Below are positions 1 to 36,156 of a DNA stretch of 36,156 bases, in pieces; position 1 is the first letter of the stretch; every line of letters begins with the position of its first letter. The stretch is from a virus. Made by a program: the position numbers and the translations under genes. Where the stretch lies: the IMG/VR virus record IMGVR_UViG_3300034031_000051, positions 1 to 36,156 of that record, one strand, 5' to 3'. The notes beneath the pieces are model-generated. The model was given only the letters and a program-made list of their open reading frames with translations, was not told the DNA's origin and made no database searches.

Positions 1-240
1 CTACTTAGTAACCTTTATATCTTTATTAGCTAAGTATAACTTTTCAAGCTCTACGGCTATCAGCTTAAAAAAATCTTGTGGTAATTCTTTACTATTCACG
101 ATCTGCCAACATCCGGTCTTGTGCACATCCCTTCCAAACCAGTATTCAACACCTTTAGAATACATACAGTAGAACCCCTGTTTTCTCTCAATTAATCTCT
201 GGTAAACCTTACCCTCGTGTTTGATCGTGATGATAGGCAT
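1..240 (-). CDS. Small protein of unknown function after the lysis genes
   Basis: I do not recognise this 79-aa protein. The start was set at the ATG of MPIITIKHEGKV. A longer version (103 aa, from 312) would run back into the spanin gene and adds only a low-complexity hydrophobic leader. It looks soluble: a possible beta segment (TIKHEGKVYQRLIERK), aromatic residues in the middle and a helical C-terminus (DFFKLIAVELEKLYLA). There is no signal peptide. It is the last gene of the lysis unit, about 37 nt behind the spanin gene. On the minus strand, TATTTTTG near 265-272 resembles a host -7 box, so a separate promoter, as in a prophage cargo gene, is possible but weakly supported. The gene ends at the window edge. 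Confidence 0.5.
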   Translation of the reverse strand: MPIITIKHEGKVYQRLIERKQGFYCMYSKGVEYWFGRDVHKTGCWQIVNSKELPQDFFKLIAVELEKLYLANKDIKVTK

Positions 241-277
241 AACCAAAACTAACGAACTAAAAGTATTAGCAAAAATA

Positions 278-655
278 TTATTTAAACTTCCAGTAAAGGA
301 TTCCAGCAGCAAATACCAGAACCAGTATTATAATCTGAATTTTCAATGTTCCTTTTTCCCGTTCAATTTTTACTGCTTTGGTACTGGTTGCAACCGTTGC
401 ATCAATATCTTTTTTAACCTGAACCTTAGCTTTTGCTTTGGTGATCTTCTTGATATTTTCTTTTACTCGCACTGGTTTTGCATCACTTGAATACTCATAA
501 ATTCTTTCAGTTTCAGAATATTCAATACCATCATCTGTAACTGTTGAATCAAGTTTTACAGAAGTTTCAGTTTTGGTTTTATCTTGTTGGATGTGTTTAA
601 CGGTTTTGCATCCGGTGAAAGTAAGCAGTAATAAAAGTATGAACACCTTATGCAT
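278..655 (-). CDS. Probable unimolecular spanin (u-spanin) lipoprotein
   Basis: This 125-aa protein has a lipoprotein signal peptide with lipobox LTFTGC (lipidated Cys16) and, unusually, a second hydrophobic segment at the extreme C-terminus (about residues 106-121), followed by YWKFK. A lipid anchor for the outer membrane plus an inner-membrane helix joined by a charged periplasmic linker is the layout of u-spanins such as T1 gp11 (about 130 aa), which fuse the two membranes as the last step of lysis. The linker is rich in Lys, Thr and Glu. The start overlaps the holin stop by 8 bp, so the two are probably translationally coupled. The alternative is an Rz1-like protein with a separate Rz partner, but no partner gene is seen. 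Function is inferred from topology and context. Confidence 0.72.
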   Translation of the reverse strand: MHKVFILLLLLTFTGCKTVKHIQQDKTKTETSVKLDSTVTDDGIEYSETERIYEYSSDAKPVRVKENIKKITKAKAKVQVKKDIDATVATSTKAVKIEREKGTLKIQIIILVLVFAAGILYWKFK

Positions 656-1214
656 CCGGTTTTTCTCCTTTAGATGCTTCTTTCATTGCTAGGACTTCAT
701 CAATAGTTGCATCTATTTTAGCCTCCGCTTTTTCATAAAATTTTTCTTCTATAGTTCCAGTTAGGTTTAGAAGCCGTTTAAGAAAGGTAAATTCAGGGTT
801 AACCGAATAGATATTTTCAAGTATAGATGATACTTCATATAAGCTAATTGAGAAACAAGCACCGAATGCTAAGTAAAACGTGCTGTGACCTATTACCCCT
901 ATTAGCAAGAAATCCAATATAAACACCACCACCAGTATCAGGATATAAAAGAATGTTTTTTCTAATAATCCCTTTTTAAATTTTCGGGATGAAAAAGGTT
1001 CATTTCTATTACGTGAAGCTATAACACCTGTAACTACATCAATTAGAGTTAAGGCAAAAATAGCATAGATATAAACATGTATTCCGGCAAAGAATAACCA
1101 GCCCAATATGATGAACTTAAGAATTAGTGATGGTGTTGAACTTGAAAGTGCTGTACTAACAATACCAGCACCCAAAGCTTTAATATAAATTATCATTTCT
1201 TTAAACCTTCCCAT
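648..1214 (-). CDS. Phage holin, phage_holin_4-like family
   Basis: This 188-aa membrane protein has hydrophobic segments at about residues 28-60, 88-112 and 114-135. It has the motif LTLIDVVTGVIASRNRN, matching the D-x-x-T-G plus basic-loop signature of the phage_holin_4 (Cph1/toxin-secretion holin) family. The C-terminal third is a charged cytoplasmic tail. The role is timed permeabilisation of the inner membrane so that lysis can proceed. It is the first gene of the lysis unit and is followed, with overlap, by the spanin. The start at 1214 gives MGRFKEM; Met7 (1196) is an alternative with GGGAAGG in front of it. It lies 56 nt behind a late-motif site that follows the tail-fibre terminator. 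Confidence 0.8.
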   Translation of the reverse strand: MGRFKEMIIYIKALGAGIVSTALSSSTPSLILKFIILGWLFFAGIHVYIYAIFALTLIDVVTGVIASRNRNEPFSSRKFKKGLLEKTFFYILILVVVFILDFLLIGVIGHSTFYLAFGACFSISLYEVSSILENIYSVNPEFTFLKRLLNLTGTIEEKFYEKAEAKIDATIDEVLAMKEASKGEKPDA

Positions 1215-1270
1215 TATTAAAGGCTTGTAAGAACCGTGTTTTGTTATTATTTGTCATAAGGTATTTCTTC

Positions 1271-1282
1271 TATATAATACGT
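1271..1282 (-). promoter_or_regulatory. Late-promoter motif for the lysis unit (ACGTATTATATA)
   Basis: It reads ACGTATTATATA on the minus strand, an exact fit to the ACRTAWWATNTA consensus found at ten late-gene starts. It sits 12 nt behind the terminator hairpin of the tail-fibre unit and 56 nt before the holin ATG, the longest leader in the set. Promoter function is inferred from this repeated placement. Confidence 0.6.
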
Positions 1283-1294
1283 TTTAAGGGTAAT

Positions 1295-1323
1295 AAAAAA
1301 GGCTACCATGAAGGTAGCCTCTT
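1295..1323 (-). terminator. Intrinsic terminator after the tail-fibre unit
   Basis: On the minus strand a 7-bp stem (GGCTACC/GGTAGCC) is followed by a T-tract (TTTTTTATT). It starts 6 nt beyond the end of the 1085-aa gene, and the lysis-unit promoter motif follows directly. Confidence 0.85.
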
Positions 1324-1329
1324 AACTTA

Positions 1330-4300
1330 TTAGGTATTAAAGAACCTTAGTTTATAGAATCCAACATTTCTACCGTACGGGTTACCCTGTGTGAAGAATT
1401 TTATTCTTAAGGTTGTTGGATTTTGCCAGTTAGCACTACTGTTAAATTTAGGAACTGTCATTACTCCCATATCACCATATTCAAATGTGATACCTGATGC
1501 ACTACCTTTAATTTCTAATGAAGTGAACCTTTGAGTTTGCAAAGAAGTAAGAAATTCAGCATAAACTTCTTTATCGAGACTTTTATAAACTTGCCCGTTG
1601 GCTATATAATCTTCTCTATAAAAATTACCAGAATTTCTTCTGTAATAATATTGAGCTATAACTAAACCAGCATCATCTAATACTTCAATATAGTGTCCTG
1701 CCTTATCTGTAACAGGGTCGTTGTTCATATTGCCGGGAAATATAACCTGACCTTTCATTGACCAGTTAGAAAGGTTTAAATTCGTTCCTAATGTTCTGGT
1801 TACATCTAGTGTTCTACCTGATGCAGGTGCAACAAATTCAAAATAAATATCAGTACCTGCTAACCTGTAACGGTCGGTAGATTGTGAACCTAGTTTTGCA
1901 ATAAATTTATCTTCATACTCACCAAAGTTGTAAGGTGCTGGTATTGTCCACCCATTAGTATTGCCTGTAATAATATCACCAGCCTTTAAACCTGCTAACA
2001 AATCAGTACCTGCTAAAGCTCTAGGTGCAGCGTTAGTTGGTGTACCAGTTAAGAATTGGATTGAACCAGTATTATTAATTTTAATCCTGTGAATACCTTG
2101 ATGTACACTTTCATCACCGTGGATGACATTCAAAGAAGTATCACCAGTAAAATAAACTAGATTAGGTGTCAAAGCATTACCAGCTTGAAATGCTGGTGCT
2201 TTTCTCCCATCCCCTCCGGCTCTTTGTTCACCGAATACTCCAATTAGTAAACCATCCTGATGATAGTGAACATACTTATTCAATTGTCCACCTCTCCAAA
2301 ATTCACCGTGGTGACCTGTAACAATGTGCTCATTATAAGCCATTACACGACTACTATAATAACCTGCTACAGGGTCGTTATCTACCTTTCCTTCAAAGTT
2401 TTTCCATCTACCATAGTTAGCCCAATCAAATTCCCCATTTTCAGGAAAATCACCTCTGTGATTAGCTTCAACTGTTCGTAAACCTCTCCATTTGAACGTA
2501 CCGTTTTTTAAACCACCTAGTCTATATTGATTCGGTGCATCTTTATAATCTATACCACCTTGAAAAACTGCTAATGCACCATTGGCTGTAGTTTCGTGAT
2601 GATCTACACTAAATGGTGCTCCGGCCTCTGGCCCTGCTAAAGGAACAGTTACACTATCAACCCAAATATCAGAACCCCAAATTGGGTCGTTATTAGAATC
2701 AAATCCTGTTATATTCTTTCTCCACCAAGTTTGAGTACCACCACTATTAACAATCCATCTAATTGAACCGTCATCATACATCTTATACCCACCGAAAGGA
2801 ACAGTACTATTAGTTACTCTTACACCCGTTGCAGGTATAAATTCAACAACATCAACCACCGGATAACCAGCAGCATTCCTTCTTTGTGTACCGTAGGTTC
2901 TACCATTTGAAAGAGTTGCAAAATCACCAAGTCCATTATAATTACCTGTACCGTTTTCTTGCCAGTTGTATTTAAGCTTCCACCCCTCCCTTATTGGTTT
3001 GGTAGGGTCTATTTCATATTCTTGAAATGAACTTAATACCCTATGAGGCTGGTTTTTATTGACTTTTACATAATAATTCCTAACCAGATATTGAATATTA
3101 TTAATATATGTTCCATCAGCAGCGAAGTGTTGAATACGTGTATTTCCTGCATCACATACCCAATAAGAACCATCTGGTTCAAATGCAATTGAAGCAAATT
3201 CTGTAGTTAATCCATCACCATTAGATGTAGGTTTATTGAATAAGAATTTATCATTGAAAACTTCTTTATTAGGTGCGTGTAACCCTCCTAATTGACCTCT
3301 AGTCCAAAGTGCAGCACCTGTAGTAGCACTAAATGCTTTGATTTGTTGGCTTGAACCACCATCAATTATAGCAACTAAACCATTTCCATTATGATTAATA
3401 TCTAATACACTTTGAAATCCGGTTAGCGTTAAAGTAGCAGTAGCTAAACTACCATTGGTGTTAATAGGTCTTCTTACTACGGTTGTACCGCTTACAGCAT
3501 ACCATAGATCAGTACCGATAACACAAACAGAACTAGGTTTATCAATTGCCAAATCTTGTACTAAAGCACCAGTAGTAGCATTCAATACGCTAATATTTCC
3601 CCACTGTTTTCTACTTAAGAATACATAATCATCATTAGCAGCAATACCAGATATATCTGTAATACGTGCATAATTAACTATAATGGTTGCACCTGATGGT
3701 ATATCATTATAGTTTGATGGGATTGAAAAAGTACTTCCAGTTTTTGATACGTTTGAAAGGTTTAAATTTTGATTATAACCCGTACTGGCAGTGATTGAAA
3801 TTCCATTGTATCTTATGGGTTTAGAATCACTTACTGTATAAGTCATTGAACCGTTATAGGTAAAGCTTTGTGATGCTGGTTCTTTTTTCCAGCCTATTAC
3901 ACTTTGATACTCGATACCCCATTCCATTTTGGCAGTTACACCGGATGAAAAAGTTGAAAAAGTATTTCCACTTTTATTAGTTGCATAAACAAAGGATTCT
4001 GAACCACTATCTAAAGGGTCTGAACCAGCATAAAATATTTTAGTACTGTTTGTAGCTAAGAAATCTGTATTCTGATTTGTACCGTGAATACTCATAGGTG
4101 TAAACCTTACTTGCGGATTATCAAGATAAAAAGCACCCTGTGCAGCACCACCTTCACCGTACCCACTAGCATATAATGCCATAGGTTTCCCGTTCGGATG
4201 AATCATTGTTCTGATAGCTAGAATAGGGTCTAACGGCTTGTGCATATCATCACCTGTTTGATTAAGTGATGTGTTTGCCCAAACTCCAGCCCATTCATAC

Positions 4301-4587
4301 TGAATATTATGAGTTAATACTTTTGGAACATAGGTATCAGCAGGTAAGGTATTCCCGAAATCATCTTTTCCATCCCATAATTCAACATGTGTACCAGCAG
4401 GAAAAGACAAAGCAGCCCAAAGTTCACGAACCTTAGTACCTCCGGTTGTATAGATTCCAGCACTGGTTATTTTCTCACTAGTTAATGTGAATGAAAACTT
4501 ATCTGTAAATGCACTAGGTGCAGGTAGTACAGGTATACTTTTAGTTACGCTTTTTTTATTTTGTGTTTGCTTTAAATAGTTAAACAT
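1330..4587 (-). CDS. Large receptor-binding / tail-tip protein with FlgD-like and beta-propeller domains
   Basis: This 1085-aa protein is the last of the virion unit. Near the N-terminus (about residues 25-90) a segment with KVRELW...GTHVELWDGKDDFGNTLPADTY matches the FlgD/Ig-like fold pattern (Val-x-x-Leu-Trp ... Trp-Asp-Gly-x-Asp-x-x-Gly). The middle (roughly 310-500) carries repeated strands typical of NHL or similar beta-propellers, including EPDGSYWVCDAGNTRIQHF. The C-terminal 200 residues look like a beta-sandwich. Such architectures occur in phage receptor-binding proteins and in Bacteroidota carbohydrate-binding proteins. No catalytic motif was found. Placed after two other fibre-type genes, it is probably the distal adhesin that contacts surface glycans. 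Its position and size support this; the exact fold is inferred. Confidence 0.6.
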   Translation of the reverse strand: MFNYLKQTQNKKSVTKSIPVLPAPSAFTDKFSFTLTSEKITSAGIYTTGGTKVRELWAALSFPAGTHVELWDGKDDFGNTLPADTYVPKVLTHNIQYEWAGVWANTSLNQTGDDMHKPLDPILAIRTMIHPNGKPMALYASGYGEGGAAQGAFYLDNPQVRFTPMSIHGTNQNTDFLATNSTKIFYAGSDPLDSGSESFVYATNKSGNTFSTFSSGVTAKMEWGIEYQSVIGWKKEPASQSFTYNGSMTYTVSDSKPIRYNGISITASTGYNQNLNLSNVSKTGSTFSIPSNYNDIPSGATIIVNYARITDISGIAANDDYVFLSRKQWGNISVLNATTGALVQDLAIDKPSSVCVIGTDLWYAVSGTTVVRRPINTNGSLATATLTLTGFQSVLDINHNGNGLVAIIDGGSSQQIKAFSATTGAALWTRGQLGGLHAPNKEVFNDKFLFNKPTSNGDGLTTEFASIAFEPDGSYWVCDAGNTRIQHFAADGTYINNIQYLVRNYYVKVNKNQPHRVLSSFQEYEIDPTKPIREGWKLKYNWQENGTGNYNGLGDFATLSNGRTYGTQRRNAAGYPVVDVVEFIPATGVRVTNSTVPFGGYKMYDDGSIRWIVNSGGTQTWWRKNITGFDSNNDPIWGSDIWVDSVTVPLAGPEAGAPFSVDHHETTANGALAVFQGGIDYKDAPNQYRLGGLKNGTFKWRGLRTVEANHRGDFPENGEFDWANYGRWKNFEGKVDNDPVAGYYSSRVMAYNEHIVTGHHGEFWRGGQLNKYVHYHQDGLLIGVFGEQRAGGDGRKAPAFQAGNALTPNLVYFTGDTSLNVIHGDESVHQGIHRIKINNTGSIQFLTGTPTNAAPRALAGTDLLAGLKAGDIITGNTNGWTIPAPYNFGEYEDKFIAKLGSQSTDRYRLAGTDIYFEFVAPASGRTLDVTRTLGTNLNLSNWSMKGQVIFPGNMNNDPVTDKAGHYIEVLDDAGLVIAQYYYRRNSGNFYREDYIANGQVYKSLDKEVYAEFLTSLQTQRFTSLEIKGSASGITFEYGDMGVMTVPKFNSSANWQNPTTLRIKFFTQGNPYGRNVGFYKLRFFNT

Positions 4588-4595
4588 TATGAGAA

Positions 4596-5156
4596 TTAAG
4601 AAAGCTCTAAGAATTTACCTTTGGTAAGATATATTCCATCAGTTCCGTTGCCGGAAAATTGTCCATCTTCTGACGTTGGAAGGGCACTTATATAAAGCCT
4701 TGTAGTACTACTACTAACCGAAGCTGTAAAACTTGCAGTCACTTTATAATATCCATTACTTTTAGGTGTCATAGTTATTGTACCTGATGCACCACCTTCA
4801 ATTATTTGAGTACTTAAATTGAAAACTGTATATACATAAGTTGCCGAGAAATTATCACTAAATAATTCTAATGTTGCGTATACATAACCAGCAGGTTTAT
4901 AATAAAAAGATAGCTCATAACTCTTTCCAGCTACCACTTGTAAATCATATCTGGCAACACAATGATTATTAGATGAAGCTGTAGTAGGAACTATTTTATC
5001 AGCTAATAAATTACCTTCATCATCAGTTGCAGCATTTTCTGTAATAACCATATTGTTATTTTCCCACGGTGGAATTGCAGAAACTACAGAACCGAAAGTC
5101 ATTAAATTAACCTCGGCTGGAACCGTATTGAAAGTGTGACCATTAATTAAAATCAT
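4596..5156 (-). CDS. Probable carbohydrate-binding fibre accessory protein
   Basis: This 186-aa protein has a predicted all-beta make-up. Residues about 40-180 run in alternating hydrophobic strands (VVAGKSYELSFYYKP, TITMTPKSNGYYKVTASFTA), a pattern seen in CBM-like jelly rolls attached to phage fibres. There is no signal peptide and no catalytic motif. It lies 1 bp after the repeat fibre gene and 8 bp before the propeller protein, so all three are co-transcribed and probably form one adsorption apparatus. Carbohydrate binding is inferred from residue pattern and context only. Confidence 0.5.
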   Translation of the reverse strand: MILINGHTFNTVPAEVNLMTFGSVVSAIPPWENNNMVITENAATDDEGNLLADKIVPTTASSNNHCVARYDLQVVAGKSYELSFYYKPAGYVYATLELFSDNFSATYVYTVFNLSTQIIEGGASGTITMTPKSNGYYKVTASFTASVSSSTTRLYISALPTSEDGQFSGNGTDGIYLTKGKFLELS

Positions 5157-5157
5157 A

Positions 5158-7413
5158 TTAAAATCCTTTAGAATAACCTACTGCATCCCATTTAGAATCA
5201 ACTGCATTGTATATGAATTGTACATACATTGTTTTTGATGCTACAGTTGCTGTAGGTAAGGCAAAATCAGTACCTGCACGGTAGATAGCATTCCAAGTGA
5301 TTGTTCTGGAAGTACCATTATCTTTAATTCTAATCATTAATGGCTTACCTTCAAAAGGTGAAGCAGCAGCATTGATTGTTGCATTTTGTGCAAGTGCTGT
5401 TACTGTAAATAAACCATTTGATGAAGGTGTAATAGCAGATGAAGTAACTATAGTATCAAAATCAATAGTTTGAACTTCAACCCAACGTGTACCATTATAT
5501 AAATTATACTTTTTTGAAGTAGTGTTAAATACTTGTGAACCTGTTTCTGCACTAAGTGCATTTATTTCAGTTTGGGTTTTTCTCAATCCTACTAGACCAG
5601 CAGTAGTAAAACGGTAATAATCTGATAAACCATCATTACTGGCAAATCTGTCACTTTTAATTCTTAAAAAAGGTTGAGTTTGTCCACCAGTTTTTTCTAC
5701 GATACTAAATGCAGTTCCATCATAGGCAGGCATTGCAAGAAAATCAGATGATAAAAATGAACCATAAGCTTGAATAGTTCCGTTATTTCCAAATCGAATA
5801 ATACCATTACCGGATTTACCGAAATCAAAATAATCAGCACCTTCATTAATACTCATTTCTATATAAGGACTTCCATTAGATTTAGTCACTTCAAAACATT
5901 TATAAGCTAATGGATTGTACTTTAATCTAATCTTACCTTGACCGTTAGTTACAAAACATTTAATTGTTCCACCTTCATTAATAAATTGCACATAATCAGT
6001 ACCACCAGAAACATTATCTAGTGCTTTATCAATAGTTGCATTAGCAAATGTTACAACCTCTGCACCTGTAGCTTTTGTAAGCCTTAATAATCCTGCCTGA
6101 CCGTCTGTAGTACCTGTTATAGTAATTGTGGTACTATTACCAGTAACTGTAATTGATACATTTGGCGTAGTATCTGAATAATTCCAAGTGATAGCTGATG
6201 CTGTTGAATAAGTTAATGTACCGTAGGTTGTGGTAATCTTTTCTGCCTTGCTTGTAACAGCAGTTAAACCAGATATTGAATCATTTGTAACAGCACTTAA
6301 AGGTGTATAACCTAACGCTCCGGTAACACCAGAATTAGTTAATGTAAAACCTGTTAAATACTTAGTATCACTTTGAGTTTTGGTATAATAATTAGTTAAG
6401 GTTGAACCAGTAGCTATTTTATTAATTTCACTAGATGTATATCCTGTTGCAGTTGTTAAATTACTAGCTATTGAAGTTGAATAATCAGTTTGCGCTGATA
6501 ATGGAACATAGCCTAAAGCATTGGTAACACCACTTTTAGTAATGGTATATCCAGTTAAATAAACTGATAAATCCGGCTTATTCGTAATAGCACTATAAGT
6601 AACTCCGGTTAGGTATGCACCAGCAGCTTGATATTTTGAATCAAAACCCGTGTATGCAGAAGTGATAAATTTACCATCTGCTTCAACTTTAGTATAATAA
6701 CCACCTAAATTAGCACCTGAACCACTTAAAGCGATATTATCAACTTGTGATTTAGTATAGTAATTGACTAAACTTGTACCAGTTTTAACAGCATTGATTT
6801 CATTTGCAGTATAACCAGTAGATGTAGCTAATGAAGCATTTATAGCCCCTGTGAAGTCCGTTTGTGCTGAAAGTGGTGTAAACCCTAATGCACCTGTTAT
6901 TTCTGCTTTAGATGGTGCTACTTGGGTAAATCCGGTTAAATACTTTGAATCAGTTTGTGATTTAGTATAATAGTTGGTTAGATCAACTGAACCACCACTT
7001 AAAACCATATTATTGATCTCTGATTTGTTGTAATAGTTGATTAAAGTTGAACCTGTTTTGATCTTGTTAACCTCACTTACAGTAAATCCGGTACTATTGG
7101 CATATGCCATGTTAATGGCTCCGGTATAATCGGTTGATGCACTCAAAGGAATAAACCCTAAAGCATTTGTTATTTCAACTTTAGAGGGTGCAGCCTGTGT
7201 AAAACCTGTTAGATACTTAGAATCAGCTTGTGATTTAGTGTAATAATTAGTAAGGTCTGGTGTAGCTCCGGTTAAGGTTGCACCACTTACAATAGCTAAC
7301 ATATCAGCGTTATAATCAATGCAATCTTTTAATTCATTAATATCTAACGCATTCAATTCATTTGAATCATATGGCGTTTGTTGATTTTTATGGCTAAACG
7401 TAGTTTTTTTCAT
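5158..7413 (-). CDS. Tail fibre with about 100-residue internal repeats
   Basis: This 751-aa protein has about four tandem repeats across roughly residues 50-370. Each contains the element YYTKSQxDSKYLTGFT, then a GALGFTPLSAQTD-type strand and an STGYTxxEINxxKTG turn, typical of trimeric phage fibre shafts. The C-terminal part (about 430-751) is a set of unrelated beta domains ending in the hydrophobic YSKGF. The same YYTKxQxDxKYLTG element appears in the 707-aa fibre gene at 19781-21904, so the two are partial paralogues. No promoter motif is seen in front of it; it is transcribed with the portal unit. Confidence 0.78.
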   Translation of the reverse strand: MKKTTFSHKNQQTPYDSNELNALDINELKDCIDYNADMLAIVSGATLTGATPDLTNYYTKSQADSKYLTGFTQAAPSKVEITNALGFIPLSASTDYTGAINMAYANSTGFTVSEVNKIKTGSTLINYYNKSEINNMVLSGGSVDLTNYYTKSQTDSKYLTGFTQVAPSKAEITGALGFTPLSAQTDFTGAINASLATSTGYTANEINAVKTGTSLVNYYTKSQVDNIALSGSGANLGGYYTKVEADGKFITSAYTGFDSKYQAAGAYLTGVTYSAITNKPDLSVYLTGYTITKSGVTNALGYVPLSAQTDYSTSIASNLTTATGYTSSEINKIATGSTLTNYYTKTQSDTKYLTGFTLTNSGVTGALGYTPLSAVTNDSISGLTAVTSKAEKITTTYGTLTYSTASAITWNYSDTTPNVSITVTGNSTTITITGTTDGQAGLLRLTKATGAEVVTFANATIDKALDNVSGGTDYVQFINEGGTIKCFVTNGQGKIRLKYNPLAYKCFEVTKSNGSPYIEMSINEGADYFDFGKSGNGIIRFGNNGTIQAYGSFLSSDFLAMPAYDGTAFSIVEKTGGQTQPFLRIKSDRFASNDGLSDYYRFTTAGLVGLRKTQTEINALSAETGSQVFNTTSKKYNLYNGTRWVEVQTIDFDTIVTSSAITPSSNGLFTVTALAQNATINAAASPFEGKPLMIRIKDNGTSRTITWNAIYRAGTDFALPTATVASKTMYVQFIYNAVDSKWDAVGYSKGF

Positions 7414-7421
7414 TTTTATTT

Positions 7422-7970
7422 TTAATTTAATTTTATTGGAAATTTATACGGAAATCCGTACTTAACACCGTTTTTATTAGCAAACGATATTGGAAATGAG
7501 TAAGGAAATCCTTTGGCTTTTAATGCTTCCGGTTCTTTAGGTATTTTATATATATTAGATTCTCTGAATTGTGTGAAATTCAAACCGAATACACAACCAG
7601 CTATTCTATCAACATTGCCATCTTTAAAGGATGTTACTTTTATATCTGATAAAATTTCATATTCACCATCAATTTGATTTTCAAAATATGTTATAATATC
7701 ATCAGCAATCAGTGAACAATCTGATACTATTTCAATATCATTTCCTTCAATATCTGTATCATAAGAATCAGCAATTGTAATACTGAACTGATGAATTTTT
7801 TTATCACCTCTGATAGTTTCAGGACTTATAAAAGCAATGTTAGCAACCGGATAAACTAAATCTGATTTAGAATTAAAATCAAATTCATTCCCAAACAAAA
7901 CCGTTTTAACTTGTGGATGTGATTCTAATACAGATTGTAATAATTTTTTATATTGATTAACTGTAATCAT
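7422..7970 (-). CDS. Tail-terminator / neck-type protein (tentative)
   Basis: This 182-aa protein has an N-terminal helix (TVNQYKKLLQSVLESHPQVKTVLFGN) followed by strands and an acidic centre. Size and position (after portal and connector, before fibres) fit a tail terminator or tail-completion protein, which caps the tail tube at the neck. It abuts the connector gene without a gap (7970/7971). I do not see a diagnostic motif. An alternative is a baseplate or head-closure protein. Confidence 0.45.
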   Translation of the reverse strand: MITVNQYKKLLQSVLESHPQVKTVLFGNEFDFNSKSDLVYPVANIAFISPETIRGDKKIHQFSITIADSYDTDIEGNDIEIVSDCSLIADDIITYFENQIDGEYEILSDIKVTSFKDGNVDRIAGCVFGLNFTQFRESNIYKIPKEPEALKAKGFPYSFPISFANKNGVKYGFPYKFPIKLN

Positions 7971-8543
7971 TTATAATAATCTCCTATAATATCCAGTTTT
8001 GTATGCTCTGCTTTTATAGGCTTCGCTATAATTATATGAATCATCTGGTAAACTAATCCCAGTAAATCCAAAGGTTGTATCTATCTCTGATGGCACATCT
8101 GTTTCATCGTTTTCATCCGTTCTAAGGTGTTCAATCAGTCTGGACTTGTAACCATCCAGTTTAGCAGAATAAGAGCTTCTAAGAGCTTCTAAATCCTTTA
8201 AATCACTAGTATTTGAATTATCATCTTTAAGCGTCTGTACGCCCTTAGCAGTAACTTTATAATGAATTGGATTAAGTGAGTATAAAAGAGCACCATAAAC
8301 CATTACAGGCTTAATATATTCAAGTAATAATGCATCTTCATCACTATAGGTGTAACCGGAAACAGTTTTACCTGAAACAAGAACATTTGATAACTTTTTA
8401 TAAGTATCAGCTCCGATTAAAGGAACTAGTTCAAGTTCTTGAAACTCTTTAATTGCTAGGTTCAAAACTTTCTCACCTACATTATCTTGAATAATTGAAT
8501 ATTCTTTAAGTTCCGGTACTGATATAAATAATATCTGTTTCAT
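7971..8543 (-). CDS. Head-tail connector-like protein (DUF6712-type)
   Basis: This 190-aa protein is mainly helical, with the pattern LKEYSIIQDNVGEKVLNLAIKEFQELELVPLIGADTYKKL. It resembles the DUF6712-type proteins common in Bacteroidota phages next to the portal, which are thought to be head-tail connector (adaptor) subunits. It follows the portal with a 1-nt overlap and precedes a tail-terminator-like gene, which fits a role at the neck. The family assignment is from memory of its N-terminal pattern. Confidence 0.55.
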   Translation of the reverse strand: MKQILFISVPELKEYSIIQDNVGEKVLNLAIKEFQELELVPLIGADTYKKLSNVLVSGKTVSGYTYSDEDALLLEYIKPVMVYGALLYSLNPIHYKVTAKGVQTLKDDNSNTSDLKDLEALRSSYSAKLDGYKSRLIEHLRTDENDETDVPSEIDTTFGFTGISLPDDSYNYSEAYKSRAYKTGYYRRLL

Positions 8544-10408
8544 TATCCCTTATTCCCCTTTCTTATTACTCTTTGCATTACCCAATGGTGTCTGCATTGT
8601 GTTTCAGCTTCACCTGTATCAGGGTTAGTATAGTACCCACCAGAATGAATAAACACATCATATCCAAAAATTGCACTCATATCTTGTATCTCTGCTCTGG
8701 TATATAATCGGTTATTGTCTATAAGCTTCACACAAAAACTTCTGCTGGTTGCTATCTTCGGTGCACCGTAACCCTCTTTAACCTGATAATCATACATTAC
8801 TTCAACTACTCTTTTATCTTTAGTTTTCAAAGGTTTGATTTCAACCTTTTCACCACTGATTGAATAGCTTATTAATCCGGCATCAGCTAGCTTATTCAAC
8901 TTTGATAATATATCATCAGTAGTAATTGCTATACTTAATTCTTTTCTGATTTCAGCTTTAATTTCAGTTAGTGTTTTACCATTTAGTTTTGAATCAATCA
9001 AGAAATTATCAACATCATTATCATCATCAAAAGCTAATTCAGCAGCTTTGAAATTGCAGGTTGAATAAGTATCTAAGATTTCAAATTCATTTCTATCTGT
9101 ACCGATATGTTTAACCAGTTCAAAATCTTCATCAGTTAAGATTTTACCATGTTTTTCGGCAGAAAAACTCTTAGTACTAAATGTGCTACCTGTACTGATT
9201 GATGGTGTTGCAATTAATAGTGCTTGACCTGCACCATTTGGTAAGGCTTCTTTTCCATCAATTGAACGTAATTCATCAATGGTTAAAACTTTCTCTCGGG
9301 TTGAAGTTTCTAATTCAGTTGAAAATAAAGTAGACTTATCTTTGAACTCAATAAGTGGCAAACCTGCATCAGAAAATAATTTATTTAAACCGTTTTCAAC
9401 AATGTTTCTATTATTCTTAACCCAAACTTGTTTGAAGATTTGATAAGCTGTTTCTAATTCGGTATTTCCACCCAATTGACCAGCAGTAGCTAAGCCAAAT
9501 AATAATTTAGATGTAGCATTGTGTACACTTAAAATCTGCTTCTCATTATTCTTATCAGCAAAATCTAATTTTCCAGAATAATCTTCTACACCAATTGAAT
9601 CAACTTCAACTTTTTTATCAGCAGCGTTATTATAACTTAAAACATATTTTAAGCCCTCTGCACCCGAATACATTGCTTTGAATTTCTTTGCAAATTCTTT
9701 AGCATTTTCAGATGTTGGTTCACCTTTAAAAAATGATATAATATGTGCTGGTGAGAATCCATTCTCTAATGAATTTTTGATAAAGGTGTTAACCATTATA
9801 TCACATACCATATTTTCTATTCCGGCTTGATAACTTACCGTAGGATATACAGTATTTACACTCGGAACATAACCAGCGAAATAATAAATCTTTGATCTCC
9901 GGTCTTCATTACTCCCTTTAATCCATCTATCATAGCTTAGAATATTTTTCTTTGATTGCCAATCTTCGCACACCCAAAACTTAGTTTTAGATTTATTGGT
10001 TCTAACGTGATGAAATGGTATATGTGTAAAATATAGAGGCTTGTTTGTAAGCTTATCATATTGAACTTCTAAAGCAAAACCATTGAATATATTATAGTCA
10101 AATACTACCTTTTGAATTATGTCTTCTAAACTGTCTACCGGATGAATATTAAAATTAGCATCAGCACCATCACTTTTAGTTACAACACCATCACCAAGTA
10201 AATAATCTTTCTTTGAACTGGTTATTGATCTATGCAGTGAACATTGCGAAAATATTCTTAATAGAAAATTTGCGTATAAATTGTCATCACCCCAAAGTAC
10301 CCACTTATCATCACTATTATTCTGTACTTTTTCAATTGGTAAAGGTGTTACACTTCTTGCAAAAGTAATTAGTGAATTAAGATTTTTATTTTCTTCATTG
10401 TTAATCAT
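8543..10408 (-). CDS. Portal protein with long C-terminal extension
   Basis: This 621-aa protein is a phage portal, the dodecameric channel for DNA packaging. Residues 1-370 follow the portal pattern: KWVLWGDDNLYANFLLRIF, then YLLGDGV, and a clip/crown part with LSVHNATSKLLFGLATAGQLGGNTELETAYQIFKQVW. After about residue 400 there is an extra region of some 220 residues: a winged-helix-like segment (TLTEIKAEIRKELSIAITTDDILSKL split over 460-500) and a C-terminal Cys/His module ending FCVKLIDNNRLYTRAEI ... CRHHWVMQRVIRKG, similar in feel to the C-terminus of gp7/MuF-type head-morphogenesis proteins. It lies 2 nt after the 126-aa gene and has no promoter motif of its own. Confidence 0.8.
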   Translation of the reverse strand: MINNEENKNLNSLITFARSVTPLPIEKVQNNSDDKWVLWGDDNLYANFLLRIFSQCSLHRSITSSKKDYLLGDGVVTKSDGADANFNIHPVDSLEDIIQKVVFDYNIFNGFALEVQYDKLTNKPLYFTHIPFHHVRTNKSKTKFWVCEDWQSKKNILSYDRWIKGSNEDRRSKIYYFAGYVPSVNTVYPTVSYQAGIENMVCDIMVNTFIKNSLENGFSPAHIISFFKGEPTSENAKEFAKKFKAMYSGAEGLKYVLSYNNAADKKVEVDSIGVEDYSGKLDFADKNNEKQILSVHNATSKLLFGLATAGQLGGNTELETAYQIFKQVWVKNNRNIVENGLNKLFSDAGLPLIEFKDKSTLFSTELETSTREKVLTIDELRSIDGKEALPNGAGQALLIATPSISTGSTFSTKSFSAEKHGKILTDEDFELVKHIGTDRNEFEILDTYSTCNFKAAELAFDDDNDVDNFLIDSKLNGKTLTEIKAEIRKELSIAITTDDILSKLNKLADAGLISYSISGEKVEIKPLKTKDKRVVEVMYDYQVKEGYGAPKIATSRSFCVKLIDNNRLYTRAEIQDMSAIFGYDVFIHSGGYYTNPDTGEAETQCRHHWVMQRVIRKGNKG

Positions 10409-10410
10409 TA

Positions 10411-10791
10411 TTATTTATAAATTATATACTCGTCTTTTCTTATTGGTGCAATGATTTCAGTTTCAGATTTCACACCAATTATTTTTAATTTTCCTACTTC
10501 AACTGGTTCACCAAATTGTGATTCATCAGTACTTTCATTATCACTTGCAGATTCATATACTGAATAAGTATACATGCCCTCCGGCATATTAATAAATACA
10601 TCAGTGTCAATTATGAATGCATCATATCTTGCAATATGTGGTGATACGTTAGCAGGTAAGAATATTTTAAATACATCACCATCAGCATCTACTTTCATTA
10701 CCATCAAATACTTTGGTGCTATGATTGTACTTAATTCTGTTAGAGTTAGAATAAGTTTTTGTTCTGATAATGCTTTGTTAATTTGTATCAT
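10411..10791 (-). CDS. Small virion-associated protein of unknown function
   Basis: This 126-aa protein is acidic and predicted beta-rich, with no recognised motif. The middle (ARYDAFIIDTDVFINMPEGMYTYSVYES) reads like an Ig-like or beta-sandwich segment, so a capsid decoration protein is possible. It is the first gene of the unit that also carries the portal, connector and second fibre set, directly behind a late-motif site. No function can be assigned from sequence. Confidence 0.5.
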   Translation of the reverse strand: MIQINKALSEQKLILTLTELSTIIAPKYLMVMKVDADGDVFKIFLPANVSPHIARYDAFIIDTDVFINMPEGMYTYSVYESASDNESTDESQFGEPVEVGKLKIIGVKSETEIIAPIRKDEYIIYK

Positions 10792-10803
10792 TCTCTTTAA
10801 TAT

Positions 10804-10815
10804 TATATATTACGT
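10804..10815 (-). promoter_or_regulatory. Late-promoter motif for the portal/fibre unit (ACGTAATATATA)
   Basis: It matches the consensus ACRTAWWATNTA on the minus strand, 12 nt before the ATG at 10791 and shortly after the hairpin that ends the tail-tube gene. Function is inferred from recurrence. Confidence 0.6.
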
Positions 10816-10833
10816 TTCGAGATTTTAAGGCAT

Positions 10834-10863
10834 AAAAAAAGCCCTCACCAGAAGTGAAAGCTT
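10834..10863 (-). terminator. Intrinsic terminator after the tail-tube gene
   Basis: On the minus strand the hairpin GCTTTCAC / GTGAGGGC (8 pairs, two G-U) is followed by seven T residues. It lies about 30 nt beyond the stop at 10891. Confidence 0.8.
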
Positions 10864-10890
10864 TAATATTTTATTCTTAATTATTTCTAA

Positions 10891-11421
10891 TTAAGCAATC
10901 AAACCTGCAATAATTGAAGGGTCTACAACTTGAAGAAAATGTTCATCACTTCCAGATAAAGTAATTGTTCTGCCATTGCTACCAGAATCTACACTACCGG
11001 ACATATTTTTAGCCATCATTTGACCGTTTAAGCCAAAAGCAACCCACACACCATTTCTTAATTGTACTAAAGCAGCAACCGGATTAGATATTAAATCTTC
11101 AACTGCTTTTTTACCTTCAACTGTACCCACGTTTGATAGTGAGAAAGTTAATTCCTTATTTATATCATAAGAATTATCACCATCGTTATGTATGTATTCT
11201 TCTTTAATTCCATTTTGACCAACTACTGCACCGTATTTCACGAATTTAGTGGATGCACTAGCAATACCTATTTCTGTAATCAAACCACTAACAGCAGTTG
11301 AATAAGTTTCAGTTTTACCAGAAGCATTTTTTAAGTCGGTGTGAGCAATTAAATACACATCAGATTTTACACCTGATTTAGTATTCTTTCCTGCTTCTCT
11401 ACCATAAACTGTTAAGCCCAT
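10891..11421 (-). CDS. Probable major tail tube protein
   Basis: This 176-aa protein is predicted beta-rich with the C-terminal pattern SGSVDSGSNGRTITLSGSDEHF, resembling the closing strand of phage tail tube proteins. Size is typical of a tube subunit (150-250 aa). The N-terminal half (TAVSGLITEIGIASASTKFVKYGAVV) would form the inner sheet. It stands as a single-gene unit between capsid and portal, with a terminator on each side, which fits the need for very high expression. GGAG lies 10-13 nt before the ATG. The alternative is a head decoration protein. Confidence 0.5.
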   Translation of the reverse strand: MGLTVYGREAGKNTKSGVKSDVYLIAHTDLKNASGKTETYSTAVSGLITEIGIASASTKFVKYGAVVGQNGIKEEYIHNDGDNSYDINKELTFSLSNVGTVEGKKAVEDLISNPVAALVQLRNGVWVAFGLNGQMMAKNMSGSVDSGSNGRTITLSGSDEHFLQVVDPSIIAGLIA

Positions 11422-11450
11422 TATATTTATTCTCCTTATACTAGGATGTT

Positions 11451-11478
11451 AAAAGGGCTAACCATGTTGTTAGCCCGT
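11451..11478 (-). terminator. Intrinsic terminator after the major capsid gene
   Basis: An 8-bp stem (GGGCTAAC/GTTAGCCC) with a CATG-containing loop is followed by TTTT on the minus strand. It lies 12 nt after the capsid stop. A degenerate late-motif-like ACATCCTAGTAT (11438-11449) follows, but it does not fit the consensus. Confidence 0.8.
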
Positions 11479-11490
11479 TACATCTATTTA

Positions 11491-12387
11491 TTATGCTACT
11501 TTTACGTAACCTATGTTGTTAATTGCAATTGGTGTAGCACCTAAACTAAAATTAGCTTTGATTTTATAGTTGTCATCATCTTCTGAAAACCAAGATTTAA
11601 AATCAATATCTGTCATTTCACCACCAGCAGTCAAGTTTTGCATTCTAGTGTATACAGCGTGACCACCGTTTAAACCGTTAACCACTTCAAATTTTGCAGT
11701 AGTACCGAATAAAGTATTATCAGCAGATGGATTGAATAGATTCTTAGAAGCTAATTCAGCTACATAAGCATCGTGTACATCTTTACCAATTAAGATTCTG
11801 TAATCTTCTTGACCTCTTACCACAATTGGCATAGCTAGGTGACCAGCTTGTAATTTTGCAATTACACCAGTAGCACCAGAAGTAGCACCAGATAATGCTA
11901 AGTAAGCACCAGCTTTGATTTTTTTCAAGTAACCATCCATACGGCTCAAAGTAGTATCACCAGTTAAAGTAACATCACCTTTCCAAATCATATCTTCAAC
12001 TTTCGCAGAAATATCTTTAGTTTTAATTGCAGTAATATCAGTAAGGAATGATAATGAATCATATGTTTGACCTTTTTGTAATTGACCTACAGCCCAAGTT
12101 TTTTCTAATTCTCTCTCACAATAAACTTCATTAACCTTTAGCGGTTTAATTGAAAGAATAGCTTGTGCCAAAGCAACACCACCAATAGCATTAAATCCGC
12201 AGGTAGAACCATCTTGAATTACTGTATTAGCAGCCATTAATTGTACTGTGTTATCACCTTTAGCTGTAGGGTCAAATGAACCTGCACTGGTTAATAATTT
12301 AATTGTTTGTGCTTCAAGAATTGCCTGAATCACTAAAGCTTTTCCTTGAGTTTGGAAAGCTGGTAACGCTGTAATATCGTATGCCAT
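11491..12387 (-). CDS. Major capsid protein
   Basis: This 298-aa protein has the position and pattern of a major capsid protein. It follows the protease and scaffold genes, and its C-terminal segment DIDFKSWFSEDDDNYKIKANFSLGATP resembles the usual end of HK97-fold capsid proteins (acidic residues, then strands with aromatic and basic residues). The N-terminal helix (ALPAFQTQGKALVIQAILEAQTIKLL) would be the HK97 N-arm. Ser/Thr/Gly-rich loops (LALSGATSGATGVIAKL) lie in the middle. It shares a transcript with the scaffold gene (34-nt gap of A/T only) and ends at a strong terminator. Confidence 0.75.
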   Translation of the reverse strand: MAYDITALPAFQTQGKALVIQAILEAQTIKLLTSAGSFDPTAKGDNTVQLMAANTVIQDGSTCGFNAIGGVALAQAILSIKPLKVNEVYCERELEKTWAVGQLQKGQTYDSLSFLTDITAIKTKDISAKVEDMIWKGDVTLTGDTTLSRMDGYLKKIKAGAYLALSGATSGATGVIAKLQAGHLAMPIVVRGQEDYRILIGKDVHDAYVAELASKNLFNPSADNTLFGTTAKFEVVNGLNGGHAVYTRMQNLTAGGEMTDIDFKSWFSEDDDNYKIKANFSLGATPIAINNIGYVKVA

Positions 12388-12421
12388 TTTTATATTTGTT
12401 TTTTATTTTTATTTTTAATTA

Positions 12422-13033
12422 TTATTTCTTGCTGTACATTTCAGCAAGCTTTGTGTATTTATCTAGTTCGTTTTCTTTTACTTCAACTCGTCTATCATTT
12501 GATAATTCTGTTGGTACTTTTGATAGTAATTCAATTTTTGAATCAATATCTTCTGCTACTTTTTCTACATCAGTTTTAAATGCTGATAAAGCTTCATTAG
12601 TAGGTAGACCTTTAATCAATTCTTCTAATTGTTTTACTCTTTCTTCCAATTCAGCAACCTTTGTATCTTCTGCTGGTGCATCAACTGATTCAGCTTCTTT
12701 TGGTGCTTCCTCGGCTAATACTTCATCTTCAACTGGTGCTTCAACTGGTAATACAAAATCTGCAATCACACCATCTCTTACACTCATCAAAGTATCATCT
12801 TCAAGTACATATTCACCATCTGATGCAGGTACTGAACCCTCTGCTGAACTAATTGATACTGGTGAACCTTTTTCTAATGATGGAAATTCTAAAATTGTAT
12901 CAGTATCTTTTACCTTCATAGTTTTGAAAGTCTCTGCAACAATTGTTTCAACTTTTTCAACATCACCGAATGCTTCTTTCATCATTTTAGTAAAGCTGTT
13001 TATTACTGTGTTAACTTTATTTACTTTGCTCAT
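12422..13033 (-). CDS. Capsid scaffold-like protein
   Basis: This 203-aa, highly acidic protein has a Glu/Ala/Pro-rich middle (VEAPVEDEVLAEEAPKEAES) and a C-terminal coiled coil (VAELEERVKQLEELIKGL onward, about residues 127-200). Acidic composition, coiled coil and position between protease and capsid are typical of scaffolding proteins that shape the procapsid and are removed by the protease. There is no sequence signature, so the assignment rests on composition and context. It has its own late-motif site 18 nt upstream. Confidence 0.65.
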   Translation of the reverse strand: MSKVNKVNTVINSFTKMMKEAFGDVEKVETIVAETFKTMKVKDTDTILEFPSLEKGSPVSISSAEGSVPASDGEYVLEDDTLMSVRDGVIADFVLPVEAPVEDEVLAEEAPKEAESVDAPAEDTKVAELEERVKQLEELIKGLPTNEALSAFKTDVEKVAEDIDSKIELLSKVPTELSNDRRVEVKENELDKYTKLAEMYSKK

Positions 13034-13051
13034 TTAATTATTCTTTTCCTA

Positions 13052-13063
13052 TATATAATACGT
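13052..13063 (-). promoter_or_regulatory. Late-promoter motif for scaffold/capsid (ACGTATTATATA)
   Basis: An exact match to the late consensus, identical to the lysis-unit copy. It overlaps the last base of the protease stop codon and lies 18 nt before the scaffold ATG. It would give the capsid genes a start separate from the protease gene. Confidence 0.6.
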
Positions 13064-13692
13064 TACCTGTTTTCTATTAATAATTCTTTGAAATCATTCA
13101 GGAAATCATTTAGGTTTTTATCAAATGCAGAAGTAGTTTTACTATGTAGTTCTAATACTACATTGGTTTCTGTATCTATAAAATCAAATAATCCTTCAAT
13201 TGAAAAACCTTTAATTTCACCAGATTTAATCTTTGCCCAAACAGCATCATCAGTAACTGTACAACCGCAAATCCACCCACCGTCTATGTTTGGTAATCCC
13301 TTAGGTGCAGATATACCTTTAGCTTCATCAACTATCCAACTTTGCCACATAAAGCTTCCAGCATCTTGTTTTGAATGCTCAATATTGAAAGCATTGTTTA
13401 AGCCTTTTTTACTGAAATGTTGTGCTATTTCTTTGATAGTTTGTTTATCAAACTTTACTGCATACTCACCAAATTCTTCTGAATACCTGTATATGGGTAT
13501 ATCAGGTGTCATAGCGTATCCCAAAAGAAATCTTTCATCATCACTGGTGAAGAATTGTTTAATAGGTTGTTTATTGAAGTGAAGAAAATCAATTTCAATT
13601 GCAGGTGCATTTACTAATGCAATAGCTGATACATAAGAACCATCATCAGGATTAATTTTTAAATCAATTAGTGGTAAACTTTTCTTTCTCAT
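13063..13692 (-). CDS. Prohead protease, XkdF-like
   Basis: This 209-aa protein has the arrangement of the XkdF family of putative phage serine proteases: FNIEHSKQDAG (the His at about residue 106 of the chosen start), then WQSWIVDEAKG, GGWICGCTVTDDAVWAKIKSGEIKGFSIEGLF, with the Ser of FSIEG as the likely nucleophile. It matures the procapsid by cleaving scaffold and capsid N-termini. The start was set at 13692 (MRKKSLPL). An upstream ATG at 13737 would place the first codons inside the preceding terminator hairpin and the promoter motif. Residues about 63-90 (PIYRYSEEFGEYAVKFDK) are nearly repeated in the small gene at 26975. Confidence 0.75.
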   Translation of the reverse strand: MRKKSLPLIDLKINPDDGSYVSAIALVNAPAIEIDFLHFNKQPIKQFFTSDDERFLLGYAMTPDIPIYRYSEEFGEYAVKFDKQTIKEIAQHFSKKGLNNAFNIEHSKQDAGSFMWQSWIVDEAKGISAPKGLPNIDGGWICGCTVTDDAVWAKIKSGEIKGFSIEGLFDFIDTETNVVLELHSKTTSAFDKNLNDFLNDFKELLIENR

Positions 13693-13699
13693 TTTCCTA

Positions 13700-13711
13700 T
13701 ACATAATACGT
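13700..13711 (-). promoter_or_regulatory. Late-promoter motif for the protease gene (ACGTATTATGTA)
   Basis: It matches the late consensus and lies only 7 nt before the chosen ATG, directly behind the tape-measure terminator. AGGAAA lies between motif and ATG. The short distance implies an almost leaderless transcript. Confidence 0.58.
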
Positions 13712-13721
13712 GTACCGGAAA

Positions 13722-13750
13722 TAAGAAAGGCTTCCATGTTAGAAGCCTCT
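13722..13750 (-). terminator. Intrinsic terminator after the tape measure gene
   Basis: Stem GGCTTC/GAAGCC with a 7-nt loop, followed on the minus strand by TTTCTTATT. Stem and loop are identical to the hairpin at 15939-15967. Confidence 0.78.
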
Positions 13751-13758
13751 TAATTGAT

Positions 13759-15900
13759 TTACAAACTTGATTGCTGATTATAAAAATCTTCTTTCGCTTG
13801 ATTAGATGTTAAATCTTTTTGAACTATATAAGCTTTAACAGGTTCTTTATTTTGTTTAGATACTGCATCAACAATATCACTTGAACCACTATTATTTTTT
13901 TGTAGAATAGTTGAATTAATTATAGGTGCACTAAATGATGGTGCACCACCTCCACCACCTGATTTACCTTTAATCTGTACACTTGAAATAGCTTTAACTT
14001 GTTTAAAAGCATTAGCACCAATAGCAGCAGCAGATATACCTTTTGCGATACTTCCATACGGTTCTTTTAATACACTTTGTGATGCTAAAACTTCTGTAAT
14101 ACCTTTGTAAGCATTCATAGTTGCACCTGCAATAGCTAAACCTTTATATGCTACGGTATTTTCACTGAACATGGATGCAGCAGCATCCAGTGTTGCACCT
14201 ACTTCATTTAATTGTGATTTCCTGTATTCAGTCTCTTTATCAGCTATTTCTTTTCTTACATCAGCATTTTCTTGATTGATATCTGTTATTCTTTGCTGGT
14301 GATCTGCTTCAAGTAAGGCTAATTGTTCTTTTTGTCCTACCAGTTGAAGTTTCTTAAGCTCAAAAGCAGCATTTTCAGCATTCAATTTAGCAGATGTGAT
14401 AGCTTCAATTTTAGCAGTTGCTGTTTCCGGTGAATCATTTTCATTTATAGCATTAGATTCAGCATTAACTAAACCTGTTTCAGCACCAGATAGAACATTA
14501 TTAGCTTTATTGATAGCATCCTGACTATCATATTTATTATTAATTGCGGATGCTTCAACACCTTTAGCATTAGTAAGTACAGATGTATCTTTACCATACT
14601 TTTTAGCTAGTGCTATTTCATCTTTATACTTAAGTTCCAGCTCATTTAATTCTTTCTCTCTGGCAGTCCTGTTTGCATCAGCTACAACTTTATTAGCTGC
14701 ATCAGTAGATTGTTTAATTAATGCTAAATCTGCTTTTTGCTTTTCCTTAATTTTATCCGCTTCTGCTTTGGCTCGGGCTGCATCTGCTTTTTGCTTTTCT
14801 TTTATCTTATCGGATTCAGCTTTTCTTTTTTCAGCAGCTTGTTTATTTACTTCATCAATCCTTTTCTTTTCTTCAATCTTATCAATTTCCTGTTGAAGCT
14901 TTAGTTCTTTGAATCTTTTTTGATCTTCTGCTGAAAGAGTACCTTTTACTTTTAATGTTTCCCGTAGAAGATTTAATTCATTATTGATACGCTTTTCAGA
15001 TAGTTGATAAATTTGTGCTTCTCTCCCACCCTTAGCTTCCAGTAATTTAATACCGTTATCAATCGCTTGATTATTTCTATTGGTTGCACTGGTTAATCTA
15101 TCTAAACCTCTTTCTGCTGCACTGGTTACCCCTACAAAATCTGTTACTGTTTGAGTTATCTTTATAAATAAATCTCCCATTAACTTTAGTCCGGGCAAAA
15201 ACCTGCTTACAACGTTCTTAATAGCTTCAAAATTTGAAACCAATAGAACTATAGCACCCACAATTAAACCTATTCCTAACGCCTTAAAAGCTAATCCTAA
15301 GCCATTTGTAGCAACTGTAGCACTATTAGTAGCAACTACTTGTGCACCCGTGGCAACGGTATCTGCATTCTTAGCAGCAGTACCCACACCTAACTTCAAA
15401 ATAAATGCTTTGTAGAAATCGTTAAGGTCTGCCATTGAATCAATCATTCCAACAATACCCTGAATTGCTACCATTTTCTTAATAGCATCTTCTGCTGTTG
15501 CTGATGATAACCCTAATAGCTCTGTTGCACCCACCATACCACCGATTGCACTAGCTCCGGCACTAGCAAATTTTGATATGGATGCAAACTTGTTATCTGG
15601 ATTGAATGCAGATACAGTTTTATTTAATGAATCTTGTTGATCTCGAAGCTCTGCAATTGTGGTAACTGCTTTTCTAAATTCTTCTGTATTCTCTTTTCCG
15701 GCTTGTTGTAATGCTTGTGCAGCTTGAGTAGCTTCTTTGATCTGTTGTTTAAAATTTTTAATATTTCCAACACCTACATCTTGCTTACCCGTTTTTTCTA
15801 AAGCATCACCTAATTTTTTTACTTCTGAAACTGCATTTTTAACTTCATCAGTACCATTAATATTTAGACCTAATACTATTTGCTTATTATTTTCTGACAT
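13759..15900 (-). CDS. Tape measure protein
   Basis: This 713-aa protein sets tail length. It has the usual make-up: Ala/Lys-rich coiled coils at the N-terminus (about 15-95) and in the middle (about 330-440, with near-repeats of DKIKEKQKADAARAKAEA), a hydrophobic segment at about 205-222 (LGIGLIVGAIVLLVSNF) and a Gly-rich C-terminus (GKSGGGGGAPSF). At the usual ratio of about 0.15 nm per residue the tail would be near 100 nm (inference). It is relatively short for a siphovirus. It is a single-gene unit with its own late motif and terminator. Confidence 0.8.
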   Translation of the reverse strand: MSENNKQIVLGLNINGTDEVKNAVSEVKKLGDALEKTGKQDVGVGNIKNFKQQIKEATQAAQALQQAGKENTEEFRKAVTTIAELRDQQDSLNKTVSAFNPDNKFASISKFASAGASAIGGMVGATELLGLSSATAEDAIKKMVAIQGIVGMIDSMADLNDFYKAFILKLGVGTAAKNADTVATGAQVVATNSATVATNGLGLAFKALGIGLIVGAIVLLVSNFEAIKNVVSRFLPGLKLMGDLFIKITQTVTDFVGVTSAAERGLDRLTSATNRNNQAIDNGIKLLEAKGGREAQIYQLSEKRINNELNLLRETLKVKGTLSAEDQKRFKELKLQQEIDKIEEKKRIDEVNKQAAEKRKAESDKIKEKQKADAARAKAEADKIKEKQKADLALIKQSTDAANKVVADANRTAREKELNELELKYKDEIALAKKYGKDTSVLTNAKGVEASAINNKYDSQDAINKANNVLSGAETGLVNAESNAINENDSPETATAKIEAITSAKLNAENAAFELKKLQLVGQKEQLALLEADHQQRITDINQENADVRKEIADKETEYRKSQLNEVGATLDAAASMFSENTVAYKGLAIAGATMNAYKGITEVLASQSVLKEPYGSIAKGISAAAIGANAFKQVKAISSVQIKGKSGGGGGAPSFSAPIINSTILQKNNSGSSDIVDAVSKQNKEPVKAYIVQKDLTSNQAKEDFYNQQSSL

Positions 15901-15921
15901 TATATCTATGTTCTTTACTCA

Positions 15922-15933
15922 TAGATTATATGT
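15922..15933 (-). promoter_or_regulatory. Late-promoter motif for the tape measure gene (ACATATAATCTA)
   Basis: It matches the consensus and includes a perfect TATAAT box, 21 nt before the ATG. It is identical to the copy at 23257-23268, and the leader sequences after both are also similar (TATGAGTAAAG / TATAAGTAAAT). Confidence 0.6.
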
Positions 15934-15938
15934 GTTAA

Positions 15939-15967
15939 TAAAAAAGGCTTCCATGTTAGAAGCCTCT
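15939..15967 (-). terminator. Intrinsic terminator after the baseplate-hub-like gene
   Basis: Stem GGCTTC/GAAGCC followed by TTTTTTATT on the minus strand, 4 nt after the stop at 15971. The hairpin is the same sequence as the one behind the tape measure gene. Confidence 0.82.
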
Positions 15968-15970
15968 TAA

Positions 15971-18244
15971 TTAAACTATTTTGATTCTTTGAACTTTGAT
16001 AGATGCAGGTTCATTACTGCTTGAGTAATCGACACTTAGTAATTTGTAATATCCAGAACCATATTTTGTATCAATGTATATAGGAACTTTGAAATCAAGA
16101 TTTGCAATATCCAGATTATTCAGGATTGCATCACATTCAATAATTCTAATATTTGCATCACTCATTTCATCTATTTGCTTACCATAGAATTTTGTAAATG
16201 AGTTTGGTAGTTCAAAAATATTTATGTTAGAGTTTAAAAAATATTCTCTAGCAGCTCCAAAGTTTAAATCAGAAGCCGGATTATTGAACATATCATATCT
16301 CAAGTGTGAAACATTAGGATAAATGGTAAACTTAAAACTATCTGTAAAAGGTATTGGTGGTTGTGGTGTGAATGAATAGGTATCACCAGTATAAGACATT
16401 CTACCAATTTGATAAGGTAAGCAATTAGCAGTACCATTATAAAACAATATTCTCGGCTTACTTTTATATCCAATTTTTCTATTACCTGAATCCAGCTTAT
16501 GAATTAAAGGATAGATTCTACCAGTATCATTTACTGCTGCAACTGGTGTTGATGCAAACAATAATTCAATTTTCTTTTCATCATTGAAACCACCGTTATC
16601 TGTCAAAGTATAATTTCCGTATACCTCACCATATTTATTTTTATATAGCTCATTCAAATAATCATTATCTTCTTTGTAGTTGAACGTATATTTTTTAGAT
16701 ATATCTGTTACTGGTTTTACAGTTAAACCTTTATTATAATCTATTTTATCAGTCCAACTGATACCAGAACTAGCTAAAATGTTTTGCTGTGTTAACCTGT
16801 AGTAAAAATCATAAGGTTGAAATATAAAATGTTTAGGATTTTCTGTATCAGCATCTACATATAAATTGAAAAGTTTAGTAAGACTGTTAATAAATTCCTT
16901 TTGTTTCACACCCGAAATAGGTGAAGGTGTTACAGTATCACCTAGTTCAACACTGTATGTTGCTTTGTTGGTTGCCTCAGATGGTGTTTTTAATGTACCT
17001 GCACCAATTGTAAACGGGAAACTTTGACTTAATAAATCTACATTCTCACCTTGACAAAAAAGTATTAATGAAAATTCCTTTCCTATCTGATACTCCCTAC
17101 TAGGTATTGTAAAAGTGTGTGTTTTATTTATTGTACCACCACCACCAGCTACTACACCAATAAATGATTCTGTTATGGTATTCCAGTTATATTGGCTATC
17201 ATATTCTGAACCAGTGATACCTACATTTCTTTCCTGAAATCTGAAAAAGGCGTTGATAGGTCTAACATTTGAATTACTGAATGACACATTAAGCGATATC
17301 TCAATATCACTGGTTACATCTCTATTCCATTTGAAGATATTATTAGTTTCTCCGAAATAGTTAGTTGTGTTAGGTGTAACTAAGTTTAAGGCATTTGAAA
17401 GGGTATTGAATTTAACAGCTCTGTATAATTGACCATCACTTGGTACAATACGTGCACCTCCATTAGTAGTATTAGAAGATTTGGTGAATGTCATTAGGTA
17501 TGAACCCTGTGAAACCTGATTAAATGATTGTTCATCATTCAATATTATAAGTTTATCAAAATCACCTATAAAACTGGTATCACCAGTGATAGTAAATGTA
17601 TAACCAGATAAATCAGGTTGATTAAATATTTGTTTTAAATACTCTTTAACGTAGATGGCAGGTCTAAAATTCGTAACGTGTACTTTGTTTACATCAGTAC
17701 CAGTAACATTCGTTTTATCACCATAATCAACAAACGGATATAAGTACGTTTGATTATTATTTGACCAGCTATTAAAGATATTGTTTACTGTGTACGTATG
17801 TGTTAGACCTGAAAAGCTTAAATCAGTTAAGAATTTATCACCTAACCTATTATAAAATCCCTTGAGTAATCCGGTAATGATTGCTTGATAAGTAATAGTT
17901 CCATCAGGATTTAAAACAATTTCATAAATTCTTAGTGTACCTCTGAATAATAATGTACCATCTTCATAAACCAGTGCTTCAACTTCTTTATTTGGGATAT
18001 AATTATAGTATAGTTGCTCCGGTAATTCTTCATCTGTATATCTATTCAAATCATACAGGTTTCCAAATATTCTATTATTGTTTGCAGTAGCTTTTAAAGT
18101 AATATTCTTTGATATGGTATCCTTACGGCTCGATATATCAGATATATCTGTGATTGAAAATGTAGTATTAAAATCTAAACCTTCAACATCTAATTCTGCA
18201 TATCCGGTAGGCTGAACTAAAAATATTTTGAAATTGGTATTCAT
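15971..18244 (-). CDS. Baseplate hub / tail-associated protein (probable)
   Basis: This 757-aa protein starts with a segment (FSITDISDISSRKDTISKNITLKATANNNRIFGNLYDLNRY, about residues 30-70) that matches a pattern I associate with tail proteins of Bacteroidota phages next to the tape measure gene. Those are thought to form the baseplate hub or tail-tip core. The rest is predicted beta-rich. No lysozyme or peptidase motif is visible. Position directly upstream of the tape measure gene in the direction of transcription supports a tail-tip role. Alternative: distal tail protein. Confidence 0.55.
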   Translation of the reverse strand: MNTNFKIFLVQPTGYAELDVEGLDFNTTFSITDISDISSRKDTISKNITLKATANNNRIFGNLYDLNRYTDEELPEQLYYNYIPNKEVEALVYEDGTLLFRGTLRIYEIVLNPDGTITYQAIITGLLKGFYNRLGDKFLTDLSFSGLTHTYTVNNIFNSWSNNNQTYLYPFVDYGDKTNVTGTDVNKVHVTNFRPAIYVKEYLKQIFNQPDLSGYTFTITGDTSFIGDFDKLIILNDEQSFNQVSQGSYLMTFTKSSNTTNGGARIVPSDGQLYRAVKFNTLSNALNLVTPNTTNYFGETNNIFKWNRDVTSDIEISLNVSFSNSNVRPINAFFRFQERNVGITGSEYDSQYNWNTITESFIGVVAGGGGTINKTHTFTIPSREYQIGKEFSLILFCQGENVDLLSQSFPFTIGAGTLKTPSEATNKATYSVELGDTVTPSPISGVKQKEFINSLTKLFNLYVDADTENPKHFIFQPYDFYYRLTQQNILASSGISWTDKIDYNKGLTVKPVTDISKKYTFNYKEDNDYLNELYKNKYGEVYGNYTLTDNGGFNDEKKIELLFASTPVAAVNDTGRIYPLIHKLDSGNRKIGYKSKPRILFYNGTANCLPYQIGRMSYTGDTYSFTPQPPIPFTDSFKFTIYPNVSHLRYDMFNNPASDLNFGAAREYFLNSNINIFELPNSFTKFYGKQIDEMSDANIRIIECDAILNNLDIANLDFKVPIYIDTKYGSGYYKLLSVDYSSSNEPASIKVQRIKIV

Positions 18245-18253
18245 CTTTTAATT

Positions 18254-18265
18254 TAAATATTATGT
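18254..18265 (-). promoter_or_regulatory. Late-promoter motif for the hub gene (ACATAATATTTA)
   Basis: It matches the late consensus, 9 nt before the ATG at 18244. It is identical to the site before the tail chaperone gene at 24660. Confidence 0.58.
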
Positions 18266-18319
18266 TTTGATAATTCTTTATTATCATTGCATAAGAAATC
18301 AAATTAAAAACTAGATATT

Positions 18320-18541
18320 ATGGCACAATCAATTGAAGAATTATTAAGAGGTAATGTTGAAAACCTAAAAACAGAAATTGAAGAAAAAACAAAACAGCTT
18401 GCAGAAGCAGAATCGAATCTTAAAAAATATACTGACAATAAAACAATTATTGATTATATCAATTCTTTAAACAAACCAAAAAGAGGTAGAGCAGCAGGAA
18501 CTACAAATAAATCAAACAAACCTAAAGCAGCTAAGGCTTAA
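18320..18541 (+). CDS. Small coiled-coil protein with basic tail, opposite strand
   Basis: This 73-aa protein runs against the surrounding virion genes. Residues 5-45 form a coiled coil (EELLRGNVENLKTEIEEKTK onward) and the last 22 are basic (KPKRGRAAGTTNKSNKPKAAKA), resembling AT-hook or histone-like tails that bind DNA. There is no signal peptide. It has a terminator of its own 24 nt downstream. A promoter is not clear: TTGCA at 18287 is followed 20 nt later by TAGATATT next to the ATG. DNA binding, possibly in gene control or DNA packaging, is inferred from composition only. Confidence 0.6.
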   Translation: MAQSIEELLRGNVENLKTEIEEKTKQLAEAESNLKKYTDNKTIIDYINSLNKPKRGRAAGTTNKSNKPKAAKA

Positions 18542-18565
18542 ACATTAAAATATTTTAATAATAAG

Positions 18566-18592
18566 AAAGGGAACATGTAGTTCCCTTTTTTT
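18566..18592. terminator. Bidirectional terminator between convergent genes
   Basis: A 9-bp stem (AAAGGGAAC/GTTCCCTTT) with a 5-nt loop. The plus strand continues with TTTT and the minus strand with a shorter T-rich tract. It serves the small plus-strand gene and the 372-aa minus-strand gene that ends at 18595. Confidence 0.85.
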
Positions 18593-18594
18593 AT

Positions 18595-19713
18595 TTAGAA
18601 GTTACTGCAATTGTAAGTATTAAATAATAGACCGTTTGCAATTTGATAGAAAACACCACTAGGTGTGTAATAATACCCATTAGGTAACACAAAATTATAC
18701 TGTTCTGTATCTGCATTACTTGAGTAGTATTTACCTGTATCAGGTGATCTATAAATATGATAAATGTTATTTTGAGGATAATAACAACCAGCCGGATAAG
18801 AATCACTAGAAGCATATATTTCAATTTCTTCATAAACTGTATTGTATTCAGGGTCTCCATAGTGGTAAGTACCGTATACATCCATATCAATCACATAACC
18901 TTCACCGTATAAACCTGAACCTAATTTATACCACTTGCCATTATAGGCATAGTAACCAGCGTTAGCACCTATAATACCATCCATATCTCTATATATCCGG
19001 CTACCAATTGTTAAAGCATTCGGGCTAACCTCTGGATAAACATCATAAGTAAATGCACCGCTCCCATTAGCACCATTAAAAACACCTGCAACAGCACTAG
19101 AAGCATTATCATAAGAATATTGCATCGTATAAGGAACGATATCTAAATAATGTGGATATATACTTGAGGTATATGTACCCTCTGGATTAACTACAACCGC
19201 TTTTAGATATAATAAATCATTTCTCTTACCACCTTCATATACTAGGTTAAGTACCGTTTCAGTGTTGGCAGCAGTAGCACCAACAGAATACAATGAACCA
19301 TTTACTTCAATATAGTTTGCTGTGTTTGGCGCAAAATAAGAAGATGTAAACAGGCCGTGAATAGTTAATGCTCCAACACCACCTTCAACATTTAAAATTC
19401 CACCAGAACCTTTAGTATTAAGTCCTGCATCTACATAAGCTACATATTGCAATTGTGGTGTAATACTAAATCCTGAAAATCTAAGTGAACCTATTTTATT
19501 GGTGTTATGCAGATGATAGTTATTTGAATTAACGGCATTCAATCCTATGAATCCATCACCAGCAGGTGTACTAACCGGATATATTTTATCCAAAAAGAAA
19601 CGTGCTTTTAAAGCAGCTTCTGTTGTAGTTGGAATTGCAATTGAATGTTCAACTACTGTTGCACCACTTATAACTAATTTTTCAGGTCTGTATTGATTTG
19701 CTCCGGCTGCCAT
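18595..19713 (-). CDS. Tail-tip protein with Tyr-rich C-terminal repeats
   Basis: This 372-aa protein begins with an Ala/Gly-rich part and beta strands; I recognise no family. The last 110 residues are very rich in Tyr with short repeats around aromatic-Gly turns (AYNGKWYKLGSG, SPDTGKYYSSN, PNGYYYTPSGVFYQIANG), similar to the repeated strands of sugar-binding beta-prism or beta-solenoid tips. Between a fibre gene and the hub gene, it is probably a receptor-binding tip subunit. No reverse transcriptase or template repeat is present, so this is not a diversity-generating target within this window. It is a single-gene unit with late motif and terminator. Confidence 0.5.
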   Translation of the reverse strand: MAAGANQYRPEKLVISGATVVEHSIAIPTTTEAALKARFFLDKIYPVSTPAGDGFIGLNAVNSNNYHLHNTNKIGSLRFSGFSITPQLQYVAYVDAGLNTKGSGGILNVEGGVGALTIHGLFTSSYFAPNTANYIEVNGSLYSVGATAANTETVLNLVYEGGKRNDLLYLKAVVVNPEGTYTSSIYPHYLDIVPYTMQYSYDNASSAVAGVFNGANGSGAFTYDVYPEVSPNALTIGSRIYRDMDGIIGANAGYYAYNGKWYKLGSGLYGEGYVIDMDVYGTYHYGDPEYNTVYEEIEIYASSDSYPAGCYYPQNNIYHIYRSPDTGKYYSSNADTEQYNFVLPNGYYYTPSGVFYQIANGLLFNTYNCSNF

Positions 19714-19728
19714 AATATTCTTTTCTAT

Positions 19729-19740
19729 TAAATATTACGT
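19729..19740 (-). promoter_or_regulatory. Late-promoter motif for the Tyr-rich tip gene (ACGTAATATTTA)
   Basis: It matches the late consensus, 15 nt before the ATG and just behind the hairpin that ends the 707-aa fibre gene. It is identical to the copy before the terminase genes. Confidence 0.6.
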
Positions 19741-19755
19741 TTAGCAAAATAATAG

Positions 19756-19776
19756 CATGGGTTCATGGAACCCATG
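19756..19776 (-). terminator. Hairpin after the first fibre gene, probable terminator
   Basis: A 9-bp stem (CATGGGTTC/GAACCCATG) with a 3-nt loop, 4 nt after the stop at 19781. The following minus-strand tract (CTATTATTTTG) is a poor T-tract, so termination may be partial. Confidence 0.6.
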
Positions 19777-19780
19777 TTAA

Positions 19781-21904
19781 TTACACTGAATATAAAGTAA
19801 CATTACCAATTTTGATACTGGTTGCAGTTACTTTACCAGCTACCGTTAAGTTTCCGCTCATATCCAATTGTAACCTATCAGCAGCAGCAGACCACCCACC
19901 AATTCTAAATACGTTGTCAGCATCCAATCCCATATTCACGGCATAATAACCGCCCTTGTGAAAACTCATAAAGGCAGCATTGTTACTATTACTATACACT
20001 TGCAATGCTGCACTGCTTAAAGCACCTGAATACCCACCTTGATTTGTTATAAAATAGTTAGCAGCAGAAAAATTATTAGAAGTATCACCAGCAATTAACG
20101 TAGGTTTTCCGGTAATACCAGCCCAAGCAACAGAACCAGCAGTATTAGCCCTTCCAACATTTACTGCACTACCGTGATTGCTGGTTAATTGCCAGTAAGT
20201 ACCATCCCAAGAGTTAGAAATATAAAAATCATTAGGATGTGTTGCGCTCCAAAGCTTTGTTTTATCGTTATACGCACCACTACCTAAGCCTAACATTGAA
20301 GCTAAAGCAGTTGAATTATAGCTTCTAATGTAGTAATCACTTGAATTAAACCCTGCTATGTATTGTAATCCTGAACTATTTCTTTCAGAACCACCACCTG
20401 ATGTATAAAAATATGAGTTCTGTATATAGCCGTTAGTATCTCTCTGTACTAAAGTACTAGCTCCGGCTACCTGACTAGCTCCCAAATAAGCAGCAGCACC
20501 CAATGAAGCAGGATTAACTGGTGTATATCCCAATGCAGTAGTAACTAAAGATGAACTTATAGCTGATAGATAACCACTAGGATTAGTTTTTAAATAATAC
20601 TTAGCATCAGCTTCTGTTTTACTATAAACATTTGATAGATCAACCGTAATATTTTGATTCACGAACTTTGAACCGTTCCAGATCAAGCCCTGACCAGTTG
20701 AAATATTTGTAAGCTGCACATCAGTTAAAGATGATAAAGCAGTAATAACTGGTGCTGTATATCCTGTAGTTAATCCGGTAGTTGCAAACAAAGTAACACT
20801 AGCTCCACCAGTACTAGGTATGATTAGCTTATTAATAATGTTTACCACACCTCCCAATGTAATATTAGAATTACTGGTTGCACCTCTGGCAGTAACAGAA
20901 GCCAAAGTATCTGTTTCACTGTATGAACTTATATAACCTGATGGGTTAGAACTTGAATAATACTTTCCATCAGCTTGAGCTTTAGTATAGAAATTTGAAG
21001 TATCAAAATTTAGATTCAAGCTTACATTTTTCCACTTACCACTTTTCATTTGCAGTATCTGATCTTCTTGAGGTGCAACAATATTTGTATCAAGCAGATC
21101 AATCAGGTAACCAGTTAGATTAGATGGTGGTGTATAACCTGTAGTTAGTCCTGTTGAAGCATATAAAGCTACTGCACCTGTTGATGATGGTATTCTTAAG
21201 CTACCTGTAATGGTTAGTGATGTAGCTGTATTGCCACGGTTCACCACATCCTGTAAACTGCTTGTTTCAGTATAACCTGTTAGATATTTAGCATCTGATT
21301 GAACCTTTGTATAATATCCTGATAGATCAACTGAACCTGAACCTGATAATACTATTGTTTGATTTGACCAAGTACCACCGGAAAATACCAGCCCTTGACC
21401 GTTAACAGGATTAGTTATTACTACGTCTCCTTGTTGGCTTAAGGTTGAAGATGTTGGTGCAGTATATCCGGTAGACATTCCCAAACTTGAATACAGGCTA
21501 ATTGTACCACCGCTTATACTAGGTATCTTTAAAGTACCGGAAAAGGTAGATGTACCGGAAAAGGTAACATTGTTACCAGTTCCTGAACCCCTACTGGTAA
21601 CTGAATGCAGGGTATCATTACCTGTACCTCCACCACCAGTACCACCACTGTAAATAATCCCTTCATTTAATTCACTCCACACGAACGTACCAAAATCATC
21701 ATTAACCCATTGAATAAGGGTTTCAGAATGTGGTTCAGTAAATACTGGTGCTGCACCTTTCATTCCAGCAGGTAAATTAACCAGATAACCACCCGTTGCA
21801 TTTTGTTTTACCAATAGTTGCCCCTTAATAAGTGGTGTTTTATCAGTTACACTTAAGGTTATATTATTATTTAATATCGTTTTATTCAATATTTCTTTTC
21901 CCAT
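19781..21904 (-). CDS. Tail fibre, first copy
   Basis: This 707-aa protein has shaft repeats of about 100 residues, each with a variant of LYASTGLTTGYTPP and GYYTKVQSDAKYLTGYT, covering roughly residues 100-450. The C-terminus is of the type seen in T4/K-type side fibres: HPNDFYISNSWDGTYWQLTSNHG split by a turn, VGRANTAGSVAWAGITGKPT, then GLDADNVFRIGGWS and a final helix-strand (VTATSIKIGNVTLYSV). Such proteins trimerise and bind surface receptors. It starts 7 nt after the distal-tail-like gene and shares its transcript. It is partly homologous to the fibre gene at 5158. Confidence 0.8.
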   Translation of the reverse strand: MGKEILNKTILNNNITLSVTDKTPLIKGQLLVKQNATGGYLVNLPAGMKGAAPVFTEPHSETLIQWVNDDFGTFVWSELNEGIIYSGGTGGGGTGNDTLHSVTSRGSGTGNNVTFSGTSTFSGTLKIPSISGGTISLYSSLGMSTGYTAPTSSTLSQQGDVVITNPVNGQGLVFSGGTWSNQTIVLSGSGSVDLSGYYTKVQSDAKYLTGYTETSSLQDVVNRGNTATSLTITGSLRIPSSTGAVALYASTGLTTGYTPPSNLTGYLIDLLDTNIVAPQEDQILQMKSGKWKNVSLNLNFDTSNFYTKAQADGKYYSSSNPSGYISSYSETDTLASVTARGATSNSNITLGGVVNIINKLIIPSTGGASVTLFATTGLTTGYTAPVITALSSLTDVQLTNISTGQGLIWNGSKFVNQNITVDLSNVYSKTEADAKYYLKTNPSGYLSAISSSLVTTALGYTPVNPASLGAAAYLGASQVAGASTLVQRDTNGYIQNSYFYTSGGGSERNSSGLQYIAGFNSSDYYIRSYNSTALASMLGLGSGAYNDKTKLWSATHPNDFYISNSWDGTYWQLTSNHGSAVNVGRANTAGSVAWAGITGKPTLIAGDTSNNFSAANYFITNQGGYSGALSSAALQVYSNSNNAAFMSFHKGGYYAVNMGLDADNVFRIGGWSAAADRLQLDMSGNLTVAGKVTATSIKIGNVTLYSV

Positions 21905-21911
21905 CTTAACC

Positions 21912-23240
21912 TTAAATTATTACTGAACCATTAGTTGAATCGTGATAAATAATTACATCACTTTGTTCTGGTGTGGTATCAATATCAAGTGTTATTATTT
22001 GTGATGAATCATTTCCACCATAGCCATAAAAGGATTCATTGGTAGGAATAATACCACCAGCAACACTATATTCTAGTTCAAGCCTGTTTAGTTTACCACC
22101 TGAATATTTTTTAAGCAGAACATTGTAATTGTTATTCTTAATCATCACCGGAACTAAAGCACCAGATATTAATTCAACATAAACCTGCTTTGATGCAATC
22201 AATTCTTTTAACCAAATAGATTCAGCATCAGTTAAAGGATTTGTAATTACTCTATAATTTGCCTTGCTATTAACATTTAATATTTCTTCATCAGCATTGA
22301 ATACACCATTATTTATATCTGAATATGTACCGGATGAATCCAGCTTGAAGGGATGCTTCTTTATTGTGGTTTTACTTACTTCAATACTTTCACGTGGGTT
22401 GAAAAACTGGAAAGTTTCAAGTGCTCCCAAAGTATTTACAAAGTGAATGTTTACCACCTGCTGATAATGTTTATTACTTTTCATCCGGTAATACTTTCTT
22501 TCAACTATTGCAGCATCAGCACTATTTAGCACTTCTACTTTATAGCTCCCAAGCGTAGCTACATTCACACCTAATACTGATGATAATACTTTTGGTGCAA
22601 CGTTCAATCTAAATGCTTTAGAATCGCTTGCGGTAGGTGTAGGAACATTATAAGTATAAGCGTTAAGCATTACACCATTATAACCATAAGTAGAAAGTTT
22701 GATCTTAGATGCAGTTCCTGCATGTAAAAAGTACAGGTACTCACTAGAGGTTTCCGATACATCAGATATGTTTGGTTTATTGGTAAGGTATTGAGCTTTG
22801 TTAGTGGTAAGGTTAACCACATATCTATCTTTACTATAGTTGCTAAAGCTTACTCTATCCAGTTCTGCATTCCATACCGTGAAGGTTTTATTATCAAAAT
22901 TAGTTGAAGCACCATCAATAATATTAGCACCTGATTGAACCCTTTCAGTAACCGTTACCTTATAGCTCTGGTACAGGTTCGGAACTTTAGAAATGAATGC
23001 ACCGGATGTATTAAGCTCTGGTGATACATAATTTTTAAGCACATCAGATAGGTTTAAATATATACCAGTTGGATAGTTAGGTGCTGGTGTTACTTTGCTT
23101 GAAGAAATTAAAGCATTAGAATCAGCATCATAAACTTTAACATCAAAGCCTTTTATATTGGCATTATTGCTTGTAACCTGAAAGATCAAAGGATTGTAAG
23201 CAGGTGAAAATAATGCTGGTGTTTTAACTGTTGAAATCAT
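21912..23240 (-). CDS. Distal-tail / baseplate protein (tentative)
   Basis: This 442-aa protein is predicted beta-rich with a first domain (about 1-125) resembling an Ig-like fold (PLIFQVTSNNANIKGFDVKVYD), and a second part with YRMKSNKHYQQVVNIHFVN and FFNPRESIEVSKTTIKK. No catalytic motif is seen. Between the chaperone/neck genes and the first fibre, it is probably a distal-tail or fibre-attachment protein. It is the first gene of the unit behind the TATAAT-type late motif. Confidence 0.5.
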   Translation of the reverse strand: MISTVKTPALFSPAYNPLIFQVTSNNANIKGFDVKVYDADSNALISSSKVTPAPNYPTGIYLNLSDVLKNYVSPELNTSGAFISKVPNLYQSYKVTVTERVQSGANIIDGASTNFDNKTFTVWNAELDRVSFSNYSKDRYVVNLTTNKAQYLTNKPNISDVSETSSEYLYFLHAGTASKIKLSTYGYNGVMLNAYTYNVPTPTASDSKAFRLNVAPKVLSSVLGVNVATLGSYKVEVLNSADAAIVERKYYRMKSNKHYQQVVNIHFVNTLGALETFQFFNPRESIEVSKTTIKKHPFKLDSSGTYSDINNGVFNADEEILNVNSKANYRVITNPLTDAESIWLKELIASKQVYVELISGALVPVMIKNNNYNVLLKKYSGGKLNRLELEYSVAGGIIPTNESFYGYGGNDSSQIITLDIDTTPEQSDVIIYHDSTNGSVII

Positions 23241-23256
23241 TATATCTATTTACTTA

Positions 23257-23268
23257 TAGATTATATGT
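23257..23268 (-). promoter_or_regulatory. Late-promoter motif for distal-tail/fibre genes (ACATATAATCTA)
   Basis: It matches the late consensus, 16 nt before the ATG at 23240, and is identical to the tape-measure copy. Confidence 0.6.
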
Positions 23269-23276
23269 TTTCAGGT

Positions 23277-23918
23277 TTATTTCTTGCGTTTAAAAATATC
23301 TTCACCGTACTGATTCCTGATACTAGAAGTAATCATATCTTGTGTAAACGCTCCTAATACATCAGTTAAATCATCTATCAATTGTGGAATCTCCCTTGAG
23401 AAAACAGGTTGTGGTTTGAAACCTTCCTTATAAACAGTTTTAGCCATAGCCCAAGCAAGTTTTTTCTTTGCTTTTTCTTCGTCAAACTCTTCAAATGGTG
23501 ATGGTTTACCACCCATATATTCCTCATTCCGAAGGTTAAGATTCTTTCTCGATATCCAGTCATAAAAGGGCTGTGTGGGCGGCATCTTTGTAGTATAGCG
23601 AAACCTTGAATCTGGTGCTTTAGCTGATGATTCAGTCCCTTTAGTTCCTTCATCTTGGTACAACAAGTAAGGATTCCCCAGTATATTTATACCAGTATCG
23701 GTAACTTCCATACTTAAATCATCTATAGCTCCGGTAACTATCATATCAGTAGAATTGAGGTTAGTTTTAACCCTCTCAATAAAATCAGCAACTACTGATT
23801 CAGCAGCACTGAACACATCAGCAGGTTCATAATCACCTTTGCCTGTACCCAATGCATCTAACTTTGATACATTGTTCTCATAAATACTTTTCTTCGTGGC
23901 CTGTTTTAAGTTATCCAT
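23277..23918 (-). CDS. Neck / tail-completion protein (gp10-like, tentative)
   Basis: This 213-aa protein has the pattern of HK97-gp10-type proteins: helical start (AAESVVADFIERVKTNL), a central YLLYQDEGTKGT-like strand and turn with TKMPPTQPFYDWISRKNLN, and a helical tail. Such proteins join tail to head or complete the tail. It directly follows the chaperone frame (1-nt spacing). Family membership is from pattern memory only. Confidence 0.5.
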   Translation of the reverse strand: MDNLKQATKKSIYENNVSKLDALGTGKGDYEPADVFSAAESVVADFIERVKTNLNSTDMIVTGAIDDLSMEVTDTGINILGNPYLLYQDEGTKGTESSAKAPDSRFRYTTKMPPTQPFYDWISRKNLNLRNEEYMGGKPSPFEEFDEEKAKKKLAWAMAKTVYKEGFKPQPVFSREIPQLIDDLTDVLGAFTQDMITSSIRNQYGEDIFKRKK

Positions 23919-24233
23919 TTACTTTTTCATTTTAGATTCTATCAGGTGAACTTCATCCTTCAACATCATAGCAAGTGTTAATACCTCTGTAGCTGGTTTA
24001 TGAAGTACAAAAAAGAAACTCTCATTAAATTCTTTAGCTACATTTTTAGCTAATGCTAAGTTTCCCCAATTCTTTTGATAGTCTCTTTCAAGTTCCTTAT
24101 TCAGGGTTGCTAAAACACCTTTGTTATTTTCTTCATCTTCTGAATCAGTGAGTTCTTCATCACTTGCTTCGATAAGGTGAACAGCATAGTTATCATAGAT
24201 TTCTTGATTGATCTGTTCAATGTAAAAAAACAT
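23919..24233 (-). CDS. Tail assembly chaperone, second frame (gpT-like part)
   Basis: This 104-aa frame overlaps the end of the preceding gene by 124 nt in the -1 frame, and its first codons ATG-TTT-TTT-TAC lie exactly on the T7 slippery run. It is therefore probably not translated alone but joined to the upstream gene by a -1 frameshift, giving a product of about 245 aa. It is acidic at the start (EASDEELTDSEDEENN) and helical after. This is the standard gpG/gpGT arrangement of long-tailed phages, where the longer form guides tape-measure folding and tube assembly. Confidence 0.65.
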   Translation of the reverse strand: MFFYIEQINQEIYDNYAVHLIEASDEELTDSEDEENNKGVLATLNKELERDYQKNWGNLALAKNVAKEFNESFFFVLHKPATEVLTLAMMLKDEVHLIESKMKK

Positions 24234-24655
24234 CCTGCAACCTCAAGTACGTTTAATTGTTCTATTTCTTCTTTACTCTTATTCTTAACTATCATCTCTA
24301 GTATCTCCGGTGCATTGTTCCAAAGATTAGTTCTAAGCTTTTGATAGCTGGCATAATCTATATAATCAAACTCTTTTAATGCTTTTAATTCTAAGCTGGT
24401 TTTAGTGGCTTCTGCTGGACTTTCTAGGTATTGGACACTTTGTATCAACTCTATAATTTCAACTGCTGGTAGGTGCTCTAATTCAGCTACAGGCACATCT
24501 AATAATATTGATAGGATAGTAAGATTAATACGTATATTCCAATCTTCAACATCCATTTCATCGGGACGTTCTACCAGTACTTTATTAATAATTTTAATAT
24601 ATTTTCCTAAACTAAGTTCATCATAGCTTTTAGGTAATTTATTTATCAGCTTCAT
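24110..24655 (-). CDS. Tail assembly chaperone, first frame (gpG-like)
   Basis: This 181-aa helical protein (SLGKYIKIINKVLVERPDEM, TILSILLDVPVAELEHLP) has the size of gpG-type tail chaperones. Residues 143-144 (Phe-Phe) are encoded by the slippery T TTT TTT. Staying in frame adds 37 residues (TLNRSIKKSM onward); slipping -1 enters the second frame. The unit starts with a late motif only 4 nt from the ATG. The position, between the large terminase and tail genes rather than next to the tape measure gene, is unusual. Confidence 0.65.
   Translation of the reverse strand: MKLINKLPKSYDELSLGKYIKIINKVLVERPDEMDVEDWNIRINLTILSILLDVPVAELEHLPAVEIIELIQSVQYLESPAEATKTSLELKALKEFDYIDYASYQKLRTNLWNNAPEILEMIVKNKSKEEIEQLNVLEVAGCFFTLNRSIKKSMITMLFTLSKQVMKNSLIQKMKKITKVF
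24224..24230 (-). promoter_or_regulatory. Programmed -1 frameshift site (T TTT TTT)
   Basis: A seven-T run read as TGT-TTT-TTT-ACA in the first frame is a canonical X XXY YYZ slippery heptamer. It lies at the point where the second chaperone frame opens. No strong downstream stem was worked out by eye. Confidence 0.65.
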
Positions 24656-24659
24656 ATTT

Positions 24660-24671
24660 TAAATATTATGT
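24660..24671 (-). promoter_or_regulatory. Late-promoter motif for the tail chaperone unit (ACATAATATTTA)
   Basis: It matches the late consensus and fills the short gap between the terminase stop (24672) and the chaperone ATG (24655), ending 4 nt before the ATG. If it is a -10 box, the transcript is leaderless. Confidence 0.55.
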
Positions 24672-25907
24672 TTAGCCGAAACCAAAGGATGATAAGAAAT
24701 TCTGATTAGGTGCTGCACGTTGAAGAAATAAATGTGCCATACCTAAGGCTGCAATAGTATCATCATTATATCCAGATTGTGCAGCTAAGAATACTGTATT
24801 GCTTTTATCTGAATACTTCATTTCAAATGTTTTCATTTCATCAGCTACTTGTTCCACATACTTAACTTCATTCTTTTCTACAGCAGCAACCAACTTATAA
24901 ATCATAGGTGCTTTACTCTTAGCTGTGAATTCAAAACCAGTAACATTGAAACCTGCATTCCTTACTTGCTCATAGATAACTGAACCAGCACTGAAAGAAC
25001 TTGAATCTATTACCTTCAAAGCTTGTGGATATGGTAGATTAACTATCTTTTGATATTGGGTATCATAATCATTAATCCTGAACCTATCAAAGTAAGTTTG
25101 ATTTCCATTAGCATCTAAACCGATTATACATGTAGCATCACTATTAGCACTTGCACCTTTAGCAATATCAATTCCATAAACTACCGTTGGCTCTGTACTT
25201 AGCTCTGTTATTACATTCCGGTTTATATCAGCTTCTTTAAACGGGTTGCTCTGGTTCGCTTGTGGGTTACTGTCATACTCTTGCTCAAATGTGATTGCAG
25301 GTGTAGTTGCTTTAATCTGGTTATATTCTTCAACCGGAAAGAAAGGATTATCAAGTGATGAGAATTTAAAGGATTCAAAACCATCTTGATTATGCTTGCC
25401 TTTTAGGAACGCTTGAAAAAAGAAATTTCCAGTTCCCTTAGGGGTGCTAATTAGAAATACTCTACCACCAGTAGTAGCTACTAAAGGTCTTACAATATCA
25501 TAGAAAACATAGTTCTGCTGTGAGATATTACAGAACTCATCTATCACAACTAATTCTGCTTCGTAACCTCTGCAACGTTCTATAGCATCCGGTTCACCTG
25601 AAAAGAATTTAATTACACCACCGTTAACAAACTCAATTGTTAAATCAGTTTTATTAGTATCACCTAATACTTCTTTTGGAATCTTTGATATAATATTTTT
25701 ATACCAGTCTCGACATTGTTTAAACGTAGGACAAATAAAGAATACCCTCTTACCCTTAGCAGCAGTCAAGATTGAAAGCATATACATGCATTCAGTCTTT
25801 CCAAATCTTCTACCTGCCATCACCGTAACAAATCTTGCACGGCTCTTAAGAATTGCTAACTGGTTCTTATGTGGTTTTTTAAAATCAAACTTTGCTACTA
25901 AACTCAC
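24672..25907 (-). CDS. terL: Terminase large subunit
   Basis: This 411-aa packaging motor has the ATPase motifs GRRFGKT (Walker A, about residues 32-38), LVVIDE (Walker B, 119-124) and STPKGTG (coupling motif, 154-160). The C-terminal nuclease part begins at GIDIAKG (Asp247), with a second acidic site likely near DSSSFSAG. The short length fits Terminase_6-type enzymes. It hydrolyses ATP to drive DNA into the prohead and cuts the concatemer. It follows the small subunit by 20 nt in one transcript. Confidence 0.92.
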   Translation of the reverse strand: MSLVAKFDFKKPHKNQLAILKSRARFVTVMAGRRFGKTECMYMLSILTAAKGKRVFFICPTFKQCRDWYKNIISKIPKEVLGDTNKTDLTIEFVNGGVIKFFSGEPDAIERCRGYEAELVVIDEFCNISQQNYVFYDIVRPLVATTGGRVFLISTPKGTGNFFFQAFLKGKHNQDGFESFKFSSLDNPFFPVEEYNQIKATTPAITFEQEYDSNPQANQSNPFKEADINRNVITELSTEPTVVYGIDIAKGASANSDATCIIGLDANGNQTYFDRFRINDYDTQYQKIVNLPYPQALKVIDSSSFSAGSVIYEQVRNAGFNVTGFEFTAKSKAPMIYKLVAAVEKNEVKYVEQVADEMKTFEMKYSDKSNTVFLAAQSGYNDDTIAALGMAHLFLQRAAPNQNFLSSFGFG

Positions 25908-25927
25908 TTATCATTTCTCACTCACTC

Positions 25928-26254
25928 TTAGATATTATCAATAATATTCTTCATATCATCATCAACATCTTTATCACCAAAGTTGAAATCAATTGTGATC
26001 TTTCCCCCGTGGTTAACTTCTAATTCTCCTTCAACTTTAATTGCAGCTTTATTAGCTACAGTTCTACCTAAGAACTTTTCAAATAACATAGTTCTCTGGA
26101 ATGCAGATAGTTCTTTCCAATCTTGATATAATCCGGTTGAATCCATATACTCGGAAAGGAATTTTGTAATGAATGCTTTTTGCTCTGCATCATTTTTATT
26201 TGGTGTACCTTTTTGTCTCCCACCTGTTTTAGGTAATCCTTTTGGACGTGCCAT
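25928..26254 (-). CDS. terS: Terminase small subunit
   Basis: This 108-aa protein starts MARPKGLPKTGGRQKGTPNK, a basic Gly/Pro/Lys-rich leader typical of many small terminase subunits (GRPKG...GRQKGTPNK), followed by helices (FITKFLSEYMDSTGLYQDWK). The C-terminus is acidic (DKDVDDDMKNIIDNI) and probably contacts the large subunit. It recognises phage DNA for packaging. It is the first late gene, directly behind a late motif. Confidence 0.8.
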   Translation of the reverse strand: MARPKGLPKTGGRQKGTPNKNDAEQKAFITKFLSEYMDSTGLYQDWKELSAFQRTMLFEKFLGRTVANKAAIKVEGELEVNHGGKITIDFNFGDKDVDDDMKNIIDNI

Positions 26255-26278
26255 ATTCTATACTTTTCTATTTTAGAA

Positions 26279-26290
26279 TAAATATTACGT
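26279..26290 (-). promoter_or_regulatory. Late-promoter motif for the terminase unit (ACGTAATATTTA)
   Basis: It matches the late consensus, 24 nt before the small terminase ATG. It is the most upstream of the ten full matches. A related 12-mer with one mismatch (ACGGATTATATA) lies further up at 26560-26571. Confidence 0.6.
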
Positions 26291-26317
26291 GTGAAGCTTT
26301 TTTAATATCTTAGGTGG

Positions 26318-26539
26318 ATGAAAGCAAAGAAAGAAATACGATTTTGTTTAGAAACAATTGAAGACTTATTATATAATGATATGGCAAATGATTATATAAT
26401 TGAATTGGCACGGTTTGTAGATGCTGGTTACACACTGGTATTTAAAAGGTTAGAAGATGATTATACCTTTACCACAATTAAAACCTTAGAACATTTGGGA
26501 CACTTCAAAAGATCATTTAATATCGCTGATAAAAAATAA
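26318..26539 (+). CDS. Small protein of unknown function, divergent from terminase
   Basis: This 73-aa protein has no recognised motif. It contains a helix (LETIEDLLYNDMANDYIIELARFVDAGYT) followed by a strand-rich end (TLVFKRLEDDYTFTTIKTLEHLGHF). The ATG is preceded by TTAGGTGG. It is divergent from the terminase genes, so the gap of 63 nt holds both starts. A candidate non-coding RNA follows it on the same strand. It could instead be the leader gene of that transcript. Confidence 0.55.
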   Translation: MKAKKEIRFCLETIEDLLYNDMANDYIIELARFVDAGYTLVFKRLEDDYTFTTIKTLEHLGHFKRSFNIADKK

Positions 26540-26544
26540 TTTAC

Positions 26545-26552
26545 TATATTTG
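26545..26552 (+). promoter_or_regulatory. Host-type -7 box (TATATTTG), possible promoter
   Basis: It fits the Bacteroidota -7 consensus TAnnTTTG exactly. No TTGAC or TTTG is found 18-20 nt upstream (26520-26527), so the support is only partial. It lies just before the structured RNA region. Confidence 0.4.
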
Positions 26553-26732
26553 CATTAGATATATAATCCGTCATTGTTGCGCTGCATAATTAAAAAATTG
26601 CGTTATTAACAAAAGCGCATAACAGACAATGATTAGATGTATATTAAATTTTTTGGGAATTAAATCTTTGAAACTCGTTTTTAAGATTGAGTTCTAACAA
26701 ATGGAAAGAGGGATTTAATTCCCTCTTTTTTT
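26553..26732 (+). ncRNA. Candidate structured RNA ending in a switchable terminator
   Basis: About 180 nt without a coding frame, between a host-type -7 box and a terminator. The first part folds into an imperfect hairpin: TCATTGT (26571-26577) with ACAATGA (26626-26632), and TGCGCT (26578-26583) with AGCGCA (26614-26619). In the second part GGGAATTAAATC (26655-26666) is perfectly complementary to GATTTAATTCCC (26712-26723), which covers the loop and 3' arm of the terminator. The two foldings exclude each other, as in attenuators. Whether it is a separate RNA or the 3' end of the upstream gene's transcript is not clear. Confidence 0.5.
26705..26732 (+). terminator. Intrinsic terminator, mainly plus strand
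   Basis: A 9-bp stem (AAAGAGGGA/TCCCTCTTT) with a 6-nt loop, followed by T on the plus strand. On the minus strand it follows the stop of the gene at 26731 but only a short T-run is present, so it may act weakly in that direction. Confidence 0.8.
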
Positions 26733-26988
26733 ATTTACTGTATTTTACTTTAATTTCCTGAACTACTTTCTTACCGTTCAATGTTGAATTAATAACCTCG
26801 CATTGATACCGCTTATCATTTACAATAATGTATACTGAATCATTGGTTAGATAATTTGGAGTAGTTACAAATATTGAATAATCGAAATTATTTATCTCTG
26901 GTTTAGGTTCTGGTTTAACTGGTACTGCAACTGGTGCAGACGTGAATAAGCTTTTAATGAAGCTTAATAATCTTTTAATCATTTTCAT
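26731..26988 (-). CDS. Small protein with amphipathic N-terminus, unknown function
   Basis: This 85-aa protein starts with a basic, hydrophobic helix (MKMIKRLLSFIKSLFTSA), then a Pro-rich linker (PVAVPVKPEPKPE) and a strand-rich domain (DSVYIIVNDKRYQCEVINS). The helix could touch the membrane. No family was recognised. It is the last gene of the overlapping operon, starting inside the end of the preceding gene (14 bp). Met3 is an alternative start. Confidence 0.55.
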   Translation of the reverse strand: MKMIKRLLSFIKSLFTSAPVAVPVKPEPKPEINNFDYSIFVTTPNYLTNDSVYIIVNDKRYQCEVINSTLNGKKVVQEIKVKYSK

Positions 26989-27235
26989 CTTCTTTTAATT
27001 TATCTTTCATTTTAGCGCAAAATGTATTTAATTCTTCTACCGCCTTATTAGCGTACATATCAATCACTTCTGCAATTGTATTCTTATCCATTGTTACAGC
27101 ATACTCACCAAATTCTTCTGAATTTCTGTAAATAGGTTTATTAGGTGTAATAATTAAACCACCAATACAAAAATTTATATACTCACTTGCTATTTCTAAA
27201 TGTTTAATCATCTTTTTATTTTCTTCTTTATTCAT
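26975..27235 (-). CDS. Small protein with a segment copied from the prohead protease
   Basis: This 86-aa protein carries TPNKPIYRNSEEFGEYAVTMDKNTIAEV (split here by sense at about residues 30-57), nearly the same as TPDIPIYRYSEEFGEYAVKFDKQTIKEI in the XkdF-like protease. At DNA level 25 bp are identical (27099-27123 and 13460-13484). The parts on either side are unrelated to the protease and lack its catalytic His and Ser. It could be an inhibitor, a decoy or a recombination product. It overlaps both neighbours. Confidence 0.65.
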   Translation of the reverse strand: MNKEENKKMIKHLEIASEYINFCIGGLIITPNKPIYRNSEEFGEYAVTMDKNTIAEVIDMYANKAVEELNTFCAKMKDKLKEDEND

Positions 27236-27476
27236 CTTCTTTTAATTTATAATATAAGTTTGTGTAAGCATCGAAGGTTGTTTTAATACAAGCTCCGCAC
27301 CCACTGTTGAATTGATTTGATAATCCTTCAACTTTAGTTATTATTACAGGGTAAAGATTTTTCATCAGTTGAACTTGATAGCTGGTTACATTACCACCGT
27401 TCCTATCTGATGCTATATATTCTTCTATAGCATCTTTTAAGGGCTGTAACGCCTCGAATAATTCTTTATCTGTCAT
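27228..27476 (-). CDS. Small helical protein of unknown function
   Basis: This 82-aa protein is mainly helical (KELFEALQPLKDAIEEYIAS, SYQVQLMKNLYPVIITKVEG) with a CGAC pair (GCGACIK) near residue 60 that could bind metal. I do not recognise a family. It overlaps the sigma-like gene by 11 bp and the next gene by 8 bp, so it is part of the coupled operon. Confidence 0.55.
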   Translation of the reverse strand: MTDKELFEALQPLKDAIEEYIASDRNGGNVTSYQVQLMKNLYPVIITKVEGLSNQFNSGCGACIKTTFDAYTNLYYKLKEDE

Positions 27477-28380
27477 TGGTTAATTTATTTTTAATCTCTT
27501 TTATCCGGCTCTCTAAATTCATTGCAGCTTCGTAGTGCTCCGGCTTAAGTCTTTCCTTTGCCTTATCACTGATAGTATGATGAAACTTTTTATTATCTAA
27601 CATATAATAGAATAATCCTTTATCATCATCACTCAAGTCATCTATAATATCTTCCACCTCAAAACCATACATCAATTCAAATTTTGATGGTTCATATGGT
27701 TCATCATATATAATCAGTTCTTGAGTTTGAGTAACATTATCATTAGCCATATCCGTATGTATTTCTGATGTTTGAATCTGAAAGTTATTAATATCAAATG
27801 CTGATGCATACTGAACCATCTTTGCAATTTTAGTAGGTTTTGGATACCGCTTATCAACACTGAAACACTGCCAAATGATTATTCTTAATGTTAGAGCTAC
27901 TAAGTGACTTTTATTAGTCTCATACATGTGAATTATCTTTTCCGGCTTGATCTTCGCTAAATGCATAAAGGCTTCATTATAGCAATCATCTAATAGTTCA
28001 TTTTCAAAATCCAGATGATTCATCTTAAGATACTTCTTGATATAAAGCTTAACCGGATTAGTACTTGAATCAGAAAAGATACCAAAGTATTCACCTGCAA
28101 CCCTACCAGTTAAATAGAAGTCTGTTAATATCTCATTCTTTCTTTTTTCTGCTTCCGGCTGGTGCTCTCTAAACTTCTTTTCATACTCCCAATACTCCGA
28201 TCTGGTAATGCTTTGAATTGAATTGGTATCCTGTCTATAGGTAAAGTTTTTATATGTATTAGAATATCCTGATATACCTATTGAAGTTGCCGTAGGTAAG
28301 GATTCATCATCACTCCAAATGATTTTAAAACGTTTAAAACCCTTTCTAAACTCATTACCTGTTAATCTATAGTACTTCAT
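27466..28380 (-). CDS. Sigma-factor-like protein, candidate late regulator
   Basis: This 304-aa protein resembles sigma-70 family proteins in its middle part. Residues about 108-180 follow the region-2 pattern: a helix (LYIKKYLKMNH), an acidic helix with DDCYNEAFMHLAKI, then LVALTLRIIIWQCFSVDKRYPK, like the LyrIarN...DhlRk helix of sigma region 2. Residues about 243-300 (EDIIDDLSDDDKGLFYYML and a basic helical end) could stand for region 4, but the match is weak. Position just upstream of the terminase genes is where many phages keep their late-gene activator. I infer that it may direct RNA polymerase to the ACRTAWWATNTA sites. An alternative is another HTH protein. Confidence 0.5.
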   Translation of the reverse strand: MKYYRLTGNEFRKGFKRFKIIWSDDESLPTATSIGISGYSNTYKNFTYRQDTNSIQSITRSEYWEYEKKFREHQPEAEKRKNEILTDFYLTGRVAGEYFGIFSDSSTNPVKLYIKKYLKMNHLDFENELLDDCYNEAFMHLAKIKPEKIIHMYETNKSHLVALTLRIIIWQCFSVDKRYPKPTKIAKMVQYASAFDINNFQIQTSEIHTDMANDNVTQTQELIIYDEPYEPSKFELMYGFEVEDIIDDLSDDDKGLFYYMLDNKKFHHTISDKAKERLKPEHYEAAMNLESRIKEIKNKLTNDR

Positions 28381-28649
28381 TAAAACTTTATTGGAAGGGC
28401 ATTATACCACCTATCAATTGCGCTGGCAACAAAAGGTGTTATAAATGGTAAGGCAATAAATACATATGGCTTCGCCATGTATAAAACTGCAACTAAAGCA
28501 TAAGCCAAGCTTAACCACATACTCAAGCACGTGGTACAGTTGAAAGGTTTATGATTTAGATTTAATGTATTCAGTAACCAGTTATAAACCGGATTGATAT
28601 TTAATAGGTTATTACTGATAAGACTAATTAATATTACTGCTTCAATCAT
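28380..28649 (-). CDS. Small membrane protein with CxxC motif (DUF1360-like)
   Basis: This 89-aa protein has two or three hydrophobic segments ([49 protein letters not shown]) and the motif FNCTTCLSMWLSL, similar to the CPxCLxFW signature of DUF1360-type phage membrane proteins. Function is unknown. The start was set at 28649 (MIEAVILIS), where ATGATTGA overlaps the previous stop; the longer frame from 28694 would add residues read inside the preceding gene. It ends with TAATG, shared with the start of the sigma-like gene. Confidence 0.6.
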   Translation of the reverse strand: MIEAVILISLISNNLLNINPVYNWLLNTLNLNHKPFNCTTCLSMWLSLAYALVAVLYMAKPYVFIALPFITPFVASAIDRWYNALPIKF

Positions 28650-28926
28650 TATTTTTAATTCTAAATTTTTGTGATTCTTGTTCAATACCAACAAATTCTA
28701 AACTATATTTATCACCTGAAATACAAACCTCAATAGATTCTCTATCTACAGGATTTACTATGTATAAACATTTAGCTCCCTTAATCCATTGATCTGCATC
28801 CGTGTCGGATACTAAATAATGTTGAAAGAAGTATTTATTATTCTCAAATTTTCCCATTATTACTATGTTATGATATATAACATCTGCTGTTTTTTCTTTA
28901 AACCATTTCTTTATCTTATCAATCAT
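28642..28926 (-). CDS. Small protein of unknown function
   Basis: This 94-aa protein (start set at 28926, MIDKIKKWF, overlapping the previous stop with ATGATTGA) is strand-rich with an amphipathic N-terminal helix. The middle ([29 protein letters not shown]) shows no recognised motif. It shares general layout with the 87-aa gene two positions upstream (short strands, a Cys, a final [15 protein letters not shown]-type strand), so they might be distant paralogues. It has no signal peptide and lies inside the coupled operon. Confidence 0.55.
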
Positions 28927-29311
28927 TATTTTTATTCCTTTTCCGGTACTCACCACGTTTAATACCTTTGCGTGCTTTACTCATTTTAGCTATAGTTTCT
29001 TCACTCCGCTTTACACCTATTTTAGCTTTACTTATTTTTAATCTAGTTTCTTCACTACGGTTCTTACCAATTTTTGCGATACTCATTTTAGCTTTAGTTT
29101 CATCACTAACAATCCTACCAATAGTTGATTTTCGAATTTTCTCTTTATGTTCTTCACTAAGTTTTTTTCCTACGTTTGCTTCACGCATTTTAGCTTTATG
29201 TTCTTCACTAAGTTTTTTACCTAACCAATGTCTCGCATTACTAGCACTCATTTTAGCTTTTGTTTCTTCGCTATGCTTTTTACCTGCAAATCCTTTAGAT
29301 TTATTTATCAT
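28919..29311 (-). CDS. NUMOD3-repeat DNA-binding protein without nuclease domain
   Basis: This 130-aa protein is almost wholly made of NUMOD3 motifs (G-K-K-x-S-E-E-x-K-A-K-M-S), starting at Gly10, 31, 48, 65, 82 and 99, with a partial one at 116. After the first, spacing is exactly 17 residues. NUMOD3 motifs normally occur in one to four copies as DNA-binding add-ons of HNH or GIY-YIG homing endonucleases. Here no nuclease motif (GIY, YIG, HNH) exists in the protein or beside it. It may be a DNA-binding protein that reads a repeated target, or the leftover of a homing enzyme. It overlaps neighbours on both sides by a few bases, so it belongs to the operon. Confidence 0.8.
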
Positions 29312-29571
29312 TTCTTTTTCTCATTTTTAACTTCTATTACTTTGTATTTATATTTATCTCCCTCAATTGAATCAAAGGATATTCTTTTGCAATGAACATA
29401 ATCACAATGTTCACCTTTGCCTGTTATCATTATCACATTATCTTCTGCTAATTGATCTCCGGTAAGTGGTTGAGATGCTGTAAAATATAATGTATTTTGT
29501 TCCAAAAGGATAGTATGTATTTTACCATACTTACCTAATCCTGTATTTTTTAATCCTATCAGTACTTTCAT
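29308..29571 (-). CDS. Small protein of unknown function
   Basis: This 87-aa basic protein is strand-rich ([42 protein letters not shown]) with two Cys residues near a His (HCDYVHC) that could form a metal site. No family was recognised. It overlaps both neighbours by 4 bp with ATGA, so it is translationally coupled in the operon. Confidence 0.55.
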
Positions 29572-30020
29572 TTTAATTTGTATTTCTTTCCTAAACTTAA
29601 TGGCAACTCAATAAATAATTTATCTTGATATACTGAATCTTCCACCGTTTTCTTCTTTACTGATTCAACCTTTATATATACATCCGTAATAGCTATTTTA
29701 GATAGATTGAATACGATTGTCACACCATCCGAATAATTGCAGCAGTAGAATAAATCAGCCTTATAATCCTTCGCTAATTGCTTTAAATGGGATAGCTTCA
29801 AATACTCAATGAATGCAGTATCAAATTGATGTGACTTAAAACTTCTTTCTTTCACTTCCATAAAAAAAGCTTTAGGTTCATCTGTTAGTATTCCAGTTGT
29901 GACACCTGATATATCATATATATCATATTTATTCTCACTGCACACCAGATTGTGTTTATCTCCGAATAATTGAACTATCTTATTCCTTCCAATGATTTCT
30001 AATTTATCGTATGCATCCAT
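29568..30020 (-). CDS. PD-(D/E)XK-like nuclease (tentative)
   Basis: This 150-aa protein has the layout of the restriction-endonuclease fold: an Asp-bearing strand (NKYDIYDISGV), then a strand with FFMEVKERS, giving an E-x-K catalytic half, and a helix with YLKLSHLKQLAKDYKADLFYCCNYSDG where a Lys/Gln is typical. Size fits phage resolvase- or exonuclease-like members. Role could be recombination, DNA end processing or host DNA degradation. It is the second gene of the operon, overlapping the next by 4 bp. The fold is an inference from motif spacing. Confidence 0.45.
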   Translation of the reverse strand: MDAYDKLEIIGRNKIVQLFGDKHNLVCSENKYDIYDISGVTTGILTDEPKAFFMEVKERSFKSHQFDTAFIEYLKLSHLKQLAKDYKADLFYCCNYSDGVTIVFNLSKIAITDVYIKVESVKKKTVEDSVYQDKLFIELPLSLGKKYKLK

Positions 30021-30184
30021 TACTTTAATCCTTTTATATCTTCTTTTAATGCAAGTAGGTTTACTATCACATTGAATACATCCTTTGGAATCGGAGTAAA
30101 TGAATTATCTTTCTTATCAAAAAGAAAGTGGAAGTTTCTAAGCTTCAAAAAAGTTAGGTTTCCGAATTGTATTTCTTGTTTCAT
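30020..30184 (-). CDS. Very small protein, first gene of the middle operon
   Basis: This 54-aa protein (MKQEIQFGNLTFLKLRNFHF onward) is predicted to have strands followed by a helix (PIPKDVFNVIVNLLALKEDIKGLK). The start was placed at the ATG at 30184; a TTG at 30220 is less likely because the sequence between looks like a promoter. It ends 1 nt inside the nuclease-like gene. No function can be given. Confidence 0.5.
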   Translation of the reverse strand: MKQEIQFGNLTFLKLRNFHFLFDKKDNSFTPIPKDVFNVIVNLLALKEDIKGLK

Positions 30185-30222
30185 ATCTATAAATACTTCG
30201 CTAAAAAAAAGAATGCCCAATT
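30183..30222 (-). promoter_or_regulatory. Promoter candidate for the middle operon
   Basis: On the minus strand TAGCGAAGTATTTATAG runs into the ATG. Nearly the same sequence (TAGCAAAGTATTTATAG) stands at 34097-34113 before the 95-aa gene, with one mismatch over 21 nt. TTGGG lies 20 nt upstream of TATTTATA. Promoter role is inferred from this repeat and from the position behind a terminator. Confidence 0.5.
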
Positions 30223-30254
30223 ATTTTCATTTTTTTAAAATAAATTTTAAGGCA

Positions 30255-30286
30255 TAAAAAAAGCCCTAACATTTCTGTTAAGGCTT
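30255..30286 (-). terminator. Intrinsic terminator after the HTH gene
   Basis: Stem AAGCC-TAAC/GTTA-GGCTT with one mismatch, followed on the minus strand by TTTTT. It lies about 20 nt after the stop at 30308. Confidence 0.8.
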
Positions 30287-30307
30287 CTGCCATGTTAAAA
30301 TCTCAAA

Positions 30308-30523
30308 TTACATTTTCAGTCTATCAACATCTGCTTTGAGGTAATATTTTGCTTTGACCTCAAACGTACCAGCATCTGGTGTACCACATTGTACAGGACG
30401 TTCATAAGGCTTGATACTCATAATATCCATCAACTCATTAAATCGTTTTACAGATAGCTTTGAAATGCCTAAGCATTCAGTTTGAGAATAGTATAGCGAA
30501 CGGTTGAATACTATTGCTTCCAT
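30308..30523 (-). CDS. Small HTH protein, excisionase-like (tentative)
   Basis: This 71-aa protein fits the short winged-HTH pattern of MerR/excisionase-type proteins: YYSQTECLGISKLSVKRFNEL as helix-turn-helix (about residues 11-31) and a last KYYLKADVDRLK, like the usual y...DVdrl ending of HTH_17/excisionase domains. It could direct integrase to excise, or regulate early genes. It starts 13 bp inside the lipoprotein gene and is followed by a terminator. Confidence 0.5.
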   Translation of the reverse strand: MEAIVFNRSLYYSQTECLGISKLSVKRFNELMDIMSIKPYERPVQCGTPDAGTFEVKAKYYLKADVDRLKM

Positions 30524-30840
30524 TCATACGTATATGTATTTCCATAACTGTTAAAGAATTTAATTTTAAATTGTCTTGTAGTAGATAATCTATAGTTATC
30601 ATATCTCCATCTATCACCACCAATATTTTCCACTTTGTTATTCACTTTATTATCATCACCATCAATTACAACATCTACCGGTTTAGTTTTGGATGTAATG
30701 AATATTTGATCGTTATATTGTGTATCATTGAATACAACGTGGTAAACGTGAGTTACCATTATATCATCTCCAATATCATCTTTTTTACATCCAGTTAATG
30801 ATGCAATCAGTACAGCAAGTGTTAGTAGTATTTTTTTCAT
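30511..30840 (-). CDS. Surface lipoprotein, possible superinfection-exclusion protein
   Basis: This 109-aa protein has a signal peptide with lipobox SLTGC (Cys18). The residues after Cys (KKDDIGDD) are acidic, resembling the Bacteroidota export signal that sends lipoproteins to the cell surface. The rest is beta-rich (THVYHVVFNDTQYNDQIFITS, RQFKIKFFNSYGNTYTYEW). Prophage surface lipoproteins often block re-infection by related phages. A promoter fit (TTGCA, 18 nt, TATAATTG at 30894-30864) lies inside the end of the rep-like gene, so it can be expressed separately, as expected for a lysogen-expressed gene. Confidence 0.6.
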   Translation of the reverse strand: MKKILLTLAVLIASLTGCKKDDIGDDIMVTHVYHVVFNDTQYNDQIFITSKTKPVDVVIDGDDNKVNNKVENIGGDRWRYDNYRLSTTRQFKIKFFNSYGNTYTYEWKQ

Positions 30841-30863
30841 ATAATTAAAATTTAAAGTGGCAA

Positions 30864-30894
30864 CAATTATAGTAATTTAATTTGAATTATGCAA
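30864..30894 (-). promoter_or_regulatory. Host-type promoter candidate for the lipoprotein gene
   Basis: TTGCA, 18 nt, TATAATTG on the minus strand. The spacing equals that of the other host-type promoters here, and the -7 box differs from TAnnTTTG at one position. It lies 23 nt before the ATG. Confidence 0.45.
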
Positions 30895-31840
30895 CATCTT
30901 TAATACGTTTTCTTAAGTATATAATAGTACAATGCTTAGTTACTATTGTTGGATTAGCTTTAACAAATTCAAATAGTACATTACCATTTTCAAATTGAAT
31001 AGAACCAGTTTCAGATTCTAATAAATACTTAATCATTATACTTTTATCATTAGCACTTAGTGCAGCTACATCTTGTTTGAACTCTGCATATTTTGATATT
31101 ACAAAAGGCTCACCATTTGAATTTTCAAACTTTAAATTATTGAGCTGTTTGTTTTCAACCATATTGTTCATAAGCTTTTCTTTTACTTCTTTAACTGGTG
31201 CAGGTTGAACCAATTTCATCACTGGTGTTTCCGGCTGTTCTGGTGCAGAAACTATTGTAGCAGTATTAACATGCCCCGCATGTTTTAATTCTGGCAATCC
31301 TTCACCTGATAGTTTTGAAACTAGTAGCTCAAGCTGTTCTACACGTACTCTTAAATCACATACTTGTTCTTGTAATGTTATATTTTCTTCTAGTATACTA
31401 TTTTCCATATTATTAAAATTTGAATTTTCCCTTGTTTTAACTAAGTGCCCATCAGATACCCAACGTTGAATAAATGTAGGTACGGTTGAATCAGTATTAT
31501 ATACAATCCTTTTGTTCTTATCATCCTTAAGATCATAAAGATTTACCATCCCATAACCACGAACATTATTCTTTCCATCATACTCGGATACTACTATAAT
31601 ATTATTTTCAATCAATGTATTTATTATTTCTTGAAAAGCTTTTGTACTTAGTCCTAAACATTCTTTGAATCGGTTTGAAGATATTGTACAATGTTTTTTA
31701 ATAGTGATTCCCGAATAGTAATTTATTTGATTAATTAGGAATGCAACCTTTTCAAGTTTAAGGTTACTAAACGATGGGAACAATGATTGAAGATCAATTG
31801 AAGCAGGATATGCTATTGTTTTTAAATTTGTTTTTTTCAT
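30887..31840 (-). CDS. Winged-helix DNA-binding protein, replication-initiator candidate
   Basis: This 317-aa protein has an N-terminal winged-helix-like segment at about residues 45-105 (KHCTISSNRFKECLGLSTKA, then FQEIINTLIENNIIVVSEYD), followed by a coiled coil (about 145-178), a Pro/Ala linker and a C-terminal part ending in a basic helix. It stands next to an array of 14 iteron-like units with its promoter facing out of that region. This gene-plus-iteron layout is typical of plasmid and phage replication initiators. No helicase, polymerase or primase gene is seen, so the phage would rely on host enzymes after initiation. An alternative role is repressor. The assignment to replication is inferred from context. 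Confidence 0.5.
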   Translation of the reverse strand: MKKTNLKTIAYPASIDLQSLFPSFSNLKLEKVAFLINQINYYSGITIKKHCTISSNRFKECLGLSTKAFQEIINTLIENNIIVVSEYDGKNNVRGYGMVNLYDLKDDKNKRIVYNTDSTVPTFIQRWVSDGHLVKTRENSNFNNMENSILEENITLQEQVCDLRVRVEQLELLVSKLSGEGLPELKHAGHVNTATIVSAPEQPETPVMKLVQPAPVKEVKEKLMNNMVENKQLNNLKFENSNGEPFVISKYAEFKQDVAALSANDKSIMIKYLLESETGSIQFENGNVLFEFVKANPTIVTKHCTIIYLRKRIKDVA

Positions 31841-31891
31841 TTTGTATTGATTTTGTTTTGATAATTATATTGTTCTTAGTTTGTAAATAAA

Positions 31892-31917
31892 GTGGTAAGG
31901 CTTGCAAACCCTACCAC
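31892..31917 (-). terminator. Hairpin in the leader of the rep-like gene
   Basis: Stem GTGGTA..GG/CC..TACCAC followed on the minus strand by TTTATTT. It lies between the leftward promoter at 32047-32078 and the rep-like ATG, so it could act as an attenuator. The T-tract is imperfect. Confidence 0.45.
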
Positions 31918-32046
31918 ATCAAAACCAAAAACAATGAAACACTTATTTAACATAAATAGCATCAAATATTAAAAGTGACTATATTATTTTAAAATATATT
32001 TTTGCTATCTACTTTCCAGAATTGGAATAGTTGAATAAGATGTATA

Positions 32047-32078
32047 CAAAGATAATCCAGAACCTACCGGAAGTCAAG
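32047..32078 (-). promoter_or_regulatory. Leftward host-type promoter toward the rep-like gene
   Basis: TTGAC, 18 nt, TATCTTTG on the minus strand, an exact fit to the Bacteroidota -7 box with the same spacing as the rightward promoter at 32780. Transcription would start near 32040 and run through a leader of about 200 nt into the rep-like gene. Confidence 0.6.
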
Positions 32079-32100
32079 CGAAGCAATCAAATAAAGTTTA

Positions 32101-32255
32101 TCCTTAGTTTATCCTTAGTTTATCCCTACTTAGTCCTCACTTACTATAACTCTTATTCCCGTTCTAGTCCTCACTAAATGCTTACTAAGATTATTTCTAA
32201 TCCCTACTAAGTCCCTACTAAATACCTATTGAGTACCTACTTTATGCCTACATTA
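32101..32255. repeat. 14 tandem 11-bp iteron-like units
   Basis: From 32101 the sequence reads as 14 consecutive units of 11 bp (one of 12), for example TCCTTAGTTTA twice, then TCCCTACTTAG, TCCTCACTTAC, TCCCTACTAAG, TCCCTACTAAA, TACCTATTGAG, TACCTACTTTA, TGCCTACATTA. The consensus is TCCCTACTAAG. Units 5, 6 and 9 are degenerate. An 11-bp period is one turn of the helix, so bound proteins would align on one face, as in replication-origin iterons. It lies between divergent promoters and next to the initiator candidate. Confidence 0.75.
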
Positions 32256-32311
32256 TTAAGAATGAAGAATTAAGAATGAAGAATTAATTATATTAAGAAT
32301 TAAGAATAATA
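32255..32311. repeat. AT-rich repeats beside the iterons, possible unwinding element
   Basis: ATTAAGAATGAAGA is present twice in tandem (32255-32268, 32269-32282), followed by further ATTAAGAAT variants. It is very AT-rich and directly follows the last iteron, the place of a DNA-unwinding element in iteron origins. Function is inferred. Confidence 0.5.
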
Positions 32312-32727
32312 CAATTAAAAGGATTTTTGGAAGGGCAATAAGCTAATGCTTAAAGATGCTTCGCATGGTAGAAGCAAAAATAAAAGTAATTAAATTATAA
32401 AATTGAAATATTTAATAATCATTTACCTACTTCAATTAAAATATCTTATACTTCAATCCCGTAAGGGTTGTTATACTTATAATAACTAGCTTACTTACTT
32501 TTTCTTCTCTGCTACTTGCTAGTAAGGAGAATATACTTCAACTAAACTTACCCCCCGATTGCGTTTTACCCCCCATCACAGTTGAAGCATTTTAAGCCCC
32601 TGTAAAGAACTTTACCTTCTTTTGGATATATGTATCATAAATTAAATAATAATCAATCCTGCATCATCTTATGCAGTCCATTTAAAGATTAATCAACTTT
32701 TCAATCTTATTTAAATTTAAATAAAAA
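32312..32727. other. Remaining origin-region DNA without genes
   Basis: No coding frame, RNA gene or clear promoter was found here. It contains small inverted repeats (ACTAGC/GCTAGT near 32489-32525) and two C6 runs (32551-32556, 32569-32574), each preceded by TTA, inside an inverted repeat CTTCAACT/AGTTGAAG (32536-32543, 32580-32587). C6 runs stand out in such AT-rich DNA. Confidence 0.4.
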
Positions 32728-32775
32728 TATCGGCTGAAAAACCGATAAATAACAATATCGGTAAATGAACCGATA
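32728..32775. promoter_or_regulatory. Two operator dyads TATCGG-N8-CCGATA
   Basis: Two perfect dyads (32728-32747 and 32756-32775), each with 6-bp arms and an 8-nt spacer, have centres 28 bp apart. The second ends 4 bp before the TTGAC of the rightward promoter. This is the arrangement of a binding site for a dimeric regulator acting cooperatively. The regulator is not identified. Confidence 0.65.
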
Positions 32776-32779
32776 CAAC

Positions 32780-32810
32780 TTGACAAATGAATGTTTCTAG
32801 TTTATTTTTG
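32780..32810 (+). promoter_or_regulatory. Rightward host-type promoter before the endolysin
   Basis: TTGAC, 18 nt, TATTTTTG, an exact match to the Bacteroidota -7 form. A 13-bp interrupted palindrome GTATT-CGT-AATAC (32810-32822) covers the expected start point and could be a further operator. Confidence 0.65.
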
Positions 32811-32822
32811 TATTCGTAATAC

Positions 32823-32902
32823 AGCAACATAGGAACCGTTGCTATTCCATATATAATAAATAATGATTTCAGGAAAGCACCACATTACATGGTGCTTTTT
32901 TC
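32823..32902 (+). terminator. Leader hairpin and terminator before the endolysin gene
   Basis: The transcript from the 32780 promoter meets a hairpin AGCAAC/GTTGCT (32823-32843) and then an intrinsic terminator, stem AAAGCACC(A)/(T)GGTGCTTT with six T (32874-32902), before the peptidase start. The result would be a short RNA of about 85 nt unless the polymerase reads through. This suggests attenuation or a small regulatory RNA. Confidence 0.6.
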
Positions 32903-32948
32903 ATTCCTACCATTTACTTCACTTCAATGTTCAATTATTTTTGAATAT

Positions 32949-33398
32949 GTGAAATTAGAAGATTTAAAGAAACATATTATTGAAGGAATAGGTAAAGAAC
33001 ATATTGAAGGTGATTATATAATATTTGATGCTGATGCAGATTTAGAATTTCAGGTATTAAAGAACTTTAACCTACTTGAACTATTAACCAAAAACAAAAA
33101 GGTTAGCTACACCAAATTAAATTTAAACATCCTGCTTGAACTTCAAAGCTTAAGGGAAAAATGGGGTTCACCAATTGGAATTAATTCATCATACAGATCA
33201 AAAGATTATAACGATAAAATGGAAGGTGCTAAAGCAAGTCAGCACTTGATTTCAAACGCTCTCGATACATTTCCAATAAACGGGAAAATAAAAGAATACC
33301 AGAAATTTATTAAAGAAAATAAGAAAACCGGAGGTGTGGGTATGTACAAAACCTTTGTACATATTGATTGTGGAAGTACCAGAAGCTGGATAGGATAA
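32949..33398 (+). CDS. Peptidase M15-type endolysin
   Basis: This 149-aa protein has the zinc peptidase motifs of the M15_3 (D-Ala-D-Ala carboxypeptidase-like) family: INSSYRSKDYN, the S-x-H-x6-D site in ASQHLISNALD (His99, Asp106) and FVHID (His138, Asp140). Such enzymes cut peptidoglycan cross-links and serve many phages as endolysins. The start was set at GTG 32949 (MKLEDLKKHI). The ATG at 32889 lies inside the leader terminator and would give a hydrophobic N-terminus read from the hairpin. No signal peptide with the GTG start, so holin dependence is likely. It stands on the opposite strand, far from holin and spanin. Confidence 0.78.
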   Translation: MKLEDLKKHIIEGIGKEHIEGDYIIFDADADLEFQVLKNFNLLELLTKNKKVSYTKLNLNILLELQSLREKWGSPIGINSSYRSKDYNDKMEGAKASQHLISNALDTFPINGKIKEYQKFIKENKKTGGVGMYKTFVHIDCGSTRSWIG

Positions 33399-33743
33399 AA
33401 GCTTTTTTTGTTTCATATAAGCCGTGAAGTTCTAACCCATCTTTACGGCTTTTTCATTTGACTTAATTTAAGGCGATATAAGACACTCTAAACAATTCCG
33501 GCACTAGTTATCGTTTTCAAGATAATAATTCAACCAGCGTCATCTAATGGCTAAATTTTCTTGTAAATTTATATAAAATCTTAGTGCAAATTCCCGCAGC
33601 ACATCTATAAAAGTCATTTGTCAAATCAATGTCAACAAAAAATTTAGACCGAATCTTAAAACGGTTCAAAAACAGCGTTTACAGCCTGCAAACAGCGAAA
33701 AAGATTTGTAAATTTATATAAGTTTATTTGAACTTTTTGGTGT
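33399..33743. other. Intergenic stretch with direct repeats, no gene seen
   Basis: After the terminator no coding frame is present up to 33743. It contains a 16-bp direct repeat (TTGTAAATTTATATAA at 33561-33576 and 33706-33721) and an 8-bp repeat AAACAGCG twice near 33670-33697. These could be protein-binding sites, for example for integrase arms or a regulator. Nothing resembling a tRNA was confirmed. Confidence 0.4.
33419..33454 (+). terminator. Intrinsic terminator after the endolysin gene
   Basis: An 11-bp stem (AAGCCGTGAAG/CTTTACGGCTT, one G-U) followed by T residues, about 20 nt after the stop at 33398. Confidence 0.85.
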
Positions 33744-33774
33744 TTGATTATCAATAAAAAAAGGTACATTTTTG
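33744..33774 (+). promoter_or_regulatory. Host-type promoter candidate before the 99-aa gene
   Basis: TTGAT, 18 nt, CATTTTTG, one mismatch from TAnnTTTG. The ATG follows 5 nt later, so the transcript would be leaderless. Confidence 0.5.
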
Positions 33775-33779
33775 GTGTT

Positions 33780-34079
33780 ATGGATAAAAACATAACGCAA
33801 CTACAAGACAATTTTAATGCTGATACATTAGGTTTATTTATATCTAATATAGATGAATTACCCTCTGGTGAAATCGAAGCAGATATTACTACAGGTGGTA
33901 TACAAGTAATCGGTCTACTAACGTACCGATTAGATAACCAATTTACAATTACCATCATTCACGGCAAACCATTTATAAAACTAGTAGATGCTGTTAAAGC
34001 ACTTGATACTAGTAATGGTTATTATACCGCAACCTACAAGAATTATCAACTAACATTTACAGGATTAAGCGAAAAATAA
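33780..34079 (+). CDS. Small protein of unknown function
   Basis: This 99-aa protein (MDKNITQLQDNFNADTLGLF onward) is mixed alpha/beta and acidic at the start. I recognise no motif. The start is the ATG at 33780; an ATG at 33744 would begin inside the promoter box. It is the first of three small plus-strand genes between endolysin and integrase, where phages often keep lysogeny or host-takeover genes, but no HTH is seen. Confidence 0.55.
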   Translation: MDKNITQLQDNFNADTLGLFISNIDELPSGEIEADITTGGIQVIGLLTYRLDNQFTITIIHGKPFIKLVDAVKALDTSNGYYTATYKNYQLTFTGLSEK

Positions 34080-34080
34080 A

Positions 34081-34111
34081 TTGACACTTTCAATTTAGCA
34101 AAGTATTTATA
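34081..34111 (+). promoter_or_regulatory. Promoter candidate before the 95-aa gene
   Basis: TTGAC, 18 nt, TATTTATA. Its downstream part (TAGCAAAGTATTTATAG) is shared with the promoter candidate at 30183-30222, suggesting common control. Confidence 0.55.
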
Positions 34112-34141
34112 GATATTAACAACAAGCTTAAACAAACCATT

Positions 34142-34429
34142 ATGAATCCAGAACAAATTAATACACTTCTACAAATCCAATCACTTATTAAAACTCAATA
34201 CGGATTTACTTTTAAATGTAAAAAAGACTACACTTTAAAATTCTACATAGAAGATTTACAGTTTGAAAAACTCATTGGAAAGGTAGACCTTAACCGCAAA
34301 ACAATTGAAGTTGTAAATAATACTAGTTTATATGGTAGAAGATATGAAGATGATATTGCTGAGATAGCACAAGAAATAGGTTTTGAAATAAAATATATTG
34401 AAGCAGAAGTTTCTGTAATGATAGTATAA
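34142..34429 (+). CDS. Small protein of unknown function
   Basis: This 95-aa protein has an N-terminal helix (MNPEQINTLLQIQSLIKTQY) and strands with KDYTLKFYIEDLQFEKLIGKVDLN, then a helix (EDDIAEIAQEIGFEIKYIEA). It looks soluble. No family recognised. It has its own promoter candidate 30 nt upstream of the ATG and is followed at once by a long palindrome. Confidence 0.55.
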   Translation: MNPEQINTLLQIQSLIKTQYGFTFKCKKDYTLKFYIEDLQFEKLIGKVDLNRKTIEVVNNTSLYGRRYEDDIAEIAQEIGFEIKYIEAEVSVMIV

Positions 34430-34430
34430 T

Positions 34431-34451
34431 GATGTTCCATCATGGAACATC
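34431..34451. promoter_or_regulatory. Perfect 21-bp palindrome and a second hairpin
   Basis: Arms GATGTTCCAT and ATGGAACATC around one central base, directly after a stop codon. A second short hairpin GGCTTA-AAA-TAAGCC follows at 34463-34477. Neither is followed by a T-tract, so they are not typical terminators; operator or recombination site is more likely. Confidence 0.45.
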
Positions 34452-34531
34452 TTAAATCTATTGGCTTAAAATAAGCCCCTCTAAGACACTGTTTATATCC
34501 GGCATAGCATAACACCATTTTAAAAAGATAA

Positions 34532-34825
34532 TTGAAGCTGCACAAAGTACATAGCGAACCAAACACATCAGAACTAATGTATCTGGTACTGGAAAAGCTA
34601 TGTGCTTTAACTGAAACAGTAAATGAGCTTAAAGAAGAAAAGAAAGAGCTTGAAGAAAAGATTAATGTTATATATAATTTCTTTGCAGAAGAAAAAGAGC
34701 CTGTGACGAAAAAAAGGCTAACCAAAAAAGAACAGCTTGCGCTTGATGTTGAGAATAAAAACAAAGAAATTAAGAAGTTATCAATGCAGCGTCTTCAATC
34801 GAAAACAAAAGCATTATCTTCTTGA
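34532..34825 (+). CDS. Small coiled-coil protein
   Basis: This 97-aa protein has a coiled coil (LEKLCALTETVNELKEEKKE onward, about residues 20-50) and a basic, Lys-rich second half. The frame starts with TTG at 34532; ATG at 34577 (MYLVLEKL) is the alternative. It overlaps the integrase 3' end by 31 bp on the opposite strand. No family recognised. Confidence 0.45.
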   Translation: MKLHKVHSEPNTSELMYLVLEKLCALTETVNELKEEKKELEEKINVIYNFFAEEKEPVTKKRLTKKEQLALDVENKNKEIKKLSMQRLQSKTKALSS

Positions 34826-36156
34826 TCTAGCATTATTCCTAATTCTTCGCTTATGTATTTTTGTGTCATACTTAAATCAGAATGCCTGTTTTGTTTTCTC
34901 AAAAAAGTCAAGATTTTCAATGCACTCATATTTTTTGTGTTAAAATTATTTTCAATGAAATAAGTGTTACCTGAATGTTTTAAGCCGTATCCGGTTTTAT
35001 GTGGGGGAAAAAGATTAGGATGTATTTTTCTTAATCTAGTTAAATGGTCTTTAAGACACTCACTAAGACTAGTAATACTCCGTTCTTTGTTTCCTAAAAT
35101 TCTAAAAGTGCCTGATGCAAAAGCCGGAAACACCAAATAGTCTGGATTCAAATCATCACCAAAAGTGAGATTAAGATACTTTTCAAGCTCTGTAGCTAAA
35201 ACTGGTGGTACATATACCTCAAGTGTCTTCTTAACTTTTTTACCATTCTTAGCTATGTGTGGTGGTATAAGTATCTTATTGTTCTTAAGATCAAGCATCC
35301 ATAACCTTAATCTAAGTATCTCTGATGGTCTAATAAAAGTGAAGTAAATCATTCTGGCAAAAGCATAATCATAATAATTACGGTTTTCCAAGTAATCCCA
35401 CAGTAAATCTAATTCTTCTCTGGTGAAGATTTGAAACCTCTTTAGATTAGTACCTTTTACATCATCAACAAGTACATCATCTCGTTTGATATTGTGACAC
35501 GGGTTAATTGCAAGTTTGCGTGAATCTACCAAAGCTTGAAAGTACATACCTAACCAGTCGATTCTATTGCTTGCAGTGTTGTAGCTCCAATCAGCTTTTA
35601 CTAGTTGCTGCCCTGTTGCTTTATCAATTTTAATTTTTCCGTTTCTGTGAAATTGTGGTTGAGGGCTTGATTTCAGTTCTATCAATTTTTCAATATCATC
35701 TATGGTAACCTTTCTTACATCATTGGCTTTTCCAATATCTTCAAGAAAAGGTTTTAAGGTATTTGTCCAAAAACTTTCTAAATTACGTTTGGAATGTTTT
35801 TGATTAGGTAAGGGATTATCAAAGCCTTTTTTGCGTATTACAAATTTTAATACTTCATCAAAATTATAAGCTTGTGATTCCTCAATTTCTTCTATCCGCT
35901 TTTGTTCTTCTATCCGTTCTTTTTCCTCCGGTGATACACCAGCTTCTAAATCTTGCTTCACCAGTTCAAGTAAAATATCAAGTTCCTTATCTCTCTTTTT
36001 CAGGTCGGGAATTGCGTTTAATCGGATGTTATAACTCTTGCCATATTCTTTGATGTAGCTGGTGGTTCCATCTACTTTTTTGGTATACCTAACACACCAT
36101 TTTTTGTTAGCTTGATCTTTGTAAATTGAAGGTTCTGAAAAAATTATAGCACTCAT
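34795..36156 (-). CDS. int: Tyrosine recombinase integrase with variant box II
   Basis: This 453-aa site-specific recombinase has an N-terminal arm-binding part (about 1-90), a SAM-like core-binding domain (about 95-215) and a catalytic domain. Catalytic residues: Arg276 (FIRPSEILRLR), Lys in AKNGKKVKK (about 303-309), box II YGLKHSGNTYF (390-400), His425 (NRHSDLSMTQ) and nucleophile Tyr434 (TQKYI). Box II has Tyr and Lys where His and Arg are usual; I recall this variant from other Bacteroidota integrases. It inserts and excises the phage genome. The start codon is at the window edge, so attP would be expected just outside, upstream of it. Confidence 0.85.
   Translation of the reverse strand: MSAIIFSEPSIYKDQANKKWCVRYTKKVDGTTSYIKEYGKSYNIRLNAIPDLKKRDKELDILLELVKQDLEAGVSPEEKERIEEQKRIEEIEESQAYNFDEVLKFVIRKKGFDNPLPNQKHSKRNLESFWTNTLKPFLEDIGKANDVRKVTIDDIEKLIELKSSPQPQFHRNGKIKIDKATGQQLVKADWSYNTASNRIDWLGMYFQALVDSRKLAINPCHNIKRDDVLVDDVKGTNLKRFQIFTREELDLLWDYLENRNYYDYAFARMIYFTFIRPSEILRLRLWMLDLKNNKILIPPHIAKNGKKVKKTLEVYVPPVLATELEKYLNLTFGDDLNPDYLVFPAFASGTFRILGNKERSITSLSECLKDHLTRLRKIHPNLFPPHKTGYGLKHSGNTYFIENNFNTKNMSALKILTFLRKQNRHSDLSMTQKYISEELGIMLDQEDNAFVFD

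Follow-up and report, generated by a model that had tools for sequence, protein, structure and literature searches.

A putative iteron origin associated with a predicted winged-helix initiator in an integrating temperate phage

The window, which is the whole 36,156-base stretch of DNA analysed here and a complete IMG/VR virus record, contains a degenerate array of 11-bp direct repeats. Together with an adjoining AT-rich repeat and a 317-aa protein with a predicted winged-helix domain, the array probably makes up the origin of theta replication in an integrating temperate phage, a reading to which a probability of roughly two in three is assigned. The computations identified the array itself, its conserved link to one family of initiator-like proteins, and its absence from related phages in which the initiator gene is replaced. 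It is highly probable that the array works with the 317-aa initiator. The positions of the features are listed in Table 1.

Table 1. Positions of the array and of other features in the window
Feature	Position	Strand	Evidence
Putative iterons, 14-15 degenerate 11-bp units	32095-32254		Autocorrelation, shuffles, arrays at 13 homologous initiator genes
AT-rich 7/14-bp tandem repeat ATTAAGAATGAAGA	32255-32307		Tandem repeat finder, AT content
Putative replication initiator, 317 aa	30887-31840	-	Profile searches, alignment, structure prediction
Structured 5′ leader, outer helix and inner hairpin GTGGTAGGGTTTGCAAGCCTTACCAC (31892-31917)	31869-31935	-	Fold z = -4.5; covariation
Bacteroidota-type promoter TTG-N20-TATCTTTG, initiator transcript	32047-32077	-	Pattern scan; 17 bp from array
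Two inverted-repeat boxes TATCGG...ACCGATA (32728-32775), then rightward promoter TTG-N20-TATTTTTG (32780-32810)	32728-32810	+	Pattern scan
Inverted repeat CTTCAACT...AGTTGAAG around two TTACCCCCC motifs, in non-coding gap	32537-32595		
XkdF-type protease	13063-13737	-	
86-aa ORF repeating part of the XkdF-type protease	26975-27235	-	PIYRNSEEFGEYAV compared with PIYRYSEEFGEYAV
304-aa protein	27466-28380	-	PHROG 31903
130-aa protein	28919-29311	-	Five NUMOD3 motifs, no nuclease domain
Tyrosine integrase	34795-36156	-	Pfam PF00589, 4.2e-8; start codon coincides with the end of the record

Repeat array and adjoining AT-rich region

The 11-bp periodic array is real, though degenerate. Its self-match at a lag of 11 is 0.57, compared to a window mean of 0.278 (s.d. 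0.047), and within the window it is the strongest signal of its length at lags of 5-39. The array scores 7.3 in the 1060-bp non-coding gap, against 3.8 ± 0.45 for dinucleotide shuffles, and none of the 500 shuffles reached its score. On the strand of the initiator gene, the repeated word is approximately AGTAGGGACTT. Read on the plus strand, the first three units are AGTTTATCCTT and represent the sole exact copies. About eight further good units are of the TACTAAGTCCC type, and the middle of the array is very degenerate. Without the three identical units the score is 5.7, which is still above the shuffle maximum of 5.1. The good units are positioned in two registers 1 bp apart, with the slip located between approximately 32138 and 32150.

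A preliminary description of this DNA, made from the sequence alone, had placed an uninterrupted array of 14 units of 11 bp at 32101-32311. The period and the approximate number of positions are retained here, with the qualification that only three units are exact and about eight more are good. The register slip contradicts the uninterrupted arrangement, and the former interval combined the array with the separate AT-rich repeat, to which its final 55 bp belong; the array begins at 32095 instead of 32101 and extends to about 32254.

The same description had mentioned an AT-rich repeat next to the array. The segment 32255-32310 has an AT content of 86%, and the 7/14-bp repeat is a candidate DNA unwinding element. 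The region thus has multiple tandem direct repeats in helical phase, apart from their degeneracy and the 1-bp slip, with a candidate unwinding site beside them and a gene for a protein with a predicted winged helix-turn-helix (wHTH) at a distance of 255 bp, all of which are traits of iteron origins. The gap does not contain an exact DnaA box of the pattern TTWTNCACA, and the interpretation of the repeats as a DnaA-box array was rejected; DnaA boxes are common, not universal, at iteron origins. The GC skew is uninformative for mapping the origin, as it is confounded by a switch of gene direction at the same place.

Predicted initiator, its promoter and its leader

The 317-aa protein can be divided into an N-terminal winged-helix-like domain (approximately residues 11-113), a coiled-coil-like linker, and a C-terminal domain (approximately residues 221-317). 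The predicted order of secondary structure elements at the N-terminus is helix-helix-helix-strand-strand, which is consistent with a winged helix and agrees with the gene type previously proposed for this position. The AlphaFold prediction from the single sequence had a pLDDT of 33, and a later model was calculated from an alignment of 13 sequences. In the latter, residues 11-100 follow the winged-helix order with a mean pLDDT of mostly about 75-90. They continue into a predicted helical linker and a low-confidence C-terminus, so that the model is confident only in its N-terminal part. Foldseek searches with the predicted wHTH domain provided weak matches, including the staphylococcal plasmid RepA structures 4pt7, 4pql, and 5kbj with E-values of 0.01-0.05; the best E-value for the model was about 0.005.

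At the level of sequence, a weak match to O-like replication initiators (PHROG 678, E = 0.0047) was obtained for the window protein only, and the score for Pfam Phage_rep_O is 14.5 bits, compared to a cut-off of 28.7. PF06970 (RepA_N) was not matched, and the 13 family members have no Pfam match. Because no match of curated strength to the family was found in Pfam, NCBIfam, PHROG, or the PDB, we assign the protein to an initiator-like family that is so far undescribed; it is O-like in its function, but its membership in Phage_rep_O or RepA_N is not demonstrated. The C-terminal domain is common to the 317-aa protein and a 545-aa BT4734-like protein of the related phage G001 (Smith-Waterman score of 66 compared to 28.9 ± 5.3, reached by none of 2000 shuffles); the remaining relatives showed no sign of it. 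The sharing of this domain fits a role of the protein in replication.

The Bacteroidota-type promoter should, according to its sequence, transcribe the 317-aa gene, and most relatives have a similar promoter-like sequence on the downstream side of their array. The 5′ leader of the transcript is structured. A hairpin is positioned shortly 5′ of the initiator start codon in all 14 phages of the family (the window phage and the 13 relatives described below), and in most of them it is enclosed by an outer helix. The inner stem covaries, with a value of 0.498 compared to 0.250 ± 0.046 in shuffled alignments and lower values in slid versions, and 14 cells are changed on both sides of the stem, compared to 5.5 in shuffles. 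These values come from the complete alignment of 14 rows (A4), and an alignment of 12 relatives with two shortened rows (A5) was set aside. The hairpin has no Rfam match above the gathering score. It may control the synthesis of the initiator.

The inverted-repeat boxes and the rightward promoter that follows them (Table 1) are separate from the array and likely constitute an operator-promoter pair, in which the boxes are repressor operators of the divergent transcript. The inverted repeat at 32537-32595 is resembled by a CCCCCC/GGGGGG pair beside the integrase of G001.

Arrays at homologous initiator genes and their absence in sister phages

Direct searches of IMG/VR, GTDB genomes, named phages, and plasmids did not identify close relatives of the 317-aa protein. 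Relatives of the phage were gathered through alignments of the virion proteins XkdF and portal, and 20 records were read, most of them whole or nearly so. In an iterated profile search, 13 of the viral records each yielded a single homologue of the 317-aa protein, at the syntenic position. The phmmer E-values of eight of these homologues range from 1.8e-15 to 3.9e-4, and all are at most 5e-18 after iteration, at an identity of merely 18-25% in the alignment of the homologues (A3).

An array with a period of 10-13 bp is present in front of all 14 initiator genes, about 250 to 610 bp before the start codon. At 12 of the 14 genes the array exceeds all 200 shuffles, and in G046 and G039 it was reached by 3 and 12 of 200, respectively. 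The repeated words are unrelated and vary from phage to phage: CGGTGTTTAGT in G041, GGCGGTCATAA in G044, ACTGTGGTCAA in G040, GGTTATAGTGTA in G053, TGCCTGAAAGG in G048, and a TTAGGG-based unit in G031, among others; the words also include TTAGGGTTTTGC and TGTATAAGATG. Four phages (G040, G041, G044, and G046) have the same core-word spacing of 11-13-11-11 with three different words. The four closest initiator pairs do have iteron words in common. Across these relatives, which are few and related, a simple Mantel test showed no significant correlation between winged-helix identity and the sharing of iteron words (p = 0.39), which counts against the origin reading.

Five sister phages (G001, G032, G033, G049, and G050) serve as matched controls. 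They do not contain a homologue of the initiator and encode a protein of about 470-550 aa at that place, which has a BT4734-like N-terminal domain in four of the five, with an additional PriCT_1 domain in G050; the protein of G049 has no Pfam match. There is no array upstream of the replacement gene in any of the five, the observed values being reached by 24-176 of 200 shuffles. The replacement module has the same genome position and, in G001, the same C-terminal domain as the module of the window phage, but differs in its N-terminal domain and in the missing array. Because arrays are present with the initiator and absent where it is replaced, the array travels with the 317-aa initiator family. 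The lack of an array in G001, the first close relative, was dropped as evidence against conservation, since G001 represents a module swap. The comparison lends good support to the preliminary reading of the array as iterons: the 14 phages have it in a conserved position and with conserved spacing but with different words, and phages with another gene in place of the initiator lack it. From this we infer the function as an origin.

The main rival to the origin is a pure operator. The array would then serve solely the leftward (initiator/early) promoter, as its operator or as an upstream activating array, and would be recognised by the 317-aa protein or by a different regulator of the phage. The origin would be at another site, such as within the initiator gene, where lambda has it. 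The position of the array, 17 bp from a promoter-like sequence and similarly placed in relatives, suits an operator of the initiator promoter and counts against the origin. Helical phasing fits regulators too, and lambda-type origins are located inside the O gene (PMC7466680). However, it would be unusual for a promoter operator to consist of six to thirteen tandem sites that extend over 100-200 bp and whose words change freely. Furthermore, the initiator genes do not contain comparable repeats, and the best periods inside them are mostly multiples of three, as in coding sequence. The array is also gone in the sister phages with the other initiator gene, whose expression is still needed. A role as operator alone is thus considered unlikely.

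A functionless, decaying minisatellite, or tandem duplicates of a ribosome-binding-site region, would be a still poorer explanation. The window array is degenerate, and the same word occurs in 2-5 copies in contigs of unrelated phages, three times directly 5′ of a start codon with an AGGA-like motif. However, no ORF starts beside the window array. Furthermore, 14 phages have arrays in the equivalent position, their words being independent and their spacing conserved, and the matched controls have none, which makes such an explanation improbable. The contigs in question came from a search with a degenerate three-unit pattern, which matched six contigs, two of them with identical sequence; the exact array as a query had no matches elsewhere. 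The six were rejected as homologous origins, because the repeats comprise 2-5 units and belong to unrelated phages; in three cases they are duplicated ribosome-binding-site regions. These three (L103, L104, and L106) have short tandem arrays of ACTAAGTAGG(N) immediately 5′ of start codons, which are tandemly duplicated ribosome-binding sites.

Other repeats were observed in the relatives. G046 (L182, approximately 2643-2708) and G039 (L171, approximately 13653-13718) contain a second, 12-bp array about 1.4 kb upstream of the initiator, consisting of CACCTGATTATA three times and then CAGGTCATTATA three times in two mirror-image blocks, which is a probable operator. A relative of the Nonlabens phages (L011, approximately 7560-8250) has about 700 bp of non-coding, degenerate repeats around AGAAATTAGT...ACTAATTTCT, at the place equivalent to the genome end of phage P12024S.

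Lifestyle, proposed mechanism and known systems

The window phage has minus-strand genes for the virion proteins terminase, portal, and XkdF-type protease, and it also encodes an M15 peptidase of the endolysin type and the tyrosine integrase. Its nearest named phages are Nonlabens P12024S and P12024L, with which it has only virion proteins in common (identity of 35% for XkdF and about 22% for portal). The host is probably a member of Bacteroidota, as judged from the relationship to the Nonlabens phages, from promoters of the Bacteroidota type, and from the low GC content. Almost every relative also has the 304-aa protein encoded upstream of its terminase gene, and the position of this protein resembles that of the sigma-70 region 2 protein of P12024S, possibly a late regulator. 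The 86-aa ORF also matches the protease of G001 and, by its sequence, appears to be a partial gene duplication. The 130-aa protein is probably a remnant of a homing endonuclease.

Scans with Pfam and PHROG did not recognise a helicase, primase, or polymerase gene in the window phage, as stated in the preliminary description, nor a partition gene. The integrase mentioned there is confirmed; the suggested plasmid-like lifestyle is not supported, and that of a phage-plasmid was rejected. The record starts exactly at a stop codon, many of the relatives' records likewise end exactly at gene boundaries, and integrase homologues are located at or near the record ends in 15 of the 20 relatives searched. 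The records look like proviruses trimmed from host contigs. Characterised extrachromosomal mycobacterial prophages have a parABS cassette in place of the integrase (PMC7157519). We regard the virus in the window as an integrating phage that needs an origin in the way lambda does, and not as a phage-plasmid. The lytic growth of a phage requires an origin, and therefore an iteron origin, such as that of lambda, does not imply a plasmid stage.

A partition centromere would be the remaining explanation of the array. Adaptors of the TubR type have a winged helix and bind to arrays that resemble iterons. A centromere of an extrachromosomal prophage, of the TubR type or like parC of plasmid R1, whose ParR uses 11-bp repeats for partition and requires two of them (PMC9426499), was nevertheless rejected as very improbable, because the Pfam and PHROG scans did not recognise any ParM, ParA, ParB, or TubZ-like gene, including the motor protein gene that accompanies the repeats in ParMRC and TubZRC systems, because the window phage and most relatives have integrases instead, and because the neighbouring protein has its C-terminal domain in common with a primase-type protein.

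For the array as an origin, the following mechanism is proposed. After induction or infection, the leftward promoter would transcribe the initiator, which would bind cooperatively along one face of the DNA at the helically phased units. Melting of the AT-rich repeat beside the array would follow, and the C-terminal part of the initiator would recruit the helicase and replisome of the host, because the phage encodes none that was recognised. Binding at the array probably also represses the initiator's own promoter, since the array is only 17 bp away from it.

A broader proposal is put forward tentatively, at slightly less than even odds. The phages may have an undescribed family of single-protein replication modules, in each of which a winged-helix initiator from outside the known families is combined with contiguous iterons of 11-12 bp on the upstream side of the initiator promoter. 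From phage to phage the word would change while the spacing (e.g., 11-13-11-11) is kept, resulting in many mutually compatible origin specificities; the leader RNA would possibly set the initiator dosage, and a BT4734-like/PriCT primase-type module would be able to take the place of the whole module at a single genome position. If true, this provides a predicted origin and initiator for a temperate, probably Bacteroidota, phage lineage for which no described origin was found, and 14 initiator-iteron pairs that form a natural series of altered specificity with unaltered geometry. The specificity of initiators for DNA, and exclusion between co-resident prophages by common origins, would be directly testable, and the modules are a possible source of compact replicons for these hosts.

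The origins of lambda and Stx phages similarly belong to temperate integrating phages, and have an O-type initiator, which corresponds to the weak PHROG 678 match here, and direct repeats beside an AT-rich tract; their initiator recruits the host replisome (PMC7466680), as proposed here. However, their iterons, four in lambda and six in Stx phages, are inside the O gene (PMC7466680), and they employ the helicase loader P, whereas the window phage has 14-15 contiguous 11-bp units upstream of the gene and no recognised loader gene. Iteron plasmids such as RK2, F, P1, R6K, and pPS10 have in common with the proposed module of the window phage a winged-helix initiator encoded beside the origin, tandem direct repeats with helical phasing, and an AT-rich neighbouring region (PMC4980987). 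In contrast, classical plasmid iterons are 17-22 bp long and present in 2-7 copies (PMC4980987), often with DnaA boxes, and the window phage has a unit of 11-12 bp, no match to a Rep family, and integrase and virion genes.

The replicon of the PLE satellite is also that of a mobile, integrase-bearing element without its own helicase, and has a wHTH initiator of the RepA_N type whose C-terminus is unassigned, as well as repeats located in non-coding DNA (PMC7145576). The weak fold matches to 4pt7, 4pql, and 5kbj represent a likeness to the staphylococcal RepA of pSK41 and pTZ2162. The differences are that the family described here does not match PF06970 in sequence and that PLE needs a helper phage. 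Compared with these known systems, the units of the window phage are short, contiguous, and present in many copies, and they are located upstream of the gene; moreover, the initiator is undescribed, and the repeated word turns over freely.
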